This document shows, one piece after another, positions 1 to 64,000 of a DNA stretch of 64,000 bases; position 1 is the stretch's first letter; every line of letters starts with the position of its first letter. The notes below the pieces were generated by a model, which was given only the letters and a program-made list of their open reading frames with translations, did not search any database and had not been told where the DNA came from. The position numbers and the translations under genes are program-made. Source of the stretch: Prosthecobacter debontii (lineage in GTDB: Bacteria; Verrucomicrobiota; Verrucomicrobiia; Verrucomicrobiales; Verrucomicrobiaceae); contig CAMAQH010000002.1 in assembly GCA_945860295.1 (NCBI GenBank), positions 1-64,000 of the forward strand, given 5' to 3'.

Positions 1-91
1 TGTCCAAAGGCCAGCGATCCACAGGCCCAGAAGGGGCAATTGCAGCCTCACCTATTGGGTGAGCTTCGACGGGGATGATTTTGCGCTCCAT
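1..91 (-). CDS. possible N-terminal start of a gene running off the window edge
   Basis: An open frame on the minus strand begins at an ATG at 91 and stays open to the window edge, giving about 30 residues starting MERKIIPVEAHPIGEAA. The stretch is too short to recognise a family, and a 30-codon open frame can occur by chance. It is listed only because it would be a partial gene if real. Confidence 0.2.
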   Translation of the reverse strand, partial: MERKIIPVEAHPIGEAAIAPSGPVDRWPLD

Positions 92-304
92 CGGCCCATT
101 CTATGAGCCTTCGCGACGATGTGTCATCTTTTCCATTCACGCTTTTAGGTTAACCGCTTATAACGGCCCAACAACGCGGCAGGGGCACTTCACCTCTCAG
201 TCAAGGCTGAGACGGCCTACGAGTTTTCTCTGAGACGGCGGCAGCCTAAAACTGGACAGCAGTCTTCATGCCACGCTCTCGAGGGAGAGGACTCCGTTTC
301 GATT

Positions 305-541
305 TCAGTCGTTACTATGGGTTTCCTCCCAAGCTTTGATGAATTGTGCCTCATACTGGCAGGCGATGACAAACGCTTCGTTGATCTGTGACATATTCAT
401 TTTCTGGCTTTTGACTTATTCCAGCGGGCTGAGGTTGAACGCAGCCTGCCCGCCAGCCTGAACAACGTGGACATGGGCTGGAGCATGATCGTGGGTCGGG
501 ATGAAAAAGCGAAACCCGCGACCCCACTTACAGGGCTGAGA
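305..541 (-). pseudogene. DUF4160-family remnant with an in-frame stop codon
   Basis: Reading the minus strand from about 541, the frame encodes a stretch with GFRFFIPTHDHAPAHVHV followed by a Gly-Gln-Ala-rich strand and NLSPLE. This is the typical core of small DUF4160 proteins, which often sit in toxin-antitoxin-like pairs with DUF2442. A TAA codon interrupts the frame at 416-418. The same frame then continues with VKSQKMNMSQIN and an acidic C-terminus ending at the TGA at 305-307, as expected for the family. No start codon is evident upstream. The simplest reading is a gene killed by one nonsense codon and a damaged 5' end. The rest of 92-610 contains no gene that I can support. Confidence 0.5.
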
Positions 542-610
542 AACATTCCAATTGCAGGGCTACTGGGCTACTTGTTGCATTCTTCCGCGACCTAGCGACT
601 CTGCGCGCCC

Positions 611-1393
611 ATGTCCACCCCCGACGACACGCGCGAAGTCATTTTGGAAGCCCGTGAACTCACCCGTGAGTTCGACGGCGTGAAAGCGCTCGATAAATTT
701 TCCTTTAAGCTTCACCGAGGTGAGGTGCTCGGTTTGCTCGGTGCCAATGGCGCAGGCAAGACAACGGCGATGAACTGCCTGCTCGGCCTCACACTGCAGA
801 CTAGCGGTGACATTTTTGCTTTTGGAAAAGAGCTGCACAAGCACCGCATCGCCATCCTCCAGCGCGCTAATTTCTCCTCCGCCTACACGGCGCTGCCAGG
901 GAACCTGCTCGTTGGGCAAAACCTCAGCGTTTTTGCCCGCATCTATGGCGTGCCAGATCGGAAAAAGAAGATCGCTGAGCTGATGGACCTGCTCGAAATA
1001 GGGCACCTCGCCAAGCGCGTCACCGGGCAGCTCTCTGCTGGCGAGTCCACCCGAGTGAATCTGGTCAAAGCCTTCCTCAATGACCCCGAGCTGCTCATGC
1101 TCGACGAGCCAACCGCCAGCCTCGATCCCGACATCGCCGACAAGGTCCGCAAAGTCGTGCGCAAGGTGCAGCGCGAACGGAACATCGGCATCCTCTACAC
1201 GTCTCATAACATGAAGGACATTGAGGAGGTTTGTGACCGCGTCATCTTCCTGCACAAAGGCAAGATCGTTTGCGAAGGCACACCGACGGACATCGTCGCC
1301 CGCAGCAGCAGCGCCACGCTGGAAGATGTCTTCATCAAAATCGCCCGCGATGGCGAAATCATCGACGAACCCGCGAAAGACAAAGCTCCATGA
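611..1393 (+). CDS. ABC transporter ATP-binding protein (ABC-2/DrrA type)
   Basis: This 260-residue nucleotide-binding subunit of an ABC-2 type exporter hydrolyses ATP at the inner face of the cytoplasmic membrane. Visible motifs are Walker A GANGAGKT near residue 44, a variant signature LSAGE (instead of LSGGQ) near residue 142, Walker B LLMLDEP near residue 160 and a switch histidine in TSHNM. The C-terminus lacks an extra regulatory domain. The stop overlaps the ATG of the permease gene at 1390 in an ATGA arrangement, so the two form one translationally coupled transporter. The substrate cannot be told from sequence; this class exports polysaccharides, lipids or drugs. Confidence 0.9.
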   Translation: MSTPDDTREVILEARELTREFDGVKALDKFSFKLHRGEVLGLLGANGAGKTTAMNCLLGLTLQTSGDIFAFGKELHKHRIAILQRANFSSAYTALPGNLLVGQNLSVFARIYGVPDRKKKIAELMDLLEIGHLAKRVTGQLSAGESTRVNLVKAFLNDPELLMLDEPTASLDPDIADKVRKVVRKVQRERNIGILYTSHNMKDIEEVCDRVIFLHKGKIVCEGTPTDIVARSSSATLEDVFIKIARDGEIIDEPAKDKAP

Positions 1394-2187
1394 ACTTCAA
1401 CACCGTCGGCGCCCTTGTCTTGCGCTATCTCTTCCTCTACACACGCTCACCCATGCGTCTCGTCGAACTGGTCTTCTGGCCGGTGGTCGATCTGGTGGTT
1501 TGGGGAAATGTCACCGTCTTCATCCAGAAGAACACCAACCCCGACTTCGGCAACTTCGTGCTCTTCTTCCTCGGCGGCATGATCCTGTGGGACATCATGT
1601 TTCGCGCCCAGCAGGGCGTGGCCATCTCGTTCTTGGAAGATGTGTGGACGCGGAATCTGTTGAACATCTTCGTCGCCCCAGTGCGCACCGCTGAATACGT
1701 CAGCGCCACCTTCATCGTTGGCACGATGCGCATCATCATCACCGCCATCGTACTCAGTCTCATCTCGTGGTTTGGTTACGCCTTTAACGTCTTCACGCTG
1801 AGCTGGTGGCTCATCCCGTTCTTTGCCAATCTTATGCTTTTTGGTTGGGCGCTCGGCATGGTCTCTACCGCACTCATTCTGCGCTGGGGGCAGGCTGCGG
1901 AGTCACTGGCCTGGGCCATTCCGTTCTTCTTCCAGCCAGCCGTGGCCGTGTTTTATCGGGTCGAAGACATGCCCGTGTGGTCGCAGCCCATCGCCTGGTG
2001 CTTCCCACCGACGTATATCTTTGAAGGCATGAGAGCCGTCATGAAAACCGGCAGCATGGACTGGAGCTACCTTTGGATTTCCTTCAGCCTGAATCTCATC
2101 TACCTCGCCCTCGCTGGCTGGCTCTATGTTTGGATTCTGAACCTGACTCGGAAGCGCGGATTGCTGACGAAGTTCGCGACGCAGTAG
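1390..2187 (+). CDS. ABC-2 type transporter permease
   Basis: The 265-residue protein is an integral membrane subunit with about six hydrophobic segments, typical of the ABC2_membrane family. The chosen start, MNFNTVGALVLRYLF, is the ATG whose last two bases are shared with the stop of the ATPase gene. A longer upstream frame exists but would run through the ATPase gene and is rejected. The protein pairs with the upstream ATPase as a homodimeric exporter. The ABC-2 hallmark of a long cytoplasmic loop followed by a late membrane segment (ending TRKRGLLTKFATQ) is present. No substrate can be assigned. Confidence 0.88.
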   Translation: MNFNTVGALVLRYLFLYTRSPMRLVELVFWPVVDLVVWGNVTVFIQKNTNPDFGNFVLFFLGGMILWDIMFRAQQGVAISFLEDVWTRNLLNIFVAPVRTAEYVSATFIVGTMRIIITAIVLSLISWFGYAFNVFTLSWWLIPFFANLMLFGWALGMVSTALILRWGQAAESLAWAIPFFFQPAVAVFYRVEDMPVWSQPIAWCFPPTYIFEGMRAVMKTGSMDWSYLWISFSLNLIYLALAGWLYVWILNLTRKRGLLTKFATQ

Positions 2188-2200
2188 GAAACGGATTTTT

Positions 2201-2613
2201 AAACCGCTAATTGACGCTGATGAAAGCTAATGTTCAGAAGCCTCAGCATTACCGTCAATGGGGTTAAGCTAACTTATCGGAGTGCTGGCCCTGCCGTGAG
2301 CCGGAAGCTCGTGAGAGATTAGCCAGGAGTGGAGCGAAGCGGAAACCCCGGACCCCAGCGCACCCCGACCGCCAGAGCGCCGCGCCCTGGAAGGACGCGA
2401 GAAGTGCCTGGCGCTATGTGCGCACCCAGACTTCATGTGGAGGGCACACTTCTCGCGCTCATGCCGGAGCGCAGAAGCTGTGAGGCGAACCTTTCCGTGG
2501 CTCATCCGGTGGTGCTCGCTCGTTCCTCGCTTCACCACGGGCTCACCTTCTCGCAAGCCTCCGGCTCGCCAAGATTGCTTAACGGCATTGCCATCAGCGT
2601 GGATTAGCGGTTT
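2201..2613 (+). repeat. 413-bp gene-free element bounded by 22-bp inverted repeats
   Basis: The left end (2201-2222) and the reverse complement of the right end (2592-2613) share AAACCGCTAAT, then two mismatched bases, then ACGCTGATG, so 20 of 22 positions match. Inside lies an 11-bp perfect inverted repeat, CGCGAGAAGTG at 2396-2406 against 2447-2457, enclosing a 40-base loop that can itself fold. No convincing protein is encoded: short open frames here have no family resemblance. The structure fits a MITE-like or REP/BIME-type interspersed element inserted between an ABC exporter and apbE. I see no clear target-site duplication and no second copy in this window. Confidence 0.55.
2396..2457. 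repeat. 11-bp perfect inverted repeat, potential stem-loop
   Basis: CGCGAGAAGTG at 2396-2406 is exactly complementary to CACTTCTCGCG at 2447-2457, with 40 bases between them. The loop contains a second imperfect pairing (CTGG with CCAG). The hairpin sits in the centre of the inverted-repeat-bounded element and may be part of its mobility or of a structured transcript. Confidence 0.5.
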
Positions 2614-2620
2614 CCAAGGA

Positions 2621-3553
2621 TTAATCGGTGATCCAGATCACGTGCAGACCGAGCTTGTCAGCGTTCTCGCGTCCGCGGTCTGGACCTAGAATCATCAGAG
2701 CCGTCGCATAGCCGTCGGCGAGCGCGCTGGTTGTGTGGATGACAGACACGGAGGTCAGCGGATGCACGATGGGGCGTCCGGTGCGTGGGTCGATGAGGTG
2801 ACTGTAGGATTGGCCGTCTTTTTCAAAACGATGCCGGTAGTTGCCGCTGGTGGCGATGCAGAGATCACTCAGCGGAAGGGTTTGCAGGGCATCGCCTGGC
2901 GTGGCTTCGGGCGTCTGGATGCCGACACGCCAGGGTTTGCCATCGGGTGCGTGGCCGATGCCAGCGACCTCGCCACCGACTTCGAGGAGGAAGTCGGACA
3001 GGCGGTGTTGTTTGAGCAGCGCGATCAACTCGTCGATCACGAAACCTTCGGTGACGCTGGCGACGTTGATGCGGAGATCGGAGAGGTCCTTTTTCAACGC
3101 CGGTGGATCAAGACGGGCCTGGAGATGCGACCAACCGCAGCGAGCTTTGGCTTCGGCGATCTGTGCTTCGGTGGGTATGGACTTGGCTGGGCCAGGAGCT
3201 CCGAAACCCCAGAGATCAATCAGTGGCGCGAGTGTGATGTCGAGCGCGCCGTCGGTCTTTGAGGCGATGTCACGGGCGAGTTCGACGATTTGGACAAGCT
3301 CACGCGGGACCGGCTGCCAGTCGGTGCTGCGTGAATTATTGAAGAGGGAGACAGCGCTATCCTGCTTCCAGTGGGAAAGCACGGCTTCTCGTTGATCGAG
3401 GTGGCTCTGGATGAGCAGTTGCGTGTTGTCCGTGGCCTGCATGGAGCGCAGGCTCCACGTCGTGCCCATGGTTTTGCCGCTGATGCTGGTGAACTCCTCT
3501 TTTCCATCGCAGGAGACGAGGAGCAAAGCCAGCCAGGGGATGATCCGATTCAT
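2621..3553 (-). CDS. apbE: FAD:protein FMN transferase (ApbE family lipoprotein)
   Basis: ApbE transfers FMN from FAD to a threonine of periplasmic flavoproteins such as NqrB/C and RnfD/G, and needs Mg2+. The chosen start MNRIIPWLALLLVSC gives a signal peptide with a lipobox (LVSC), so the protein is a lipoprotein; longer starts would overlap serA. Family motifs visible are GTTWSL near the N-terminus, DITLAPLIDLWGFG, the glycine-rich LLEVGGEVAGIG, and the C-terminal SGNYRHR, HLIDPRTGRP and ADGYATALMILGP. At 310 residues the length is normal for the mature family. It lies 32 bases downstream of serA on the same strand. No Nqr or Rnf genes are in the window. Confidence 0.93.
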   Translation of the reverse strand: MNRIIPWLALLLVSCDGKEEFTSISGKTMGTTWSLRSMQATDNTQLLIQSHLDQREAVLSHWKQDSAVSLFNNSRSTDWQPVPRELVQIVELARDIASKTDGALDITLAPLIDLWGFGAPGPAKSIPTEAQIAEAKARCGWSHLQARLDPPALKKDLSDLRINVASVTEGFVIDELIALLKQHRLSDFLLEVGGEVAGIGHAPDGKPWRVGIQTPEATPGDALQTLPLSDLCIATSGNYRHRFEKDGQSYSHLIDPRTGRPIVHPLTSVSVIHTTSALADGYATALMILGPDRGRENADKLGLHVIWITD

Positions 3554-3585
3554 GAGGTCGGCGGATGAGGGCATCCGCGCTCTGC

Positions 3586-5193
3586 TCAAACGGCCACGCA
3601 ATGCACCTTGCTGATGCCCTGGATCTTCTCCAGTTCGGCGATGACTTCGGCGCTGGGCGTAGAGTCGAGAGTCAGCAGCGTGAGGGCTTTGCCGGACTCT
3701 TTGTCGCGGCTGAGACTCATGTCGGCAATGTTGACGTTGTTCTTGCCGAGCGTGGTGCTGTAGGCGGCGATCATGCCGGGGCGGTCGATGTTTTCGATGA
3801 AGAGCAGGGTGCCTTCAGGGCGGGCTTCAATGCGGTGGGCGTTGATCTTGACGATGCGTGGCTCGGAGCCAAAGAAGGTGCCGGCGATGCTGGCGGTGTC
3901 GGTGCCATTACTGGCTTGGACTTCGATGAGATCAGCATACTCGCTGGCCTCGGGAACGCGGCTTTCGGTGAAGCGCAGGCCGAGGTTTTCGGCGACGCCA
4001 TTGGCGTTGATGTAATTCACCTGTTCGGCTCCGACCGCACGCTCTAGGAAGCCTTTGAGCACGGCACGGGAAATGAGCGTGGTGTCTCCACTGCCGACTT
4101 TGCCGCTGTAGTTGATGCGGACGACGTTCGAGCGCGCTGGAGCAAACTGGGAGACGAGACGACCGAGCAGTTCGCCGAATTTGAGGAAGGGGCCAATCTC
4201 AGCGAGCACCTTGGGATCGACGTTCGGCATGTTCACCGCGTTGACGACGGTGCCTAACAGCAGGTGCGCTTTGATGACTTCAGCGATCTCGATGCCGACG
4301 TTTTCCTGGGCTTCTTCGGTGGAAGCGCCGAGGTGCGGAGTAAAGACGGTGTTCGGGGCGCTGAGCAGCGGGTAATCAGCAGGTGGCGGCTCGACCTCAA
4401 AGACGTCCAGAGCAGCTCCGGCGATGGTGCCGTTCGTTAGTGCTTCGGCCAGAGCAGCATCGTCGATGAGACCACCACGAGCACAGTTGATGATGCGGCA
4501 GGTTTTCTTCAGCGAAGCAAGACGCTTGGCATTGATCATGTGCTTCGTCTCAGGCGTGAGTGGCATGTGCATCGTGATGTAGTCGGCCTGAACGATGGCC
4601 GCGTCGAGATCCTCACAAAGGGTCACGCCGAGGCTTTCGGCGCGGTTTTTGGACAAATACGGATCGTAGGCTACGACGCTCATGCCGAAGGCCTGCGCGC
4701 GCTTGGCGAACTCGGCACCGATGCGGCCCATGCCGAGCACTACGAGGGTTTTGCCATAGACCTCTGTACCTTGGAAACTTTTGCGGTCCCACTTGCCGCT
4801 GACGATGGTGGCATGCGCCTGCGGGGTTTTGCGCGAGAGGGCCATCATCAAAGTGAAGGCCTGCTCCGCGGTGGAGATGGTATTACCGCCAGGGGTATTC
4901 ATCACTACGACACCGCGCTTGCTGGCGACTGGCACATCAATGTTGTCCACGCCGACACCAGCGCGACCGATGACTTTAAGGTTCGGGGCGGCTTCCATCA
5001 CTTTGGCGGTCACTTTGGCACCAGAGCGGACGATGATGGCATGGGCATCGCGGGAGGCTTCGATCATTGCGTCCTCAGCTTTGAGGTTCATGTCCACGAC
5101 GACATCAAAGGAAGGCTCCGCCTTGAGGAGATCGATGCCTTTGCTCGAGATAGGGTCGTTATTACCGGCGATGAGAATTTTAAACTGGGCCAT
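3586..5193 (-). CDS. serA: D-3-phosphoglycerate dehydrogenase
   Basis: The enzyme oxidises 3-phosphoglycerate to 3-phosphohydroxypyruvate with NAD, the first step of serine synthesis. At 535 residues it is the long form found in Bacillus and mycobacteria. Visible in order are a substrate-binding half with IIVRSGAKVT, the Rossmann motif VLGMGRIG, the catalytic region INCARGGLIDDAAL and the histidine in FTPHLGAST. These are followed by an intervening (ASB) domain and a C-terminal ACT domain (ENIDRPGMIAAYST). The start MAQFKILIAGNN is chosen because upstream residues are unlike the family. The ACT domain suggests feedback control by serine. Confidence 0.96.
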   Translation of the reverse strand: MAQFKILIAGNNDPISSKGIDLLKAEPSFDVVVDMNLKAEDAMIEASRDAHAIIVRSGAKVTAKVMEAAPNLKVIGRAGVGVDNIDVPVASKRGVVVMNTPGGNTISTAEQAFTLMMALSRKTPQAHATIVSGKWDRKSFQGTEVYGKTLVVLGMGRIGAEFAKRAQAFGMSVVAYDPYLSKNRAESLGVTLCEDLDAAIVQADYITMHMPLTPETKHMINAKRLASLKKTCRIINCARGGLIDDAALAEALTNGTIAGAALDVFEVEPPPADYPLLSAPNTVFTPHLGASTEEAQENVGIEIAEVIKAHLLLGTVVNAVNMPNVDPKVLAEIGPFLKFGELLGRLVSQFAPARSNVVRINYSGKVGSGDTTLISRAVLKGFLERAVGAEQVNYINANGVAENLGLRFTESRVPEASEYADLIEVQASNGTDTASIAGTFFGSEPRIVKINAHRIEARPEGTLLFIENIDRPGMIAAYSTTLGKNNVNIADMSLSRDKESGKALTLLTLDSTPSAEVIAELEKIQGISKVHCVAV

Positions 5194-5301
5194 AGGGGCG
5201 CGCAGGCTAGGACATCGCGAAAGTTTCGCAACCGTTTGGTGAATGGACAAGCCGCCTCGCTTACGCCAGTCTCTCTGTCACCACTTTTACCCCAACTCAC
5301 T

Positions 5302-5754
5302 ATGCCACTCTCCCAGCAGATCGTCGAAGACATGAAGACCGCCATGAAGGCTAAGGATAGCGTCGCCCTGAACGTGATCCGCGCCCTTAAATCGGCCATC
5401 AAATACGCCGCCATCGAAAAATTCGGCGCGGATGGTGAACTCGCAGACACCGACGCTATTTTAGTCGTGCGCAAAGAGATCAAAAAGCGCCAGGACTCCA
5501 TCGCCAGCTACGAGAGTGCCGCTCGCCAGGATCTGGCCGACGTGGAGAAAACCGAGATCGCTGTGCTGGAGAAATATCTGCCTGCCGCGATGAGCGCGGA
5601 AGATCTGGTGAAACTGGTCGAGATGGTCATCGTCGAACTCGGTGCCACCACCAAGAAGGACATGGGCAACGTTATGAAAGTGCTCGGTGAACGCTCCGAA
5701 GGCCGCGCTGATAACCGCGCGCTGTCCAGCGAGGTAGCGAAGAGGCTGCAATAA
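5302..5754 (+). CDS. yqeY: GatB/YqeY domain-containing protein
   Basis: This 150-residue helical protein belongs to the YqeY family, related to the tRNA-binding tail of the GatB amidotransferase subunit. Diagnostic features are the start MPLSQQIVEDMKTAMKAKD, the central RKEIKKRQDSIASY and EIAVLEKYLPAAMS, and the C-terminal MGNVMKVLGERSEGRADNR. The family may act in tRNA-dependent amidation or quality control, but the precise role is unsettled. A longer open frame runs upstream antisense to serA; the true start is the ATG at 5302 by comparison with the family length. ispD follows after 3 bases, so the two are likely co-transcribed. Confidence 0.92.
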   Translation: MPLSQQIVEDMKTAMKAKDSVALNVIRALKSAIKYAAIEKFGADGELADTDAILVVRKEIKKRQDSIASYESAARQDLADVEKTEIAVLEKYLPAAMSAEDLVKLVEMVIVELGATTKKDMGNVMKVLGERSEGRADNRALSSEVAKRLQ

Positions 5755-5757
5755 TCC

Positions 5758-6426
5758 ATGACTTCCGCCATTATCGTCGCCGCAGGTAGTAGCCGGAGGA
5801 TGGGGTTTAATAAACTCCTGGCACCGCTGGCTGGAGTGCCGGTGCTACGGCGGACGCTGGGGCAATTTCAGGCTTGTGCCGACGTGAGTGAAATCATCGT
5901 CGTCGGTGGAGATGAGGTGCGGGAGCAAATCTCGCACTGGCAGCAGGCGGGCGGACTTTCCAAACTCGTCGCCGTGATCGCAGGCGGAGCGGAGCGGCAT
6001 TTGTCGGTATGGGCGGGAATTCAGGCCTGCTCAACGCAGACGAAAGTCATTGCAGTGCACGACGGGGCCCGTCCGCTGATCACGCCGACACAAATTTCCA
6101 AATGCATCAACGCCGCGCGTGAGCAGCAGGTGGCAGCCTGCGCACGGCCGATGACGGAGACGATCAAGCGCGCAGATGCCAGTGGTTGCATCACCGAATC
6201 GCTCGACCGCACGGGCGTCTGGGTCATGGAAACGCCGCAGGTTTTTGCCAAGGAACTGCTCGTGCGCGCCTACGAGGCGGTGATTCGTGATGGCGCTCTG
6301 GTGACGGATGAAGTCTCGGCTATGCAGCACATTGGCGTGCCCGTTTTTGTGGTCGAAAACACCGCGCCGAATCCGAAGATCACTTTTCCAGCGGATCTGA
6401 TTTTAGCGGAGCGGTTCCTCCTGTGA
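5758..6426 (+). CDS. ispD: 2-C-methyl-D-erythritol 4-phosphate cytidylyltransferase
   Basis: IspD couples CTP to 2-C-methyl-D-erythritol 4-phosphate, the third step of the non-mevalonate isoprenoid pathway. The N-terminal nucleotide-binding motif AIIVAAGSSRRMG, the HDGARPL motif near residue 101, and the C-terminal TPQVFAKELL and VTDEVSAMQ are all present. At 222 residues it is of normal length. It follows yqeY by 3 bases. The usual partner ispF is not adjacent. The presence of ispD implies the DXP route in this organism. Confidence 0.95.
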   Translation: MTSAIIVAAGSSRRMGFNKLLAPLAGVPVLRRTLGQFQACADVSEIIVVGGDEVREQISHWQQAGGLSKLVAVIAGGAERHLSVWAGIQACSTQTKVIAVHDGARPLITPTQISKCINAAREQQVAACARPMTETIKRADASGCITESLDRTGVWVMETPQVFAKELLVRAYEAVIRDGALVTDEVSAMQHIGVPVFVVENTAPNPKITFPADLILAERFLL

Positions 6427-6505
6427 ACAAATAGGTGTGCGTCGCTGGCTGAATCCAAACTGTGCTCAGAGACGCGTCATTCATCACCCTCTCTGAGTCT
6501 GCTCC

Positions 6506-7480
6506 ATGCCACTGCTATCATCTGATTACCACCCGCCGCGCTGGCTGAACGGCGGGCATGTGCAGACCATTTTGCCTTCACTTTTGCCGCAACGATTTCA
6601 GCCGTGGCAGAAGAGTGAACGACTCGAATTAGCCGATGGTGATTTCCTGGAGCTGCGCCGGTGGCGGCATGAGTCGCCGAGCCCGCTGGCGGTGCTTTCT
6701 CACGGACTCGAAGGCTCGGTGCAGGGAGTTTACATCCGCAGCATGACGCGCACGCTGCATCAGGCAGGGTGGGATGTGCTGGCGTGGAATTATCGCGGCT
6801 GTGGCGGGATCGAAAACCGACTCATCCGCTTTTATCACAGCGGTGAAACAAGTGATCTACGACAGATCATCGAGCACGCGGCGAAGACGCATGAGCGTGT
6901 CGCCCTCATCGGGTTCAGTCTCGGAGCAAACCTAAGCCTGAAGTGTGTGGGCGAGGCTCCAGCGCATCCCGCCGTCTGTGCCGTCATCGCCATTTCCGCT
7001 CCGGCAGATCTCGCCTCCAGCGCTCGTATGATTGATGATGTGCCGGGGAACCGGCTGTATCAGCAGCACTTCTTGAGTTCCCTTAAGGCCAAGGTGCTAA
7101 GAAAAGCGCAACGCTTCCCCGAACTGCGAGTGATGCTAACAGGTCGCGATGGCATCCGCGCCGTACGCACCTTGAGCGAGTTCGACGAGCGAATCACCGC
7201 CCCGCTACACGGTTTCAGCAATGCCGCAGACTATTGGGCGCGCGCGAGTTCGCTGCCACATCTCTCAAACATTACTGTGCCGACGCTCCTGCTGAACGCT
7301 CGGAATGATCCATTGTTAGCCACACCCTCATTTCCAGAAGAACTGGCGAAAAACAGCGCGCATCTCCATTTAGAGGCACCTGATCACGGCGGGCATGTCG
7401 GCTTTCTCGACTTTCAGAATGGCCTACAACCCTGGCATGATCGCCGCGCACTCGAATTTTTCAATCAAGTCGGCATGTAA
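6506..7480 (+). CDS. YheT-family alpha/beta hydrolase
   Basis: The 324-residue protein resembles the COG0429 (YheT/ABHD1-3) hydrolases. Near the N-terminus it has the family mark PPRWLNGGHVQTI, then the oxyanion region LSHGLEGS. The nucleophile elbow GFSLGAN near residue 138, the acid in NARNDPLL and the histidine in DHGGHVGF complete the Ser-Asp-His triad. It is likely a cytoplasmic or membrane-associated esterase or lipase; substrates in bacteria are unknown. It appears to be transcribed alone, starting 79 bases after ispD. Confidence 0.88.
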   Translation: MPLLSSDYHPPRWLNGGHVQTILPSLLPQRFQPWQKSERLELADGDFLELRRWRHESPSPLAVLSHGLEGSVQGVYIRSMTRTLHQAGWDVLAWNYRGCGGIENRLIRFYHSGETSDLRQIIEHAAKTHERVALIGFSLGANLSLKCVGEAPAHPAVCAVIAISAPADLASSARMIDDVPGNRLYQQHFLSSLKAKVLRKAQRFPELRVMLTGRDGIRAVRTLSEFDERITAPLHGFSNAADYWARASSLPHLSNITVPTLLLNARNDPLLATPSFPEELAKNSAHLHLEAPDHGGHVGFLDFQNGLQPWHDRRALEFFNQVGM

Positions 7481-7513
7481 GGAATTCCAAGGGCCAGTCG
7501 TTCACTTCGGCCC

Positions 7514-8371
7514 ATGAAGAAAATCCTTTTCATCCTATCTCTCATTGCTGCTTCTAGTTTTGCAGCGCCGATTCCTGAATCCGCCAAAGTGGGCGAATTT
7601 TTCGCGGGCTGTCAGGCCTATACCTTCCGCATGTTCGACCTGATGGAGGCACTGGATAAAATCGCTGCCGCAGGTGGCAAGACAGTCGAGTTCTTCCCCG
7701 GCCAGGTGCTGGATAAGAGGGTGGACGAAAAATTAAAGTTCGACCACAACACCACCGTCGAGCAGCGCGCGCCGGTGAAGGCGAAGCTCAAAGCACTCGG
7801 GCTCACATCTGCTGGATACGGCGTTGTAAAGCTGAAAAACGACGAAGCCGACTGCCGCAAAATTTTCGACTTCTGCAAGGACATGGAGATTGGTATCGTC
7901 GTCAGCGAGCCCGCTGAAGACGCCTTCGACCTCATCGAGAAAATGGTGAAAGAATATGACATCAAGATGGCAATCCACAATCATCCCAAGCGCCCGCTCG
8001 ACCGTGCTTATCGCTATTGGGACCCGGAGTATGTGCTGAGCCTCGTCAAGGATCGCGATGCTCGCATGGGCTCCTGTGCCGACATCGGTCACTGGGTGCG
8101 CTCAGGCGTGAAGCCCGTCGATGCCATACGCCTGCTCAAAGGCCGCATCTTTGACAGCCACATCAAAGACCTCATCGCCTTTGGCGATCCCAAAGCACAT
8201 GACACCATCTGGGGCACTGGCATGTCCGACATTCCCGCCGTGTTGAGCGCCTATAAAGAGATCGGTTTCCCCGGCCCGCTGCACGCTGAGTATGAGCACA
8301 ACTGGGAGAACAATCTCCCCGAGGTGAAAGCCAGCCTTGAGTTTGTGAAAAACTGGAAGTCCGCAAAGTGA
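7514..8371 (+). CDS. secreted sugar phosphate isomerase/epimerase-like TIM-barrel protein
   Basis: This 285-residue protein carries a signal peptide (MKKILFILSLIAASSFAAP). It then has the xylose-isomerase-like TIM-barrel pattern: CQAYTFRMFDLMEAL, a C-terminal metal-site region IHNHPKRP, CADIGHW and FDSHIKDLI, and a final glutamate in GPLHAEYEH. These residues would bind a divalent metal as in hydroxypyruvate isomerase relatives. Exported members of this family are abundant in Verrucomicrobia and Planctomycetes, usually of unknown substrate. No sugar catabolic neighbours help to define it. Confidence 0.85.
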   Translation: MKKILFILSLIAASSFAAPIPESAKVGEFFAGCQAYTFRMFDLMEALDKIAAAGGKTVEFFPGQVLDKRVDEKLKFDHNTTVEQRAPVKAKLKALGLTSAGYGVVKLKNDEADCRKIFDFCKDMEIGIVVSEPAEDAFDLIEKMVKEYDIKMAIHNHPKRPLDRAYRYWDPEYVLSLVKDRDARMGSCADIGHWVRSGVKPVDAIRLLKGRIFDSHIKDLIAFGDPKAHDTIWGTGMSDIPAVLSAYKEIGFPGPLHAEYEHNWENNLPEVKASLEFVKNWKSAK

Positions 8372-8472
8372 TACTCCAAGGCTAGTTTTCAAAGTACTTA
8401 ACTGAAGACCGCTCCCAGAATCCGATCATTTTGCTCTGTCATTGGGGGTGAGCCTTTGCCATTCTGGGGCGA

Positions 8473-9792
8473 ATGATCAGTGCTTTTAGTTTCTCTCCAC
8501 GCCGCAGCCTCGCCACGAGGTTTGTGGGGGTATTTGCGGCGTTTGTAGTGGTTGGGTCGTTGCTTCTGCTGGCTTGGTTACAGCTCCAACAACAGGCGGA
8601 GGAGGAGCGGGTGTTTCTGCGACTGGCACATACAGATGCGGATTTTGTGCAGCGGATGAATCTGCCACGCAGTGCGAAGCTGGCAGAGGATCTGCGGTTA
8701 CTCCTGCACATGGATATTTATTTCCGGGACGCAGAAGGCAACTTCGAACCCACGCTCGCAAATGATGCGCTGCATGTGCTGAAAAAGGCGCCGCGCAATG
8801 AGGTGCGCACTCTAGCTGGCGGGCAGCAGTGGCTCGTTTTGCGTTTGGATGCTCGTCATGATATGGTTTTCGTGCGGTTAGCACCAGAGGCGACTTTGAG
8901 CTTGTGGCATCCGGCGACTCGGAATGCGCTGCTGGCTTTCTGGCTGCTTTCTGCCGCGCTTGGCTGGGTGATCGCAGGTCAAGTCGTCCGGCCGGTGGCG
9001 CGGCTGACTCGTGGACTTGGCGGCCTCTTTGAATCCAAGTCGCATGTGCCTGCGGAAACTGCGCGCCGGGATGAGATCGGTGAGCTGGCGCGAGTGCTGA
9101 CGCAGGCACGGGATGGGCTGCTCGATGAGCGGGAGAAGCGTGCGCAGTCTGAGCGCATGGCCATGCTTGGGCGTGTGGCTACGGGCCTAGCGCATGAGAT
9201 TAAAAACCCGCTGGCCGCTATCCAACTGCACACGCAACTCATGGATGTGACGGCGCTGGATGCAGAGTCGGTGCAGTCGCTCCAGCATGTGCAGGCTGAG
9301 GCAAAGGTGATCGAGGGGTTGGTGAATCAATGGCTGTATCTCACACGCCCAGTGCCGCCAAAGATGCAGAGCTTGGATCTTGGTGAAGTGCTAGCCGAAA
9401 CGATAGAGACACTGCGAGCGCAGGCCGATCATGCTGGAGTTAATGTTCACGCAAATGCCACGCTCGGGCAGGCGCGGCTGCTGGGGGATCGGGCGCGGCT
9501 TCAGCAGGCGTTTAGAAATGTGATGCTCAATGCGATCCAAGCCATGCCGCGCGGCGGAGATCTCCGCATCGAGATCACACTTGGTGGCCTTCTTTTCCAA
9601 GACAGTGGCACAGGTTTTTCTGAGGCCGCGCTGGCTCATGGCGCTGATTTATTCTTCTCCGAAAAGGAGGGCGGCATGGGCGTCGGCCTGAATGTGGTGC
9701 AGGAGATCATTACTGCTCATGGTGGTTCGATCGTGCTCAAAAACCACCCAGACGGTGGCGCGGTGGTGGTGATTGAATTGCAAATGACCTGA
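8473..9792 (+). CDS. membrane sensor histidine kinase
   Basis: The 439-residue kinase has a first membrane segment at about residues 20-38, a periplasmic sensor region of about 105 residues without a recognised fold, a second segment at about 152-170, and a HAMP-like linker. The HisKA dimerisation helix has phospho-acceptor His241 in HEIKNPLAA. The HATPase_c domain shows an N box (Asn353 in MLNAIQAM), G1 DSGTG (377-381) and G2 GMGVGL (401-406). It should autophosphorylate and pass phosphate to Asp52 of the response regulator encoded 30 bases downstream. The kinase type resembles NtrB/ZraS-like partners of NtrC regulators. Confidence 0.93.
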   Translation: MISAFSFSPRRSLATRFVGVFAAFVVVGSLLLLAWLQLQQQAEEERVFLRLAHTDADFVQRMNLPRSAKLAEDLRLLLHMDIYFRDAEGNFEPTLANDALHVLKKAPRNEVRTLAGGQQWLVLRLDARHDMVFVRLAPEATLSLWHPATRNALLAFWLLSAALGWVIAGQVVRPVARLTRGLGGLFESKSHVPAETARRDEIGELARVLTQARDGLLDEREKRAQSERMAMLGRVATGLAHEIKNPLAAIQLHTQLMDVTALDAESVQSLQHVQAEAKVIEGLVNQWLYLTRPVPPKMQSLDLGEVLAETIETLRAQADHAGVNVHANATLGQARLLGDRARLQQAFRNVMLNAIQAMPRGGDLRIEITLGGLLFQDSGTGFSEAALAHGADLFFSEKEGGMGVGLNVVQEIITAHGGSIVLKNHPDGGAVVVIELQMT

Positions 9793-9822
9793 ACCATTCT
9801 TCATTCGTCTTTTTACCCCACC

Positions 9823-11139
9823 ATGTCTCGCGTCCTGATCATCGAAGACGAATACGCCCTAGCCGCTGCGCTCTCGACGGTGGTCCGTCGGCTGGGAGCG
9901 GAGCCAGTGGTCGCGGCATCAGGTCAGGGCGGGATTGAGAAAGCGAAGAAGCAACACTTTGATCTGGTGCTCCTAGACATAGGTCTGCCAGACATGAGCG
10001 GGCTGAAGGTTCTGGCCACTCTGCGTGCAGAGCCGGAGCCACCACCGATCCTGATCATCACGGCTCATGGCACACTGGAGAACGCGCTGGAGGCACGACG
10101 ACTTGGTGCGCATGACTATTTCTTGAAGCCTCTGAATCTGGCCGATATGCAGCCCTGTCTGCGTGCTCTTTTGCAACCCTTGCCGATGGAAAAGTCAGAC
10201 GTGCCCGTGAAGTCAGGCGCTGATCAGGCGCTGATGATTGGCGCTGCGCCAGGGATGCAGCGCTGCTTTGCCGTGATCGCCCAAGCCTGTGCGGCTGACG
10301 CGCCGGTGCTGCTCAGTGGGCCGCGTGGTTCTGGGAAGACGCTGGCGGCTCAGGTGATCCACCGAAACAGCGCAAAAGCCTCAGCGCCATGGGTGATTTT
10401 TCGTGCGGATGAGTGGCCGGAGGCAGAGATGGAAAAGGCGCTGATGCATGCATTTGAGGAGGCTCGTGGCAGTTCGCTGCTGATTGAAGAGATCGGCTCG
10501 CTGCCACTGCCACTGCAGGCACTAGTGTCGCGAATGATCACCGAAAGCGATCGGCGTGTACTCGCCACTTCATCGGCGATATTGGCGGAACTGATAACCG
10601 CGGGGCGCTTCCGTGAGGATCTGTATTATCAGCTAGCGGTGCTACAAGTATGCCTGCCTGCGCTTTCGGATCGTGTGGAGGACATTGCTGCTTTGGCCTG
10701 CTTTTTGTTGGGCCGCGCGGCTCCTCAGCGTGAATTAATTTTAGCTCCTGAGACGCTGCTATATCTAAAAGCCCATGCTTGGCCAGGCCATGTGCGTGAG
10801 CTGGGAGCGGCGATGCAGCACGCGGCGGCTGTATGCCCGAACTCACTCGTGCTGCCACGGCATCTGCCTGCGGCAGTCGCGGCATCAATCCAAGACGGCG
10901 CGAGCAATCACCTCGACGCCGCATTGAATCGCGCGCTGACGGCCTGGCTGGACATGCGCGTCACGGGTCCAGATGAAGCGCTGCCGGAATACGAGGCCCT
11001 GCTCGCTCAAGTCGAGAAGCAGATGCTGGCTAGCCTACTGGTGCGCTTTGATGACAAGCCCACGCGCTTAGCGGCTGCGCTGAAGATGAACCGCGCGACT
11101 CTGCGCCGGAAGTTGCGCGAGCTACTTGGTCGGGAATAA
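9823..11139 (+). CDS. NtrC-family response regulator lacking the GAFTGA loop
   Basis: This 438-residue protein has a receiver domain (acidic residues EDE near 8-10, phospho-acceptor Asp52, Lys102), an AAA+ domain and a C-terminal Fis-type helix-turn-helix (TRLAAALKMNRATLRRKLRE). Walker A is GPRGSGKT at 166-173. Walker B is LLIEEIGSLP at about 219, with Glu replacing the usual Asp. The segment GRFREDLYYQLAVLQVCLPAL matches sigma-54 activators. The stretch between Walker A and B is shortened and the GAFTGA sigma-54 contact motif is absent. The protein is therefore unlikely to open sigma-54 promoters, as in HupR- and TyrR-like exceptions. It forms an operon with the upstream kinase. Confidence 0.92.
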   Translation: MSRVLIIEDEYALAAALSTVVRRLGAEPVVAASGQGGIEKAKKQHFDLVLLDIGLPDMSGLKVLATLRAEPEPPPILIITAHGTLENALEARRLGAHDYFLKPLNLADMQPCLRALLQPLPMEKSDVPVKSGADQALMIGAAPGMQRCFAVIAQACAADAPVLLSGPRGSGKTLAAQVIHRNSAKASAPWVIFRADEWPEAEMEKALMHAFEEARGSSLLIEEIGSLPLPLQALVSRMITESDRRVLATSSAILAELITAGRFREDLYYQLAVLQVCLPALSDRVEDIAALACFLLGRAAPQRELILAPETLLYLKAHAWPGHVRELGAAMQHAAAVCPNSLVLPRHLPAAVAASIQDGASNHLDAALNRALTAWLDMRVTGPDEALPEYEALLAQVEKQMLASLLVRFDDKPTRLAAALKMNRATLRRKLRELLGRE

Positions 11140-11140
11140 A

Positions 11141-12007
11141 TCAGAGTCCGGGAGGTTTTTCAGAAACTCCTTTGCCGCCAACTTTGGGCTTTATGGCGGC
11201 GGGGGCAGAGGGGTCAAAGTACTCGCCGCCAGCAATCTCGAAGGTGCCTTTCACGGACTGAACCATCATGGGCCGATCACTGCCTTTCTGTCTATAATAG
11301 GCCATCTTTTTCAACACTCCATCCGGTGCGACGATGGCGTGGGCAAAGAGCTGCGGCTGCGCCATGAAGAGGACTTGCAGTTGATTCGTCGCATCGATGG
11401 CGATCTGGGGGTCATGAACCATGCTCAGCGGTCCGAGGCGGAAGGTGCGGAGTCGATCACTCGATTTGTCGTCGATGAGACGGAAGTAGAGGGACGTGCT
11501 ATCGACATCACGGAACACGGAGAGGCTGTATTTACGCGGCTTACCAGCATCTTTAAAACCAGCAGGCACACCGTAGCTTTGCTCCCAGAGAGGCTTGGCA
11601 TCGACGATGCTGAAACGTGTGCGGTTGCTGGCATAATAGTCGCCACTGGGCGCGTGCAAGACGCGCGCTGTGATGGCGTAATTGCCGACCTCTGAGGGTG
11701 CATACGCATCTGTCACGGTGACTTTGCGTGCGATGGTGCCACCAGGGGGGATTTGCACCAACTCGGCGCCAGACACGTCCATGGTCGTGAGTTGCTGACC
11801 TTCGCTGGTGGTCATTTCAAAGGAAAGCCACTCGGCCCGGCCTGGCCCACCGAGCACGGCTTCGGCACCGGTGCGGTTGGTGATGGTGACGGTGGCGTCG
11901 ATGGCTTCCAGTGCCATGAAATTTGGACGCGGGAGTTTCATCGTAACATCAAACTGCGCGTGAGCAGAGATGACGCTGAATGTGAGGAGACAGAGAAGGA
12001 GACGCAT
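11141..12007 (-). CDS. secreted protein of unknown function
   Basis: The 288-residue protein begins with a signal peptide (MRLLLCLLTFSVISAHAQ) and is probably periplasmic or exported. The N-terminal 100 residues look like an immunoglobulin-like beta domain (phrases such as NFMALEAIDATVTITNRTG and YAPSEVGNYAITARV). The second half is a beta-rich region of unknown fold with a proline/lysine tail. I do not recognise a family. It converges on the response regulator gene, with only one base between the stops. Confidence 0.75.
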   Translation of the reverse strand: MRLLLCLLTFSVISAHAQFDVTMKLPRPNFMALEAIDATVTITNRTGAEAVLGGPGRAEWLSFEMTTSEGQQLTTMDVSGAELVQIPPGGTIARKVTVTDAYAPSEVGNYAITARVLHAPSGDYYASNRTRFSIVDAKPLWEQSYGVPAGFKDAGKPRKYSLSVFRDVDSTSLYFRLIDDKSSDRLRTFRLGPLSMVHDPQIAIDATNQLQVLFMAQPQLFAHAIVAPDGVLKKMAYYRQKGSDRPMMVQSVKGTFEIAGGEYFDPSAPAAIKPKVGGKGVSEKPPGL

Positions 12008-12079
12008 GTCGGGGGGCGGCGATGATTGAATCTGGAAACTTGATGAAAGGAAACTCCAAAATGAGCTTTCGATGAAGAA

Positions 12080-12265
12080 TCAATCGCCAAGCCCGTAGGC
12101 GTTGCCGATGACCTCGCCATCACACTCCTCGAAACTGATGCGCATGGGGCGGCAGCAGACCTCGCAATCGTAGTCCACATCACTGGGCACTTCGTCGATG
12201 AAAGGGGCGGGCACCTCGAACTCTTCAAAGCAGGTGGGGCAGGTAACTGGAGTCGTGTTGCTCAT
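12080..12265 (-). CDS. CPXCG-motif cysteine-rich protein
   Basis: This 61-residue acidic protein has two cysteine pairs, CPTC near residue 9 and CEVCCRP near residue 35, that would bind one zinc. The pattern VTCPTCFEEFEV and DCEVCCRPM matches the small CPXCG (Cys_rich_CPXG) family, which is widespread and of unknown function. Its start overlaps the stop of a 57-codon frame upstream in an ATGA arrangement, which suggests translational coupling. Confidence 0.85.
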   Translation of the reverse strand: MSNTTPVTCPTCFEEFEVPAPFIDEVPSDVDYDCEVCCRPMRISFEECDGEVIGNAYGLGD

Positions 12266-12435
12266 GCGTGTGCTCGGGCTAGGCGCTGTCTGCGTCGCTT
12301 GACGACTTGCTTGATCATCTGCGAGAGTTCTAGAGACGTCGGATAAGTCAGTTGAGCCCAGCCGGAAACGCTATCCGAAGCCGTAGGCGTGCGCGGAATA
12401 GGCGTGCACTTGGCAAAGGAAAAAAGGCGTATCAT
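12262..12435 (-). CDS. small basic protein, possibly coupled to the CPXCG gene
   Basis: A 57-residue frame begins at the ATG at 12435 (MIRLFSFAKCTPIP) and ends with the arginine-rich VVKRRRQRLARAHA. Its TGA overlaps the ATG of the downstream zinc-protein gene by the sequence ATGA, an arrangement common among real gene pairs in this window. I recognise no family and see no strong ribosome binding site. It may be a genuine small protein or only the tail of a leader. Confidence 0.4.
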   Translation of the reverse strand: MIRLFSFAKCTPIPRTPTASDSVSGWAQLTYPTSLELSQMIKQVVKRRRQRLARAHA

Positions 12436-12536
12436 GGGCAGGGGTAAGGGGCGTCTAGGAAGGAGATGTGACTCTCCCAGAGCCTAGAATCTCCGCAAGT
12501 GTTCTCTTGGGATTCGAGAGACGCTTCAGACTCGCT

Positions 12537-14102
12537 TCACAGCACAGCGCTGACCTTTTCACGCACCGGCATAGACTCCATCACAGGCACCGCTTTCGCA
12601 CGGCTAAAGATCGTGCGCAGCTCGGCGACGAGCCAGAGACGAATTCCCCAGCGCAGAAAGCGGAAGGCCGTTAAATTTGGCGTGTAGCTTTGGCCCAGAG
12701 TCAGGTCCATGCCGTTGTTCCAAGCGCCATAGGTGCCTTTGGCCAGACGCTTCTTCGCCATCGCATGGAGGCGGCGATTGTAGAGGGCCATGAACTTCGC
12801 AAAAAGGTTTCCCATCGGCCCGTCATAGGGCAGCAGCGGCCACTCCGTATCTGGGGTTTCATAAACCAGACGCACAGGACCGACAAAGTAAGTGCCGATA
12901 TCCATGATGAACGAAATGCGCACCAGTTCGGCATCCCCCAAGTACTCATACTTGCCTTTGTAGAGGCTCTCAAACCACAGGCGGTAACTGCGCTTGTACG
13001 CGCCTTTGAGATACTCAGCGGTGGCGCTCACATCTTCCCCCATGTGGGCACGCTTGATCATTTTTGTGACGGCACAAACCGTGTGCCCGCAGTAGTCCAA
13101 GCCCTGGCTATAGAGCGGGTCGATGAAGCCCGCCGCATCTCCCACCATGGCCCAGCGATTCCCCGCCATCTGCTCTGTGTAGTAGGGCAGACCTTTGTAA
13201 TAAAATGTGTCGCCTTCGATCGGTTCGGCCTCTTCAAACATGAGCCGCCCGACGGGGTGAGCCATGACATGCGCGTGCATGCGTGACGTGAGTGATGGCC
13301 CCTCTGGCAAGGTGAAAACGCTACGATCCCAAACGATGCCGACACTAAAGTCACCGTTTGAAAGTGGGATGATCCACACCCACCAACCGCGACCCATGAG
13401 ATGATTCGTGGCACTGCTGCGTGAGGCTTTGACATTCTGCATGAGCACCGGATGCCGCTTGCGGCTTTTGTGGCTGTCGAGCGTGTTCACTTTGCGATAG
13501 CGGCACCAGATGGACGAGGTGGGATGCTCATCTCCGAGCTGGCGGTATAAGCCCAGCTTCTTTGACAAAACGGCAGCACGCCCAGAGCCATCGATGACCC
13601 AGCGTGCTGTGAAGGTTTTGCTTTCGCCTGCAGCGGTGGTCAGGCTGACGCAGTGGTTTTCATCTGCCTCAGCTAGAGTAATCTCGCGGATCGTCGCCGG
13701 TCTCAGCAGCTCAGCACCCGCCTCGACAGCGAGATCGAGCACATGTTGATCAAGGAGAGCGCGATCGAGTTGATAGGTCGGCAGGCGGCTTTGAAACTTC
13801 GGCCCCAACTCGGTGCAGTCCTCCACCGTGTCGTCAGGCTTTTTGCAGAACCACATCCGCAGCCCATGCTTCTGGTAATGATGCGCGTTGAGGTAATTTC
13901 CCAGATGCAGGACACGAGTCAGAAAGCAGGCGCCGACTTCAGAAGTGCTCTCACCGACCTTGCGGTCAAACTCCGTCGTGCGCTCCACCACGAGCACCTT
14001 CAGGTCAGGCGTATCACGTTTCAACAGCAGCGCTGAAGAGGCAGCGCTGAAGGCACCGCCGATGATAATCACATCGTAGTCTGTAGGAGATGGGTCTTTC
14101 AT
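12537..14102 (-). CDS. FAD-dependent oxidoreductase, flavin halogenase-like
   Basis: The 521-residue flavoprotein has the dinucleotide motif VIIIGGAFSA at 12-20, where the usual second and third glycines are altered, and a GESTSEVG motif near 50. A lysine at residue 78 may align with the catalytic lysine of tryptophan halogenases. It also has WVWIIP at 241-246, which fits the WxWxIP halogenase signature, and a second FAD motif, VGDAAGFIDP. The relatives I recall are halogenase-like oxidoreductases near aryl polyene and pigment clusters, which may act as desaturases or hydroxylases. It is divergent from an acyltransferase/deacetylase pair. Halogenation itself is not proven by these motifs. Confidence 0.82.
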   Translation of the reverse strand: MKDPSPTDYDVIIIGGAFSAASSALLLKRDTPDLKVLVVERTTEFDRKVGESTSEVGACFLTRVLHLGNYLNAHHYQKHGLRMWFCKKPDDTVEDCTELGPKFQSRLPTYQLDRALLDQHVLDLAVEAGAELLRPATIREITLAEADENHCVSLTTAAGESKTFTARWVIDGSGRAAVLSKKLGLYRQLGDEHPTSSIWCRYRKVNTLDSHKSRKRHPVLMQNVKASRSSATNHLMGRGWWVWIIPLSNGDFSVGIVWDRSVFTLPEGPSLTSRMHAHVMAHPVGRLMFEEAEPIEGDTFYYKGLPYYTEQMAGNRWAMVGDAAGFIDPLYSQGLDYCGHTVCAVTKMIKRAHMGEDVSATAEYLKGAYKRSYRLWFESLYKGKYEYLGDAELVRISFIMDIGTYFVGPVRLVYETPDTEWPLLPYDGPMGNLFAKFMALYNRRLHAMAKKRLAKGTYGAWNNGMDLTLGQSYTPNLTAFRFLRWGIRLWLVAELRTIFSRAKAVPVMESMPVREKVSAVL

Positions 14103-14261
14103 GTTTTGACTAGTCTTCTTGTCTGGGCAAAGGTTTTAATAGAGGGCGTCTCAAGCAAGAGATAAAAGCTCTGACCGCCATGCTGCTGAGCGCCGCCGAT
14201 TATCGCTGAAGAAACCGCTAAACCCCTAGCTACGCAAGTTCCGCCTCCACAGAACGCGGGT

Positions 14262-15140
14262 TTGCATGGGGCTTTTTGGACGCAGCAACTTCTGCGCGTG
14301 ATGCGATTCACACCGACCTGGATCGCCTTGATCATGGTCCGCCCGATCACCCTGCTGGTCTATCTGCTGGCAGGCCCACAGCGCGCGGCGGTAAAGGGAA
14401 ATCTCACCGCCCTCAAGCCCAGCTTTGGCCCACTGCGCCGCTGGTGGGCGGGCTACCAGGTGTTTCTTGAGTTTGCGCTCACTTATTTGGACCGCCTCTG
14501 GCACATGCATTTCCGCCGAGAGGTGACCTGGGACATCCCGTACGTCGAGCACTTCGATGCCCTGCGTGCAATTCCGGGAGGTGTCTTAATTTTTACGATT
14601 CACAGCGGGAATTACGACGTAGGCGCGACTTTGTTCACCACGAAACTAGGCCGCGCTCTACATACGGTCCGCGCGCCCGAGAAATCGAAGGACATGCAAT
14701 TGCTGCGTGAGGCTGAGCTACGCCGCACAGAGCAGGAGAATCCGCTGCTCCGCGTGCATTACAGCATCGCCGACAGTCACCTCGGGCTGGAGCTCTGCCG
14801 CGTCCTCAGGGCAGGAGAAGTCGTAGCCGTGCAAGGGGACCGCGTGATCACCGGTGTGTCTCCCGTCGCCATCAGTCACGCTGGCTGCACCTATAAGATA
14901 CCGCGTGGCCCACTGGTGCTGGCAGAGATCTCCAGCGCACCTTGCATCCCGATCTTTCTGGAGCGCCTCGGCTGTCTCAAATATCGCATTCATATCGGCG
15001 ACTGCTTTTACGATGGTCGCACCAAAATACGCGCGGATGATCTTGGCAAAATCTGGATTCCCATCATGCACGACTACATCCAGCAGCACTGGGACCAATG
15101 GTTCGTCTTTGAGCCACTCGTCACCCCGAAGTCCGCATGA
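14262..15140 (+). CDS. LpxL/HtrB-type lysophospholipid acyltransferase
   Basis: This 292-residue membrane-bound acyltransferase shows the HX4D catalytic motif in TIHSGNYD (His114, Asp119) and a second block with VAVQGDRVITG, as in the lipid A acyltransferase superfamily. An N-terminal hydrophobic helix (residues about 19-38) anchors it in the inner membrane. The start is uncertain. A TTG at 14262 gives the quoted length, and the frame is open upstream to 14190 without an ATG, so a shorter form from the ATG at residue 14 is also possible. It overlaps the deacetylase start by ATGA. The pair may build a lipid-linked product with the divergent flavoprotein. Confidence 0.8.
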   Translation: MHGAFWTQQLLRVMRFTPTWIALIMVRPITLLVYLLAGPQRAAVKGNLTALKPSFGPLRRWWAGYQVFLEFALTYLDRLWHMHFRREVTWDIPYVEHFDALRAIPGGVLIFTIHSGNYDVGATLFTTKLGRALHTVRAPEKSKDMQLLREAELRRTEQENPLLRVHYSIADSHLGLELCRVLRAGEVVAVQGDRVITGVSPVAISHAGCTYKIPRGPLVLAEISSAPCIPIFLERLGCLKYRIHIGDCFYDGRTKIRADDLGKIWIPIMHDYIQQHWDQWFVFEPLVTPKSA

Positions 15141-15916
15141 TCCCGCCGCCACCAGACACCTGCCAGCAGCAGAGCCGCACGCGATTGATGCTGAGTCTGC
15201 TTCCAGGCGTCGCCTGCCTGCTGCTACTCAGCACCGGGCACTGGCAAATTGTTGCCGTCATTTTTTGCCTGACCTTTTTGATCATTGTTATCGGCACACT
15301 CATTCCACGCTGCACGTTGTTTGGCCCGCTCGTCAGCACCCTGCCAGATGACAGCGTCTGCCTCACCATCGACGACGGCCCTGATCCTGATACCACCCCG
15401 CGCTTGCTCGATGTGCTTGATCTGCATCAGGCAAAAGCCCTGTTCTTCCTCATCGGCGACCGCGCCGCGCGCCACCCCGAACTCGTCCGTGAAATCGCAC
15501 GTCGCGGTCACGGCATCGGCAATCATTCGCAGACGCACCCCGCCGCCAGCTTTTGGTTCCTGCACCCCCAGCGCATGTGGGCAGAGGTCGCCGGCTGCCA
15601 GCAAACACTCACCCCTATTCTAGGCCACGCCCCAGCATGGTTTCGTCCGCCAGCGGGCCATCATAATCTCTTCTTGCACCCACCCCTGCACGCCCTTGGA
15701 CTGACCATGATGATCTGGAATTGTCGTGGCTTCGATACCGTGGAAAGTGATGTTTCACTCATTCTAAAACGTATCGGCAAAACCATGCAGCCAAGGTCAA
15801 TCATCCTGCTTCATGATCTCACACCTGCGTGTGTTGAAGTTCTCGAAGGAACGCTCATTTTGATCCGCGAACGCGGCTACCGCATTAGCCTTCCTGCGGT
15901 TCCTTCAGTGATCTGA
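15137..15916 (+). CDS. membrane-anchored polysaccharide deacetylase
   Basis: The 259-residue protein has two N-terminal hydrophobic helices (about 18-32 and 37-55) followed by a NodB-type carbohydrate esterase domain. Motif 1 is TIDDGPD at 77-83 (Asp79 base, Asp80 metal ligand), motif 2 is HSQTH (His130, His134), motif 3 is RPPAGHHN, and the C-terminal LLHD is present. It would remove N- or O-acetyl groups from a glycan or glycolipid at the membrane, using zinc. Its ATG overlaps the acyltransferase stop, so the two are probably one functional unit. Confidence 0.87.
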   Translation: MIPPPPDTCQQQSRTRLMLSLLPGVACLLLLSTGHWQIVAVIFCLTFLIIVIGTLIPRCTLFGPLVSTLPDDSVCLTIDDGPDPDTTPRLLDVLDLHQAKALFFLIGDRAARHPELVREIARRGHGIGNHSQTHPAASFWFLHPQRMWAEVAGCQQTLTPILGHAPAWFRPPAGHHNLFLHPPLHALGLTMMIWNCRGFDTVESDVSLILKRIGKTMQPRSIILLHDLTPACVEVLEGTLILIRERGYRISLPAVPSVI

Positions 15917-15978
15917 GCACTCACCGCCTTTTCAATGGCACACCTGAGCATCGCCGCTACAATCGCGCTCCCTCCCGC

Positions 15979-16956
15979 ATGGTCCGACTCATCACATCAC
16001 AAGGCCAGCTCATCGACTGGAACGACGAAAAAATCCGTCCCTTCCCGGACAATCTCGTTTATCTCGACCTGCTGAACCCCTCACGCTCCGAAGAGCTGGA
16101 GGCCGAAAGCTGGCTCGAATACTCCCTGCCAACGCGTGAAGAAATGCAGGAGATCGAAGAGTCCAGCCGACTCTACATGGAGAAAGGCGCGCTCTACATG
16201 ACCGCGTGGATTCCGGTCGGACTCGACACGCCCTATCCAGATACCACGGCCATCTCGTTCGTACTCGCCCAGGACTGTCTCACCACTGTCCGCTATGCCG
16301 ACCCCATGGCCTTTCGGGTGCTGGCCGATCAAGTGAAAAAACACTGCACCTGCCCCATGTCGAGCGACGCGGTTTTTCTCCAGCTCTGTGAGTTGATCGT
16401 CGCCCGCATTGCGGATGCCTTGCAGACCGTCGAATCTGATTTGAAAAAAGTCGGTCGTGATGTCTTCCGCCTCGATCCACATCGCGCTAATGCCGCTGTG
16501 GAAAAAGATCTGGCGGATGTTGTTAAAACGCTCGGTCGCCGCAGCGCTCTCGTCGCCAATCTGCGTGAAAGCTTGCTCAGCGTGAACCGCATGTTGCAGT
16601 TCTTCCTCAACAACGCTGCCACCTGGATGCGAGGTGATCTGGCCGCCCAATTTCGAAGCGTCATGCGTGACGTCAAGTCACTCGATGACTACACGAATCA
16701 GCAGACTCAGGAGATGACATTTCTGCTCGAATCCACGCTTGGCCTCATCAACATCCAGCAGAATCAGATCATCAAGATCTTCACCATCGCCAGCGTGCTG
16801 TTCATGCCGCCGACACTCATCGCCAGCATCTACGGCATGAACTTCGAGCACATGCCTGAGCTGAAGCAGCCCTGGGCCTATCCGCTAGTCATCTGCGTTC
16901 TTGTCATCTCCGCCCTCATCCCCATCTGGTGGTTCAAGCGCAAGAAGCTACTCTAA
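15979..16956 (+). CDS. corA: CorA-family magnesium/cobalt transporter
   Basis: The 325-residue protein has a large cytoplasmic alpha/beta-helical funnel domain and two C-terminal membrane helices. The defining GMN motif at the pore mouth is at residues 286-288 (IYGMNFEHMPEL). It ends with the basic cluster FKRKKLL on the cytoplasmic side. CorA pentamers mediate Mg2+ uptake and are gated by internal Mg2+; some homologues carry Co2+, Ni2+ or Zn2+. The gene is transcribed alone and converges with the TPR protein gene, 7 bases away. Confidence 0.93.
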   Translation: MVRLITSQGQLIDWNDEKIRPFPDNLVYLDLLNPSRSEELEAESWLEYSLPTREEMQEIEESSRLYMEKGALYMTAWIPVGLDTPYPDTTAISFVLAQDCLTTVRYADPMAFRVLADQVKKHCTCPMSSDAVFLQLCELIVARIADALQTVESDLKKVGRDVFRLDPHRANAAVEKDLADVVKTLGRRSALVANLRESLLSVNRMLQFFLNNAATWMRGDLAAQFRSVMRDVKSLDDYTNQQTQEMTFLLESTLGLINIQQNQIIKIFTIASVLFMPPTLIASIYGMNFEHMPELKQPWAYPLVICVLVISALIPIWWFKRKKLL

Positions 16957-16963
16957 ACACCGA

Positions 16964-17584
16964 TCACCAGCCGCGCACTTTCACATGCACCTGGGCGCAC
17001 TTGCCCATGTAGTGATCCATCCGATAATCTTTGGCTGCTTTGAGCATGTGCTCCTTGGCCTTCGCGGCATCACCGAGCGCTTCAAAGTAGAGGCCTAGAT
17101 AGAGGTGCGCATAGCAGCGGTGATCCTTCAAGGAATCGCCTTCGCCAGACTCAGCCGCTTTGAGCACATCTTCGACCGTGCCTTTACCAGCAAAGAGTTC
17201 ATGCACCTGCTTCATCGGCACGCGTGTGTCGCCTTCGATGGGAATCAGCGCCTTTCGCGCCGCCTCCACACTCTCGGCGCGTGCCACGCAGATGAAGTGC
17301 CACGCCGCATTTTCTACATCCGCCGTGTTCACCGTTTGATGCGTTTCAAACTGCTCACGCCCGGCTTTGTAGTCGCCCGCATAGTAAAGTGACAGCCCGC
17401 GCTGCCAGAGCTGCGGCTTCGACTCTGGGGCGATTGCGATCAGCTTATCAAAAGCCGCCACCGACTCTTTCGGCTTCGCCTCGTAGAAAGCCTGCACGCC
17501 TTCGCGAAAGAGTTGGTTCGGATTCACAGCTTCCTGCGCGGAAGCAGTGAGGGTGATCAAGGCAAGGGCGAGGAGCAGTCTCAT
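16964..17584 (-). CDS. secreted TPR-repeat protein
   Basis: This 206-residue protein has a signal peptide (MRLLLALALITLTASAQ) followed by tetratricopeptide-like helices. Repeats include NQLFREGVQAFYEAKPKESV, a second at PQLWQRGLSLYYAGDYKAG, and a C-terminal one at AHLYLGLYFEALGDAAKAKE. It likely acts as a periplasmic protein-interaction module. The ATG overlaps the stop of the double thioredoxin-fold gene upstream (ATGA), so the two proteins are likely made together. Confidence 0.82.
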   Translation of the reverse strand: MRLLLALALITLTASAQEAVNPNQLFREGVQAFYEAKPKESVAAFDKLIAIAPESKPQLWQRGLSLYYAGDYKAGREQFETHQTVNTADVENAAWHFICVARAESVEAARKALIPIEGDTRVPMKQVHELFAGKGTVEDVLKAAESGEGDSLKDHRCYAHLYLGLYFEALGDAAKAKEHMLKAAKDYRMDHYMGKCAQVHVKVRGW

Positions 17585-18789
17585 GGTGTGGTTTTTTCGG
17601 GCACAAAGAAACGGCCCATCTTCTCAAGAATCTTCGACCGCAGTTCATCACCATCGACGATACCATTGTGGCGGAAAATGACCTCGCCGTCAGGCGCGAC
17701 GACGATCGTGTAAGGGATCGGGCCGGGCCACTCGGGATCGAGTGCTTGGATCAGGCCATCGGTGTTTGATTCGTTAAAAACATACGCATTGCCTTTGCGT
17801 CCTTCGGCCTTCAGCGAGGGCTTGATTTTATCCGGCACGATTGCGTTATGCTTCTCCAGAAAAGCCTTCACTTCACCGATGGTCTCTGGTGAATCGAGAC
17901 TGATGCTGATGAACTCGAACTCCCGCAGGCCAAACTTCCGTGAGGTGGCGACGAGTTCAGGAAACTCCTTCACACACGGCCCGCACCAAGTGGCCCAGAC
18001 GTTGAACATGCGCACCTTGTTCGTGTCATTCTTGCGCAGTGCCGCCACGCCTTTGGCATCGATCAGTTCCACATCGACTTCACCCTTTTCCCACTTCTCG
18101 TTATCGGCGGTGACTTGGGCGCGCTTGTCGAGCCACTTCGTCGAGCAGCCATGCGGTTTCGTTACTTCCACCGGCACGGGCTTGCCAGCAAGCAGCGCAT
18201 CGAGGGCGTTGCGCGCATCGGGTGCAGTCACGGTGGACTCATCCGCGTAGCGCGAGTCATCGAGCCGGCCTTGATAGCGGAGTTTGCGCTCTTTATCGAA
18301 AATCAAAACGTGCGGAGTGGCCAAGCCGCCATAGGCCAGCGTGATCTTCTGCGTCTCGCCATCATAGAGGTAGGGGAAGGTAAACTCCTGCTCCTTCGCG
18401 TGCCGCTTCATCTCGGGGAAGCTGTCGTTGTAGATTGAGTACCCCAGCTCATCGGCTCGCAGTGCCGCTGGATCATTGGGATTGATCGCCACGAGTTGCA
18501 GACCTTGGCTTTTGTACTCCTTCACCAGCTTCTTGATGCGCCCCTCGACGGCCTGTGAGGTCGGGCAATGATTGCTGAGAAAAGCGATCATGAGCAGATC
18601 GGCATCCGCATATTCTTTGAGCGTGTGCTTCTCTTCATCAATGCCGAGCAGATCGAAGTCCGGCGCTGCATCACCGATCTTCAACTCGTGAAAACCCTCC
18701 GGCATGGACGATGCAAGCTTCTTCGGTTTCTCCGCCGTCTGGGCGAGCGCCAGAACGGGAAGCAGGAGGCAAAGGGTGAGCAATTTCAT
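17581..18789 (-). CDS. secreted protein with two thioredoxin-fold domains
   Basis: The 402-residue protein starts with a signal peptide (MKLLTLCLLLPVLALAQ). Domain 1 (about residues 35-205) is a redoxin/AhpC-TSA fold with NHCPTS, a single-cysteine peroxiredoxin-like site. Domain 2 (about 215-395) is a TlpA-like thioredoxin fold with the CXXC site WCGPC and the cis-proline region GPIPYTIVV. A link with CSTKWL lies between them. The protein probably handles disulfides or peroxide in the periplasm. Redoxin proteins with the HCPTS motif are frequent in Verrucomicrobia and Planctomycetes. It is coupled to the TPR gene downstream. Confidence 0.86.
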   Translation of the reverse strand: MKLLTLCLLLPVLALAQTAEKPKKLASSMPEGFHELKIGDAAPDFDLLGIDEEKHTLKEYADADLLMIAFLSNHCPTSQAVEGRIKKLVKEYKSQGLQLVAINPNDPAALRADELGYSIYNDSFPEMKRHAKEQEFTFPYLYDGETQKITLAYGGLATPHVLIFDKERKLRYQGRLDDSRYADESTVTAPDARNALDALLAGKPVPVEVTKPHGCSTKWLDKRAQVTADNEKWEKGEVDVELIDAKGVAALRKNDTNKVRMFNVWATWCGPCVKEFPELVATSRKFGLREFEFISISLDSPETIGEVKAFLEKHNAIVPDKIKPSLKAEGRKGNAYVFNESNTDGLIQALDPEWPGPIPYTIVVAPDGEVIFRHNGIVDGDELRSKILEKMGRFFVPEKTTP

Positions 18790-18831
18790 AACAGCGGCGA
18801 TTACAACGCACGAAGCAACGTTTGCTCCAGA

Positions 18832-20835
18832 CTATTTTTTCCACTGCCAGGCTTCATCAAAGAAACCCGCATCAGGAATGCCACCCGGCGAGCGGGCGGT
18901 CTTTGGCTGATTGAGATCGACCACCGCCCAGTCCGGCAGCTTGGCGACCTGGCGGGCGTTGTTCAGGTAGTCGTATTCGCGATAAGTAAAACTGCTGTTG
19001 ATGACGATGTAGCGCTTTGGGTTCAGCGGATTCGGATAGACGAGGACGGGCGCATGATTCGCAGCATCGTAAGTCTTGCCGTTGGCGATGAGCTTGTCCT
19101 TGGTCCAAATGATCGGCAGCTTGCCGATGATCTTTGCGAGCACCGTATTGCTCTGTGGATCACCCCACAAAACAAGGTTGTTGGCGGCGATGTCGGCATC
19201 GCTGATTGCCTTGTCATCCTTGGCTGGTGCATCACCACGGAACTGACGCCGCCACTCAAACACGGCGCGTTCCATCTCCGCCTTCGACCACGCGCCAACC
19301 TTCTCATTCAGCGCTGCGCCTGTGGGCTTCACAAACAAAAAGCTATCCATGAAAGCATCATCAATCGGGCCGGAAAGGCCGTGCTGCTTCACGAGCTTAC
19401 CGTCTTCATGAGCCGTCAGTGTCTGCTGCCACTTGCCGCCGATGCGGCGCAAATGGACCAGCCATGAGCGATCAGATTTTGGTCGCAGGACTTCGAGCGA
19501 TGTGCCGTCGATCTTCACGGTCGGTTTCTCACGGACACTCAGCGGGCAATGGCCAGGAAGCATGTTGATGGTTAGCGCGGTGGTGTTCTGCGTTTTGATC
19601 GTGACCTCGGCATCGCCGGTGATTTCGGCATGGATGCGGGTGCGCTCCCATTGCTTCTCCAGTTCATCGACCGTGATCCAGTGCATCGTGTTATATCGCA
19701 AGAACCAGGTGGCGAAGTGAACTTCGCGCGGTGTGCGGTCACGTCCGACGGCGGCGATCGCTGCCAGGCGCTTCTCGACTTCGATCAGCGAGTCTGGATG
19801 AATCTTATGCCCGGTTTGTGGGCCTATGATATGCTCCAGGTCGATGTTTTCCATGCGCAGGTACTTCTCCATGATGTCGGCGGCCTGCTTTTGCTTATCG
19901 ATCTCGCCGCTGTAGGCCACGGTCGGTACGTGGAAGAGATTCAGCGCGCTGTCGGTCGCGTTGTACCAATGCCAGAGCGTCTTCTCATACACGGGCACTT
20001 TGGACACATCTTCTGTTTGGAAGACATTTAGAAACTCCGGTGTCTCAGCAAAGCCCGCGCCAGGGTTCGCTGCACACCACTTCTCGGCGTAGTTCACGGC
20101 GAACTGCCACGCGGCGGCACCGCCCATGCTGAAACCACGGACGATCGTGCGATCTTCATCGATGGCGTAAAACTTCTTCGCGTGTTCCAACGCCTCGATC
20201 AGATCGACCTCACCAGCAAATTTGTTCGCGCAGCAGTAGCGGCCATACGGGTGCAAAACGAGCGCGTTTGCCGGCGCGATATTGCCCACCTGCTTGCGAC
20301 GTTGGTCGATAAAGCCCAGCTCGCTGAGCGTCTCGCCACGACCATGACACCAAGCATCGAGACGCGACTGCGCACCGCTATAGCTCTCAGGAATCACCAT
20401 GCCATAAGGCTGCACCGAGGCGTCGATTTTGGACCGATAGCCGCGCACGACGAGTCCCTTCTGCGTGGTCCATGGTGACTGGCCATTTTTGAGCTGTTCC
20501 GCGCGCTGCTTGCCTTCAGCGAGAGCTTCCTGCGCTGACTTGATCTCCGTCAGTTTGTGGACCTCGTTGTGCTTGAGTGCCCAATCCACAGCCTTGAAAT
20601 AGATCTCCACATCTGGCAGCAGATCCGCCAGCTTCGGGTTCTTTGCCTGGGCCTTCACTGCCGCATCAATGGCCGCGCGCAGTTCCGACAAACCCTGCAT
20701 CAGCGCTTTCGCATCAGCCTCAGGCACCGCGACGCCAGGAGGCGGCACGGGCCGCACATTTTCAGCGAGGTTGTCTTTAGGACCGTCGGCGAGAGCTGCC
20801 GTGATGAGGAAGAATGGGAGGAGATGGGATTTCAT
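18832..20835 (-). CDS. large secreted alpha/beta-hydrolase (prolyl oligopeptidase/esterase type)
   Basis: This 667-residue exported protein has a signal peptide (MKSHLLPFFLITAALADG), an N-terminal helical region, and an alpha/beta-hydrolase core. The nucleophile elbow is GFSMGGAAAW, a Gly-x-Ser-x-Gly motif, and the preceding IDEDRTIVR is typical of carbohydrate esterases and peptidases of the S9 clan. A histidine in GPQTGHKIHPDS is a candidate for the catalytic base. The C-terminal 300 residues form a beta-rich region with no assigned function. It may act on plant- or algal-derived polysaccharide esters or peptides. The HslV-like gene lies 4 bases upstream on the same strand. Confidence 0.8.
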   Translation of the reverse strand: MKSHLLPFFLITAALADGPKDNLAENVRPVPPPGVAVPEADAKALMQGLSELRAAIDAAVKAQAKNPKLADLLPDVEIYFKAVDWALKHNEVHKLTEIKSAQEALAEGKQRAEQLKNGQSPWTTQKGLVVRGYRSKIDASVQPYGMVIPESYSGAQSRLDAWCHGRGETLSELGFIDQRRKQVGNIAPANALVLHPYGRYCCANKFAGEVDLIEALEHAKKFYAIDEDRTIVRGFSMGGAAAWQFAVNYAEKWCAANPGAGFAETPEFLNVFQTEDVSKVPVYEKTLWHWYNATDSALNLFHVPTVAYSGEIDKQKQAADIMEKYLRMENIDLEHIIGPQTGHKIHPDSLIEVEKRLAAIAAVGRDRTPREVHFATWFLRYNTMHWITVDELEKQWERTRIHAEITGDAEVTIKTQNTTALTINMLPGHCPLSVREKPTVKIDGTSLEVLRPKSDRSWLVHLRRIGGKWQQTLTAHEDGKLVKQHGLSGPIDDAFMDSFLFVKPTGAALNEKVGAWSKAEMERAVFEWRRQFRGDAPAKDDKAISDADIAANNLVLWGDPQSNTVLAKIIGKLPIIWTKDKLIANGKTYDAANHAPVLVYPNPLNPKRYIVINSSFTYREYDYLNNARQVAKLPDWAVVDLNQPKTARSPGGIPDAGFFDEAWQWKK

Positions 20836-20839
20836 GAGA

Positions 20840-21448
20840 TTAACTTTTGCGCGTCTTCTTGGTTGGCTTGGCTGGTGCAGTTGCTAGATCACACTTGTGG
20901 ATCTCAAAAGGTGCGCCGGTAGCGCTGTCAAACTCGGCGGAAGCACTCAGACCGGCTTTGACGATATCCACGACATCATCACACTGATCATAGACGCTCT
21001 GCATGGCGCCGAGGGCGTAGTCGCGGCCTGAGCCAGCGGCCCAGAATTTATGGAACTGTTGCGCGCTGCGGTAGGAGTAGAGGGCGAAGATGCCGTGAGG
21101 ATTGGCGACGAGGCCGTAGAACTGAGTGGTCTCATACTCTTCTTCTTTCGAGGCCATGGTGGTCATAAAGTACTCGGCCTTCATCCAATGATGCGCGTGG
21201 CGGAAGGTCTCGAAGATCGCGTCTGTGCCTGAGAAATCACGCGGGCGCTCGGGGTTAGCGAAGTAGCTGTTCATCACCACCAAACTCGCCGAGGTGCCGG
21301 TCAGGCCGATGTAGCTATCGGCGATCTTGGTGATCTTGGTTTTATTGACGATGTGATGCGCCTTCTGACGCAGCGAGCCGAGGCAGCTCATGGTATCTGC
21401 GCCGATGCAGGCGACTCCGTTCTTCTGGGCGACAACGATGGTGGACAT
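20840..21448 (-). CDS. HslV/proteasome-like Ntn hydrolase with N-terminal Ser
   Basis: The 202-residue protein reads MSTIVVAQKNGVACIGADT. It aligns with HslV, whose mature form begins TTIV and has GDG at residue 17. After removal of Met1, the residue in the nucleophile position is Ser rather than Thr. The conserved Asp17 and a lysine at 28 are kept, with further lysines at 35 and 37. Later blocks GLTGTSASL and GSGRDYALGAM also match the fold. The C-terminal 30 residues are a Lys/Pro-rich tail not seen in HslV. No HslU ATPase is adjacent. It is likely a self-compartmentalising Ntn hydrolase homologue of unproven activity, co-transcribed with the downstream esterase. Confidence 0.68.
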   Translation of the reverse strand: MSTIVVAQKNGVACIGADTMSCLGSLRQKAHHIVNKTKITKIADSYIGLTGTSASLVVMNSYFANPERPRDFSGTDAIFETFRHAHHWMKAEYFMTTMASKEEEYETTQFYGLVANPHGIFALYSYRSAQQFHKFWAAGSGRDYALGAMQSVYDQCDDVVDIVKAGLSASAEFDSATGAPFEIHKCDLATAPAKPTKKTRKS

Positions 21449-21505
21449 AGAGGCGCCGAGTGTGGCAGAGGCTCAACTCAGCGCAAGCACCACACGCTCG
21501 AACTC

Positions 21506-21915
21506 TCATTTCATCACCGGCTCACCCTGATGCTTTTTGAAGAAGGTGGCAGCGGTGTCCACCGTCTGCGCGCACCAGGGATCACTCATCCGATAGGGCT
21601 GCGGGGCATCCTTGAGCGTGTGAACGGCGGTATCGATGCCGAGAGCTTTGTGATTCTCCATCATCTCTATGCGCCACCTACCTTGAACTCGGCCTGTCGG
21701 GTCGTCATCGCCGTCAGGCCGAACAAATGCCCGTTAGCGGAGCCGCCCATGCAGCCGATGCGCTCGGGGTCGAGCTTGAGTTCCTTGGCATGAGCACGCA
21801 GGCAGCGGAGGGCGGCTTTGCAGTCATGCAGTGCGGCGGCATACTTGGCCTCCGCAGATAGACGATAGCTCACCAGCGCTGTCACTCGCCACTGCAAGCA
21901 AGCGCCGCCCACAGG
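21506..21915 (-). pseudogene. alpha/beta-hydrolase (BD-FAE type) remnant with internal deletion
   Basis: Reading the minus strand from about 21885, one frame gives VTALVSYRLS, then LHDCKAALRCLRAHAKELK, DPERIGCMGGSANGHL and AMTTRQAEF, a standard secreted esterase with its Gly-x-Ser nucleophile elbow. After about 21665 the frame breaks. A different frame gives a typical C-terminus, MENHKALGID, then the acid/His region and FFKKHQGEPVMK, stopping at 21506-21508. Roughly the central part, with the catalytic Asp region, is missing, and the N-terminus with the signal peptide is also lost. I read this as a decayed gene. Confidence 0.6.
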
Positions 21916-22001
21916 AGCACAAGATCGGCACGCACCCGCTGGTGGCCGCCGCGTTTGCTCTCTACCGCCGGACAACCACTGGCAGCCCTAACCAACCATG
22001 A
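21900..22001 (+). pseudogene. C-terminal tail of an unidentified gene
   Basis: A plus-strand frame encodes KRRPQEHKIGTHPLVAAAFA then LYRRTTTGSPNQP and stops at 21999-22001. That stop overlaps the ATG at 21998 of the globin remnant, so it may be the end of a gene formerly coupled to the globin. The upstream part is not recognisable. I cannot name the family. Confidence 0.3.
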
Positions 22002-22299
22002 AACTGATTCTCCCTTTAATCGCCAGCTTTGGCATCGCCGGAAGCAGAAGGAATTCCTCTCGGCCGCCTTGGGTGGTCCCCTGCCCTGGACCGGTAAAGA
22101 CATGCGCAAAGCGCACGACGGCATGGGCCTCACGGAGGTTCACTTCAACGCCATTGCTGAAAACCTCGTGAACACGCTGAAGGATCTCAAAATCCCACAG
22201 GAACTCATCGACCAAGTCGTCGCCGTCGCTCTCACGACGAAGGACGACGTGCTGGGCCGCCCGAAAAAAAGAGCAGAAGGCTTGTCATGGCGGCGGTGA
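21998..22299 (+). pseudogene. group I truncated hemoglobin remnant
   Basis: An ATG at 21998 starts a signal-peptide-like MKLILPLIASFGIAG. A few codons later a different frame (from about 22055) carries EFLSAALGGPLPWTGKDM, AHDGMGL and a C-terminal helix with IPQELIDQVVAV, the second half of a group I truncated hemoglobin. The N-terminal half with the B and C helices is missing and the two parts are out of frame. It is probably a dead globin gene with an internal deletion. The last sense codons before the stop at 22299 are not family-like. Confidence 0.6.
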
Positions 22300-22316
22300 T
22301 GTGAAGAATCGCCGCC

Positions 22317-23795
22317 ATGAAATACATCCTCGCACTCGACCAGGGCACGACCAGCAGCCGCAGCATTGTTTTCGATCACACGGGCAAAGTGATAGCCACG
22401 GCGCAGCGGGAGTTCACGCAGCATTACCCAAAGCCGGGCTGGGTGGAGCATGATGCGGAGGAGATCTGGAGCACCCAACTGCGCACGGCGCAGGAGGTGC
22501 TGAAAAAAGCAAAACTGAAGGCAAAGGACATTGCCGCCATCGGCATCACGAATCAGCGGGAGACGACAGTGGCCTGGGACAAGAAGACCGGGAAGCCGGT
22601 CGGCAAGGCCATCGTGTGGCAGGACCGGCGGACGGCTGGCTATTGTGACAAACTGAAGGCGAAGGGCGCGGCATCGATGATTCGCGAGAAGACGGGGCTG
22701 GTCATCGATGCCTATTTTTCGGCGACGAAGATGCACTGGTTCCTCCAACATGTACCGGAAGCCAAGGCACTGGCGAAAACCGGAAATCTTGCTTTTGGCA
22801 CGATCGACAGTTGGCTGCTGTGGAATCTGACGGGTGGGAAAGTCCACGCCACGGATGTGAGTAATGCCTCACGCACGATGCTCTTCAACATTGGCAAAGG
22901 CGAATGGGACAAGGATTTGTTAAAGCTCTTTGGCGTACCTGCTACAGCGTTGCCGGAAGTGAAGGCCTCCAGCGGTGTGTTTGGGGAGACGACATTGCTT
23001 GGCGGCAGCATCCCCATCGCCGGGATCGCGGGGGACCAACAGGCGGCGTTGTTTGGACAGGTCTGCACGAAGCCGGGTATGGTGAAGAACACGTATGGCA
23101 CCGGCTGCTTCATGCTCATGCACACGGGAGCGAAGCGGATCGAATCAAAAAATAATCTACTAACGACAGTGGCCTGGCAGCTCAGTGGCGGTGAAATTGA
23201 GTATGCGGTGGAAGGCAGTGTCTTCATCGCCGGTGCCGTGGTGCAGTGGCTGCGCGATGGGCTGGGCATCATCAAGAAGTCCTCTGACATCGAAGCTCTG
23301 GCGGCGAAGGTGCCTGATACAGGTGGTGTGTTTCTCGTGCCCGCGTTTGCCGGGCTCGGCGCACCGCATTGGGATCAGCACGCGCGTGGAATTCTCTGCG
23401 GCATAACACGCGGCACGTCGAAGGCGCACATCGCGAGAGCCGCACTGGAAGGAATCGCCTATCAAGTGACGGACATCCTCCACGCGATGCAGGCTGATGC
23501 CGGGGTGAAATTGCGTGAGCTGCGTGTCGATGGCGGTGCGAGCAACAACAACCTGCTCATGCAATTTCAGGCCGATCTGCTCGGTGTGCCCGTGGTGCGT
23601 CCGGTGGTCACGGAAACGACGGCACTCGGCGCGGCCTACCTCGCTGGATTGGGCGTGGGCTATTGGAAAAACCTCGCTGAAATCGCCACGCAATGGCAGT
23701 CGGAAAAGCGTTTTATTTCAACGATGAAAGCCGCTCAGAGCAAATCGTTGCTGGCAGGCTGGAATCGCGCGCTGGAGCGGACGAAGGGCGCTTAG
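22317..23795 (+). CDS. glpK: glycerol kinase
   Basis: GlpK phosphorylates glycerol with ATP to sn-glycerol 3-phosphate. The 492-residue protein has the FGGY-family N-terminus [15 protein letters not shown], the substrate region [12 protein letters not shown] and [15 protein letters not shown], and [10 protein letters not shown]. The ATPase motifs GTYGTG-like (NTYGTGCFM) and the C-terminal signature [18 protein letters not shown] are also present. Length and motifs are normal. Neither glpF nor glpD is adjacent. Its 3' end overlaps the convergent nucleotidyltransferase gene by 4 bases. Confidence 0.97.
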
Positions 23796-24403
23796 CCTTC
23801 GGGGTCTTCCAGGATAACCTGAAGCCGTTGGGCCAGCGAGGCTGGAAAACGACTAGGCCACTCGGCATCAACAAGACCGACGGAAATAAGATCCCGCAGG
23901 TGCATGCGGTCTTTGTCGCGAAAGGAGATGAGTTTCATGCGCACGAGGTCTTCCAAGGGCACAAGCTCAAAGCCTTCGGCGGACTCGGTTTGTCCAAGTT
24001 CAGGCGTGGACTCGACGGCATCGGGTACGGCTTTTTCACCAGCCCAGAGAACATGCACGGCGTCGCGCACTTTCGCGTCAGGGCCATCCAGGAACACATC
24101 CATAGACGCCGCTTTTCCGAGCGAGGCGACGCGGCGATGAACAAAGCCCGCTGACTCCAGCGCGGCGCGAGCCTGCTCCATGTCTTCGCGGCGCAGGAGG
24201 ATGTCCACGTCGCGCGTGTTGCGCACGGCGGCTGCATCCACACGAGAAACCCAGGCGGCCACGGCATTACCGCCGACCACTGCGTAGCGGACGCCAAGCC
24301 GCTCCAGCGCTGAAGCGGCACGTTCGAGCCGTTGTTTCACGTCGTCGATGCCTTGTGCCATGCGTTGCCAGGATACAGGTTGAAGAGCGATTGAGATGCT
24401 CAT
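23792..24403 (-). CDS. nucleotidyltransferase-fold protein
   Basis: The 203-residue protein has an N-terminal helix and then [13 protein letters not shown], followed 15 residues later by TRDVDILLR. This GG...DxD arrangement is the active site of the minimal nucleotidyltransferase superfamily, in which the two Asp residues bind Mg2+. The chosen start [12 protein letters not shown] avoids an unlikely upstream extension. Relatives include AbiEii-type toxins and aminoglycoside adenylyltransferase-like proteins. No antitoxin-like neighbour is seen, so a toxin role is not supported. Confidence 0.75.
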
Positions 24404-24455
24404 GGCGTGCAGTCTGCCACAGAGTTCACTGGAACCAAGGGCCATCTTTTAACGC

Positions 24456-25433
24456 TCAATACAGAGCAGTCTCACCTTCGAGCAGGATGCGGACGCGGTC
24501 TTCGAGCTGACGTTGAACGGCGGCGCGGGCAAGGCGCTCGGCAGGTTCGTGAATGGGCTCGCCACCCAGCGGGAAAGTGTCGTGATGCATGGGCACGAGA
24601 TGCTGGGCGCGGAGCATCTCGAAGGCATCGAGCGCCTCTTCAGGATTCATGTGAACGGGGCGACCGCTCGGCGCATCGTAGGCACCGATTGGCATGAGCG
24701 CGAGATCGATGCTGGCTCTTTGACCGATCTCCTTAAAACCTTCGAACATGGAGCTGTCACCACAATGGAAGAGCGTGCGCTCAGTGCTTTCGATGAGATA
24801 GCCGCCAAAGCTGCGGTGCGTGTCGTGGATCATGCGGGCACCCCAGTGCCGTGCAGGAGTGAGTGTGATGTGCAGATCGCGATAGTGAGCGCGCTGCCAG
24901 GTATCGAGCTCGGTGATTTCTCCAAAACCACAGCGCTTGACGAGGCTGCCGACACCCTTGGGCACGATGATGGGCTGCCCGCGCGCTATGCGGCGCAGGC
25001 TGGGCAGATGCAGGTGATCAAAGTGGGCGTGGGTGATGAGCACCAGCTCGGTGGGCGGCAGATCACCCGCCCACAGGCAGGGGTGGCGAACGCGCTTCAC
25101 CGGACCATGCCAGAGCGCCCAGTTGGGGTCGATGATTAGATTCATGCCAGCCATTTGAGCAAAGAAGCCGGCATGTCCGAGCCAGGTGACACCGATTTGA
25201 TCCGAGTCAGCCAGGGGCACACCGTCGAAGAAATGGCTGGGCTTGCGCGGAGCCAGTAGGGTGGGGATGAGCACCTCCCCGAGAAATTGCAGATTGCGCT
25301 GTCGCCAGCCTTCGGTTGGCCGCAGCCCGACCTGGTTTCCATCTTCAACGCGGCGGGAAAAGGAGAAGCTCTTCCTCTCAGGGCGGCTCAGGAGAGGAGG
25401 CCCACCGTGGTCCGGTGCGGGGTCGTGAATCAT
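24456..25433 (-). CDS. MBL-fold metal-dependent hydrolase (NAPE-PLD/UlaG-like)
   Basis: The 325-residue protein has an N-terminal extension and a metallo-beta-lactamase domain. Its metal-binding motif is HAHFDHLH, with further ligands in TPARHWGAR, CGDSSMFEG and MHHDTFPLGG. The region VTWLGHAGFFAQMAG and IIDPNWALW matches the NAPE-PLD/Lactamase_B_2 group. Such enzymes act as phosphodiesterases or lactonases; the substrate is not indicated. The catalytic Asp/His set is complete. It is divergent from the folate gene 117 bases away. Confidence 0.86.
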   Translation of the reverse strand: MIHDPAPDHGGPPLLSRPERKSFSFSRRVEDGNQVGLRPTEGWRQRNLQFLGEVLIPTLLAPRKPSHFFDGVPLADSDQIGVTWLGHAGFFAQMAGMNLIIDPNWALWHGPVKRVRHPCLWAGDLPPTELVLITHAHFDHLHLPSLRRIARGQPIIVPKGVGSLVKRCGFGEITELDTWQRAHYRDLHITLTPARHWGARMIHDTHRSFGGYLIESTERTLFHCGDSSMFEGFKEIGQRASIDLALMPIGAYDAPSGRPVHMNPEEALDAFEMLRAQHLVPMHHDTFPLGGEPIHEPAERLARAAVQRQLEDRVRILLEGETALY

Positions 25434-25550
25434 GGGGCGAATAAGCCTTTAATGAGAAAATCCTAAAGGCCAATGCTTCGGCTGACAACCCTGAAAATCT
25501 TTGCCTTCCATCTTGGCAGAGTGGGGCAGGAAGCGCAGGATGCCCGCCTG

Positions 25551-26123
25551 ATGATGGCGGGGAATGACGATTCATGGACAAAGGCTGGGGTGCGGCGTTC
25601 AATGCGCGCCCTTCTTCGCGCCGTGCGGGAAAGCACGCTTGCAGCATGGACGGCTCAGCTCGTGACGCGGTTGCAGGCGCGGTCGGAGCTTTGGGATAAA
25701 CCTGGAACGGTGGCCATCTTCGGCGGTTTGCGCAGCGAGCCGGACTTCGTATCCACCTTCCTTCCCTGGCTGCGTGAGCGCGGCTGGCGGGTGGTGATGT
25801 TCACCGTTTCAGGCACGGAGCTGCAGCCCGTGGAGGTGCGCGACGAACACGATTTGAAACGCGGCCCGCTCGGCGTGTGGGAACCTGTGGGATCGGAGGT
25901 GCTGCCACTTGAGTCGCTGGATGTGATTCTTGTCCCAGGGCTCGCCTTTGCCCAGAGCATCGGCGCGCGCTTGGGCCGTGGCGGTGGTTTTTATGATCGC
26001 CTGCTGTCGCGGCCAGAGGTCAGGGCGCAGCTCATCGGCATCGCCTTTCAGATGCAATTACTGCCGAACATTCCGTCCGAGGAGCACGATATTTGTGTGC
26101 CGGACATTGTCACTGAGCGGTGA
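25551..26123 (+). CDS. 5-formyltetrahydrofolate cyclo-ligase family protein
   Basis: The enzyme converts 5-formyl-THF to 5,10-methenyl-THF using ATP. The 190-residue product starts at MMAGNDDSWTKAGVRRSMR, where the basic KxxxR helix is the family N-terminus. It contains DVILVPGLAF and the hallmark GRGGGFYDRLL near the C-terminus. It ends with EHDICVPDIVTE, equivalent to the usual EEH-x3-P-T-D motif. A longer frame from 25473 exists but is not family-like. It is a housekeeping folate-salvage enzyme. Confidence 0.9.
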   Translation: MMAGNDDSWTKAGVRRSMRALLRAVRESTLAAWTAQLVTRLQARSELWDKPGTVAIFGGLRSEPDFVSTFLPWLRERGWRVVMFTVSGTELQPVEVRDEHDLKRGPLGVWEPVGSEVLPLESLDVILVPGLAFAQSIGARLGRGGGFYDRLLSRPEVRAQLIGIAFQMQLLPNIPSEEHDICVPDIVTER

Positions 26124-26339
26124 GGGAATGAGGCGCTGCCTGCGCACGTCGCAGGTGTGCATCAACAGAAAGATGTTCTCTGCGGTCGGGCGCAAATTTC
26201 GTGCAGGTGCCGAAACTACCAGCGGATCCTTGGAGCGCGCTATTCGTCTGAGCCGATCAGGAATAGGTAGGCACTCAAGCTTTGACAGCTTGCCGAGTTT
26301 TATCTTGGCAAATGAGCGGTGACTGGCAGCATCAGGGTC

Positions 26340-26696
26340 ATGCTTGAGTCACGCCAAGACCCTATCGCTCCGCGTCATGTGTTTCTGAAGCGGCTGATCC
26401 TGTTTCTCATGCTGGCCATCGGCGTGATCGCGTTTGCCCTCCTACTGGGCATTTTGGGATATCACAGCATCGCTGGATTCTCGTGGGTGGACTCGATCCT
26501 GAATGCTTCAATGATTCTGGGCGGCATGGGGCCGGTCGGAGAGCTGCCCAATGATGATGCGAAGCTTTTTGCCAGTGCGTATGCGCTGTTCAGTGGGCTG
26601 GTTTTTATCTCGGTGATGGGCATCGTTCTAACCCCGGCAGCCCATCGTGCGCTGCACGTTTTTCATCTGGATGAAAAGGATCTCGATCACTCATGA
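26340..26696 (+). CDS. two-helix channel-like membrane protein with no K+ filter
   Basis: The 118-residue protein has two membrane helices, about residues 20-44 (RLILFLMLAIGVIAFALLLG) and about 79-102 (FASAYALFSGLVFISVMGIV). Between them is a pore-helix-like segment with FSWVDSILNASMILGGMG. The arrangement and the HR-rich exit resemble the TM-P-TM pore of bacterial ion channels (Ion_trans_2), but the TVGYG filter is replaced by GGMGPVGE. An upstream GTG at 26319 is a possible longer start; I chose the ATG. The stop overlaps the CoA-binding gene by ATGA. A channel function is uncertain. Confidence 0.7.
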   Translation: MLESRQDPIAPRHVFLKRLILFLMLAIGVIAFALLLGILGYHSIAGFSWVDSILNASMILGGMGPVGELPNDDAKLFASAYALFSGLVFISVMGIVLTPAAHRALHVFHLDEKDLDHS

Positions 26697-27070
26697 GCGC
26701 TACTGCCACTCAACGTGTGGTCGTTGTCGGAGCCAGTGACAAACCTGACCGCTTTGCGCACAAGGCGCTGACTCTACTGAGCCACTATCGGCATGAGGTG
26801 GTGCCGGTGCATCCGTGCCTGAAAGAGATCAAGGGCATGGCGGTGGTGGCGGATCTGTCTGACATCACAGGGGTGGTGGATACAGTGACGATGTATGTCG
26901 GCCCTGCCATCTCAGCCGATCTTGCTGACAAGCTCATCTTTCTAAAACCTCGGCGGGTGATCTATAACCCAGGTGCGGAGAATGCCAGACTCGCCACGAA
27001 ACTGGAAGCTGCGGGAATCTCGACTGAAGATGCCTGCACGCTGGTGTTGCTGCATACGAGACAATTTTGA
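26693..27070 (+). CDS. CoA-binding domain protein (YccU-like)
   Basis: This 125-residue Rossmann-fold protein is of the CoA_binding family. It has VVVVGASDKPDRFAHKALTLL at the N-terminus, a middle VPVHPCLKEIKGM, and the C-terminal RRVIYNPGAENARLA with the Glu-Asn-Ala typical of the family. Members bind CoA or an acyl-CoA and are mostly of unknown role. Its start overlaps the stop of the channel-like gene, so the two proteins are likely made in linked amounts. Confidence 0.88.
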   Translation: MSATATQRVVVVGASDKPDRFAHKALTLLSHYRHEVVPVHPCLKEIKGMAVVADLSDITGVVDTVTMYVGPAISADLADKLIFLKPRRVIYNPGAENARLATKLEAAGISTEDACTLVLLHTRQF

Positions 27071-27172
27071 GATTGTTACCTCGTCAGTTCGAACTGGTAG
27101 CGCACGCTTGTGTGGACCTTTCGGGGGCTATGCCTCGTAGATCTTATTGCCCTAAGTTTTCATTAGCCAACT

Positions 27173-27637
27173 ATGCTTTCTACATTCCGCACCAGCACCC
27201 CGCTCTCCGCTAGCGCGGAGACGATGTTTGCCTTTCACAGTGATCCACACAATCTGACGGTGGTGATGCCGCCAACCCTGAAGCTGGTGAGATTAAAGAC
27301 GGATGGCCCGGCACTGGAAGGCCGCATGATCGAGCTGCATTGCCGTGACTGGTGGATCATCCCGATGCACTGGACCTGCCGCTGGCGCACGGTACAGCCA
27401 CCGCATCTACTGGTGGATGAGATCGTGAAAGGCCCGTTTCGAGTGTTCATCCACGAGCATCGCTTTGAGCCAAGTGGCAACGGGTGTGTAATGCGTGACA
27501 CGGTCACTTATCAATTTGGCGATTCGTGGTGGGGGCGGCTCATCTCGGAAACGGCGGTGCGAGCCTACCTGACGCTGTTGTTTGCGTTTCGGCACTACCG
27601 CACGCGCCAATGGGCGGAGAAAAAGCGGTCACAATAG
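27173..27637 (+). CDS. SRPBCC-superfamily ligand-binding protein
   Basis: The 154-residue protein has the START/SRPBCC pattern. It begins TSTPLSASAETMFAFHSDPH, has a central WWIIPMHWTCRWRTV and DEIVKGPFRVFIHEHRFE, and ends with a helix after TVTYQFGDSW. It probably forms a hydrophobic cavity that binds a lipid-like ligand, as in cyclase/dehydrase relatives (COG4276-like). There is no signal peptide. It is transcribed alone, so no substrate is indicated. Confidence 0.8.
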   Translation: MLSTFRTSTPLSASAETMFAFHSDPHNLTVVMPPTLKLVRLKTDGPALEGRMIELHCRDWWIIPMHWTCRWRTVQPPHLLVDEIVKGPFRVFIHEHRFEPSGNGCVMRDTVTYQFGDSWWGRLISETAVRAYLTLLFAFRHYRTRQWAEKKRSQ

Positions 27638-27708
27638 GCGGCAAACAATCGCTTGCTGATTGCGGCAGACACTCTTGCATCTGAGGGCCGTTTTACCCAC
27701 TACTCCTC

Positions 27709-28821
27709 ATGTCTGCCCACGCTTGGTTCCACATCGACAATGAAAATGAAATTCCTTCGCCGGCGCTGTTGCTTTATCGCGACCGTATCGAGCACAATCT
27801 GCAACTGATGGTGCAGATTGCTGGGGGTGCGGAGCGGTTGCGGCCGCATGTGAAGACGCACAAGCTGCTGCCACTCATCGAGCGTCAGGTGGAGCTTGGG
27901 ATCACGAAGTTTAAGTGCTCCACCATCGCTGAGGTGGAGATGTGCGCGATGGGTGGCGCGGCGGATGCGATGCTGGCGATGCCCTGCGTGGGGCCAAATG
28001 CACATCGTCTGGCGGAGCTGGCGCTGAAGTATCCGCAAACGCAGTTTTCAAGTATCGCCGATAATGAGGAGACGATCCGAACGGTGGCCTCTGCGGCCCA
28101 GCAGCATGGTGTGCTCCTGGGTTTATTTCTCGAACTCGACTGCGGCATGAGCCGCACGGGCATCGTGCCTGGAGAGGCTGCGGCTTATCTGGTGCATGTG
28201 ATGAAGGACGCGCCGCGTGTGCTTTTCCGCGGTCTGCATGCTTATGACGGCCACATTCATGACGCTGAACTAGAGGTGCGCCGCCAGCGCTGTGAGGAGT
28301 CTTTTGCGCCGATCCTAGAATTCAGAAAAAGGCTCCAGGGTGAGGGTGTAATCGTCAGCGAACTCGTGGCGGGTGGCTCGCCTACGTTTGGCATTCATGC
28401 CACTCAGACGGACCGCACATGCAGTCCGGGCACGACGGTGCTGTGGGACTTTGGCTATGGAGATAAACTCCCCGATCTGCCTTTCCTGCCCGCCGCTGTG
28501 CTGCTGGCACGTGTGATCAGCAAGCCGGGTGTGAACCGCCTGACGCTTGATCTCGGTCACAAGTCGGTGGCACCGGAGAACCCGCATCCGCGTGTACGTT
28601 TTGAGGAACTGCCTGACGCGACTGCGCTCATGCAAAGCGAGGAGCATCTAGTGCTGGAGACGGAGCGTGCGCATGAGTTTCTCGTCGGTCAGGCGCTGCA
28701 TGGCATCCCGCGCCATGTGTGCCCCACGGTGTCCATGCATGGTGAGGCGGTGGTCATCGAAAATAGCCGTGCGACGGCGCGCTGGCCGATCACGGCACGC
28801 AATCGTAAGATCACGATCTGA
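27709..28821 (+). CDS. D-threonine aldolase/DSD1-family PLP enzyme
   Basis: The 370-residue protein is a fold-type III PLP enzyme (alanine racemase-like barrel plus C-terminal domain). The PLP lysine lies in RPHVKTHK near residue 50. The C-terminal GIPRHVCPTVSMHG is the metal-site region of D-threonine aldolase and D-serine dehydratase relatives, which use a divalent metal to retro-aldolise or dehydrate D-amino acids. TPALLL-like (PSPALLLYRDRI) opens the family. The substrate may be D-threonine or another beta-hydroxy D-amino acid. It is followed 19 bases later by a phosphoesterase gene on the same strand. Confidence 0.9.
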   Translation: MSAHAWFHIDNENEIPSPALLLYRDRIEHNLQLMVQIAGGAERLRPHVKTHKLLPLIERQVELGITKFKCSTIAEVEMCAMGGAADAMLAMPCVGPNAHRLAELALKYPQTQFSSIADNEETIRTVASAAQQHGVLLGLFLELDCGMSRTGIVPGEAAAYLVHVMKDAPRVLFRGLHAYDGHIHDAELEVRRQRCEESFAPILEFRKRLQGEGVIVSELVAGGSPTFGIHATQTDRTCSPGTTVLWDFGYGDKLPDLPFLPAAVLLARVISKPGVNRLTLDLGHKSVAPENPHPRVRFEELPDATALMQSEEHLVLETERAHEFLVGQALHGIPRHVCPTVSMHGEAVVIENSRATARWPITARNRKITI

Positions 28822-28840
28822 GCCTCGTTTCAGGTAGCTC

Positions 28841-29884
28841 ATGAATACCGTTTCCCGTCGCCGCGCGCTCAAGACACTCTTTTGTTCCAGCGCTGTCATG
28901 GCGCTGAATCTGCTACCACGCCGCACGCTGGCAGAGGTCGCCAAAAGTGGGCTGAACTTCCTGGCGATCGGTGACTTCGGCACAGGCGCGACTGATCAGA
29001 AGGCGGTGGCCAAAGCGATGCAGGATTTTGCGGTCAAAAACAACCTCAAGCCGGATGCGTTGCTACTCATTGGAGATAACTTTTATGGAGCCACAAATCC
29101 CATGCCGAAGGTTAAGGGCAAATCAGTTCCGGGTGAGTCGGCCCCATTCACGGTCGAGTCGAAGCGTTGGCAGACAGACATTGAGGCCATGTACCCCCAG
29201 AGTGCCTTCCCCTGCCCGCAGTATGTGGTGCTCGGCAATCACGACTACCACGACAACAAGGCTGGTGAGAGGACTCAGCTCGCCTATGCAAAGCAGGCTG
29301 ATGTGCGCTGGAAGATGCCGAACAAATGGTATCGAGTCGATCTCGGCGGCGGCCAACCGCTGCTCACGCTGATTTTCCTCGATAGCAATCTGCGTGATGT
29401 CAGTGGCAAGGATCAGAAGACTGGCAAATACACCCGAGCCTCAATGACTGTGGAGGAAGAAAAGGCTCAGCTTGAGTGGCTCAAAGTCGAACTCGCCAAA
29501 CCACGCGCGCCCTTCACCATCGTCGTCGGCCATCACCCCATTTATTCCAACGGTGATCATGGCGATACCAAACCGATCATAGCTCAATGGAAGCCTTTGC
29601 TGCAAAAGCACCACGTCCACGCCTACCTCTGCGGTCATGACCACGATCTCCAGCATTTGGAGATGGACGGGAAATTCACCTCCCACATTCTCTCCGGTGG
29701 CGGCGGGGCGAAGACGCGCAAACTGGAGCACCCTGAACGGACGATGCCATATGGCAAAGATGTTCACGGATTCACCCATATCAGCGTGCAATCAGACGCG
29801 CTGATCTTTGCTCATCATGGCGTGGACGGCGCACTGCTGCACCGCTTCACCAAGCGTGTGGATGGTAAAGTGGAGATCGGCTGA
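28841..29884 (+). CDS. exported metallophosphoesterase (acid phosphatase-like)
   Basis: The 347-residue protein begins with MNTVSRRRALKTLF, a twin-arginine signal (SRRRALK), followed by a hydrophobic stretch and a cleavage-like region. The calcineurin-like metal ligands appear as AIGDFGTG, LIGDNFYG, VLGNHDYHD, VGHHPIYSNGDHG and CGHDHDLQH. The order matches purple acid phosphatases such as tartrate-resistant enzymes, which use a dinuclear metal site in the periplasm. Tat export fits a protein folded with metals in the cytoplasm. Confidence 0.9.
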   Translation: MNTVSRRRALKTLFCSSAVMALNLLPRRTLAEVAKSGLNFLAIGDFGTGATDQKAVAKAMQDFAVKNNLKPDALLLIGDNFYGATNPMPKVKGKSVPGESAPFTVESKRWQTDIEAMYPQSAFPCPQYVVLGNHDYHDNKAGERTQLAYAKQADVRWKMPNKWYRVDLGGGQPLLTLIFLDSNLRDVSGKDQKTGKYTRASMTVEEEKAQLEWLKVELAKPRAPFTIVVGHHPIYSNGDHGDTKPIIAQWKPLLQKHHVHAYLCGHDHDLQHLEMDGKFTSHILSGGGGAKTRKLEHPERTMPYGKDVHGFTHISVQSDALIFAHHGVDGALLHRFTKRVDGKVEIG

Positions 29885-29890
29885 TCGGTC

Positions 29891-30472
29891 TCAATCCAAA
29901 ATGGCGTGGAGTCGCGCGGCACTCTCCTGCCACGCGGCATCACAGAGTGCGGGGGTGGCGGATTCCAGAAGTGCGCAGCCTTCATCTGGCAGATTCACCC
30001 AGGAGCGGCAGCCACCGTAGCTCTTTGCATAAGGGAAAGTCCAGCGCCGTGGCAGCTTGTAGGCACGTACGAGGGCGATGTGCAGGCAGCTTTCATCATC
30101 ATAAATGAAGCGCTCACGCACGACGTCTTCATTCCAAATGTGGAGTGGAGCCAGTGCCTCCATTCTAGTCCATTCGGTGACTTTCCACACCTGCTCCAGT
30201 GTGGCGTAGCCATCGATGTCCACGCATGTACGCTCCTCTTCCGGCGGGAAGGAGCGCTGTGCATTCTCTGGCACCCAACGGAGCTTTTCCCCCTGCGTGT
30301 GAAACCAAGTGGGAAAGAGAAAGAAGCCGCGATGTTTCCACTCAAAGCCGCCGTGCCCCTCATGAATGCCGCCTTTGCGCAACACGAGCGTCTGCACCCC
30401 CTGAGTGAGCGAGTCGCAGACATAGGACCATTCTTTGAAGCCAATAGCGCTGGCAGGCGGAGTCAAAATCAT
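29891..30472 (-). CDS. DUF1802 family protein
   Basis: The 193-residue protein starts MILTPPASAIGFKEWSYVCD and continues QTLVLRKGGIHEG and FFLFPTWFHTQGEKL, which match DUF1802 proteins. The family contains conserved Glu, Lys and His residues that hint at an enzyme, but its function is unknown. An upstream ATG would add 19 residues unlike the family and is rejected. The gene converges with the phosphoesterase, 6 bases apart. No neighbour offers a role. Confidence 0.82.
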   Translation of the reverse strand: MILTPPASAIGFKEWSYVCDSLTQGVQTLVLRKGGIHEGHGGFEWKHRGFFLFPTWFHTQGEKLRWVPENAQRSFPPEEERTCVDIDGYATLEQVWKVTEWTRMEALAPLHIWNEDVVRERFIYDDESCLHIALVRAYKLPRRWTFPYAKSYGGCRSWVNLPDEGCALLESATPALCDAAWQESAARLHAILD

Positions 30473-30735
30473 CTCTGGCGATACATGCAGCACACAACCG
30501 CGCAAGATGCCGTTCCTGCGGAAAGCCAAGTCTAAAGGTCTTACGAATGAAAATATACAAATGTAATATCAGGGGTTCCTTCCGCATGGGATATCTGCTT
30601 CACGGATCGGGACTCGTGTCTTGGCTCATCTGAAAGCAATAACAAGAGCACTGCCATTCATCGCTCCGTCCATGCGTAAGCTATGCTCCGAGCTTTCGGC
30701 TTTGCTCTTTCCGCGTTTCTACCTTCACTAGATGC

Positions 30736-31824
30736 ATGGATGACTTAAGCCACGACGCGCCGGATCGGCTCACCCTCACGCAACTCCGCCAAGTGGCGGG
30801 CCCCTCGCCACAGCCCTATGCGGTGCATGTTCAAGTGGATCATCGTAGTGAAAAGCAGACTTCTACGGGTGCGCCCTTTCTCGAGGTGAAGCTGGCTGAT
30901 GCGGGCGATTCCATGGTCTGGCGTATCTTTGATAACAACCCACTCTTCCCCGAGGTGCGCACGCTGCAGCGCGGCACTTTTGTCGAAATCACGGCCCAGT
31001 GGATGGACACGGGCAAGTACGGCATCGAGCCGCGACAGGCACGGATGAGACCGCTCTCTGAGGAGGAAAAACACGATCTGCTCGCGGGCGATGCTGATCT
31101 GGCGGCCCGCCAGCAGGCTGACTTTAGAGACATCGAGAGCTACGTCTCCGCGCTCAGTGATCCGCGGCTGCGCTGCCTATGCAGCCTATTTCTGGAAAAG
31201 CATGGCGAGCGCTTCCGCCGCACCGCTGCGGCGCGGGAAAATCATCACGCGCGGCGTGGCGGACTGGTGGAGCATGTGGCACAAATGATGCGCTGCGCGG
31301 CGGCCATCGCGGGTGTGTATCCGCATTTGAATCGTGACCTGCTGATCGCCGGCGTCTTGTTTCACGATTGCGGCAAGCTTTGGGAGAACTCCTATCCCGA
31401 GAATAGCTTTGCCATGCCGCATCAGCTTCACGGTGAGATGCTCGGCCACATCACGCTCGGCCTGGAGCTGCTGAACAAACTCTGGCGCGACATGCACGAG
31501 CGACCCGAAGCAGCTGAGTGGGCGATGCTAGAGCCTGCGAGTGAAATGGTGCGCTTACACATGCTACACCTCATCGCCTCGCATCACGGTCAGTATGAAT
31601 TTGGCTCGCCGGTGCTGCCAAAGACACCTGAAGCGGTGGCTCTGCATCACGTCGATAACATTGATGCCAAAATGGAGATGCTGCGCCGTGGCTATGAGAC
31701 CTCAAAGGAGCTGGCTCCAGGCATCTTCGAGCGTTTCCGCCCCTGGAATGTGAATGTCGTCGCGCCATTGCCTGCCGTGCCGCCAGCGCCTCTCATAGAT
31801 GATTCGGCCCTGGCTTCCGAGTAG
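30736..31824 (+). CDS. OB-fold/HD-domain 3'-5' exoribonuclease (YhaM-like)
   Basis: The 362-residue protein joins an N-terminal OB-fold (about residues 25-115, with GAPFLEVKLADAG and DTGKYGIEP) to an HD phosphohydrolase domain (about 130-330). The HD motif is visible in HHARRGGLVEHV (His), GVLFHDCGKLWE (His-Asp), then HLIASHHGQYEFGSP and ALHHVDNIDAKME (Asp). This architecture and the phrase order match YhaM/CBF1 exoribonucleases, which degrade RNA and short DNA with Mn2+ or Co2+. The C-terminal tail is Pro-rich. The parvulin gene starts 45 bases downstream and may be in the same transcript. Confidence 0.86.
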   Translation: MDDLSHDAPDRLTLTQLRQVAGPSPQPYAVHVQVDHRSEKQTSTGAPFLEVKLADAGDSMVWRIFDNNPLFPEVRTLQRGTFVEITAQWMDTGKYGIEPRQARMRPLSEEEKHDLLAGDADLAARQQADFRDIESYVSALSDPRLRCLCSLFLEKHGERFRRTAAARENHHARRGGLVEHVAQMMRCAAAIAGVYPHLNRDLLIAGVLFHDCGKLWENSYPENSFAMPHQLHGEMLGHITLGLELLNKLWRDMHERPEAAEWAMLEPASEMVRLHMLHLIASHHGQYEFGSPVLPKTPEAVALHHVDNIDAKMEMLRRGYETSKELAPGIFERFRPWNVNVVAPLPAVPPAPLIDDSALASE

Positions 31825-31869
31825 CACTTTCGCCTTGCGCAGAGCTGTCATCGCGTTCCCCATCCGCGC

Positions 31870-32763
31870 ATGGCACTGATTATCAATAGCGAAGAAGTGG
31901 ACGACGAAATCATCGATGGAGAATTCCGCAACGTGAAGGGGCACTATGAGCGCACGCTCCAAGTGTCCTGCTGTGAGCGCGACATGGAGTTTCGTGGTTA
32001 CGCCAAGGACAACATCATCTCCCGCGTGCTGCTTAGCCAAGAGGCCAAAAGGCGCGTGCCAGAGGTCGATCAAAATGATGTCACCGAGCGCCTGAACAAG
32101 CTCATTGAGCTGGCTGGTGGAGAGGAGCAGTTTTACATGAACATCGGCATGCCGCACAAGGATGAGGCCGTGGTGCGTGTGAACGTGGAAGGCGGAGTGC
32201 GGCTGGATAAACTGCTCGGCGAAGCCTATGGCCCAGAGCCAGTGCCGACCGAAGCTGAACTGCGCGCCTACTACGACGCCAACACGCAGCACTACATGAC
32301 CGAGGAGCAAGTCCACGCAGCCCACATCACCAAGAGCCTGCAAGGCGCAAAAAGTCGTGAAGAAGTCTATGCCGCCATGCGCGCTGTGCGGAAGCAGTTA
32401 CTCGATGGAGCGGACTTCATGCAACTCGCTGAAGAGCACCGCGCTGATGACCAGCAGCAGATCGATCTCGGCTGGTTCAAGCGTGGCGAGTTTATGGAGG
32501 AGTTCGAGACCATCGCCTTCTCCATGAAGGAAGGAGAAATCAGCCCCGTCTTCCACACACAGCTCGGTTTTCACATCTGCACTGTGCTCGGCTGCAAGCC
32601 ACCAGAAGCCATGCCCTTTGAAACCGTACAAGAGGCCGTGCGTCAGCGCATGATCGAAGAGTTCAAGGACAAGAAATTCAACGAACTGATCGAGCAACTC
32701 AAAGACGCCGCTGAGATCCGCGACACCGATCCACCAGAAGAAAATGTGAACTGCGGCCATTGA
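31870..32763 (+). CDS. parvulin-type peptidylprolyl isomerase without signal peptide
   Basis: The 297-residue protein has an N-terminal helical chaperone-like region (SurA_N-like) and a C-terminal PpiC rotamase domain at about residues 135-235. Parvulin marks are VHAAHI near the domain start, LGWFKRGEFMEEFE, and FHTQLGFHICTVLG, the conserved substrate-binding end. A C-terminal helical tail follows. There is no signal peptide, so it is probably cytoplasmic, unlike SurA or PrsA; NifM is a known cytoplasmic relative with this architecture. It may assist folding of particular clients. A terminator for the opposite strand lies 120 bases downstream. Confidence 0.85.
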   Translation: MALIINSEEVDDEIIDGEFRNVKGHYERTLQVSCCERDMEFRGYAKDNIISRVLLSQEAKRRVPEVDQNDVTERLNKLIELAGGEEQFYMNIGMPHKDEAVVRVNVEGGVRLDKLLGEAYGPEPVPTEAELRAYYDANTQHYMTEEQVHAAHITKSLQGAKSREEVYAAMRAVRKQLLDGADFMQLAEEHRADDQQQIDLGWFKRGEFMEEFETIAFSMKEGEISPVFHTQLGFHICTVLGCKPPEAMPFETVQEAVRQRMIEEFKDKKFNELIEQLKDAAEIRDTDPPEENVNCGH

Positions 32764-32882
32764 CCCTGGCGCGCAGGATTTGATAAACGTTGCTGCGATA
32801 AAGATGGCCTGATCCCAGCTCACCCCAAGTCCCCAACTCGGCCTCCACCACGAGCATCATTGTGGCGAGATAGAAATGAAAA

Positions 32883-32910
32883 AAGGCGGCCAAGTTACCT
32901 CGGCCGCCTT
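32883..32910 (-). terminator. intrinsic terminator for gnd
   Basis: The stem AAGGCGGCC (32883-32891) pairs perfectly with GGCCGCCTT (32902-32910) around a 10-base loop. Read on the minus strand it is followed by a run of Ts (TTTTTTCATTT). It lies 49 bases beyond the gnd stop. The plus-strand side has only TTGAATTG, so it works best for gnd. Confidence 0.85.
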
Positions 32911-32958
32911 GAATTGATTTAACGATGCGGGCGGGGGTGCCCGAGTTCCTTTTTTGAG

Positions 32959-34401
32959 TTACCCGATCACCTCAGGCCAATCGGTATGGAACATCTGGCC
33001 TTCGGGCTTGTCGGTACGCTCGTAGGTGTGGGCACCGAAGAAGTCGCGCTGGGCTTGCAGAAGGTTGGCGGGGAGGCGCTCGGCGCGGTAGCTGTCGTAG
33101 TAGCCGAGGGAAGCGGAGAAGGCCGGACATGGGATGCCGTTCAGCGTGGCGAGGCTAACCACTTCGCGCCAGTTCTGCTGGGTCTGGGTGAGCACGTCGA
33201 TGAAGAACGGGGCGAGCATGAGATTGCTCAGCTCGGGATTCTCACGATAGGCATCGGTGATGCTGTTGAGGAAGCGGGCACGGATGATGCAACCGCCGCG
33301 CCAGATGCTGGCGATGCGACCGAGGTCGAGGCCCCACTTCTTGGCTTCCCCCATGGATTTGATGAGATCAAGACCCTGGGCGTAGCTGATGATTTTCGAG
33401 GCGTAGAGGGCGTCGTGAACTTTCTTCACGAGCTCGGCTTTGGCTGTGGTGATATTGACCGCTGGGCCGGTGAGCAGCTTGCTGGCGGCGACACGGGCTT
33501 TCTTCTTGGAACTGAGGATGCGGGCTTCGACAGCGGCGTTGATGGTGCTGATGACGATGCCGTTTTCCGCTGCGTTCATGAGCGTCCACTGTCCGGTGCC
33601 TTTCTGGCCAGCTTTATCGACGATGAGTTCGACGATGGACGCGCCGGTCTCAGGATCTTTCTGTTCGAGCGCTTTGCCAGAGATCTGGATGAGGTAGCTC
33701 TGCATGGCACCTTCATTCCATTCGTTGAAGATGGCGGCCATCTCGTCGGTGGTGAAGCCTGCGTGCTTGAAGATGTTGTAGGCTTCGCAGATGAGCTGCA
33801 TGTCGCCATACTCGATGCCGTTGTGGATCATCTTCACATAGTGACCCGCACCGCCGGGACCGATGTGGATGACGCAGGGCTCGCCATCGACTTTGGCGGC
33901 GATGGATTCAAAGATGGGCTTCATGACCTCCCAAGTGCTGGCAGGACCGCCGGGCATGATGGAGGGGCCTTTGCGGGCACCTTCTTCACCGCCGGAGACG
34001 CCTGCGCCGATGAAGCGGAGGCCTTTCTCAGCGAGATACACGTCGCGGCGCTCGGTGGTCTTGTAGAAGCTATTGCCACCATCGATGATGATGTCGTCTT
34101 TAGCGAGGAGCGGTATGAGTTGCTCGATCACGGCGTCCACGGCATCGCGATCAGAATCGGCGACAGCGGTGGATTTAACCATGATGTGAATCTTGCGTGG
34201 CATGGCCAGGCTCTGGACGAATTCTTCCAGAGTGTGGGCACCGACAAGGGCTTTGCCGGGGTGCTTGGCGATGAATTCATCCGTCACGCTGGTGGTGCGG
34301 TTATAGACGCTCACTTGGAAGCCGCGGCTTTCCACGTTGAGAACGAGGTTTTGGCCCATCACAGCGAGGCCGATCAATCCGAAGTCACTTTTTTTGCTCA
34401 T
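32959..34401 (-). CDS. gnd: 6-phosphogluconate dehydrogenase (decarboxylating)
   Basis: Gnd oxidises 6-phosphogluconate with NADP to ribulose 5-phosphate and CO2 in the pentose phosphate pathway. The 480-residue protein is of the normal long form. Visible motifs are GLAVMGQNL (nucleotide binding), IIDGGNSFYKTTERR, GVSGGEEGARKGPSIMPGG (catalytic signature) and KMIHNGIEYGDMQ, plus the C-terminal AQRDFFGAHTYER. The start MSKKSDFG is chosen over an upstream ATG that adds an unlike basic segment. It ends with an intrinsic terminator. Confidence 0.97.
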   Translation of the reverse strand: MSKKSDFGLIGLAVMGQNLVLNVESRGFQVSVYNRTTSVTDEFIAKHPGKALVGAHTLEEFVQSLAMPRKIHIMVKSTAVADSDRDAVDAVIEQLIPLLAKDDIIIDGGNSFYKTTERRDVYLAEKGLRFIGAGVSGGEEGARKGPSIMPGGPASTWEVMKPIFESIAAKVDGEPCVIHIGPGGAGHYVKMIHNGIEYGDMQLICEAYNIFKHAGFTTDEMAAIFNEWNEGAMQSYLIQISGKALEQKDPETGASIVELIVDKAGQKGTGQWTLMNAAENGIVISTINAAVEARILSSKKKARVAASKLLTGPAVNITTAKAELVKKVHDALYASKIISYAQGLDLIKSMGEAKKWGLDLGRIASIWRGGCIIRARFLNSITDAYRENPELSNLMLAPFFIDVLTQTQQNWREVVSLATLNGIPCPAFSASLGYYDSYRAERLPANLLQAQRDFFGAHTYERTDKPEGQMFHTDWPEVIG

Positions 34402-34539
34402 AATTTGGAATCTGTCCTTACCTGCCCCCTTCGGCTTGGCAAAGGAGATTTTACTCAGGCAGGTCATGAAGTTGACTGATGAGGTCGTTGAAAATGCAAT
34501 GTCGTTCTGATCTGGGCCGTGTTATGCTCCGCGACTTTC

Positions 34540-35628
34540 ATGGCCAACGTCACCTCATCCTCCGCTTGGAGCAGCACTCCCCGCGCCGCCTTTCGCTCCC
34601 GTGACGACTGGAGTCTGAAGTGGTGGATCATGTTTGCCTTGATCCTCTCAGTCTTGCTTCATGGGCTGCTGCTGGTGAGCTTTGATAAAATCAGCCTCGT
34701 GCTTGGTGGCAATGCCCAGCCGGTGCAGGAAAGAAAGCTGCCTGAGCGCATCAAGATCGACCCAAAGCTGCTTCAGGAGCAAAAGGCCATCCAGGAAATC
34801 CCCGAGCTGATCGCGCCGGGAAACAAGCCTGACATCAAGTCCTTTGAGGCCAATCTCGACAACTTCGACAAGGCGCAGATGATCCCTGAGAATCAGGAGA
34901 TCGACCTGACGCCGAACGTGAAGGACGTGACCAATTTCCTCCGCGCTAGCGATCCTGGCGATGGACGCGCAGCCGGTGGTGCGATGAAGGACATGGCCGC
35001 CCTGCTGGCCCCGCAGGCGATGGCAGCGCCCGATTTTGCGAGCGCGATGGCGAGCGTGCGACGTGATGTTCTGTCGAAGCCAGTCTCTGAAAAACAAATG
35101 CTGCTCGATGCAGGCGCTCTCGATCCTGGCGACAGTGGCAGCGTGGACATGAAGCTGCTGGATGAAGTCAAAAAGCAGGGCCAAGGCGGTGATGCAGCAG
35201 GCACGCGAGTCAAAGGTTTCAGTAATCTGGATGATCTGCTCGGCGGTGGTGGAACGATGGGGGGCAGTACGGCTCCGATCCTGATGCCCACGGACCTGCT
35301 CTTTGAATACGGCAGCGATCAACTCGCCGAGGGTGCACGTCTGAGTCTGATGAAGCTCGGCTTCCTCATTCAAAAGAATCCCAACTCACTCTTCATCGTC
35401 GAAGGTCACACGGACAGCTTTGGCGGAGAGGACTACAATCTTGAACTCAGCATGCGCCGCGCAAACGCCGTGGTCGAATGGCTGCGCGCTTCTCTAAAGC
35501 TCGGCACCGACCGCATCCAGGCCGCCGGCATGGGCAAAAGCAAACCCATCGTCAACACTCTAGGCAGCGTCGAAGAGCAGGGCCTGAACCGCCGCGTAGA
35601 GATCAAGGTGCGGCCGAAGAAGTCATAG
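34540..35628 (+). CDS. inner-membrane-anchored OmpA-like protein
   Basis: The 362-residue protein has a single N-terminal membrane helix (WIMFALILSVLLHGLLLVSF at about 30-50) in the style of TonB or TolA. A periplasmic stretch of about 190 residues rich in Asp, Ala and Gly follows, then a C-terminal OmpA domain (about 245-358). The peptidoglycan contacts are present as FIVEGHTDSFGGEDYN and LSMRRANAVVEWL. It may tether the inner membrane to the wall or act in a Tol/Mot-like complex. No tolQ or exbB neighbours are present. Confidence 0.87.
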   Translation: MANVTSSSAWSSTPRAAFRSRDDWSLKWWIMFALILSVLLHGLLLVSFDKISLVLGGNAQPVQERKLPERIKIDPKLLQEQKAIQEIPELIAPGNKPDIKSFEANLDNFDKAQMIPENQEIDLTPNVKDVTNFLRASDPGDGRAAGGAMKDMAALLAPQAMAAPDFASAMASVRRDVLSKPVSEKQMLLDAGALDPGDSGSVDMKLLDEVKKQGQGGDAAGTRVKGFSNLDDLLGGGGTMGGSTAPILMPTDLLFEYGSDQLAEGARLSLMKLGFLIQKNPNSLFIVEGHTDSFGGEDYNLELSMRRANAVVEWLRASLKLGTDRIQAAGMGKSKPIVNTLGSVEEQGLNRRVEIKVRPKKS

Positions 35629-35673
35629 GCGGTTGGAAGTGCGGTGGGTTGATGGACGTTCTTTGAAACTACC

Positions 35674-36357
35674 ATGCCCAAAACCATCCTCGCTATCGGT
35701 GCCCATTATGATGACTGTCCGTATGGGCTGCCGGGCATTCTTTTGAAGGCGGTGCGGCAGCATCAGCGGGTGGTGATTCTCAGCCTGATCGGTGACTACG
35801 CCAACTGGCCGCCAGTGAAAGGACGCGAGGAGGCACTCAAGCAAAAGAGCATCGACATGGCAAAGGAACGAGGCATCGAGATGCGCTTCTTGAACTATTC
35901 CTCCATGGGATTCGAGGCGACTCTGGCCGCCAAGCGTGCGGTAGCTGAAGTGGTGGCGGATGTGAAGCCTGACACGGCTTTCATGCTCTGGCCGCGCGAC
36001 CGGCATCCAGATCACGAGGCGGCCTCAGCGATCTGCCATGCGGCGCTTTACCAGCCTGCGCGCTTGCTCGGGCGCGATCAGGTGCGCAGCCCTTCGGAAG
36101 TTTATTGGTATGACAATGGCCCAGGTCACACGATCGACTTCACGCCTGATACTTATGTCGATGTCAGTGACGAATGGCCTGCTGCTGTGGAATGGCTCGG
36201 CGGACTGATGGCCTTTGTTCGCAATGGTCCTTTGGATATTCAGAAAGAGGCTGCGGTGGAATCGAAGACGGTTTTGGCAAGGTATCGCGGGATGGCTTCA
36301 GGCGTGAAGTATGCGGAGGCTGTGAAGGCGGTGCGCCCTGTTGTCAGGGACATCTAA
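35674..36357 (+). CDS. PIG-L family N-acetylglucosaminyl deacetylase-like protein
   Basis: The 227-residue protein has the PIG-L/LmbE zinc signature: AIGAHYDDCPYGLPG at the N-terminus (His-Tyr-Asp-Asp in place of the usual His-Pro-Asp-Asp) and WPRDRHPDHEAASAI in the middle. The first motif binds zinc and the Asp base sits in DD. Members deacetylate GlcNAc-containing lipids or mycothiol/bacillithiol precursors. There is no signal peptide. It is transcribed alone. The Tyr substitution is noticeable, but the metal ligands are kept. Confidence 0.87.
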   Translation: MPKTILAIGAHYDDCPYGLPGILLKAVRQHQRVVILSLIGDYANWPPVKGREEALKQKSIDMAKERGIEMRFLNYSSMGFEATLAAKRAVAEVVADVKPDTAFMLWPRDRHPDHEAASAICHAALYQPARLLGRDQVRSPSEVYWYDNGPGHTIDFTPDTYVDVSDEWPAAVEWLGGLMAFVRNGPLDIQKEAAVESKTVLARYRGMASGVKYAEAVKAVRPVVRDI

Positions 36358-36418
36358 AGTGGAAGCTTTGCTTGTGCTGCATTGACAGGGAGGCAGCGCT
36401 TCCCTTGATTCTGTGCCC

Positions 36419-37288
36419 ATGCCGGAACCCGCTCCATCACCCCCAGCCGTCACCGTTGAGAACTTGACCAAGGTTTTCAAATCGGGATTGGGCAAGCAGG
36501 CCTTTGTGGCCGTGCGCGATCTTTCCCTCACGGTGCAGCCGGGTGAGGTCTATGGCCTGATCGGTCCGAATGGCTCCGGTAAATCGACGACGATGAAAGC
36601 CATCCTCGGACTGCTCTCACCGACTCAGGGCAGGACATCCATCTTTGGCAAATCCAGCACGGAAGTGGAAAGCCGACGTGATGTGGGCTTCCTGCCGGAG
36701 AACCCCTATTTTTACAAGCATCTCAACGGCCTGGAGACGCTCATGTTTTACGGTCGCTTGTGTAGCATGAGCGGTCGCGATCTCAAAGAGAAAGCGCGCG
36801 AGATGCTCGTGATGACCGGATTAGAAGATGCTGCTGATCGGCGCGTGTCAGGCTTCTCGAAAGGCATGCTGCAAAGGCTCGGTCTAGCCCAGGCGCTGCT
36901 GCATCAGCCACGGCTGATCGTGCTCGATGAACCGACCGCTGGTGTGGACCCCGCAGGCTCACGCAAAATTCGCGATTTGATCATGGGCTTCAAGGAGCGC
37001 GGCATCACGGTGCTGGTGACCAGTCATCTGCTAGAGCAGATCCAGGAGGTCTGTGACCGTGTCGGCATCATGGCGCATGGCCGCATGGTTCGTGAAGGTC
37101 GGCTTGAAGACCTGATTGCCGTGGAAAATGAAACCGAACTCGTGCTGGCGGATGCCTCACCCGAACTTCTCGCGCAGATCAAAACACTCATCGAAACCCA
37201 AGGCGGCGGAGCCAAGCTCGTCCGCTCAGGCCACTCACGCACGACGCTGGAGCGCCTATTTCTCGAAGCCACGGAGGAAACCAAGTGA
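36419..37288 (+). CDS. ABC transporter ATP-binding protein
   Basis: This 289-residue nucleotide-binding subunit of an ABC-2 type system has Walker A GPNGSGKST near residue 49, a divergent signature FSKGMLQRLGL near 145, Walker B LIVLDEPTAGVDP near 168 and a switch His in TSHLLEQ. The C-terminal 60 residues are a typical regulatory extension (LVLADASPELLAQI and onward). The ATG at 36419 is chosen over a GTG two codons earlier. It is followed directly by a permease gene (the TGA overlaps its ATG) and a TPR-like gene, forming a three-gene operon. Confidence 0.92.
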   Translation: MPEPAPSPPAVTVENLTKVFKSGLGKQAFVAVRDLSLTVQPGEVYGLIGPNGSGKSTTMKAILGLLSPTQGRTSIFGKSSTEVESRRDVGFLPENPYFYKHLNGLETLMFYGRLCSMSGRDLKEKAREMLVMTGLEDAADRRVSGFSKGMLQRLGLAQALLHQPRLIVLDEPTAGVDPAGSRKIRDLIMGFKERGITVLVTSHLLEQIQEVCDRVGIMAHGRMVREGRLEDLIAVENETELVLADASPELLAQIKTLIETQGGGAKLVRSGHSRTTLERLFLEATEETK

Positions 37289-38175
37289 TGAAGTATTCTT
37301 CTTTCTCCCCAGCCCGTATTTGGACACTCGCATCGGCCACGGTCACGCAGCTCGTGCGCATGAAGATCTTGGCCTTCCTGCTGGTCTTTTGTGTCATCGT
37401 TGTCGGTGCTGGTTTTGCGTTTCCGGTGATGAATCCTGAGCAGCAATTGAAGCTGCTGAAGGACGTGTCATTCGGGGCTTTGCAAATCTTCAGCATCGTC
37501 ATCGCCATCGTTGCCACATCACTCCTGCTGCCACGCGATCTGGAGGACCGTACGCTCTACACCATCTTGTCGAAACCTGTGCCGCGTTTCGAATACCTGC
37601 TCGGCAAGCTGCTCGGTGTGCTGGTGCTGATCGGCGTGGGCTTGATCCTCATGGACATCGCTTTCAGTGCGGTTCTCTGGTTACGGCAGACGATGGTGCT
37701 GGCTCAGTCCATCGGCGCCTTGAAGCAAGAAGGCGTGGCCACGCCAGAAGCTGTCGCGCAGTTGAATGAGTTCGTTGGTAAACAGGGCCTCACATGGAAT
37801 GTCCATTTCGGTGTGCTAGCGATTTTTTTGAAAGCCTCAGTGATCGCAGCGCTAGCGCTGATGATCTCCTGCTTTTCCACCAGCACTCTGTTCACGGTCG
37901 TCATCACCTTCTGTGTCACCATCATCGGTCACGGGCAGTCACTGATCCGCGAGTACTTCCTTCAGGGCCACTTTTCCAACGTGATTGAGAAGCTGCTGTC
38001 TGCCCTTCTCGCCATCGTTACTCCTGATCTTGGCGTGTTTGATGTGGTGGATAATGTGATCAATGGCGAACTCGTTTCGTCTGCCAGCATCGGCCTCATG
38101 CTCGGCACGACAGCGCTGTATCTCGTCGGCTACTCGGTCGTCTCTCACCTGCTCTTTGTGGAGAAAGAACTCTGA
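37288..38175 (+). CDS. ABC-2 type permease
   Basis: The 295-residue membrane protein has about six hydrophobic segments. It includes LLPRDLEDRTLYTILSKPVPR, the cytoplasmic loop characteristic of ABC2-type permeases such as NosY and YhaP relatives. The ATG at 37288 shares its first base with the TGA of the ATPase gene. With the upstream ATPase it would form an exporter of unknown substrate. The TPR-like gene starts at its stop codon. Confidence 0.86.
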   Translation: MKYSSFSPARIWTLASATVTQLVRMKILAFLLVFCVIVVGAGFAFPVMNPEQQLKLLKDVSFGALQIFSIVIAIVATSLLLPRDLEDRTLYTILSKPVPRFEYLLGKLLGVLVLIGVGLILMDIAFSAVLWLRQTMVLAQSIGALKQEGVATPEAVAQLNEFVGKQGLTWNVHFGVLAIFLKASVIAALALMISCFSTSTLFTVVITFCVTIIGHGQSLIREYFLQGHFSNVIEKLLSALLAIVTPDLGVFDVVDNVINGELVSSASIGLMLGTTALYLVGYSVVSHLLFVEKEL

Positions 38176-38966
38176 TGAAGCGCCACCTCCAAGCTCTGGT
38201 TGTTTTGCTCCTCCTCGGCAGCGTGAAGTTGCCGCTGGAGGAGTCGGTCACGCAGCACCTGCGAGCGGCGAAACTGCTGAGTAAACCGATCGACTTGGGC
38301 ATCCGCGAAAGCGTGGGGCAGATGAGCTTTGCCGCAGCGCTGGGCGGACTGCGTTCACTCATCGCCAGCATCACCTATCTGCGGGCATATCGGGCCTGGG
38401 AAAACATCGAGTGGGCCAAGGTGGACAGCCTTTTTCAGATCACCACGCGGCTACAACCGCGCTATCAAAACTACTGGGACGAAGCCTCATGGCACATGGC
38501 TTACAACGCCGCCTCAAGCTACCTCTACAATGAAGACATCGAGCCTATGGTGCGCGGCAAATTCTACGCGGATTACATTCAGCGTGGCATCGACATCTTG
38601 AACGAAGGCCTGCGCTTCTTGCCAGATGATGCACGGCTTTGGAACGCGCTGGCAGAGATTTACGACCGCCGAGTGCATGATCCGAAGAAGGCCGCCGAGT
38701 GTTACCTGGAAGTACACCGCATCAGTCACAATGACCGCTATGCGCGATTCGCTGGTTATCAGTATGCGCAGACCTCTGACCCGGAATTGTGGCAGAAGGC
38801 CTACACACTCCTGAAGACCGCCTATTATAAGAAGCAGCGGCAGCCCAGTGTGATCGAGCAGATCAAAAATCTGGAAGACAAACTGAAGCTTCCTCTGATG
38901 CAGCGCATTCCTGAAAAGCGCCAGGCTTTGGAGCAGCCTCAGGGCATGATTAGGCCGACCCAGTGA
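38175..38966 (+). CDS. TPR-like protein coupled to the ABC exporter
   Basis: The 263-residue protein has a hydrophobic N-terminus (MKRHLQALVVLLLLGSVKLP), likely a membrane anchor or signal. Helical repeats of TPR type follow, for example YQNYWDEASWHMAYNAASSY, RFLPDDARLWNALAEIYD and ARFAGYQYAQTSD. Verrucomicrobial genomes often have such a third gene after ABC-2 pairs. It overlaps the permease stop (TGATG), so it is probably part of the same complex or path. The exact role is unknown. Confidence 0.72.
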   Translation: MKRHLQALVVLLLLGSVKLPLEESVTQHLRAAKLLSKPIDLGIRESVGQMSFAAALGGLRSLIASITYLRAYRAWENIEWAKVDSLFQITTRLQPRYQNYWDEASWHMAYNAASSYLYNEDIEPMVRGKFYADYIQRGIDILNEGLRFLPDDARLWNALAEIYDRRVHDPKKAAECYLEVHRISHNDRYARFAGYQYAQTSDPELWQKAYTLLKTAYYKKQRQPSVIEQIKNLEDKLKLPLMQRIPEKRQALEQPQGMIRPTQ

Positions 38967-39032
38967 GCAGAAAATTCATGCTTAAGAACCATCTCCTTGC
39001 GCATGGCGGCCTTCTTGGTTTGATTGTTGGAA

Positions 39033-39770
39033 ATGAATCAACCAGCGCGTCCACCAGATGCGGGCCAGATGCCCGTTACACGCTGGACAGTCATCGCCCA
39101 GCTGCACAGTCGGGATGAAAAGATGGTCCGCCGCGCGCTGGATGACCTTTGCGCTCAATATCACTACCCACTCTACTGCTACATCCGCCTGCGCGGACTC
39201 AGCCATCACGATGCGGAGGACGCGCTGCACGACTTCCTGGCCAAATTCCTACGCCTAGATTCATTTCAGACTGCGGATGAATCAAAAGGCAAGTTGCGCA
39301 CTTTCCTACTCGTTAGCCTCAAGCGTTTTCTGACTAATTGGACGTGCCAACACAGTCATAGTGAGGAAACCAGCCTCGAAAGCGGCATCCATAACGAGAA
39401 TCTGGAGCACTACCAAAAAGAGCGCTTTTCCAATGAGGACTCGCCAGACCGCATCTTCGAACGCAAATGGGCTCAAGACCTACTGATCGGCGCACTCCAG
39501 CGTGTTCGGGAGAAGTATGCCCTTATCGGCAAAGAGCATGTTTTTGATGTCCTGCGCCCTGTTCTTTGCGGCAGCGGCAGCCTACGCGGAGAAGATGGTG
39601 TCGCGATGGCTTACTCACTCGGACTGAGCAGCGGCGCGCTGCGTGTGGCCCTGAATCGCCTGCTCAGAGACTATCGTGAAATGCTCGAATCCGACATAGC
39701 ACAGACCGTGTTCGATCGGGACAAAGTGAGTGAAGAGATCGCGTATCTAAAGCAAGCCTTTGCCAAGTAA
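39033..39770 (+). CDS. sigma-70 family RNA polymerase sigma factor (planctomycete type)
   Basis: The 245-residue protein has an extended ECF-like layout. Region 2 is near residues 20-85 (VTRWTVIAQLHS, ALDDLCAQYHYPLYCYIR and DAEDALHDFLAKFL), and region 4 is near 175-235 (VAMAYSLGLSSGALRVALNRLLRDYREML). The opening MPVTRWTVI and the long linker resemble the Planctomycetes/Verrucomicrobia sigma factors that are usually paired with a serine/threonine kinase. No kinase gene follows here, although a LamG-like tail lies 390 bases downstream. The start at the ATG at 39033 is preferred over a TTG. Confidence 0.85.
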   Translation: MNQPARPPDAGQMPVTRWTVIAQLHSRDEKMVRRALDDLCAQYHYPLYCYIRLRGLSHHDAEDALHDFLAKFLRLDSFQTADESKGKLRTFLLVSLKRFLTNWTCQHSHSEETSLESGIHNENLEHYQKERFSNEDSPDRIFERKWAQDLLIGALQRVREKYALIGKEHVFDVLRPVLCGSGSLRGEDGVAMAYSLGLSSGALRVALNRLLRDYREMLESDIAQTVFDRDKVSEEIAYLKQAFAK

Positions 39771-40157
39771 AGGGTGCATCTTGCACACAGGGAGCAACTG
39801 GCCTGGGAATTCTCAGCACAGCACGCGCAACTGATGCAGAGCGTGCAGTAAGGGCGGCATGATCGGCTATTCACAGAGATAGCGCATGAAACTGCGGCAA
39901 TGCTAGCAGGGCGAGCAGCAGCACCCGCGACGTCTGGGTGAATCAAAATAGATCTTCACCCAAATGCTTTACGAGTTTGCCTGTCGTTCGTGACAGACTT
40001 TCTGCGGAATCCTGATTTTCTCTTCCGCACAGGTGGCAAATTCTCGCGAATGCCGCAGTGCCGACCTTTATGACTGAGGCTTTATTCATTGAAGATCTCG
40101 ATGCCACAGTGCCTGTGCCTAGAACGACACCGCAAGGCACCTGAGGCGCTGGCGTGA

Positions 40158-40292
40158 ATCAATGGCAACGTGCTCGGAACAGTCACCGACTCGACCCTTG
40201 AAGAAGGCCACTTCGGAGTCGGAGCTAGCGACCACAACGGCACCCCAGCACTGATCAAAACCATCGAAGCACTCGATCTGGATGTGCCGTGA
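40158..40292 (+). pseudogene. LamG/concanavalin-like C-terminal remnant
   Basis: After a stop, a 44-codon frame reads INGNVLGTVTDSTLEEGHFG, VGASDHNGTPALIKTIEALDLDVP and then TGA. This matches the end of concanavalin-like (LamG or 3-keto-disaccharide hydrolase-type) domains, which often form the C-terminus of secreted proteins or of sigma-linked kinases in this phylum. The upstream part is lost or frameshifted. The other bases of 39771-40301 contain no gene that I can support; a 65-codon minus-strand frame at 39943-40140 is not family-like. Confidence 0.4.
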
Positions 40293-40301
40293 TCCCTCAT
40301 T

Positions 40302-41132
40302 TCACGCGCGGAAGCGGCGGGCGATCAGGCCGTGCTTCGGGCCTAATAGTAGAGCTAGGGCAAACAAGAGAGCCTGAGCCAGCACGATACAGGCTCCAGT
40401 GGCTCCGTTGATAAAGAAGCTGACATAGACACCGATGCAGCTCGCTAGCACGGATGAGGCGACAGCGATGAGGAGCATTCGATCAAAGCGATCCGTGAGC
40501 AGACGCGCGGTGCAGCCCGGCGTCACAAGCATGGCGACGACGAGGATGATGCCCACGGACTGCAACGAAGCGACGATGGTGCCTGCCAGCAGGGACAGCA
40601 GCACATAGTAGAGCATGGATGTGTTCAGGCCGATGGCGCGGGCATGAGCGGCATCGAAGCAAAACAGCAGCAAGTCTTTCCGCATCACCAGCACGACGAC
40701 TAGCGTCACGCTGGCGGCGATGATGGTCTGAATCATGTCATCACGCTCGATGCCAAGGATGTTGCCGAACAAAATGTGATTCAGATGCGCCTCCGTCTGG
40801 ATCTTGGTGAACATCACCAGCCCAAGCGCAAACAATCCGGTGAAGACGATGCCCATCACGGTGTCTTCTTTGATACGAGTGCTCGATTTGATCCAGCCGG
40901 TGGCGACAGCGCAGAGCAGGCCTGAGGCAAAAGCGCCGACAGCCAGTGGCAGGCCCATGCTGTAGGCCGCGACGATGCCAGGAAGCACGGCATGAGAGAT
41001 GGCATCGCCCATGAGCGACCAGCCTTTCAGAACAAGATAACAGGAGAGCACCGCACACACGGCCCCGACGAGCGCGCTGATCATCAGCGCCTCGTTCATG
41101 AAGCTGTATTGAAACGGGGTGAGGAGGTTCAT
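40302..41132 (-). CDS. metal ABC transporter permease (second)
   Basis: The 276-residue membrane protein belongs to the ABC-3 family of manganese, zinc or iron permeases, with about eight hydrophobic segments. The family cytoplasmic coupling region LMGDAISHAVLPG, IKSSTRIKEDTVMGIVF and [19 protein letters not shown] are all present. It resembles the neighbouring permease, and the two could form a heterodimer. Its ATG overlaps the stop of the first permease (ATGA). The linked mntR suggests manganese as substrate. Confidence 0.93.
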   Translation of the reverse strand: MNLLTPFQYSFMNEALMISALVGAVCAVLSCYLVLKGWSLMGDAISHAVLPGIVAAYSMGLPLAVGAFASGLLCAVATGWIKSSTRIKEDTVMGIVFTGLFALGLVMFTKIQTEAHLNHILFGNILGIERDDMIQTIIAASVTLVVVLVMRKDLLLFCFDAAHARAIGLNTSMLYYVLLSLLAGTIVASLQSVGIILVVAMLVTPGCTARLLTDRFDRMLLIAVASSVLASCIGVYVSFFINGATGACIVLAQALLFALALLLGPKHGLIARRFRA

Positions 41133-41980
41133 GACATGGCGGCGATGCGACGCTGCCTGCGTGCGGCAAGCAGACCATGTTTGGGAGCGAGGAACAGCAC
41201 GACGAGGAAGACCAGTGTCTGCAACACCACGATACAGCCGCCGGTGGAGCCATTTAAAAAGTAGCTACCATACGCGCCCAAGACACCGCAGAGCAGACCA
41301 GTGATCGTCGCAATGATGAGCATTTTGCCAAAGCGATCCGTCAGCAAATAAGCAGTGGCGCCCGGCGTCACCAGCATGGCAACGACAAGGCAGGCTCCGA
41401 CGGTTTGCAGCGCGGCGACGGCGGTGGCAGCGAGCAGGGAGAGCAGCAGAAAGTGGAGGAACGAGGTGTTCATCCCGAGGCTACGGGCGTGTGATTCATC
41501 GAAGCAGTAGAGCAGCAGATCACGCCACTTCAGGGTGAGCACGAGGATCGAGATTCCCGAAATGATGAGCACCTGCAGAATGTCGGGATCGGAGATGGCA
41601 AGGATGTTGCCAAAGATGATCGTGCGCAGATTCAGATTGCTCGGATAGAGCGAAAGCAGCAGCAAACCCAGCGCGAACCAGCTCGTGAAGATCACTCCGA
41701 TCACCGCGTCTTCACGCAGTCGAGTATGCCGCTTTACCCAGCCCATGCTCAGCGCCGCCAGAATACCCGCGACGAATGCACCGACGGAGAATGGAAGCCC
41801 CACGAGCCAAGCCAGCGACACGCCGGGCACCACCGCATGAGACAGCGCATCGCCCATCAGTGACCAGCCTTTGAGCGTGATGAAGCAAGACAAAAACGCG
41901 CACACGCCGCCGATGAGTCCGCTGACCAAGATGGCCTTCAGCATGTAGTCGTAGTGGAAAGGAGTGAGCAGGTCGGTCAT
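41129..41980 (-). CDS. metal ABC transporter permease (first)
   Basis: This 283-residue paralog of the next gene has the same ABC-3 motifs: [36 protein letters not shown] and [19 protein letters not shown]. The ends are similar ([15 protein letters not shown]). It begins at the ATG overlapping the ATPase stop (ATGA). Two distinct permeases in one operon are known in TroCD/SitCD-type manganese systems. Together with the ATPase, lipoprotein and porin it forms a five-gene unit. Confidence 0.93.
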
Positions 41981-42885
41981 TTTCCGGCCTCCTTTTCCCG
42001 TTCCTTCACCAGTTTCTCGCGGCCTTCGCGGTCTTTGTATTCGAGATGGCCGTCTTTGCCGAAGACGAGCGGGCGTTCATCATCGGTAAGCAGCTTCACG
42101 GTACGTCCGTCGTGCTCTTGGATCGTTGATTGCTCGAAGTGGAACTGCCTGAGCACGCCACCGAAAGCCAGGGTGAGGTTCTTTTCGGTGAAGACGTCAT
42201 CGGTCGGGCCGGCGGCGAGCACGGTGCGATTGACGAGCACGACGTGGTCGCAAAACTCGGGCACGCTGCCGAGGTTGTGCGTGGAGACCAGGATGATGTG
42301 ACCGTCATCACGCAAGGCTCGTAGCAAAGAGATGATGGTCTCCTCAGTCGTCACATCCACACCGGTGAAAGGCTCGTCTAGCAGCATGATGCTACCGCGC
42401 TGGGCCAGGGCGCGCGCCAGGAAGACACGCTTCTTTTGGCCGCCGGAGAGTTCGCCGATCTGACGTTCTTTGAAGTCGCTCATGCCCACGCGATCCAGGC
42501 TTTCCGCGACGATGCGTTTGTCCGTGGCACTCGGGAGGCGCATGAAGTTCATATGGCCGTAGCGGCCCATCATCACCACGTCCCAGACGTTGACGGGGAA
42601 GGTCCAGTCCACTTCCTCGCTCTGCGGCACATAGGCGATGCGTTTGCCTCGTCGCGCTTGTTCGACCGATTTGCCTGCGATGCGGACGCTGCCCTTCACC
42701 GGCCTGATGAAACCCATAATTGCTTTAAAAAGCGTGCTCTTGCCGCTGCCGTTCACACCGACCAGCGCGCAGATGACGCCCGGCCCGAGTTTGAATGAAG
42801 CGTCCCGCAGGGCGACGATTCCATTCGCATAGGCCACGGTGACATCGGCGACCTCAATCGAGAGCGGGGGTGAGATTTCGCGCAT
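41977..42885 (-). CDS. metal ABC transporter ATP-binding protein (MntB/SitB-like)
   Basis: The 302-residue ATPase has Walker [10 protein letters not shown] near residue 44, signature [15 protein letters not shown] near 145, Walker [13 protein letters not shown] and the switch His in VSTHNLG. The order matches the TroB/ZnuC/SitB family. A Lys/Glu-rich C-terminal extension of about 50 residues is unusual; it might be regulatory. The substrate-binding protein gene ends 3 bases upstream. The regulator and the operators support manganese. Confidence 0.94.
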
Positions 42886-42888
42886 GGG

Positions 42889-43794
42889 TTATCGGGATTG
42901 GGTGAAGGCTTTAACCAGCGTGTCTGCATTATATTCGAGCATTTTTAAATACGTCGGTGCCTGGCCTGTGGTGTCAGTCAGTGAATCCACATAGAGCACG
43001 CCGCCGAAACGAGCACCGGTTTCTTTGGCCACCTGACGCATGGCTTTGTCGCTAATCGTGCTTTCTGAAAAAACGACAGGGATGTGATTGGCGCGCACCG
43101 TGTCCACGACCTTCTGCACTTGCTGCGGCGTGCCTTCCTGATCGGCATTCACGGGCCAGAGATATAGTTCCTTGAGACCGTAATTGCGGATGAGATAGGA
43201 GAAAGCTCCCTCGCAGGAAACCAGCCAGCGCTGCTCTGCCGGGGTGATTTCGAGCTTCTTGCGCACGGGATCGTCCACAGCGCGCAACTTGGCGATGTAA
43301 GAGGATGCATTGGCGGTGTAGGTGGCCTCATTCACTGGATCGAGCTTCACCAGGGCCTTGCGGATGTTTTCCACATAGATAATCGCATTCGCGGGCGACA
43401 TCCATGAGTGCGGGTTCGGTTTGCCCGTGTAAGGACCTTCGCCGATGCCCATCGGCTCCACACCTTCACTTAGCACGACGGCGGGCACATGCTTCACCTG
43501 CTGGAGAAATTTCTCAAACCAGCGCTCCAGACCCATACCATTCCAGAGCACGAGATCAGCGTCCTGCGCCTTCACCAGATCCAGCGGCGTCGGTTCATAG
43601 TCATGGATCTCGGCGCCGGGCTTGATGATGGAGTCGACGATGGCGGCATCTCCGGCAATATTTTGCGCGATATCCTGGATGATGGTGAAGGTGGTGAGGA
43701 TGCGCTTCTTGCCGCCCACATCACGCCTGGCAGGCGGATCGCAGGAAATCAAAGGCAGGCAGATGAGAGCGAGAAGAAGGTGACGGTATTTCAT
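42889..43794 (-). CDS. metal ABC substrate-binding lipoprotein (TroA/ZnuA-like)
   Basis: The 301-residue protein starts MKYRHLLLALICLPLISC, a lipoprotein signal with lipobox (LISC), so it is anchored to a membrane. Cluster 9 metal-binding family features are IHDYEPTPLDLVKAQDADLV (His ligand), NPHSWMSPAN (His), CEGAFSYLIRNYGL (Glu) and YVDSLTD (Asp). The His/His/Glu/Asp set is that of manganese-, iron- and zinc-binding proteins; the Glu ligand leans to Mn/Fe. It has no His-rich loop, which argues against zinc. A TTG start four codons earlier is possible. Confidence 0.93.
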   Translation of the reverse strand: MKYRHLLLALICLPLISCDPPARRDVGGKKRILTTFTIIQDIAQNIAGDAAIVDSIIKPGAEIHDYEPTPLDLVKAQDADLVLWNGMGLERWFEKFLQQVKHVPAVVLSEGVEPMGIGEGPYTGKPNPHSWMSPANAIIYVENIRKALVKLDPVNEATYTANASSYIAKLRAVDDPVRKKLEITPAEQRWLVSCEGAFSYLIRNYGLKELYLWPVNADQEGTPQQVQKVVDTVRANHIPVVFSESTISDKAMRQVAKETGARFGGVLYVDSLTDTTGQAPTYLKMLEYNADTLVKAFTQSR

Positions 43795-43802
43795 GATGGA
43801 AA

Positions 43803-44585
43803 TCAAAAGCGGGAGCTCATGCCTGTGAACACGCCGACATCTGGTGCCGCACGATTCATGCCTAGACGCACACCGGCATCGAAGATCAGTGAATCAGTCA
43901 CGGCGTAAGTAAGGCCGGCGTCGAAGAGTGCCTGGCAATCTACGTCTTGTTCGGCGATGCCAACAACTTCGACATATAGGCCCAGCTTTTCAGTGAGGGA
44001 GATGCCGAGCGTGGCCGAGTGCAGCCATTCGAGATCGTAGCCAGTCGTGTCAGCATCAGGCGCGAGGTCCACTTCCGCCATGAGGCCGAGAGACACTCGA
44101 TCAGAAAGAGTGATCGCTAGCGGCACGATCAGGCCGCCAGCCCAGGCTTCGTCGCTGACATGAGTGTGGGTGGGAATCGTGACGTAAGGCATGACCGCCA
44201 GCGCCGTGGTGCCGCTGTCATTGCCCCAAAGGTTCTCTTTCAACCGCACCGTGATGTCGCCAAAGCCAGACGTCCTTGTGGAATCGCCTCGCTCCGACTC
44301 ACCGGCGACGGCGTGGCTGTTGACGATCATCTGGAGGTCGCTGCTAGGCGTCAGACCCATCTTGATGTTTATCTGGCCGTAGATCCACTGGTCTGACGCC
44401 GTGCCTTGGTTGGCATCGCGGCTGTAATCGAAGAAGCTCATCTCCAACTGAATCATTCCCGCTGGCACGGAGTAGGCGGACTCCGTCGTGTCTGGCCGGT
44501 CGGTGCTCATTTCCCGCAGCGGCTCTGCGCCGGGCAAGGCGGGGCAGGCGAGCAGAAGGAAGATAGGCAAAAGATGGGCGCGCAT
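43803..44585 (-). CDS. predicted outer-membrane channel in the manganese operon
   Basis: The 260-residue protein has a signal peptide (MRAHLLPIFLLLACPALPGA) and then the opening STDRPDTTESAYSVPAGMIQ of the transporter/MetA-pathway (Phenol_MetA_deg) outer-membrane barrel family. The rest is amphipathic beta strands (FFDYSRD, GDITVRLKENLWG, GYDLEWLHSATLGI) and it ends with aromatic Phe (SSRF), as outer-membrane barrels do. It lies 8 bases upstream of the lipoprotein gene, so it heads the five-gene operon. The two MntR-like palindromes are directly upstream. I infer that it admits Mn2+, as Bradyrhizobium MnoP does. Confidence 0.75.
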   Translation of the reverse strand: MRAHLLPIFLLLACPALPGAEPLREMSTDRPDTTESAYSVPAGMIQLEMSFFDYSRDANQGTASDQWIYGQINIKMGLTPSSDLQMIVNSHAVAGESERGDSTRTSGFGDITVRLKENLWGNDSGTTALAVMPYVTIPTHTHVSDEAWAGGLIVPLAITLSDRVSLGLMAEVDLAPDADTTGYDLEWLHSATLGISLTEKLGLYVEVVGIAEQDVDCQALFDAGLTYAVTDSLIFDAGVRLGMNRAAPDVGVFTGMSSRF

Positions 44586-44592
44586 GAGAATG

Positions 44593-44606
44593 TTAGGCTG
44601 GGCTAA
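44593..44606. promoter_or_regulatory. MntR-like operator, porin side
   Basis: The imperfect palindrome TTAGGCTGGGCTAA resembles DtxR/MntR family boxes and is extended to AATGTTAG...GGCTAAA. It is 7 bases upstream of the predicted outer-membrane channel start. Together with the second site it would let MntR loaded with Mn2+ repress the uptake operon. Confidence 0.65.
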
Positions 44607-44609
44607 AAA

Positions 44610-44627
44610 CATCAGCCCAGACTGATG
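44610..44627. promoter_or_regulatory. inverted repeat between the two MntR-like sites
   Basis: CATCAG (44610-44615) is the reverse complement of CTGATG (44622-44627), with a 6-base spacer. The surroundings GCCCA and TGGGC add a second weak pairing. Its place between the two operators suggests that it overlaps promoter elements. I cannot assign a regulator. Confidence 0.3.
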
Positions 44628-44640
44628 GGCAAGCAAAAGT

Positions 44641-44654
44641 TTAGCCTGGGCTAA
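44641..44654. promoter_or_regulatory. MntR-like operator, mntR side
   Basis: The perfect palindrome TTAGCCTGGGCTAA has arms TTAGCC and GGCTAA. Read on the opposite strand with its flanks it repeats the first site (AATGTTAGCC...GGCTAAA). The centres are 48 bases apart, so the sites flank a shared divergent promoter region. It probably serves autoregulation of mntR. Confidence 0.7.
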
Positions 44655-44717
44655 CATTTCTTACTCAGCCCTGAGATAGTGCTTTGTTGCAGCAGTGTTC
44701 TGGCTACTCCTCCGCAG

Positions 44718-45170
44718 ATGCCCGCCAAGCGCCAAGAAACCACCGCGCATGTCCATTCACCGGCCATTGAGGATTATCTGGAGCAGATTCACAATCTGAT
44801 CGAGGGGAAGGGCTACGCTCGCGTCGTGGACATCGCGAAAAATCTGGGGATATCGCAGGCCAGCGTCACCAACATGATCCAGAAGCTCGATGCCGAAGGA
44901 TTCGTCATCTATGAGCGCTACCGTGGCGTGGTAATGACCGATTCAGGGCGTAAGATCGGACAAGAAATCGCCCGGCGGCATGAGGTGCTAACGCGCCTGC
45001 TCGCCAGCTTTGGACTCGATGCAAAAACTGTGCACGAGGACGTGGAAGGCATGGAGCACCACATGAGCCGCCAGACGCTTGAAGTGCTCACGCTACTCAT
45101 GGAGGAACTGGAGGGGAATCTCGAGCTACTGAAGAAGCTGAAGCGTAAGCTGAGCAAAAACGCCGCTTGA
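44718..45170 (+). CDS. mntR: manganese-dependent repressor MntR
   Basis: The 150-residue protein is a close match to Bacillus MntR. It has a winged helix (ARVVDIAKNLGISQASVTNM), AEGFVIYERYRGVVMT in the wing, and a dimerisation helix bundle. Metal ligands are visible as Asp and Glu in EDYLEQI, His in RRHEVL, and Glu, Glu and His in EDVEGMEHHMS. These correspond to the two-metal site of MntR and not to DtxR/IdeR, which have Cys/Met. There is no SH3-like domain. The start MPAKRQETTAH is chosen by family length. It is divergent from the uptake operon. Confidence 0.93.
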   Translation: MPAKRQETTAHVHSPAIEDYLEQIHNLIEGKGYARVVDIAKNLGISQASVTNMIQKLDAEGFVIYERYRGVVMTDSGRKIGQEIARRHEVLTRLLASFGLDAKTVHEDVEGMEHHMSRQTLEVLTLLMEELEGNLELLKKLKRKLSKNAA

Positions 45171-45203
45171 TGGAAGATAATTTTGCCGGGCTGATTGCAC
45201 GGC

Positions 45204-45232
45204 GTGAGGGGCGTGCTAGGCTCGCCCCTCAC
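45204..45232 (+). promoter_or_regulatory. hairpin between mntR and leuC
   Basis: GTGAGGGGCG (45204-45213) pairs perfectly with CGCCCCTCAC (45223-45232) around a 9-base loop. It ends 11 bases before the leuC ATG. There is no T run after it, so it is not a standard terminator. It may end mntR transcripts weakly, or mask the leuC ribosome binding site. Confidence 0.55.
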
Positions 45233-45243
45233 TTAAAACCATC

Positions 45244-46659
45244 ATGGCAAAGACACTCTTCGAAAAAGTCTGGGAATCACACGTCGTCGGCACACTCGCA
45301 AACGGGCAGGCACAGCTTTTAATCGACACCCATTTGGTGCATGAAGTGACCAGCCCGCAGGCCTTCGGCATGTTGCGTGATTTGAATCTGAAGGTCGCCT
45401 ACCCACACCGCACGTTTGCCACCGTGGACCACATCGTGCCTACAGATAGTCAGGTGTCTCCTTTCTCCGATCCACTGGCTGAGGCAATGATCCAGGAGCT
45501 GAACAAAAATGCGCGCGATTTTGGTATCACCTATTTCAGCCTCTCCAGTGGTAAGCAGGGCATCGTCCATGTCGTCGGACCTGAGCAGGGCATCACCCAG
45601 CCGGGCACGACGATCGCTTGTGGTGACAGCCACACAGCCACACACGGTGCCTTCGGTGCGATCGCTTTTGGCATCGGCACCACTCAAGTGCGCGACATCC
45701 TGGCCACGCAGACCATGGCTTTGAGCAAAATGAAAGTCCGCCGCATCAACGTGGATGGCCATCTGCGTCCCGGCGTGTACTCGAAAGATGTGGCGCTGCA
45801 CATCATCCGTCTGCTGGGTGCCAATGGCGGCATCGGCTACGCCTATGAATACGGTGGCAGCACCTTTGACGGCTTCACCATGGAAGAGCGCATGACCGTC
45901 TGCAATATGAGCATCGAAGGCGGTGCACGCTGCGGCTATGTGAACCCAGATGAGAAGACTTTCGAGTATCTCAAAGGCCGCCCCTATTCCCCGAAAGGTG
46001 ACGAATGGGAAGCCACGGTGGCCAAGTGGCGTGCTGTCGCCTCGGACTCCGGTGTCGTTTATGACGACGTGGTGAACATCCGCGCTGAGGATGTACCACC
46101 GACCGTGACCTGGGGCACCAGCCCGGATCAGGCCATCTCCGTCACTGAAAATGTGCCGGCACCTGAAAGCGCCACCACCGAGCCAGGCCGCGTTTCCATT
46201 CAAGAAGCGCTGGACTACATGAAGCTGCCTGCTGGTCAGCCGATCAAGGGCACCAAGATCGACGTCGCCTTCATCGGTTCCTGCACGAATGGCCGCCTGA
46301 GTGACTTCCGCGAAGTGGCGAAATTCATCAAAGGCAAGAAGGTCGCCGCTGGTGTGAAGGCCATCGCCGTTCCTGGATCACAAATCGTGGACGGACTCGC
46401 GCGACAGGAAGGCCTGCATGAAATCTTCGAGGCCGCCGGCTTTGAATGGCGCGCAGCAGGCTGCTCCATGTGCCTCGCAATGAATCCAGACAAGCTCATC
46501 GGTGACCAGCTGTGCGCTTCGTCTAGCAACCGCAACTTCAAAGGTCGCCAAGGCAGCAGCACCGGCCGCACCATTCTCATGTCCCCTGTCATGGTCGCCG
46601 CCGCAGCACTGACCGGCAGCATCGCTGATGCCCGCGAGGTGTTCTCGATTGCCGGTTGA
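45244..46659 (+). CDS. leuC: 3-isopropylmalate dehydratase large subunit
   Basis: LeuC with LeuD isomerises 2-isopropylmalate to 3-isopropylmalate in leucine synthesis, using a [4Fe-4S] cluster. The 471-residue protein has the aconitase-family signatures: [45 protein letters not shown] and [12 protein letters not shown], where the Cys residues hold the cluster. Length and order are normal. leuD is not next to it, so the small subunit must be elsewhere. Confidence 0.97.
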
Positions 46660-46668
46660 TTAGTTACT

Positions 46669-46947
46669 ATGAAAAAGCTTATGCTTATCCTCGTTTTTGT
46701 TGTCGGCGCTCTCGCGCTGACCAATCCGAAAGAAGCTGATTATCGTGAGCATATCCGGCAGAAGGAAGGTCTCGCGGGAACAGTCGGAATGGCCGTAGCG
46801 GATCTGATTTCAGGCGGCAAGAAGGGTGGCATCCAGCGTAAGGATTTCATCATCGCCAGCCGCTTTTACATGGGGGGTGATGGTGTGCTGCCGCGTGAGA
46901 ATCTGGCCTGGGGCATCGGCAAGCAGTTCATCGAGACGAAGAACTGA
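46669..46947 (+). CDS. small exported protein, DUF4359-like
   Basis: The 92-residue protein starts with a hydrophobic segment (MKKLMLILVFVVGALALT). It continues with NPKEADYREHIRQKEG and ends IASRFYMGGDGVLPRE plus a short tail. The TNP/DYxxH arrangement recalls DUF4359 proteins, which are exported and of unknown role; this assignment is from memory of the pattern only. It lies 9 bases after leuC and 5 bases before a small membrane protein gene, so the three may share a transcript. Confidence 0.65.
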   Translation: MKKLMLILVFVVGALALTNPKEADYREHIRQKEGLAGTVGMAVADLISGGKKGGIQRKDFIIASRFYMGGDGVLPRENLAWGIGKQFIETKN

Positions 46948-46952
46948 TTCTC

Positions 46953-47312
46953 ATGCTAATCCTTGCTACAGCCGCAGTTTCTGAAGAGATCAGTAGGTCG
47001 GTGCATCTCACGGCTTTCGGCAGTTTTGCGCTTGCTGGTTTTCTCGTCGTGATCACGGCTGGCCTGTGGCTGTTTGCGCCGACAAAAAGCAGGCTCGGAG
47101 CAGGCGTGGCATTGGCGGGCTCGTTGCTCGGTGCAGTGGCAGTCTCTTATGCAGCATACATGCACCGCATCGACTTCGTGCCAGTTGCTTCAGATGGCAC
47201 GCCTGCGAGTGCGCCGCTTTGGATGGCGCTGTTGGTGCCGTGCGTGCCATTCTTTGCCCATACGATCCTGCTGGTCGCTCACCACCGACGGGCCAGCACC
47301 TCGCAAACATAG
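46953..47312 (+). CDS. small membrane protein of unknown function
   Basis: The 119-residue protein has three hydrophobic segments, at about residues 18-38, 44-64 and 88-108. It has short, polar linkers (APTKSRLGAG, HRIDFVPVASDGTP). I recognise no family. It is close to the preceding small gene on the same strand. Other frames over the same bases are open, but only this one has membrane-protein composition. Confidence 0.55.
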   Translation: MLILATAAVSEEISRSVHLTAFGSFALAGFLVVITAGLWLFAPTKSRLGAGVALAGSLLGAVAVSYAAYMHRIDFVPVASDGTPASAPLWMALLVPCVPFFAHTILLVAHHRRASTSQT

Positions 47313-47363
47313 CCGCATGGTTTTTGCTAGCTGTGCTGGACTGCATGCGTTCTCTTGGTCCGC

Positions 47364-48359
47364 ATGAAACTCACCACCCTGCTTCGTCGTAGCGCTTTGC
47401 TGCTCATCCTGACCGCGTCTCTCCAGGCTGTGGCGGCTCCTAAAAAACTGCTCGTCGTCACTGTCACGACTGGCTTCCGTCACTCATCCATCGAGACCGC
47501 TGAAAAAGTGTTGGCAGAGCTCGGTGCGTCATCAGGCGCGTGGAGCGTGGACTTTGTGCATCAGCCTGAAGGCCAGCCAAAAAATCCGGGCAAGCAGCCA
47601 GCGAAAAAGCCGAAGGATACGGATGAATTCTTCAAAACCCAGATGGAGACTTACAGCAAGGCTCTCGCTGATTACAACGCGGCTAACAAAGTCTGGAATG
47701 ATAATGTCAAAGCCTACATGACCGACAAGATGGCGCTCGACAAGATCAAGGACTACGACGGTTTCATCTTTGCCAACACCACAGGTGATCTCCTCTTCCC
47801 TGACCGCGATGGCTTTGTGGAGTTGATCAAGAGCGGCAAAGCCTTCGTGGCCATGCATTCCGGCTCGGACACATATCATCCCTTCCGAGGCTATTCGGAC
47901 ATGCTTGGCGGCGAGTTTGAAACGCACAAGGCACAGGTCGAGGTGCAACCTATCCTGCATGATCCGGCTCATCCAGCCACGAAGCCCGTGCCAGCTGGTT
48001 TTAAGGTCTATGACGAGATTTACATCATCAAGACCTTCGAGAAAACCAAGGTCCACGCGCTGATGGGACTCGACGCGCATCCCAACCTCGCCCAGTTGAC
48101 CGACGAAGAGAAAAAGAAGGAGTTGGAACTGAAGCGCTACTTTCCCATCTCCTGGTGCAAAGAGTTTGGTAAAGGCCGTGTGTTCTACTCTTCACTGGGC
48201 CACCGTGAAGACGTGTGGGACCCGACCTGGAAAGAGGGCACCAAGGATCGCAAGAACTCACCCGAGATTGCCAAGATCTATCAGGAACACATCCTCGGAG
48301 GCATCAAGTGGGCGCTTAAGTTGGTCGAGGGTGATGCTGAATTGGGGAACATCCAGTAA
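47364..48359 (+). CDS. secreted ThuA-domain protein with a lysine-rich insertion
   Basis: The 331-residue protein has a signal peptide (MKLTTLLRRSALLLILTASL to about residue 26) and a ThuA fold. It has KLLVVTVTTGFRHSSIETAE, the glycine/His region KAFVAMHSGSDTYH, EFETHKAQVEV, and the C-terminal GKGRVFYSSLGHREDVW. An insertion of about 60 residues near 60-120, rich in Lys, Pro and Asn (GKQPAKKPKDTDEFFK), interrupts the usual fold. ThuA proteins bind or modify trehalose-like sugars and are common in Verrucomicrobia. It is convergent with ftsZ, 5 bases apart. Confidence 0.88.
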   Translation: MKLTTLLRRSALLLILTASLQAVAAPKKLLVVTVTTGFRHSSIETAEKVLAELGASSGAWSVDFVHQPEGQPKNPGKQPAKKPKDTDEFFKTQMETYSKALADYNAANKVWNDNVKAYMTDKMALDKIKDYDGFIFANTTGDLLFPDRDGFVELIKSGKAFVAMHSGSDTYHPFRGYSDMLGGEFETHKAQVEVQPILHDPAHPATKPVPAGFKVYDEIYIIKTFEKTKVHALMGLDAHPNLAQLTDEEKKKELELKRYFPISWCKEFGKGRVFYSSLGHREDVWDPTWKEGTKDRKNSPEIAKIYQEHILGGIKWALKLVEGDAELGNIQ

Positions 48360-48364
48360 CGGAA

Positions 48365-50017
48365 TTACCTCTTCAGCTTCCGCTTCAGGCGCATCCAAGT
48401 CGGGACGTCGAGATCTTCACCGCCACCGGCGTGAACAGGCTCGGTGCCCTTGAAACGACCGCGATCTTGATCACTTGTGAAACGGAAGGCGATCTGCTCG
48501 TCTTGGGCGGATGGCTTCTTGACGGGGGACACGACACTGATCGGCGGTGCCGGCGCGTAGGCTGATTCATTGAGAGGCGTTGCAGAGCGCGAAACGATAG
48601 ACGTATGAGAGGTGTTCGCTCGTGGAATCACCGGGATGAAGTCTTCAATTCGTGGGCGAGCGGCTGGCTTAATAGGCTCTGATTCTGGCTCGGGCACATA
48701 GGCTTCAAGCTCCTCTTGGAACTCGTCTTCCGTTTGAATCTCGATCTCTTCTTCGATCACTGGCAGCTCAGCTTCGGGCTCTTCGAGAATCACTTCATCG
48801 ATGACAACTTGGCTCTCAAAGATCTCAACTTGCTCTTCTTCGACAGCAGGCTCTTCAAAGGGGGCGGGCGCGGTGATTTCCTCAATTTTGAAGAGCAACT
48901 CCAGCGCTTGTTCGATAGGTGCTTGCTTCAATGGAGAGGCAGCCTTGGCGGCGAGGCTATTGAGCACGGATGGCATGGCGCGCTCTTTAAGTGGCAGCAT
49001 GCCTGATGGCGGTGCAGCGGCTGCGATGGTGTTGAGCTGGTTGAGGCCGAGTGAGCTGATCAGCGTGACGGAGACGGACTCGCCCAATTTGATGTCCACT
49101 GCTACGCCAAAGAGAATGTGTGTTTGATCCGGCACGTTCTTGCCGAGCTGCTTCATAATGGCGTCCACCTCTAAAAGTGTGAGTGACTCACCACCGGCGA
49201 TATGGACGAGCAAGGTCTTCGTCTGATGGAGCAGACGCCCCTGGTCGATGAGCGGGGATTTGAGCGCGCGTTTGAGCGCCTCGCTGCCACGGTTCTGTCC
49301 GCGAGCTTCACCAAAGCCGAAAAGACAACGACCATTCGAGGTGCTGAGAGCAGAGGTGAGATCATCGAGACCGAGCTTCACGAGACCTGGCATCGTGACA
49401 ATAGTGGAGACGGCGCGCAGGCTTTGGGCGATGAGTTGATCCGCCTGAATGAACGCTTTCTGAATGCCATCCTTCGGTAGGGTCAGCTCGCCCATGCGAT
49501 TATTTTCAAAGAGGATCAGCGCGTCGGCTCGCTTCTGGAGTTGTTCCAAGGATTCTTCTGCCTGCTTGATTCGGCGCTCGCCCTCGAAACTGAAGGGCAT
49601 GGTGGCCGTCAGGAAAACAATAGCACCTGTGCCTTTGGCAATTTCTGCGATGACTGGTGACGCGCCAGAACCCGTGCCGCCACCGAGACCCGTGCAGATG
49701 AAAATGATGTCATGACCATCAATGGCCTGGCGGATTTGCTCGCGTGAGTAGAGAGCGGCTTCACGGCCCAGCTCTGGATCACCACCAGCTCCGACTCCGC
49801 GCATGAGTTCAATGCCGAGCTGAATCTTCAACGGGGCCATGGAGTGGCTGAGCACGCGGATGTCTGTATGCATGGCGACGAGTGTGGCTTCAACACTGCG
49901 GTCCAGAGTGATGCGGTCCAGCACATTTCCGCCAGCACCACCGACACCGACGATGCAGGTTTTAAGAGAAACTGGAGTGACCTGCTCATTCAAGGAGTTG
50001 CGATCGTATTCAACCAT
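48365..50017 (-). CDS. ftsZ: cell-division GTPase FtsZ (divergent, long acidic linker)
   Basis: FtsZ polymerises into the division ring at midcell. The 550-residue protein has GVGGAGGNVLDRI at 24-36 and the tubulin signature GGGTGSG at 112-118. The NTD motif is altered to MHTDIRVL. In the T7 loop (211-221, GLVKLGLDDLT) the usual Asn-x-Asp is Lys-Leu-Gly, so the catalytic first Asp is missing. The C-terminal region of about 170 residues is an extended Glu-rich linker. It ends DLDVPTWMRLKRKLKR, which fits the FtsZ tail that binds FtsA. It is the last gene of ftsQ-ftsA-ftsZ. Verrucomicrobial FtsZ proteins are known to be divergent. Confidence 0.93.
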   Translation of the reverse strand: MVEYDRNSLNEQVTPVSLKTCIVGVGGAGGNVLDRITLDRSVEATLVAMHTDIRVLSHSMAPLKIQLGIELMRGVGAGGDPELGREAALYSREQIRQAIDGHDIIFICTGLGGGTGSGASPVIAEIAKGTGAIVFLTATMPFSFEGERRIKQAEESLEQLQKRADALILFENNRMGELTLPKDGIQKAFIQADQLIAQSLRAVSTIVTMPGLVKLGLDDLTSALSTSNGRCLFGFGEARGQNRGSEALKRALKSPLIDQGRLLHQTKTLLVHIAGGESLTLLEVDAIMKQLGKNVPDQTHILFGVAVDIKLGESVSVTLISSLGLNQLNTIAAAAPPSGMLPLKERAMPSVLNSLAAKAASPLKQAPIEQALELLFKIEEITAPAPFEEPAVEEEQVEIFESQVVIDEVILEEPEAELPVIEEEIEIQTEDEFQEELEAYVPEPESEPIKPAARPRIEDFIPVIPRANTSHTSIVSRSATPLNESAYAPAPPISVVSPVKKPSAQDEQIAFRFTSDQDRGRFKGTEPVHAGGGEDLDVPTWMRLKRKLKR

Positions 50018-50057
50018 AGGAGTGCGGGGTATTGAGGTGCGCTAACAAACAAGAGTT

Positions 50058-51272
50058 TTAGACAGACACGGACAGAAGATCAGCCATTTTCAGCCCAAAA
50101 CGCTTAAGCGGTGACATGAAGGGCTTTTCCTGATCGAGAATCTGGGCATAACGAATCAGACCGATAGGCGCTGAGAACTGGGGTTTCTCGAAAGTGGCGG
50201 TAACACCACTGACGGGAGCCGAACCGGAGCGCGTGACTTTCCTCTCAAACACGTCTTGGGCTACCACGTCAATACCTTTCAACAAACTCGTGCCGCCTGT
50301 AAGATAAACGCCTGCGGCAAGCCTGCCGATGTGACCCTGGCAGCGCTCCTTCACTTGCTCTAAAATTTCACGAGTGCGGAGGTAGATCACTTCATTCAGG
50401 AAGGCGCGATCGACCTCGCCAATCACGAAGCCATTGTCATCTTCAATGCGCAGAATTTCATCTGGCGGGATGTCATCAAAGATGCAACTGCCTTCAGTGA
50501 CTTTCACCTCTTCAGCACGCTGATGAGGAATCTGCAGCGCCATGGCGATGTCTTGGCTGATGTGATCACCACCGAGTGGCACGCAGCCTGAGGCGGAGAT
50601 CATGCCATCTTCATAGAGCACATAGTCTGCGGTGCCGCCGCCGATGTCGATCATCAAGCTGCCTTGGGCTTTGGCTTCGCGATTGAGCACGACCTGCGCG
50701 GCAGCGATGCCGGTGAAGACGACGTCCTCGACTTCCAACGGAACTTCACGCACGCACTTCACCGCATTTTGCACTCGGCCACGCACGCCGTGAATGATGT
50801 GATAGTCGGCCTCCAGCAGGCGGCCCTCACGACCGATGGGTTGACGCACGCCTTCTTGGCCATCCACGATGTATTGCCGCGTGACACTGTGCAGGAAAAC
50901 ATTGTCCTGTGAGATGGGCACATTGCGCGCGATCTCCTTGGCCTCTTCGACATCATCTTCGGTGATCTCACTCTGCCCATCTGGCAGTCGCCATGTGCCG
51001 CGACTATTTAGGCTCTCGATATGGCAGCCACTGACGCCGAGAAAGACGGTTCGGATCATCACGTCACTGGGTTCCTCAGCTCGCACGAGCGCGTCGTTCA
51101 GGCAGGTTTGCACTTTGGCGAAGTCGATGATTTCACCTTTTCTCACACCGCGTGAGGGCGCTGTGCCGACACCGAGAATTTTGATCGTACCGTCACGCTT
51201 CGCCTCGCCGACGACGACGCAGATCTTGCTCGTGCCGATTTCTAATCCTGCGTAGATGGTACTCTTCGCCAT
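50058..51272 (-). CDS. ftsA: cell-division protein FtsA
   Basis: FtsA is an actin-like ATPase that tethers FtsZ to the membrane. The 404-residue protein begins MAKSTIYAGLEIGTSK (phosphate-1 motif), has the 1C region with VITRQYIVDGQEGV-like residues and SLMIDIGGGTADYVLY (phosphate-2), and GVYLTGGTSLLKGID (adenosine). A C-terminal amphipathic-type sequence follows (FGLKMADLLSVSV), as expected for the membrane-targeting helix. An ATG further upstream adds 50 residues that overlap ftsQ and is rejected. It lies between ftsQ (5 bases) and ftsZ (40 bases). Confidence 0.95.
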   Translation of the reverse strand: MAKSTIYAGLEIGTSKICVVVGEAKRDGTIKILGVGTAPSRGVRKGEIIDFAKVQTCLNDALVRAEEPSDVMIRTVFLGVSGCHIESLNSRGTWRLPDGQSEITEDDVEEAKEIARNVPISQDNVFLHSVTRQYIVDGQEGVRQPIGREGRLLEADYHIIHGVRGRVQNAVKCVREVPLEVEDVVFTGIAAAQVVLNREAKAQGSLMIDIGGGTADYVLYEDGMISASGCVPLGGDHISQDIAMALQIPHQRAEEVKVTEGSCIFDDIPPDEILRIEDDNGFVIGEVDRAFLNEVIYLRTREILEQVKERCQGHIGRLAAGVYLTGGTSLLKGIDVVAQDVFERKVTRSGSAPVSGVTATFEKPQFSAPIGLIRYAQILDQEKPFMSPLKRFGLKMADLLSVSV

Positions 51273-51277
51273 GATGC

Positions 51278-52273
51278 TTATCGAACGTTGGTTTTGCCTT
51301 GAGAAGATGTGTTTAATGAAGCGGTAACTGGGTCGTCCAGAAGATCTTTCAAGTCGGGTGCAGCTCGAAAAGTGACGGGCACATTTTGCTCCACCAGTAA
51401 GTTCAGCGTGGCGATGCGCCACTGACGATGCCGCGCCTCAAGCCGGATGCGGTCCAGGCGTGTGAGCTGCTCCTGCAAATCATCCACGCCAAAAGTGATC
51501 AGGGATTGATCAGAGAAGTTGGCGGTCATCGCATAAGGCTTTTGAATGTCGATGCCGCGTAGTTCTTCAGCGCCTTGTTCAAAGCGTTCATGCAATTGCC
51601 GCAGCAAGCTCAGCGCAACCTTCATTTGCATGTCAGAAACGGCCATGCCGGGCTGGTTTTGCGCCAGCGTCTCATATCGAATGACTGGCAACGCCAGATA
51701 GGCAGGCGTCAGCACCTCACAGGGAAAAGTCACGCCCTCGCGGTCGATGAAAAATCCGACATCAGGTCGGCCAGGGATCATGCCTAACTTTGAGCATTCT
51801 AGCCAAGCCACTGGCTGGCGTTGTTTCACGTCCAGCGTCAGCCGCCCCTCATAATCACGAGTAACTTTGACGGCACTCACTTGCGGTAACTGCAGCAAGC
51901 GGCCCTGAATCTCGCGCATGTTCACGGTGAGCAGATTTGTGCCTGTGGTCAGCGCGCTGGTGCGCACGATTTTTTGCGCCGTCAGTGATCCTTCTGTGCG
52001 CACGATGACTTGCTTCAGGCTGAACTGCGGGTTGTTTAGGAAGGACTCGCGCACTGTGATCTTCAGCAGCACCGCCAAGCAAATCAGAATGATGATGGCG
52101 GTGGCCCATTTGAAGCCCTTGCGCTTCATCTGCACCTTTTCCATCTCGCGAATCTTGGGCGACTCCACCTTCAGATCCACCTCCAGCGTCACTCCTCCAA
52201 CCTTCTTCGGCTTCCTCGCAGGAGCTTTAGTAGCTTGGGGTTTGGGAGCAGGGCCTTGGGCGCGCGCGAGCAT
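51278..52273 (-). CDS. ftsQ: cell-division protein FtsQ (POTRA domain)
   Basis: The 331-residue protein has an N-terminal Ala/Pro/Lys-rich cytoplasmic tail (about 50 residues), one membrane helix (WATAIIILICLAVLLKITV) and a periplasmic POTRA domain. That domain contains LKQVIVRTEGSLTAQKIVR and LLTVNMREIQGRLLQLPQVS. A beta domain with PVAWLEC follows. These match FtsQ/DivIB, which recruits late division proteins. Upstream lies no ddl or mur gene as in many bacteria, only korB and korA remnants. It starts the three-gene division operon. Confidence 0.92.
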   Translation of the reverse strand: MLARAQGPAPKPQATKAPARKPKKVGGVTLEVDLKVESPKIREMEKVQMKRKGFKWATAIIILICLAVLLKITVRESFLNNPQFSLKQVIVRTEGSLTAQKIVRTSALTTGTNLLTVNMREIQGRLLQLPQVSAVKVTRDYEGRLTLDVKQRQPVAWLECSKLGMIPGRPDVGFFIDREGVTFPCEVLTPAYLALPVIRYETLAQNQPGMAVSDMQMKVALSLLRQLHERFEQGAEELRGIDIQKPYAMTANFSDQSLITFGVDDLQEQLTRLDRIRLEARHRQWRIATLNLLVEQNVPVTFRAAPDLKDLLDDPVTASLNTSSQGKTNVR

Positions 52274-52410
52274 TGTTGAATAAGAGGTCTTTTAACGCTA
52301 GGAGAACTGGCAGATCATTAATATCTCTTAAATAACTGATTCCACGTCTGCGCGCCATGACTTTTCTGGAAAAAATATTATTCCATGCTCAGAAGTGGCA
52401 GCTCAACGTG

Positions 52411-52797
52411 CTAACGCATCATTTCCAGTCGCTTCTTGAGCAGGTCTTTGTGACTTGTTCCGGCGAGCTTGGTCTGGGTGTCGTCGATCCACTTTTGCTC
52501 AAGCGCATTCTTCGTTGGGCGATCGACGTCGTAGAAGACACCGAATTTTCCGGGTGATGGCAGGTTGGCGAGCTTGAAGGCGGCGACGCGGACGATCTTC
52601 TCATGCGGATACTGCAGCTTTTCGAGCACCTTATAAAAAGCGGCAAGCACAGCGAAGTCACCACAGCTGGGGCACCACGTCGGATGATCAGCAGTGAGGG
52701 CTTTCTTGGTGAGTTTCGCCTCAGCACCCATTGGGACAGGAGTCACGAGTTGAGTTAGCGCGGCTGTAGCAGAGGCTTCCAGAGTGGCGGCGGACAT
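52411..52797 (-). pseudogene. korB: 2-oxoacid:ferredoxin oxidoreductase beta subunit with internal deletion
   Basis: The 128-codon frame opens with MSAATLEASATAALTQLV and then LTADHPTWCPSCGDFAVLAA and KLQYPHEKIVRVA, the N-terminus of KorB (thiamine diphosphate beta subunit). It then jumps directly to KLANLPSPGKFGVFYDV and the normal C-terminus. About 200 residues carrying the TPP and Mg2+ binding centre are missing, in frame. The product cannot be catalytic. The gene sits downstream of the broken korA. Confidence 0.75.
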
Positions 52798-52817
52798 GGC
52801 GAGGTTGGGGCGGTTGG

Positions 52818-52952
52818 TTAAAAGTTGGTGAGGATGAAGAGTTCAATATCGAAGTCGATGGTCGGGATATGAACGATCCAGCGCATCGTTCCTGTGATCG
52901 ATTCAAAACTCATCTGCTCATCCAAGACAAATTCCGCTCCTAGATGCTTCAT
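52818..52952 (-). CDS. possible 44-residue protein or remnant
   Basis: A frame from the ATG at 52952 reads MKHLGAEFVLDEQMSFES and ends FDIELFILTNF before a TAA at 52818. It lies between the korA fragment and korB in a different frame from both. I do not recognise it. It may be the end of an unrelated gene brought in by deletion, or not translated. Confidence 0.25.
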   Translation of the reverse strand: MKHLGAEFVLDEQMSFESITGTMRWIVHIPTIDFDIELFILTNF

Positions 52953-52959
52953 GATTTCT

Positions 52960-53825
52960 TCAGGATCCTGCACTGCCAGTCACGGCGAGGTGGCCAGCAA
53001 AGGCTGCCCCGATGGACATCGACACTGCCGCCAGCTCATCTTCTGCCTGCACATAAAGACCACCGTATCTTGGCAGTTCGCTGCGCAGCGTTTCCATGAT
53101 GCTCGACCACGGTTTGATCAGGTAGGTAGAGCCATAGCGCACACTAGCGGTGATCAGGCCCATCGTCATGATCGTGTTGCCATCCGTGCTGATGCGGTTG
53201 GCATCCTTGTGCTCGCCTTCTTCAAAATTGAAGGTCGTGATGTCACCGATCGGATAAGCAAAACCTGCGTCATAGGCCAGCAAGGCATTGCGCAGCACGC
53301 TCTCGTCTTTTTTGCCGAACTGACGACTGAGGATGCCGACGACCTTGTCTTTATCGAGCTGGAACACCGCACATATCAGGCCGAGAACAAAGATGTTCTT
53401 TCCACGATCCCGCGCGCTGCCGCCGACCGCTTCCACGGTAGCTGCGGTGAATGGAATGCCGATGTGGTGAATGCCGCGCTCGTGCTTCACTTCGGTCACC
53501 TCACCGCTGTCATAGAAACAGATGCCACCGTCACGCAGCGCGCTGATGTGGCTGTCGTAGCTGTGCTGGTAAAAGGCCACCAGCACATCGCTGTCATCGC
53601 CCGCATGGAGCACCTCGCCGGAGCCGAGATGAAGCTGGAAGATGGAAGGTCCGCCACTGATCGTAGACGGGATCGTTATGTAAGTGACCACATCCTGCTG
53701 CGTGCAAGTCGGGCGAGGATGCCACCGATGGATTGAATGCCATCTTGTGAATTGCCGGCCAGACGGATGACCGCGTTACGAAGAGTCGTCGATGAAGACG
53801 CCGAGGAAGCTGTGGCTGTGGACAT
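52960..53825 (-). pseudogene. korA: 2-oxoacid:acceptor oxidoreductase alpha (gamma-alpha) subunit, broken
   Basis: From the ATG at 53825 the frame reads MSTATASSASSSTTLR, AVIRLAGNSQDGIQSIGGIL and stops at 53676. Near 53695 a frameshift leads to a second frame reading DVVTYITIPSTISGGPSIFQ, then VLHAGDDSDVLVAFYQHSYD and AAVSMSIGAAFAGHLAVTG, ending at 52960. Together these are the N-terminal third of the alpha subunit of 2-oxoglutarate/2-oxoacid:ferredoxin oxidoreductase. The catalytic remainder is gone. The frameshift looks like a deletion of four bases near AGCAGGATG. Confidence 0.75.
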
Positions 53826-53991
53826 ATCTTGGGTTGGGGATCAAACAAACGTCGGTGGTTGGCCGAATTTATGATTGGAATACGAATGCTGTGACAAACC
53901 GCCCTATTACGTCAAGCCATCAACCATGACCTCTGATTGCCTCAGCCCATGAAGGCTTTTCATCCAGCCGACGTTTAGAGTTTCACCCGCC

Positions 53992-55242
53992 ATGAAACTC
54001 ATCCTCTCACTCAGCCTTCTCCTTTCCAGCATCGCCCCTGCCGCCGACTGGCCCATGTGGCGTGGCCCGAATGGAGACGGCACCACCACCGAGTCCGGCC
54101 TACCGGAAAAATGGAGCACCACAGAAAACGTCGTCTGGAAAACCGAGTTGCCGGATCGTGGCAACTCCACGCCTATTGTCTGGGGAGACAAAGTCTTCGT
54201 CACCCAAGCCATCGAGAAAGCTGGCCGCCGCCTGCTGCTCTGCTTTGACCGCAAGACCGGCAGGCAGCTCTGGGAAGCAGGCACCTCTTATAATGAAGCC
54301 GAGCTGACTCACGCCACCAATCCCTACTGCGGCGCATCACCGGCCACAGATGGCAAGCTCATCGTCGTCTTCTTTGCCAGCGCCGGCGTCTTTTGCTACG
54401 ACCTCGATGGCAAAGAAGTCTGGAAGCGCACCGATCTCGGCAAGCAGCATCACATCTGGGGAAATGGCACCTCGCCCGTCATCGCTGGAGATCGCGTCTT
54501 CTTGAACTTCGGCCCCGGTGAAAAAACCACGCTCTATGCCTTCGATCTCAAATCCGGCAAGACCCTCTGGCAGCACGACGAACCCGGCGGAGCCTCCGGC
54601 GAAGGTGCTGATAAGAAGTGGCTCGGTTCCTGGGCTGATCCGCTCTTCCGTATAGTCGGCGCGCGGGATGAACTCATCCTCCCCTACCCTGGCCACGTTG
54701 CTGCCTTTGATCCCACGTCTGGCAAAGAACTCTGGACATGCGCAGGGCTGAATCCCCTCGTCTATAATTCACCGCTCATGACGCCTGAGAATGTGGTCAT
54801 CGCATTCGGCGGTTACGGCGGCATGGGAGTCGCCGTCAAAGCAGGCGGCAGTGGCGATGTCACCTCTGAGCGCCTCTGGCATCTGCCCAAAGTCAGCCAA
54901 CGAATCGGCAGCGGCGTCATCCATGAAGGTCACCACTACATCCTCAGCGATGGCGGCATCGTCGAGTGTCGCGACCTGAAAACCGGCGAGATGCTCTTTA
55001 ATGAGCGCCTCAAAGGCCCTGGCCCCAGCAGCCAGAATTGGTCCTCACTCGTCCTCAGTGCCGATGGCAAATGCTACGCCTCCAATCAGGGCGGTGACTG
55101 CTTCGTCTTCAAAGCCAGCACCACCCTCGAACTCCTCGCCACCAACAGCCTTGGAGAGAGAATCATCGGCTCCATCGCCGTCAGCGACGGCCAGCTTTTC
55201 ATTCGTGGTTATAAGCACCTCTGGTGCATAGGCAAAAAGTAA
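53992..55242 (+). CDS. secreted PQQ-type beta-propeller protein
   Basis: The 416-residue protein has a signal peptide (MKLILSLSLLLSSIAPAADW) and then WPMWRGPNGDGTTTESGLPE, the standard opening of PQQ-like/BamB-type propellers in Verrucomicrobia and Planctomycetes. Repeats include GRQLWEAGT, GKEVWKRTDL, GKTLWQHDEPG and GKELWTCAGL, which are the Trp-docking blades. It probably acts in the periplasm as a scaffold or alcohol dehydrogenase-like protein; no catalytic Ca2+ site is evident. It is transcribed alone. Confidence 0.87.
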   Translation: MKLILSLSLLLSSIAPAADWPMWRGPNGDGTTTESGLPEKWSTTENVVWKTELPDRGNSTPIVWGDKVFVTQAIEKAGRRLLLCFDRKTGRQLWEAGTSYNEAELTHATNPYCGASPATDGKLIVVFFASAGVFCYDLDGKEVWKRTDLGKQHHIWGNGTSPVIAGDRVFLNFGPGEKTTLYAFDLKSGKTLWQHDEPGGASGEGADKKWLGSWADPLFRIVGARDELILPYPGHVAAFDPTSGKELWTCAGLNPLVYNSPLMTPENVVIAFGGYGGMGVAVKAGGSGDVTSERLWHLPKVSQRIGSGVIHEGHHYILSDGGIVECRDLKTGEMLFNERLKGPGPSSQNWSSLVLSADGKCYASNQGGDCFVFKASTTLELLATNSLGERIIGSIAVSDGQLFIRGYKHLWCIGKK

Positions 55243-55313
55243 ATTTGGCTGGCTTAAGATTTCTTGTCAGGAATTAGGGCCTTCTGCCAAAGAGAGGGGT
55301 AAACCAACCGCTC

Positions 55314-55835
55314 ATGCCCGAACACGATCAGTTCCTTCCCCACTTTCTCGCAGTCCAGTCGGACCTGCGAGCATTCATCGGGGCGGCAGTGCGTGATGCG
55401 GGCACTCGAGAGGATGTGTTTCAAGAAGTCGCCATGATCCTGTGGAAAAAATTTGAACTGTATGATCCCGCCCGGCCCTTTGGAGCCTGGGCGCGGGGGA
55501 TCGCGACTCGGAAAATTTTAGAAGACCGCCGTTTGCAGGGCAAGCTGCCAGAGTCCTGCACGGCGGAGACGCTGGAGGCTCTTTCTCATGGATTCGCCGC
55601 CGATGAGGCAGAGTCGCCCTGGCAGGATCGGGAACATGCGTTGAATCATTGCCTGGAGAATCTGCCAGAGCGCAGCGCGCGTTTCATCCGCGACCGCTAC
55701 AATCATAGCCATCCTGTCGAAACCATCGCCGCTGGGGCAGGGCTAAGTGTGGAGGCGCTTTATCAAACGCTCAGCCGCCTGCGCCGTCAGTTGCGCGACT
55801 GTGTGCAACGTCGGCTGGGACTTATTCTCGAATAA
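55314..55835 (+). CDS. ECF sigma factor, Rhodopirellula/Verrucomicrobium family
   Basis: The 173-residue sigma factor starts MPEHDQFLPHFLAVQSDLR. Region 2 carries DAGTREDVFQEVAMILW and YDPARPFGAWARGIATRKIL, and region 4 includes LENLPERSARFIRDRYNHSH with GLSVEALYQTLSRLRRQLRD. This pattern is the Rhodopirellula/Verrucomicrobium-type ECF family. It likely directs RNA polymerase to an envelope-related gene set. A membrane protein with a zinc-like cysteine cluster follows 4 bases later and is the expected anti-sigma partner. Confidence 0.9.
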   Translation: MPEHDQFLPHFLAVQSDLRAFIGAAVRDAGTREDVFQEVAMILWKKFELYDPARPFGAWARGIATRKILEDRRLQGKLPESCTAETLEALSHGFAADEAESPWQDREHALNHCLENLPERSARFIRDRYNHSHPVETIAAGAGLSVEALYQTLSRLRRQLRDCVQRRLGLILE

Positions 55836-55839
55836 GCTT

Positions 55840-57321
55840 ATGACTCCCTCCGCTGACAGTTCTGAGTTTGCTGATCTGGTCGCCCGCTGGCTGGATGAAA
55901 CCGCCACCGCCGATGAGGCTGCCCAGCTTTGGATCTGCGTCTCGAAGTGCCCGGACTGTGCACGTGAGTTGGCCGCAGCGTCTCGGTTTGAGGCGATGCT
56001 CGGCGACACGGTGAGAGCCAGGAATGTGGAGGCCGAGGCACGGCATCTGCTCGCCACCACGCCGCGTGTGGCCAAGACGACGACGCTCAAAAAGCACGCT
56101 TCTACATCACCTAGCCAGCCATCCATGAAGTGGTTCGCAGTCGCCGCCGCTCTGGTCGTGCTGGGGCTGATCACCGCCATGCTCTGGCCTGAGGAAGCTG
56201 CCGAAAGTCCGAAGGTGGTGCAGGAAAAAGCGCTGCCAATGGCGCAGCCTACAGTCAAGGAATCACCCCCGCTCATCGCACACGCTCCAGCTCCGAAATT
56301 GGACCTGCCTGTAACTCTGGGCACGGCCACCAATGAGGTGCCCCTGACGGATCGGCTCGACCGCTTTTTCCTGCACAGTGTGTCTCTCGATCAAGTGCCG
56401 CTCAGCCAGGCGCTGGGTCTGCTCCAGGGCCAGTTGAAACAGACTGACTACATGAAGACGCTGGATCTGACGAAGCTGCGCATCCATGTTCCAGCGGGTG
56501 CCTCCGCACGGCGCGTCACTTTCTACAGTGGAGCCATTCCTTTCCTCAAAGCCGTCCGCGCCGTGGCGGCACTGGCAGGCTGTGAGGTGCTGGTGAGCGA
56601 GCCAGAGATCACGCTGACCATGCAGAATGGCATCTTCCCGCATCTGGCAGAGAAGCGCACGCTCAGCGACATACTGGCGGGTCGTTTGAATGCTAATGGT
56701 ACAGCGATGGTGGATGATGCGAATAGGCTCGCCGGGCTGTGGGAAGATGCAGCGACTCTGGGCATCGCCGTCAATGAAGACGGCTCAGCGGCTCTCTCAC
56801 GTGGGCAGTGGGAGGCGCTGCGGATGATGAGTGATTCACGGGATCAAGTGGGCCGCATTCCCATGCCAGCCTTTGCTGTCTATGTAGTGCCGCAGGACCC
56901 GCTGGTGCAAAATAGAGCGCTGACGCCCGAGGAGATCGAGGCTTTCCAGCGTTCGATTTTGGCGCAGAGAATCCAACCGCTCACCACCATCACCCCGCAG
57001 CTTGCTGGGCCGAATAATCTAGATCCCGTGGTGCTCGAACCCGATGGTGATGAGGGCGTGCTGGCCCTGCAATCTGGTGCCAATGGCACGTCCCAATCGC
57101 CGCAAAGCTCAGAGCCGCAGCAGACCTACAGTGTTGTGACCATGAAACTCAATTCAGTATCAATGTCCGAGAGCAATCAAGCTGTGCAGCGTGTCATGGG
57201 CGGTAGCACGCAACTTTCCGCAGACCAAATGGCTTCCTTGACCGGCAGCACAGCAGCTTCAGTTTCCGTTGGCAGTGCGGCCTCGACCACCGTCGTGATC
57301 ATCTCTGTCCCGACACCGTGA
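55840..57321 (+). CDS. membrane anti-sigma-like protein with STN-like domain
   Basis: The 493-residue protein begins with an N-terminal cytoplasmic part that has LWICVSKCPDCARELAA, a Cx3Cx2C cluster where the anti-sigma zinc motif usually has His in the first place. One membrane helix follows at about residues 97-117. The periplasmic part includes FFLHSVSLDQVPLSQALGLL and PFLKAVRAVAALAGCEVLVS, which resembles the short N-terminal (STN) domain of secretins and TonB receptors. The C-terminal 120 residues are Ser/Thr/Gln-rich. A long upstream frame overlaps the sigma gene and is rejected. It may sense a signal and hold the ECF factor. Confidence 0.7.
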   Translation: MTPSADSSEFADLVARWLDETATADEAAQLWICVSKCPDCARELAAASRFEAMLGDTVRARNVEAEARHLLATTPRVAKTTTLKKHASTSPSQPSMKWFAVAAALVVLGLITAMLWPEEAAESPKVVQEKALPMAQPTVKESPPLIAHAPAPKLDLPVTLGTATNEVPLTDRLDRFFLHSVSLDQVPLSQALGLLQGQLKQTDYMKTLDLTKLRIHVPAGASARRVTFYSGAIPFLKAVRAVAALAGCEVLVSEPEITLTMQNGIFPHLAEKRTLSDILAGRLNANGTAMVDDANRLAGLWEDAATLGIAVNEDGSAALSRGQWEALRMMSDSRDQVGRIPMPAFAVYVVPQDPLVQNRALTPEEIEAFQRSILAQRIQPLTTITPQLAGPNNLDPVVLEPDGDEGVLALQSGANGTSQSPQSSEPQQTYSVVTMKLNSVSMSESNQAVQRVMGGSTQLSADQMASLTGSTAASVSVGSAASTTVVIISVPTP

Positions 57322-57387
57322 TACTGAATGAATCAAGGCTTGCCAAGCCTCCCTCCTTTTCGTAAAACCTTCATCCCCAACCCCAAA

Positions 57388-60300
57388 ATGATGTCCCAAC
57401 TCATCTCCCTGATCACTGCAGCGCTCCTGCTCATGAGCACGCTGACCCAGCTCACCGCCGCAGAAACTGCCGCCGTGCCACTGCGCTTCAACGTGAAGAG
57501 TCGTGTCGCCTCTGTCGCCGTCGAGCGCGGGGTGGAGCAGATCGTTTTAGAGCGTAAATCTGGCGCTGGGTGGAAGCCACTGGCAGTGTCTTATCCGCGA
57601 GCCACAGGCTGGGGTTCGGTGCGTGTCGCCACCTTTAATCTGCCCTCGACCATCCCAGCCACGGAGCTGCGCGCCCAGGGCTATCGCGGTGTGAAATTCC
57701 CAGCGCGTTTCCTCAAAGGTAAGCGCGCCTTTGACCGCAAGGATCTGAATGGTGGCGGAACAATGATCTCGGGCAATGGCGGGCCTATGATCATGAACTC
57801 CGTCGCCGGCACTGTTGCCGTGGCGGACTCCAAAGTAACCACTGCGGCGAAAGCGGTGGAGTCGGACATCTGGCAGATCGTGGGCGATCAGGTGTACTTC
57901 TTCAATCAATACCGTGGCCTGCAAATCCTGGATCTGAGTGATCCCACGCTGCCAGTGCGTGTCGGCAGTCTGCGCCTGCCAGCGAGTGGTGAGCAAATGT
58001 TCGTGCTTGATGACACAGGCTCCACGGTGGCGCTACTGGGTCGCTCGAATGATAAAGCGCGGCAGGGTGCGGCCACGATATGGCTGATCCGCGTGACGGA
58101 CGGCGTGCCCGCGCTGGTGGGTGAAGTGCCGCTGGAAGGCAGCATCAGCGACAGCCGCCTGATAGGCAGCACGCTGCATGTGCTATGCAGTGTCTGGTCT
58201 CAGACGGCAATGAATGCCAACATTGGCAGTTACGGGAGTGAGGCCGTGCTGACCAGCATTGATCTAGCAGACATCCAGACGCCGCAGAAGCTCGGCAGTC
58301 TGCGATTCCCATCCTACAACGCGGTGCTTCAGGCTTCAGAGGGCTACCTGCTTTTGGGCACGAACAATTATGTCAGCAACACCCAGCAGCGTGGCCTGCA
58401 TGTCATCAATGTCGATGCCGCTCCGGTGCTGGTGAAGACCCTCACACCGCGCGGTCAGATTCAGGACAAGTTCAAGATGAGCATCGTCCATGGTGCCGTC
58501 GTCGCGGTCTCGATCGACTGGCAGAACTGGTCGAACCGCCAGACCTGGGTGGAAACCTTTCCACTGGCAGGCAGCGATGTCGCACCACTCGCAGCCATCG
58601 AGCTGCTGAGCGCCCGCAATGAGCAACTCCACGCCACCCGTTTTGACGGCGACCGCCTCTACGTCGTGACCTTCCGCAATACTGATCCGCTCTTCATCGT
58701 CGATCTCGCAGATCCCGCCGTGCCCGTGCTCTCTGGGGAGCTAGAAGTGCCCGGCTGGAGCACCTACCTGGAGCCACTGGGAGATCGACTGCTCGCCGTC
58801 GGTGTCGAAGCTGGTCGTGTCACTGTCTCCCTCTTTGATGTGACGGATGTCACCGCGCCGACACTGCTGTCACGCCTGCCATTAGGTGCCGAAGGCACTC
58901 ATAGCTGGAGTGAGGCGAACTACGATGAAAAGGCTGTGGAGTATCTGCCTGATCAGGGCGTGGTCATGGTGCCTTTCCAGACTTGGAGCTGGGGTGCTGG
59001 CGGCGGCCAAAAAGCCATTCAAATCGTCAACGTCGGTGCTGACGCTCTCACCGCTGGGGCCACCATCAATCATAGCTTTAACCCCCGCCGTGGCAGTTGG
59101 ATTGCAGGCCACTTTGTCACCATCTCTGGTCAGGAACTCCTGGTGCATGGCACCGATGCCGCAAGCGCTGCCCCTGAGGTCACTTTGTCCCTGGCATGGC
59201 GCACCGACCGCGTGATGCCCTTTGGTGATTTCCTGGTGCAGATCGAAGACGGCAGCACCGGCTGGTATGGCGGTTACTTCCTCCGCGCTTACGGCACCAA
59301 CGGCAGCGCTAACGCCAGACTCCGCATCACTCCCGCGAGTGATCCTGATGCACTTCTGAGCGTCATCGATCTCGGCGCAGGTCGTATCGTCAGCAGCACG
59401 CAAAAGGACGGTCGCCTGTATCTCGCCCAATGGGTGCCTGCTACAAACACCACGCCGCAAGTGCTCCGCACACTAGCGCTTGAACTCGGCTCACCCCCGA
59501 CCGTGACAGAGCTAGGTCGTGTCGATCATGACCTCACCGGCTTGAACGAATACTCGATGAATCTCGATGCCCTCCAACCGCTGTGGACGGATGTGCAGAC
59601 ACTCGTCTGGTACATCCCCATGCAGACTCAGCGCTGGTGGTGGTGGGGACCTGTCTATGATGTCATCGCGCTACCTGTCTTGAGGGCCGGGACGCTGCCA
59701 GTCCTAGCCGTCACCAATGCGCAAGCCGCCCCGCCTCCGGTCAGCACGACCCCAGTCGTGCCGCAGAATCCAGCCGCTATTCTTTGCCCTATCAGTGTGA
59801 CCACCACTGGCATCAGCGCAGGACTGGCCCAGACCGTGTCTGTCAAAGGCAGCCTGCGTGGCACGAGCAGCGCCTTCGTTGAAGCGGGTTTCATCTTCTT
59901 CAGCTACGACACGGCGGTGGAGCAAGTGACGCCAATCGTCAAACCGACTGCAACGGCTTCAAGGATTCTCGCAACCAGCACCCTGAATATTGCCATCCCT
60001 TACCAGCCGTATGAATGGCGTGTCGCCTCATGGCTGCAAGTGGTGGACTGGCGCTCGGCAGCCCCCGTGCTGCGTGATCCTGTCTCTATCCCCGGCCAGC
60101 TCCTCAGTGTAGCTCAGGCAGATGCACAGGGCGCGGTGATCCTAACTAACAGTGACCAGCAGATCAGCACTGGAGGCTCGGCGACGCGTGTCATCCAAGC
60201 CAGCGGCTACGATGGCGTCAGCGCCTGGCAGCTCGACAACTACATCACCGCCACTCCTTTCTATACCGCCAGTGCCACCGACGGCACGCGAGTCTATCTG

Positions 60301-60627
60301 GCGCGTGAAGCAGGCACCAAAGGCGTGGTCGGCATCGGCTACAACGGTGCCACCGGCCGCCTCGCTCAGATCAATACCTGGACCACTACTGAAGTGCCCT
60401 CCATGCTCAATGTCACCAGCGGCCATCTCCTGGCCAGCAGCTACGGCAATCTCGAAGTCGCCAGCATCGCCGCCGCCACCGGCGTGATGACTCCCGTCGC
60501 CTCTTTCGATACCCCGACGAATCTCTGGCTCCAGGTCAAACGTGCCGCCTTCACTCCAACTCTTGATCTCTGGATTCCCGCTGCCGATTACGGTGTCGAG
60601 TATCTCCAGCACGCCACGATGGAGTAA
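57388..60627 (+). CDS. large secreted beta-propeller protein
   Basis: The 1079-residue protein has a signal peptide (MMSQLISLITAALLLMSTLT to about residue 27). A central region from about residue 150 contains DIWQIVGDQVYFFNQYRGLQ and repeated LDLSDPTLPV-type blades of the C-terminal beta-propeller family related to WD40 (Beta_propel). Asp/Gly-rich turns recur through most of the protein. The last 250 residues hold further beta repeats. An upstream ATG at 57328 would add 20 residues without signal-like character. It follows the sigma/anti-sigma pair by 66 bases, and may be the target or output of that system. Confidence 0.78.
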   Translation: MMSQLISLITAALLLMSTLTQLTAAETAAVPLRFNVKSRVASVAVERGVEQIVLERKSGAGWKPLAVSYPRATGWGSVRVATFNLPSTIPATELRAQGYRGVKFPARFLKGKRAFDRKDLNGGGTMISGNGGPMIMNSVAGTVAVADSKVTTAAKAVESDIWQIVGDQVYFFNQYRGLQILDLSDPTLPVRVGSLRLPASGEQMFVLDDTGSTVALLGRSNDKARQGAATIWLIRVTDGVPALVGEVPLEGSISDSRLIGSTLHVLCSVWSQTAMNANIGSYGSEAVLTSIDLADIQTPQKLGSLRFPSYNAVLQASEGYLLLGTNNYVSNTQQRGLHVINVDAAPVLVKTLTPRGQIQDKFKMSIVHGAVVAVSIDWQNWSNRQTWVETFPLAGSDVAPLAAIELLSARNEQLHATRFDGDRLYVVTFRNTDPLFIVDLADPAVPVLSGELEVPGWSTYLEPLGDRLLAVGVEAGRVTVSLFDVTDVTAPTLLSRLPLGAEGTHSWSEANYDEKAVEYLPDQGVVMVPFQTWSWGAGGGQKAIQIVNVGADALTAGATINHSFNPRRGSWIAGHFVTISGQELLVHGTDAASAAPEVTLSLAWRTDRVMPFGDFLVQIEDGSTGWYGGYFLRAYGTNGSANARLRITPASDPDALLSVIDLGAGRIVSSTQKDGRLYLAQWVPATNTTPQVLRTLALELGSPPTVTELGRVDHDLTGLNEYSMNLDALQPLWTDVQTLVWYIPMQTQRWWWWGPVYDVIALPVLRAGTLPVLAVTNAQAAPPPVSTTPVVPQNPAAILCPISVTTTGISAGLAQTVSVKGSLRGTSSAFVEAGFIFFSYDTAVEQVTPIVKPTATASRILATSTLNIAIPYQPYEWRVASWLQVVDWRSAAPVLRDPVSIPGQLLSVAQADAQGAVILTNSDQQISTGGSATRVIQASGYDGVSAWQLDNYITATPFYTASATDGTRVYLAREAGTKGVVGIGYNGATGRLAQINTWTTTEVPSMLNVTSGHLLASSYGNLEVASIAAATGVMTPVASFDTPTNLWLQVKRAAFTPTLDLWIPAADYGVEYLQHATME

Positions 60628-60683
60628 TGTTCGGACGGTGATCTCTGCGATCCAATTGAGTGAGCAGCCTCAGTTTCAGGCTC

Positions 60684-61733
60684 TCAAAAACTCTCAACTC
60701 TCTCGGACAATGGCGGTGGCATCACATTTACCGCCGCAGCGCCAATGTATGTGACTTTGTCGATCTGGCCGAGCAGATCAATGAAGGCGTCTTCAAGCCG
60801 GCGTTCTTCGCGGTGAAAATCAGTGACCGGGAGGCCATCTGTGATCATACGCTTGAGCACGCTGGCGATGACGGTTTCGTCGGTGGACTGCACACAGAGT
60901 TTGGCTCCACGTTTCATTTCCTCCACCACTTGAATGAGCGGTGCGGTGAGCGCCCACTCGATGAGTTTGGCAAGTGGTCCACTGACCTGCACATTCACCA
61001 GCGTCACCTCCGCCTGCGCGGAGCCGCGCCGCATCGAATCAGCGTCGCCGTGATGGACGATGCGGCCTTTATCGATGAAGAGCAGGCTGTCGCACATCTC
61101 CCCCAGTTCGCTGAGTATGTGGGAACTGATGAGGATCGTTTTGCCCTCCTCTGAGAGGATGCGGATGAGCTGCTTCAACTCCACGCGCGCCTTTGGGTCC
61201 AGGCCGGCGGCAGGCTCGTCGAGGATCAGAATCTTCGGGTCATGCAAAAGCGCACGCCCGAGGCACAGTCGCTGCGTTTGACCTTTCGACATCTTGTTGC
61301 TCAGCCGATCGGCCAGCGGCGTGAGATCAGTAAAGTCCATCACCTCTTGGATGCGCTGCACGCGCTCCGCCCCCTTGTAGCCCAGTGCACGGGCGTAGAA
61401 GTCAAGATACTCCAGCACCGTCATGTGCTCATAGGTGCCAAAGCTGTCCGGCATCCAGCCTAACAAACGTCGCGCCTTCGCCGGGTAATGCACCACATTA
61501 TGACCGCCGATCTTCACCGTGCCACCGCTGGGATAATCCAGCGTGGCCATGATTCGCATCGTCGTTGTCTTGCCCGCACCATTGGCACCGACAAAACCAA
61601 CCACGCTGCCGTGATTGATGCTGAAGGAAACGCCATCCACCGCCTTTAGATACCCGAAGCTGCGCTGCAAATTCTCCACCACGATGGCGGGCTGAGAGAG
61701 GTCCATGTCAGGCGCTGAATGTGTGTCGCTCAT
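60684..61733 (-). CDS. ABC transporter ATP-binding protein (NatA-like)
   Basis: The 349-residue ATPase has Walker A GANGAGKTTT, signature MSKGQTQRLCLGRAL, Walker B ILILDEPAAGLDP and switch His SSHILSEL. An extra C-terminal domain of about 110 residues (STDETVIASVLKRMITDG and so on) ends EDAFIDLLGQIDKVTY-like. This is the ABC-2 type exporter ATPase class. Its start lies 8 bases after the stop of the large membrane protein gene. The start MSDTHSAPD is chosen over an ATG four codons earlier. No permease follows, so the upstream membrane protein may be its partner. Confidence 0.88.
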   Translation of the reverse strand: MSDTHSAPDMDLSQPAIVVENLQRSFGYLKAVDGVSFSINHGSVVGFVGANGAGKTTTMRIMATLDYPSGGTVKIGGHNVVHYPAKARRLLGWMPDSFGTYEHMTVLEYLDFYARALGYKGAERVQRIQEVMDFTDLTPLADRLSNKMSKGQTQRLCLGRALLHDPKILILDEPAAGLDPKARVELKQLIRILSEEGKTILISSHILSELGEMCDSLLFIDKGRIVHHGDADSMRRGSAQAEVTLVNVQVSGPLAKLIEWALTAPLIQVVEEMKRGAKLCVQSTDETVIASVLKRMITDGLPVTDFHREERRLEDAFIDLLGQIDKVTYIGAAAVNVMPPPLSERVESF

Positions 61734-61741
61734 GAGTGAGA

Positions 61742-63535
61742 TCAAGGTTGTGCCAGCAGGCCAAACACAGCCACATGGTCCTGTTTCCAGCGGATGGACG
61801 TCAGTGTTTCAAGCGTGAAATCAGGCGCTTGAATGGCTGTGGCAAAGAAGGTGCTGCGGGCCGGACTATCATAGATGCCCCTTATGATGTGGCCTTCCGA
61901 CAAAGCGGACACTTCTTTCCAAGACTCACGCAGCGCAGCGAAATCAGAACGAACAAGCTTCACCTGCTGGCCGGTGCTCAGCGCCTGAATTGCCTTCCAG
62001 ACTAAACCTTTCGCATCCACATAGAAGAGAGTGTCGAGCGTAAAGCCAAGCGCTGAAATGATCTCCGGCGCAGCATCCACAGGCAGCCCAGCCTTAAGTT
62101 CAAGTCGAGCCCGCGTGGAGACAGCAGCCCGCAAAATCTGACCCTGCTCAGCACGGCTTCGGAAGTAATTGCCACCGCGCTGCCCGCCTTCCTGCGAAAG
62201 CTGCACGGACTGGCTGGTGATCGTGTTCTTGAGCTTCACCCAGGGCGTATCAGGCAGTGCGAGCGGCTCAACCAGCGCGGGTTGTTTCAGCTCAAAGCCA
62301 CCACCGAGCAGCACGCCCGTGCGACTGGCCTGCTCTTGGGTAACATAGGCCGCAGCTTCCTCAGGCACGACATTGACGACGACAAGACGTGCGCCCATAC
62401 CACCGACGCCATCTTGAAAAAGAATGATCACCACCATCATCAAACTGGCTCCGATGGAGAGCAGCGGTGTGGTCACAAAGAGCCGGTGCCTCTTCCCCTG
62501 CGGCGCGAGCAAGAAGAGATTCACCGGCCCAACAAGAAGTCCAAAAATGATGAGGAACATGATCACCTGCCATGAGGCAAAACTGCGCGCGCCGAGCGAG
62601 TCGAGCAGGCCCCAGTCCGGTTTCATGTGCGGCTTCGATCCCGTTTGGTTGGTGTAATCCACAGTCAGATTTTTCTCCCGACTTGGCTGACCCCAGTGGC
62701 GTGCCACGGTCTTTTCAGAATCCAGATCCTTGCCATCCCAGGTCAGTAGATTCACTTGGCCGAGAGAAAGTCGATCTTCAGAATCAACGGTAATCCCGAG
62801 CGAACTCAAAGTGATGGTGCCATTCACATAAACATCGAGCTGACCGCCGAGCCGCACCCACTGAATCACCGCCACACGCTGACCAGGCTTCATGGATAGC
62901 CACTCGGTATTGGTCATCAGGCACACATCAAAACCACTCATACCACGCCAGTCTTCTGGGAGATCAACTGGAGTATAAACACTGCCAAACATCGCGCTAG
63001 CCCCCGCACTTTTCATGCGCTGCCCCACTTCATTTTTTAAACCTGCCAGGTTCCTGTCGGCGAGCATCTTACTGATCGCGATGGCTGGGAAGTCATGCAC
63101 GCGGTTGCTATAATCATTGAAGTCACGGTGTCCCGCACCAGCGGCAGCAAGGCTGATAAAAAGCCTGTGACTACTAGTGCCATAGCCCGCGCCGTTGCCA
63201 TAAGACACCGCCAGTGGCACAAGAAACGAGGCTGACGCAGTGCCACGCGCTGGCACGTTGATTTGAAAACGGCTGGCGTGTGTATTCTCTGATCGGAACT
63301 TCTGCGTCTGGGAGCGGAAGGAAAAATCCCAACGGCCATCTTCGTCTCCGACATTCGTCGCCACGATGCGCATGGGAGCGTAGCCAGTCGGCGGCAGCGG
63401 ATCATACACACTTCGGATATCCAAGGCCATGCCTGCTGCATCAGCAAGATTTCCACTCGTGATGCTATTTTGAGCATGCGCTACTGAAGTGATCAGCATT
63501 GCGTAAACCAAGACTGCGGCAGCACCTCTTCTCAT
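61742..63535 (-). CDS. large membrane protein of the MoxR-linked cluster
   Basis: The 597-residue protein has a signal peptide (MRRGAAAVLVYAMLITSVAHA), a periplasmic region of about 310 residues and two adjacent membrane helices. The first of these runs through VIMFLIIFGLLVGPVNLFLL and the second through SIGASLMMVVIILF. A 170-residue C-terminal domain follows. The GPVNLFLL segment is found in several membrane proteins next to MoxR/DUF58 genes. I do not recognise the domain. It starts 4 bases inside the moxR 3' end (ATGA) and continues into the ABC ATPase gene. Confidence 0.65.
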   Translation of the reverse strand: MRRGAAAVLVYAMLITSVAHAQNSITSGNLADAAGMALDIRSVYDPLPPTGYAPMRIVATNVGDEDGRWDFSFRSQTQKFRSENTHASRFQINVPARGTASASFLVPLAVSYGNGAGYGTSSHRLFISLAAAGAGHRDFNDYSNRVHDFPAIAISKMLADRNLAGLKNEVGQRMKSAGASAMFGSVYTPVDLPEDWRGMSGFDVCLMTNTEWLSMKPGQRVAVIQWVRLGGQLDVYVNGTITLSSLGITVDSEDRLSLGQVNLLTWDGKDLDSEKTVARHWGQPSREKNLTVDYTNQTGSKPHMKPDWGLLDSLGARSFASWQVIMFLIIFGLLVGPVNLFLLAPQGKRHRLFVTTPLLSIGASLMMVVIILFQDGVGGMGARLVVVNVVPEEAAAYVTQEQASRTGVLLGGGFELKQPALVEPLALPDTPWVKLKNTITSQSVQLSQEGGQRGGNYFRSRAEQGQILRAAVSTRARLELKAGLPVDAAPEIISALGFTLDTLFYVDAKGLVWKAIQALSTGQQVKLVRSDFAALRESWKEVSALSEGHIIRGIYDSPARSTFFATAIQAPDFTLETLTSIRWKQDHVAVFGLLAQP

Positions 63536-64000
63536 GCTGCCTCCTTCAATACCTTGGGCGTGGAGAGATTCTGCACCGGCACTTCTGCCACGACTGCGCG
63601 CACCACACTAGCACTCGTCCGGCCATCCATGCGGGCGGTGTAGTCGAGCAAGATGCGATGATTCAGCACCGCCAGCGCCAGCGCCTGCACATCTTCAAAG
63701 CTCGCATTGGGGCGGCCCTGCATCAGCGCACGAGACTTTGAAGCAGAAGCCAGGCTCAATGCCGCACGCGGGCTGGCACCGAAGCGCACCCCTTCCGACG
63801 CCTTCGACTGACCGGGATGTGTAGCATCGACGATACGTGCGATGTAATCGGCGACGATCTCCGGCAGATAAATGCGCCGTGCAGTCTGCTGGATGAGCGC
63901 AAAGTCCTCGCGTGTCGTGATCACCGGCACCTCCGGCTCCACACCGAGTTCGCGATGCGTCACGATCCTAGCCAGCGTCTCCGCGCTGTTGCGCAGGACT
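63532..64000 (-). CDS. MoxR-family AAA+ ATPase (partial, C-terminal part)
   Basis: The frame is open to the window edge and its start lies beyond it. The visible part contains VLRNSAETLARIVTHRELG and then the lid domain with LPEIVADYIARIVDATH. SEGVRFGASPRAALSLA follows, the sensor-2 signature (GASPRA) of the MoxR subfamily, then DVQALALAVLNHRILL. The Walker motifs are outside the window. MoxR proteins act as chaperones that help assemble or activate complexes. The stop overlaps the start of the membrane protein gene, and the ABC ATPase follows, so the three belong to one operon. Confidence 0.9.
   Translation of the reverse strand, partial: VLRNSAETLARIVTHRELGVEPEVPVITTREDFALIQQTARRIYLPEIVADYIARIVDATHPGQSKASEGVRFGASPRAALSLASASKSRALMQGRPNASFEDVQALALAVLNHRILLDYTARMDGRTSASVVRAVVAEVPVQNLSTPKVLKEAA

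Follow-up and report, generated by a model that had tools for sequence, protein, structure and literature searches.

A probable serine-type bacterial proteasome homologue encoded by Prosthecobacter debontii

Results

The locus and its features

The window, a 64,000-nucleotide stretch of the Prosthecobacter debontii genome (GenBank assembly GCA_945860295.1, contig CAMAQH010000002.1, positions 1 to 64,000), carries an open reading frame for a 202-residue protein on the minus strand at 20840-21448; the plus-strand reading of this interval is interrupted by stops. The protein begins MSTIVVAQ, so that Ser immediately follows the start Met. Its opening reads MSTIVVAQKNGVACIGADT, and its other end is a Lys/Pro-rich tail. 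A sequence-only reading of this DNA had described the frame, its MST start, Asp17, a GSGRDYALGAM block and the Lys/Pro tail, and all of these are present in the sequence. The features of the locus, with residues numbered both from the start Met and in the mature protein, are as follows.

20840..21448, minus strand: coding sequence, 202 aa, assigned to the bacterial proteasome homologue (BPH) family; ATG at 21446-21448, stop at 20840-20842; identified from the open reading frame, phmmer matches to 5ovu and 5ovs, a fold Z of 27.8 to 5ovt and occurrence in 33/35 genomes of the genus
21443..21445, minus strand: TCC codon of the presumed nucleophile, Ser2 (mature Ser1), which aligns with the first residue of BPH and HslV chains; Ser in 46/46 verrucomicrobial sequences
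21395..21397, minus strand: codon of Asp18, mature Asp17; invariant in one alignment and at least 90% conserved in another; active-site Asp-17 of the Thiobacillus denitrificans protein, Td-BPH
21335..21337, minus strand: codon of Lys38, mature Lys37, the catalytic lysine; invariant in the alignments; equivalent to Td-BPH Lys-37
21296..21298, minus strand: codon of Gly51, mature Gly50, oxyanion hole; invariant in the alignments; equivalent to Td-BPH Gly-50
21131..21163, minus strand: acidic pore loop, residues 96-106, ending KEEEYE; aligned with the acidic loop of Td-BPH and of the Cupriavidus metallidurans protein, Cm-BPH; pLDDT below 50 at 96-99 and 103-106
21029..21031, minus strand: codon of Ser140, mature Ser139; invariant in the alignments; equivalent to Td-BPH Ser-139
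20843..20884, minus strand: Lys/Arg/Pro-rich C-terminal tail, residues 189-202, probably disordered; low pLDDT; basic in nearly all verrucomicrobial BPH
18832..20835, minus strand: 667 aa alpha/beta hydrolase (Peptidase_S9 match), downstream, beginning 4 bases past the BPH stop

On the same strand, the alpha/beta hydrolase is followed by a redoxin/thioredoxin protein and a TPR protein; a glycerol kinase lies upstream of the BPH gene on the opposite strand. The hydrolase adjoins BPH in 24 of 38 near-relative loci and Redoxin does so in 5, with some contigs ending too early, and the hydrolase–BPH adjacency was not seen outside the near-relative group. The hydrolase was considered as an obligate operon partner and dropped because it is missing beside BPH in other loci.

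The window protein matches BPH rather than HslV

We compared the window protein with proteins of known structure by sequence and by predicted fold. A phmmer search of PDB sequences returned Cm-BPH (E 3.2e-39, residues 3-192 of the window protein) and Td-BPH (E 1.3e-33, residues 3-188), with 39% and 33% identity, respectively, over near full length, and nothing besides these two proteins below E 0.1. The Pfam Proteasome, 20S beta and HslV models gave weak, sub-cut-off matches, those of Pfam Proteasome and HslV lying over the C-terminal part. The Pfam model PF00227 misses the window protein at E 0.001, and thus its zero in the protein's own genome counts against HslV and 20S subunits and not against other divergent homologues.

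The AlphaFold2 model of the window protein (mean pLDDT 85.2, pTM 0.83, 30-row alignment) placed BPH chains at ranks 1-6 in Foldseek, followed by HslV. VIA-align gave Z scores of 27.8, 27.6 and 24.7 to Td- and Cm-BPH, compared to 19.0 for E. coli HslV; the superposition on Td-BPH at Z 27.8 was 1.8 Å over 182 residues. Thus, PDB sequence search, Foldseek and VIA-align all rank BPH best, which identifies the family of the window protein as BPH, and the predicted fold is a proteasome-beta-like Ntn fold nearer to BPH than to HslV. The sequence-only reading had called the protein an HslV-like Ntn hydrolase and proposed structure prediction against HslV; the fold of the proteasome/HslV kind was borne out, whereas the family was not.

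We give next to no credence to the idea that the gene is a genuine HslV whose HslU was lost and whose nucleophile became Ser. The fold is shared with HslV chains at a Z of ~19 and BPH is itself derived from HslV, but the HslV model scored 13.6 bits against a cut-off of 137, BPH chains matched at 1e-33 to 1e-39, and the residues and pore loop of the window protein follow BPH and not HslV. HslV membership was therefore rejected, both on the model score and on the sequence and fold comparisons with BPH. HslV proteins, including the Ser-type CodW of Bacillus subtilis, have fold and ancestry in common with the window protein; they differ in being partnered by HslU, in having a short pore loop and in matching the window protein only weakly in sequence.

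Active-site residues and pore loop

VIA-align placed residue 2 of the model onto residue 1 of the known chains, in agreement with the earlier placement of Ser at mature residue 1. The alignments show the full set of BPH active-site residues (Ser1, Asp17, Lys37, Gly50 and Ser139 in mature numbering), the residues of Td-BPH being named at positions 1, 17, 37, 50 and 139 (PMC5777263). A conserved Lys28 had also been claimed; mature Lys28 (residue 29) is not conserved among the aligned homologues, and the catalytic lysine is instead mature Lys37 (residue 38), which corresponds to Td-BPH Lys-37 and to Lys33 of the proteasome. The pore loop is acidic (KEEEYE), although less so than that of Cm-BPH; it has low confidence in the model, and its centre is disordered in the Td crystal as well.

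Compared to the window protein, Cm-BPH (5ovu) and Td-BPH (5ovs, 5ovt) thus share near full-length homology, fold, active-site residues, the acidic pore loop and the lack of both a propeptide and a partner unfoldase. The window protein differs in having Ser rather than Thr at residue 1, a basic C-terminal tail, 33-39% identity to these proteins and other gene neighbours.

Residue 1 and the C-terminal tail across the family

We surveyed 80 loci from a scan of named genomes, with a few more from class and phylum searches, and compared 83 distinct sequences. For Td- and Cm-BPH, Thr1 was taken from PMC5777263, the printed alignments starting only at residue 2. Ser1 was invariant in the 46 sequences from Verrucomicrobiota or relatives of the window's genome, the result of the first-residue alignment of homologues that had been proposed from the sequence. 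It was likewise present in 9/9 gammaproteobacterial sequences, and Thr1 was present in 27 of 28 betaproteobacterial ones, among which L070 (titled Klebsiella pneumoniae) was counted because it grouped with one of them in the tree. The record titles of L044, L056 and L070 (Akkermansia muciniphila, Klebsiella pneumoniae) clash with the tree position or identity of their BPH.

The exception, L081, is a betaproteobacterial BPH with Ser1 that is sister to Td-BPH (support 100/100), and Thr is thus not universal in Betaproteobacteria. The L081 gene (6001-6564, SCN1) is 72% identical to the Thr-type Td-BPH and lies downstream of a frame resembling argG, matching the gene context published for Td. When residue 1 was left out of the tree building, the Ser/Thr label required three changes. 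The direction and number of Ser/Thr events are tentative, as the tree has several long deep branches and its grouping of Verrucomicrobia with the Td pair was flagged as a possible artefact.

In a Candidatus Parabeggiatoa genome, two BPH genes lie in tandem (L071, 5336-5911 and 6001-6570), both starting MSTLVVVKKNG, and in the second Glu replaces Asp17 (AAETL). These might be a catalytic and an altered subunit forming a mixed ring.

Over the last 12 residues, the median net charge was +6 in Verrucomicrobiota versus 0 in Beta- and Gammaproteobacteria. It is conceivable, though we consider it unlikely, that verrucomicrobial BPH is a functionally separate subfamily in which Ser1 is combined with a conserved basic tail that would anchor the ring on nucleic acid or a partner, the cells themselves lacking HslUV.

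Distribution and selection

The BPH gene was found in 33 of 35 genomes of the genus (Prosthecobacter and relatives, the window genome included), with full-length matches of 75-92% identity; it was not found in G016 and G034, both drafts. None of 21 other genomes searched from the order had it, and it was sparse more widely (11/236 class genomes, 8/337 phylum genomes). On codon comparisons with seven relatives, the gene is under strong purifying selection (dN/dS 0.017-0.073, the exact values being rough because most dS exceed 1 and are saturated). Its presence in nearly every genus genome, together with low dN/dS, is more than chance would give and indicates a real gene.

Unfoldases in the genome and its relatives

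No unfoldase lies among the neighbours of the BPH gene, as had been noted from the sequence, and neither HslV nor HslU was found over cut-off in the window's own genome; as this is a draft, 95.3% complete, the absence of HslUV is not absolute. HslV over cut-off was found in none of 236 genomes drawn from the class. HslU occurred in only one of 56 genomes searched, G009, a member of the genus, where it sits beside HslV on a foreign-looking contig; this contig (L141, G009:C12) carries hslU and hslV with a TonB-type receptor and other alphaproteobacteria-like genes, and is likely contamination of the metagenome bin. Weak HslV matches (E down to 4e-10) at profile positions ~4-80, in open frames of ~200-460 aa, occurred in 48 class genomes (L133-L136 and others), possibly representing another proteasome-like family.

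The genome does encode a ClpX with a zinc-finger start (L140, 1740-3077) and a second ClpX-like protein of 545 aa (L139, 1550-3187, G000:C29), either of which could in principle serve BPH. We regard such a partnership as extremely improbable: similar ClpX-like matches are widespread in BPH-negative genomes of the order and hence are not tied to BPH, pull-downs with Cm-BPH yielded no partner, and residues of the HslU interface are reported to be lost in BPH (PMC5777263). A dedicated unfoldase was therefore set aside as a candidate, HslU not being found and the ClpX-like proteins occurring equally in BPH-negative genomes.

Discussion

Taken together, the comparisons make it very probable that the window gene is a verrucomicrobial BPH of the serine type already described, in a family of bacterial proteasome homologues that arose from HslV, with the ring-peptidase working expected of that family. 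The protein would most likely act as a Ser peptidase that is self-compartmentalised as a tetradecamer and works without an unfoldase. By analogy with the solved relatives, removal of the start Met would expose Ser1 and the subunits would form a double ring, its two heptamers enclosing the active sites. Asp17 and Lys37 would prime Ser1, whose hydroxyl would attack peptide bonds of unfolded or short substrates, these entering without an ATPase through the pore lined by the acidic loops. Mutant proteasomes indicate that Ser can replace Thr in this type of chemistry, at lower activity.

For the Thr-type relatives, the 14-mer ring and Met removal have been demonstrated and epoxomicin binds covalently, but neither Cm-BPH nor Td-BPH, once purified, acted on standard peptides or casein (PMC5777263). 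A plain peptidase role is thus unproven, and activity may call for a cofactor or a particular substrate. This inertness would also suit a Ser-type BPH that has given up peptide hydrolysis for another acyl chemistry, for example acyl transfer or ligation; connectase, of the same superfamily, shows that the fold can serve as a ligase. We judge this very unlikely, since Ser for Thr is the sole sequence sign of alteration in the active site, the relatives of solved structure are ring-forming, and the inert result was obtained with Thr-type BPH.

Fuchs et al. had already reported BPH in Verrucomicrobia and described the family as descended from HslV, without a partner unfoldase, and with Ser at residue 1 in all members outside Betaproteobacteria (PMC5777263). 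Compared with the published description, the window protein has the traits of these Ser-type BPH, shows no substantive difference and belongs with them. Among the titles listed on proteasome-like proteins in Prosthecobacter, none was relevant. The Ser nucleophile, the absent unfoldase and the verrucomicrobial occurrence have therefore been known since 2017 and are not new. The sequence-only reading took Ser as a rare variant or a change of function; Ser and the missing unfoldase are both published traits and not local oddities. The gene was fairly spotted as odd against HslV, yet it is explained by a published family. The additions made here are small: a Ser-type BPH in a betaproteobacterium, placed as the sister of Td-BPH; the basic tail that is typical of the verrucomicrobial members; and the Parabeggiatoa tandem pair.

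Residue 1 is cleanly divided between Ser and Thr, and the one betaproteobacterial Ser exception, L081, forms with the solved Thr-type Td-BPH a natural pair in which to compare both nucleophiles. The genus keeps BPH almost without exception and seems to be without HslUV, and would thus be well suited to a knockout or a substrate trap.
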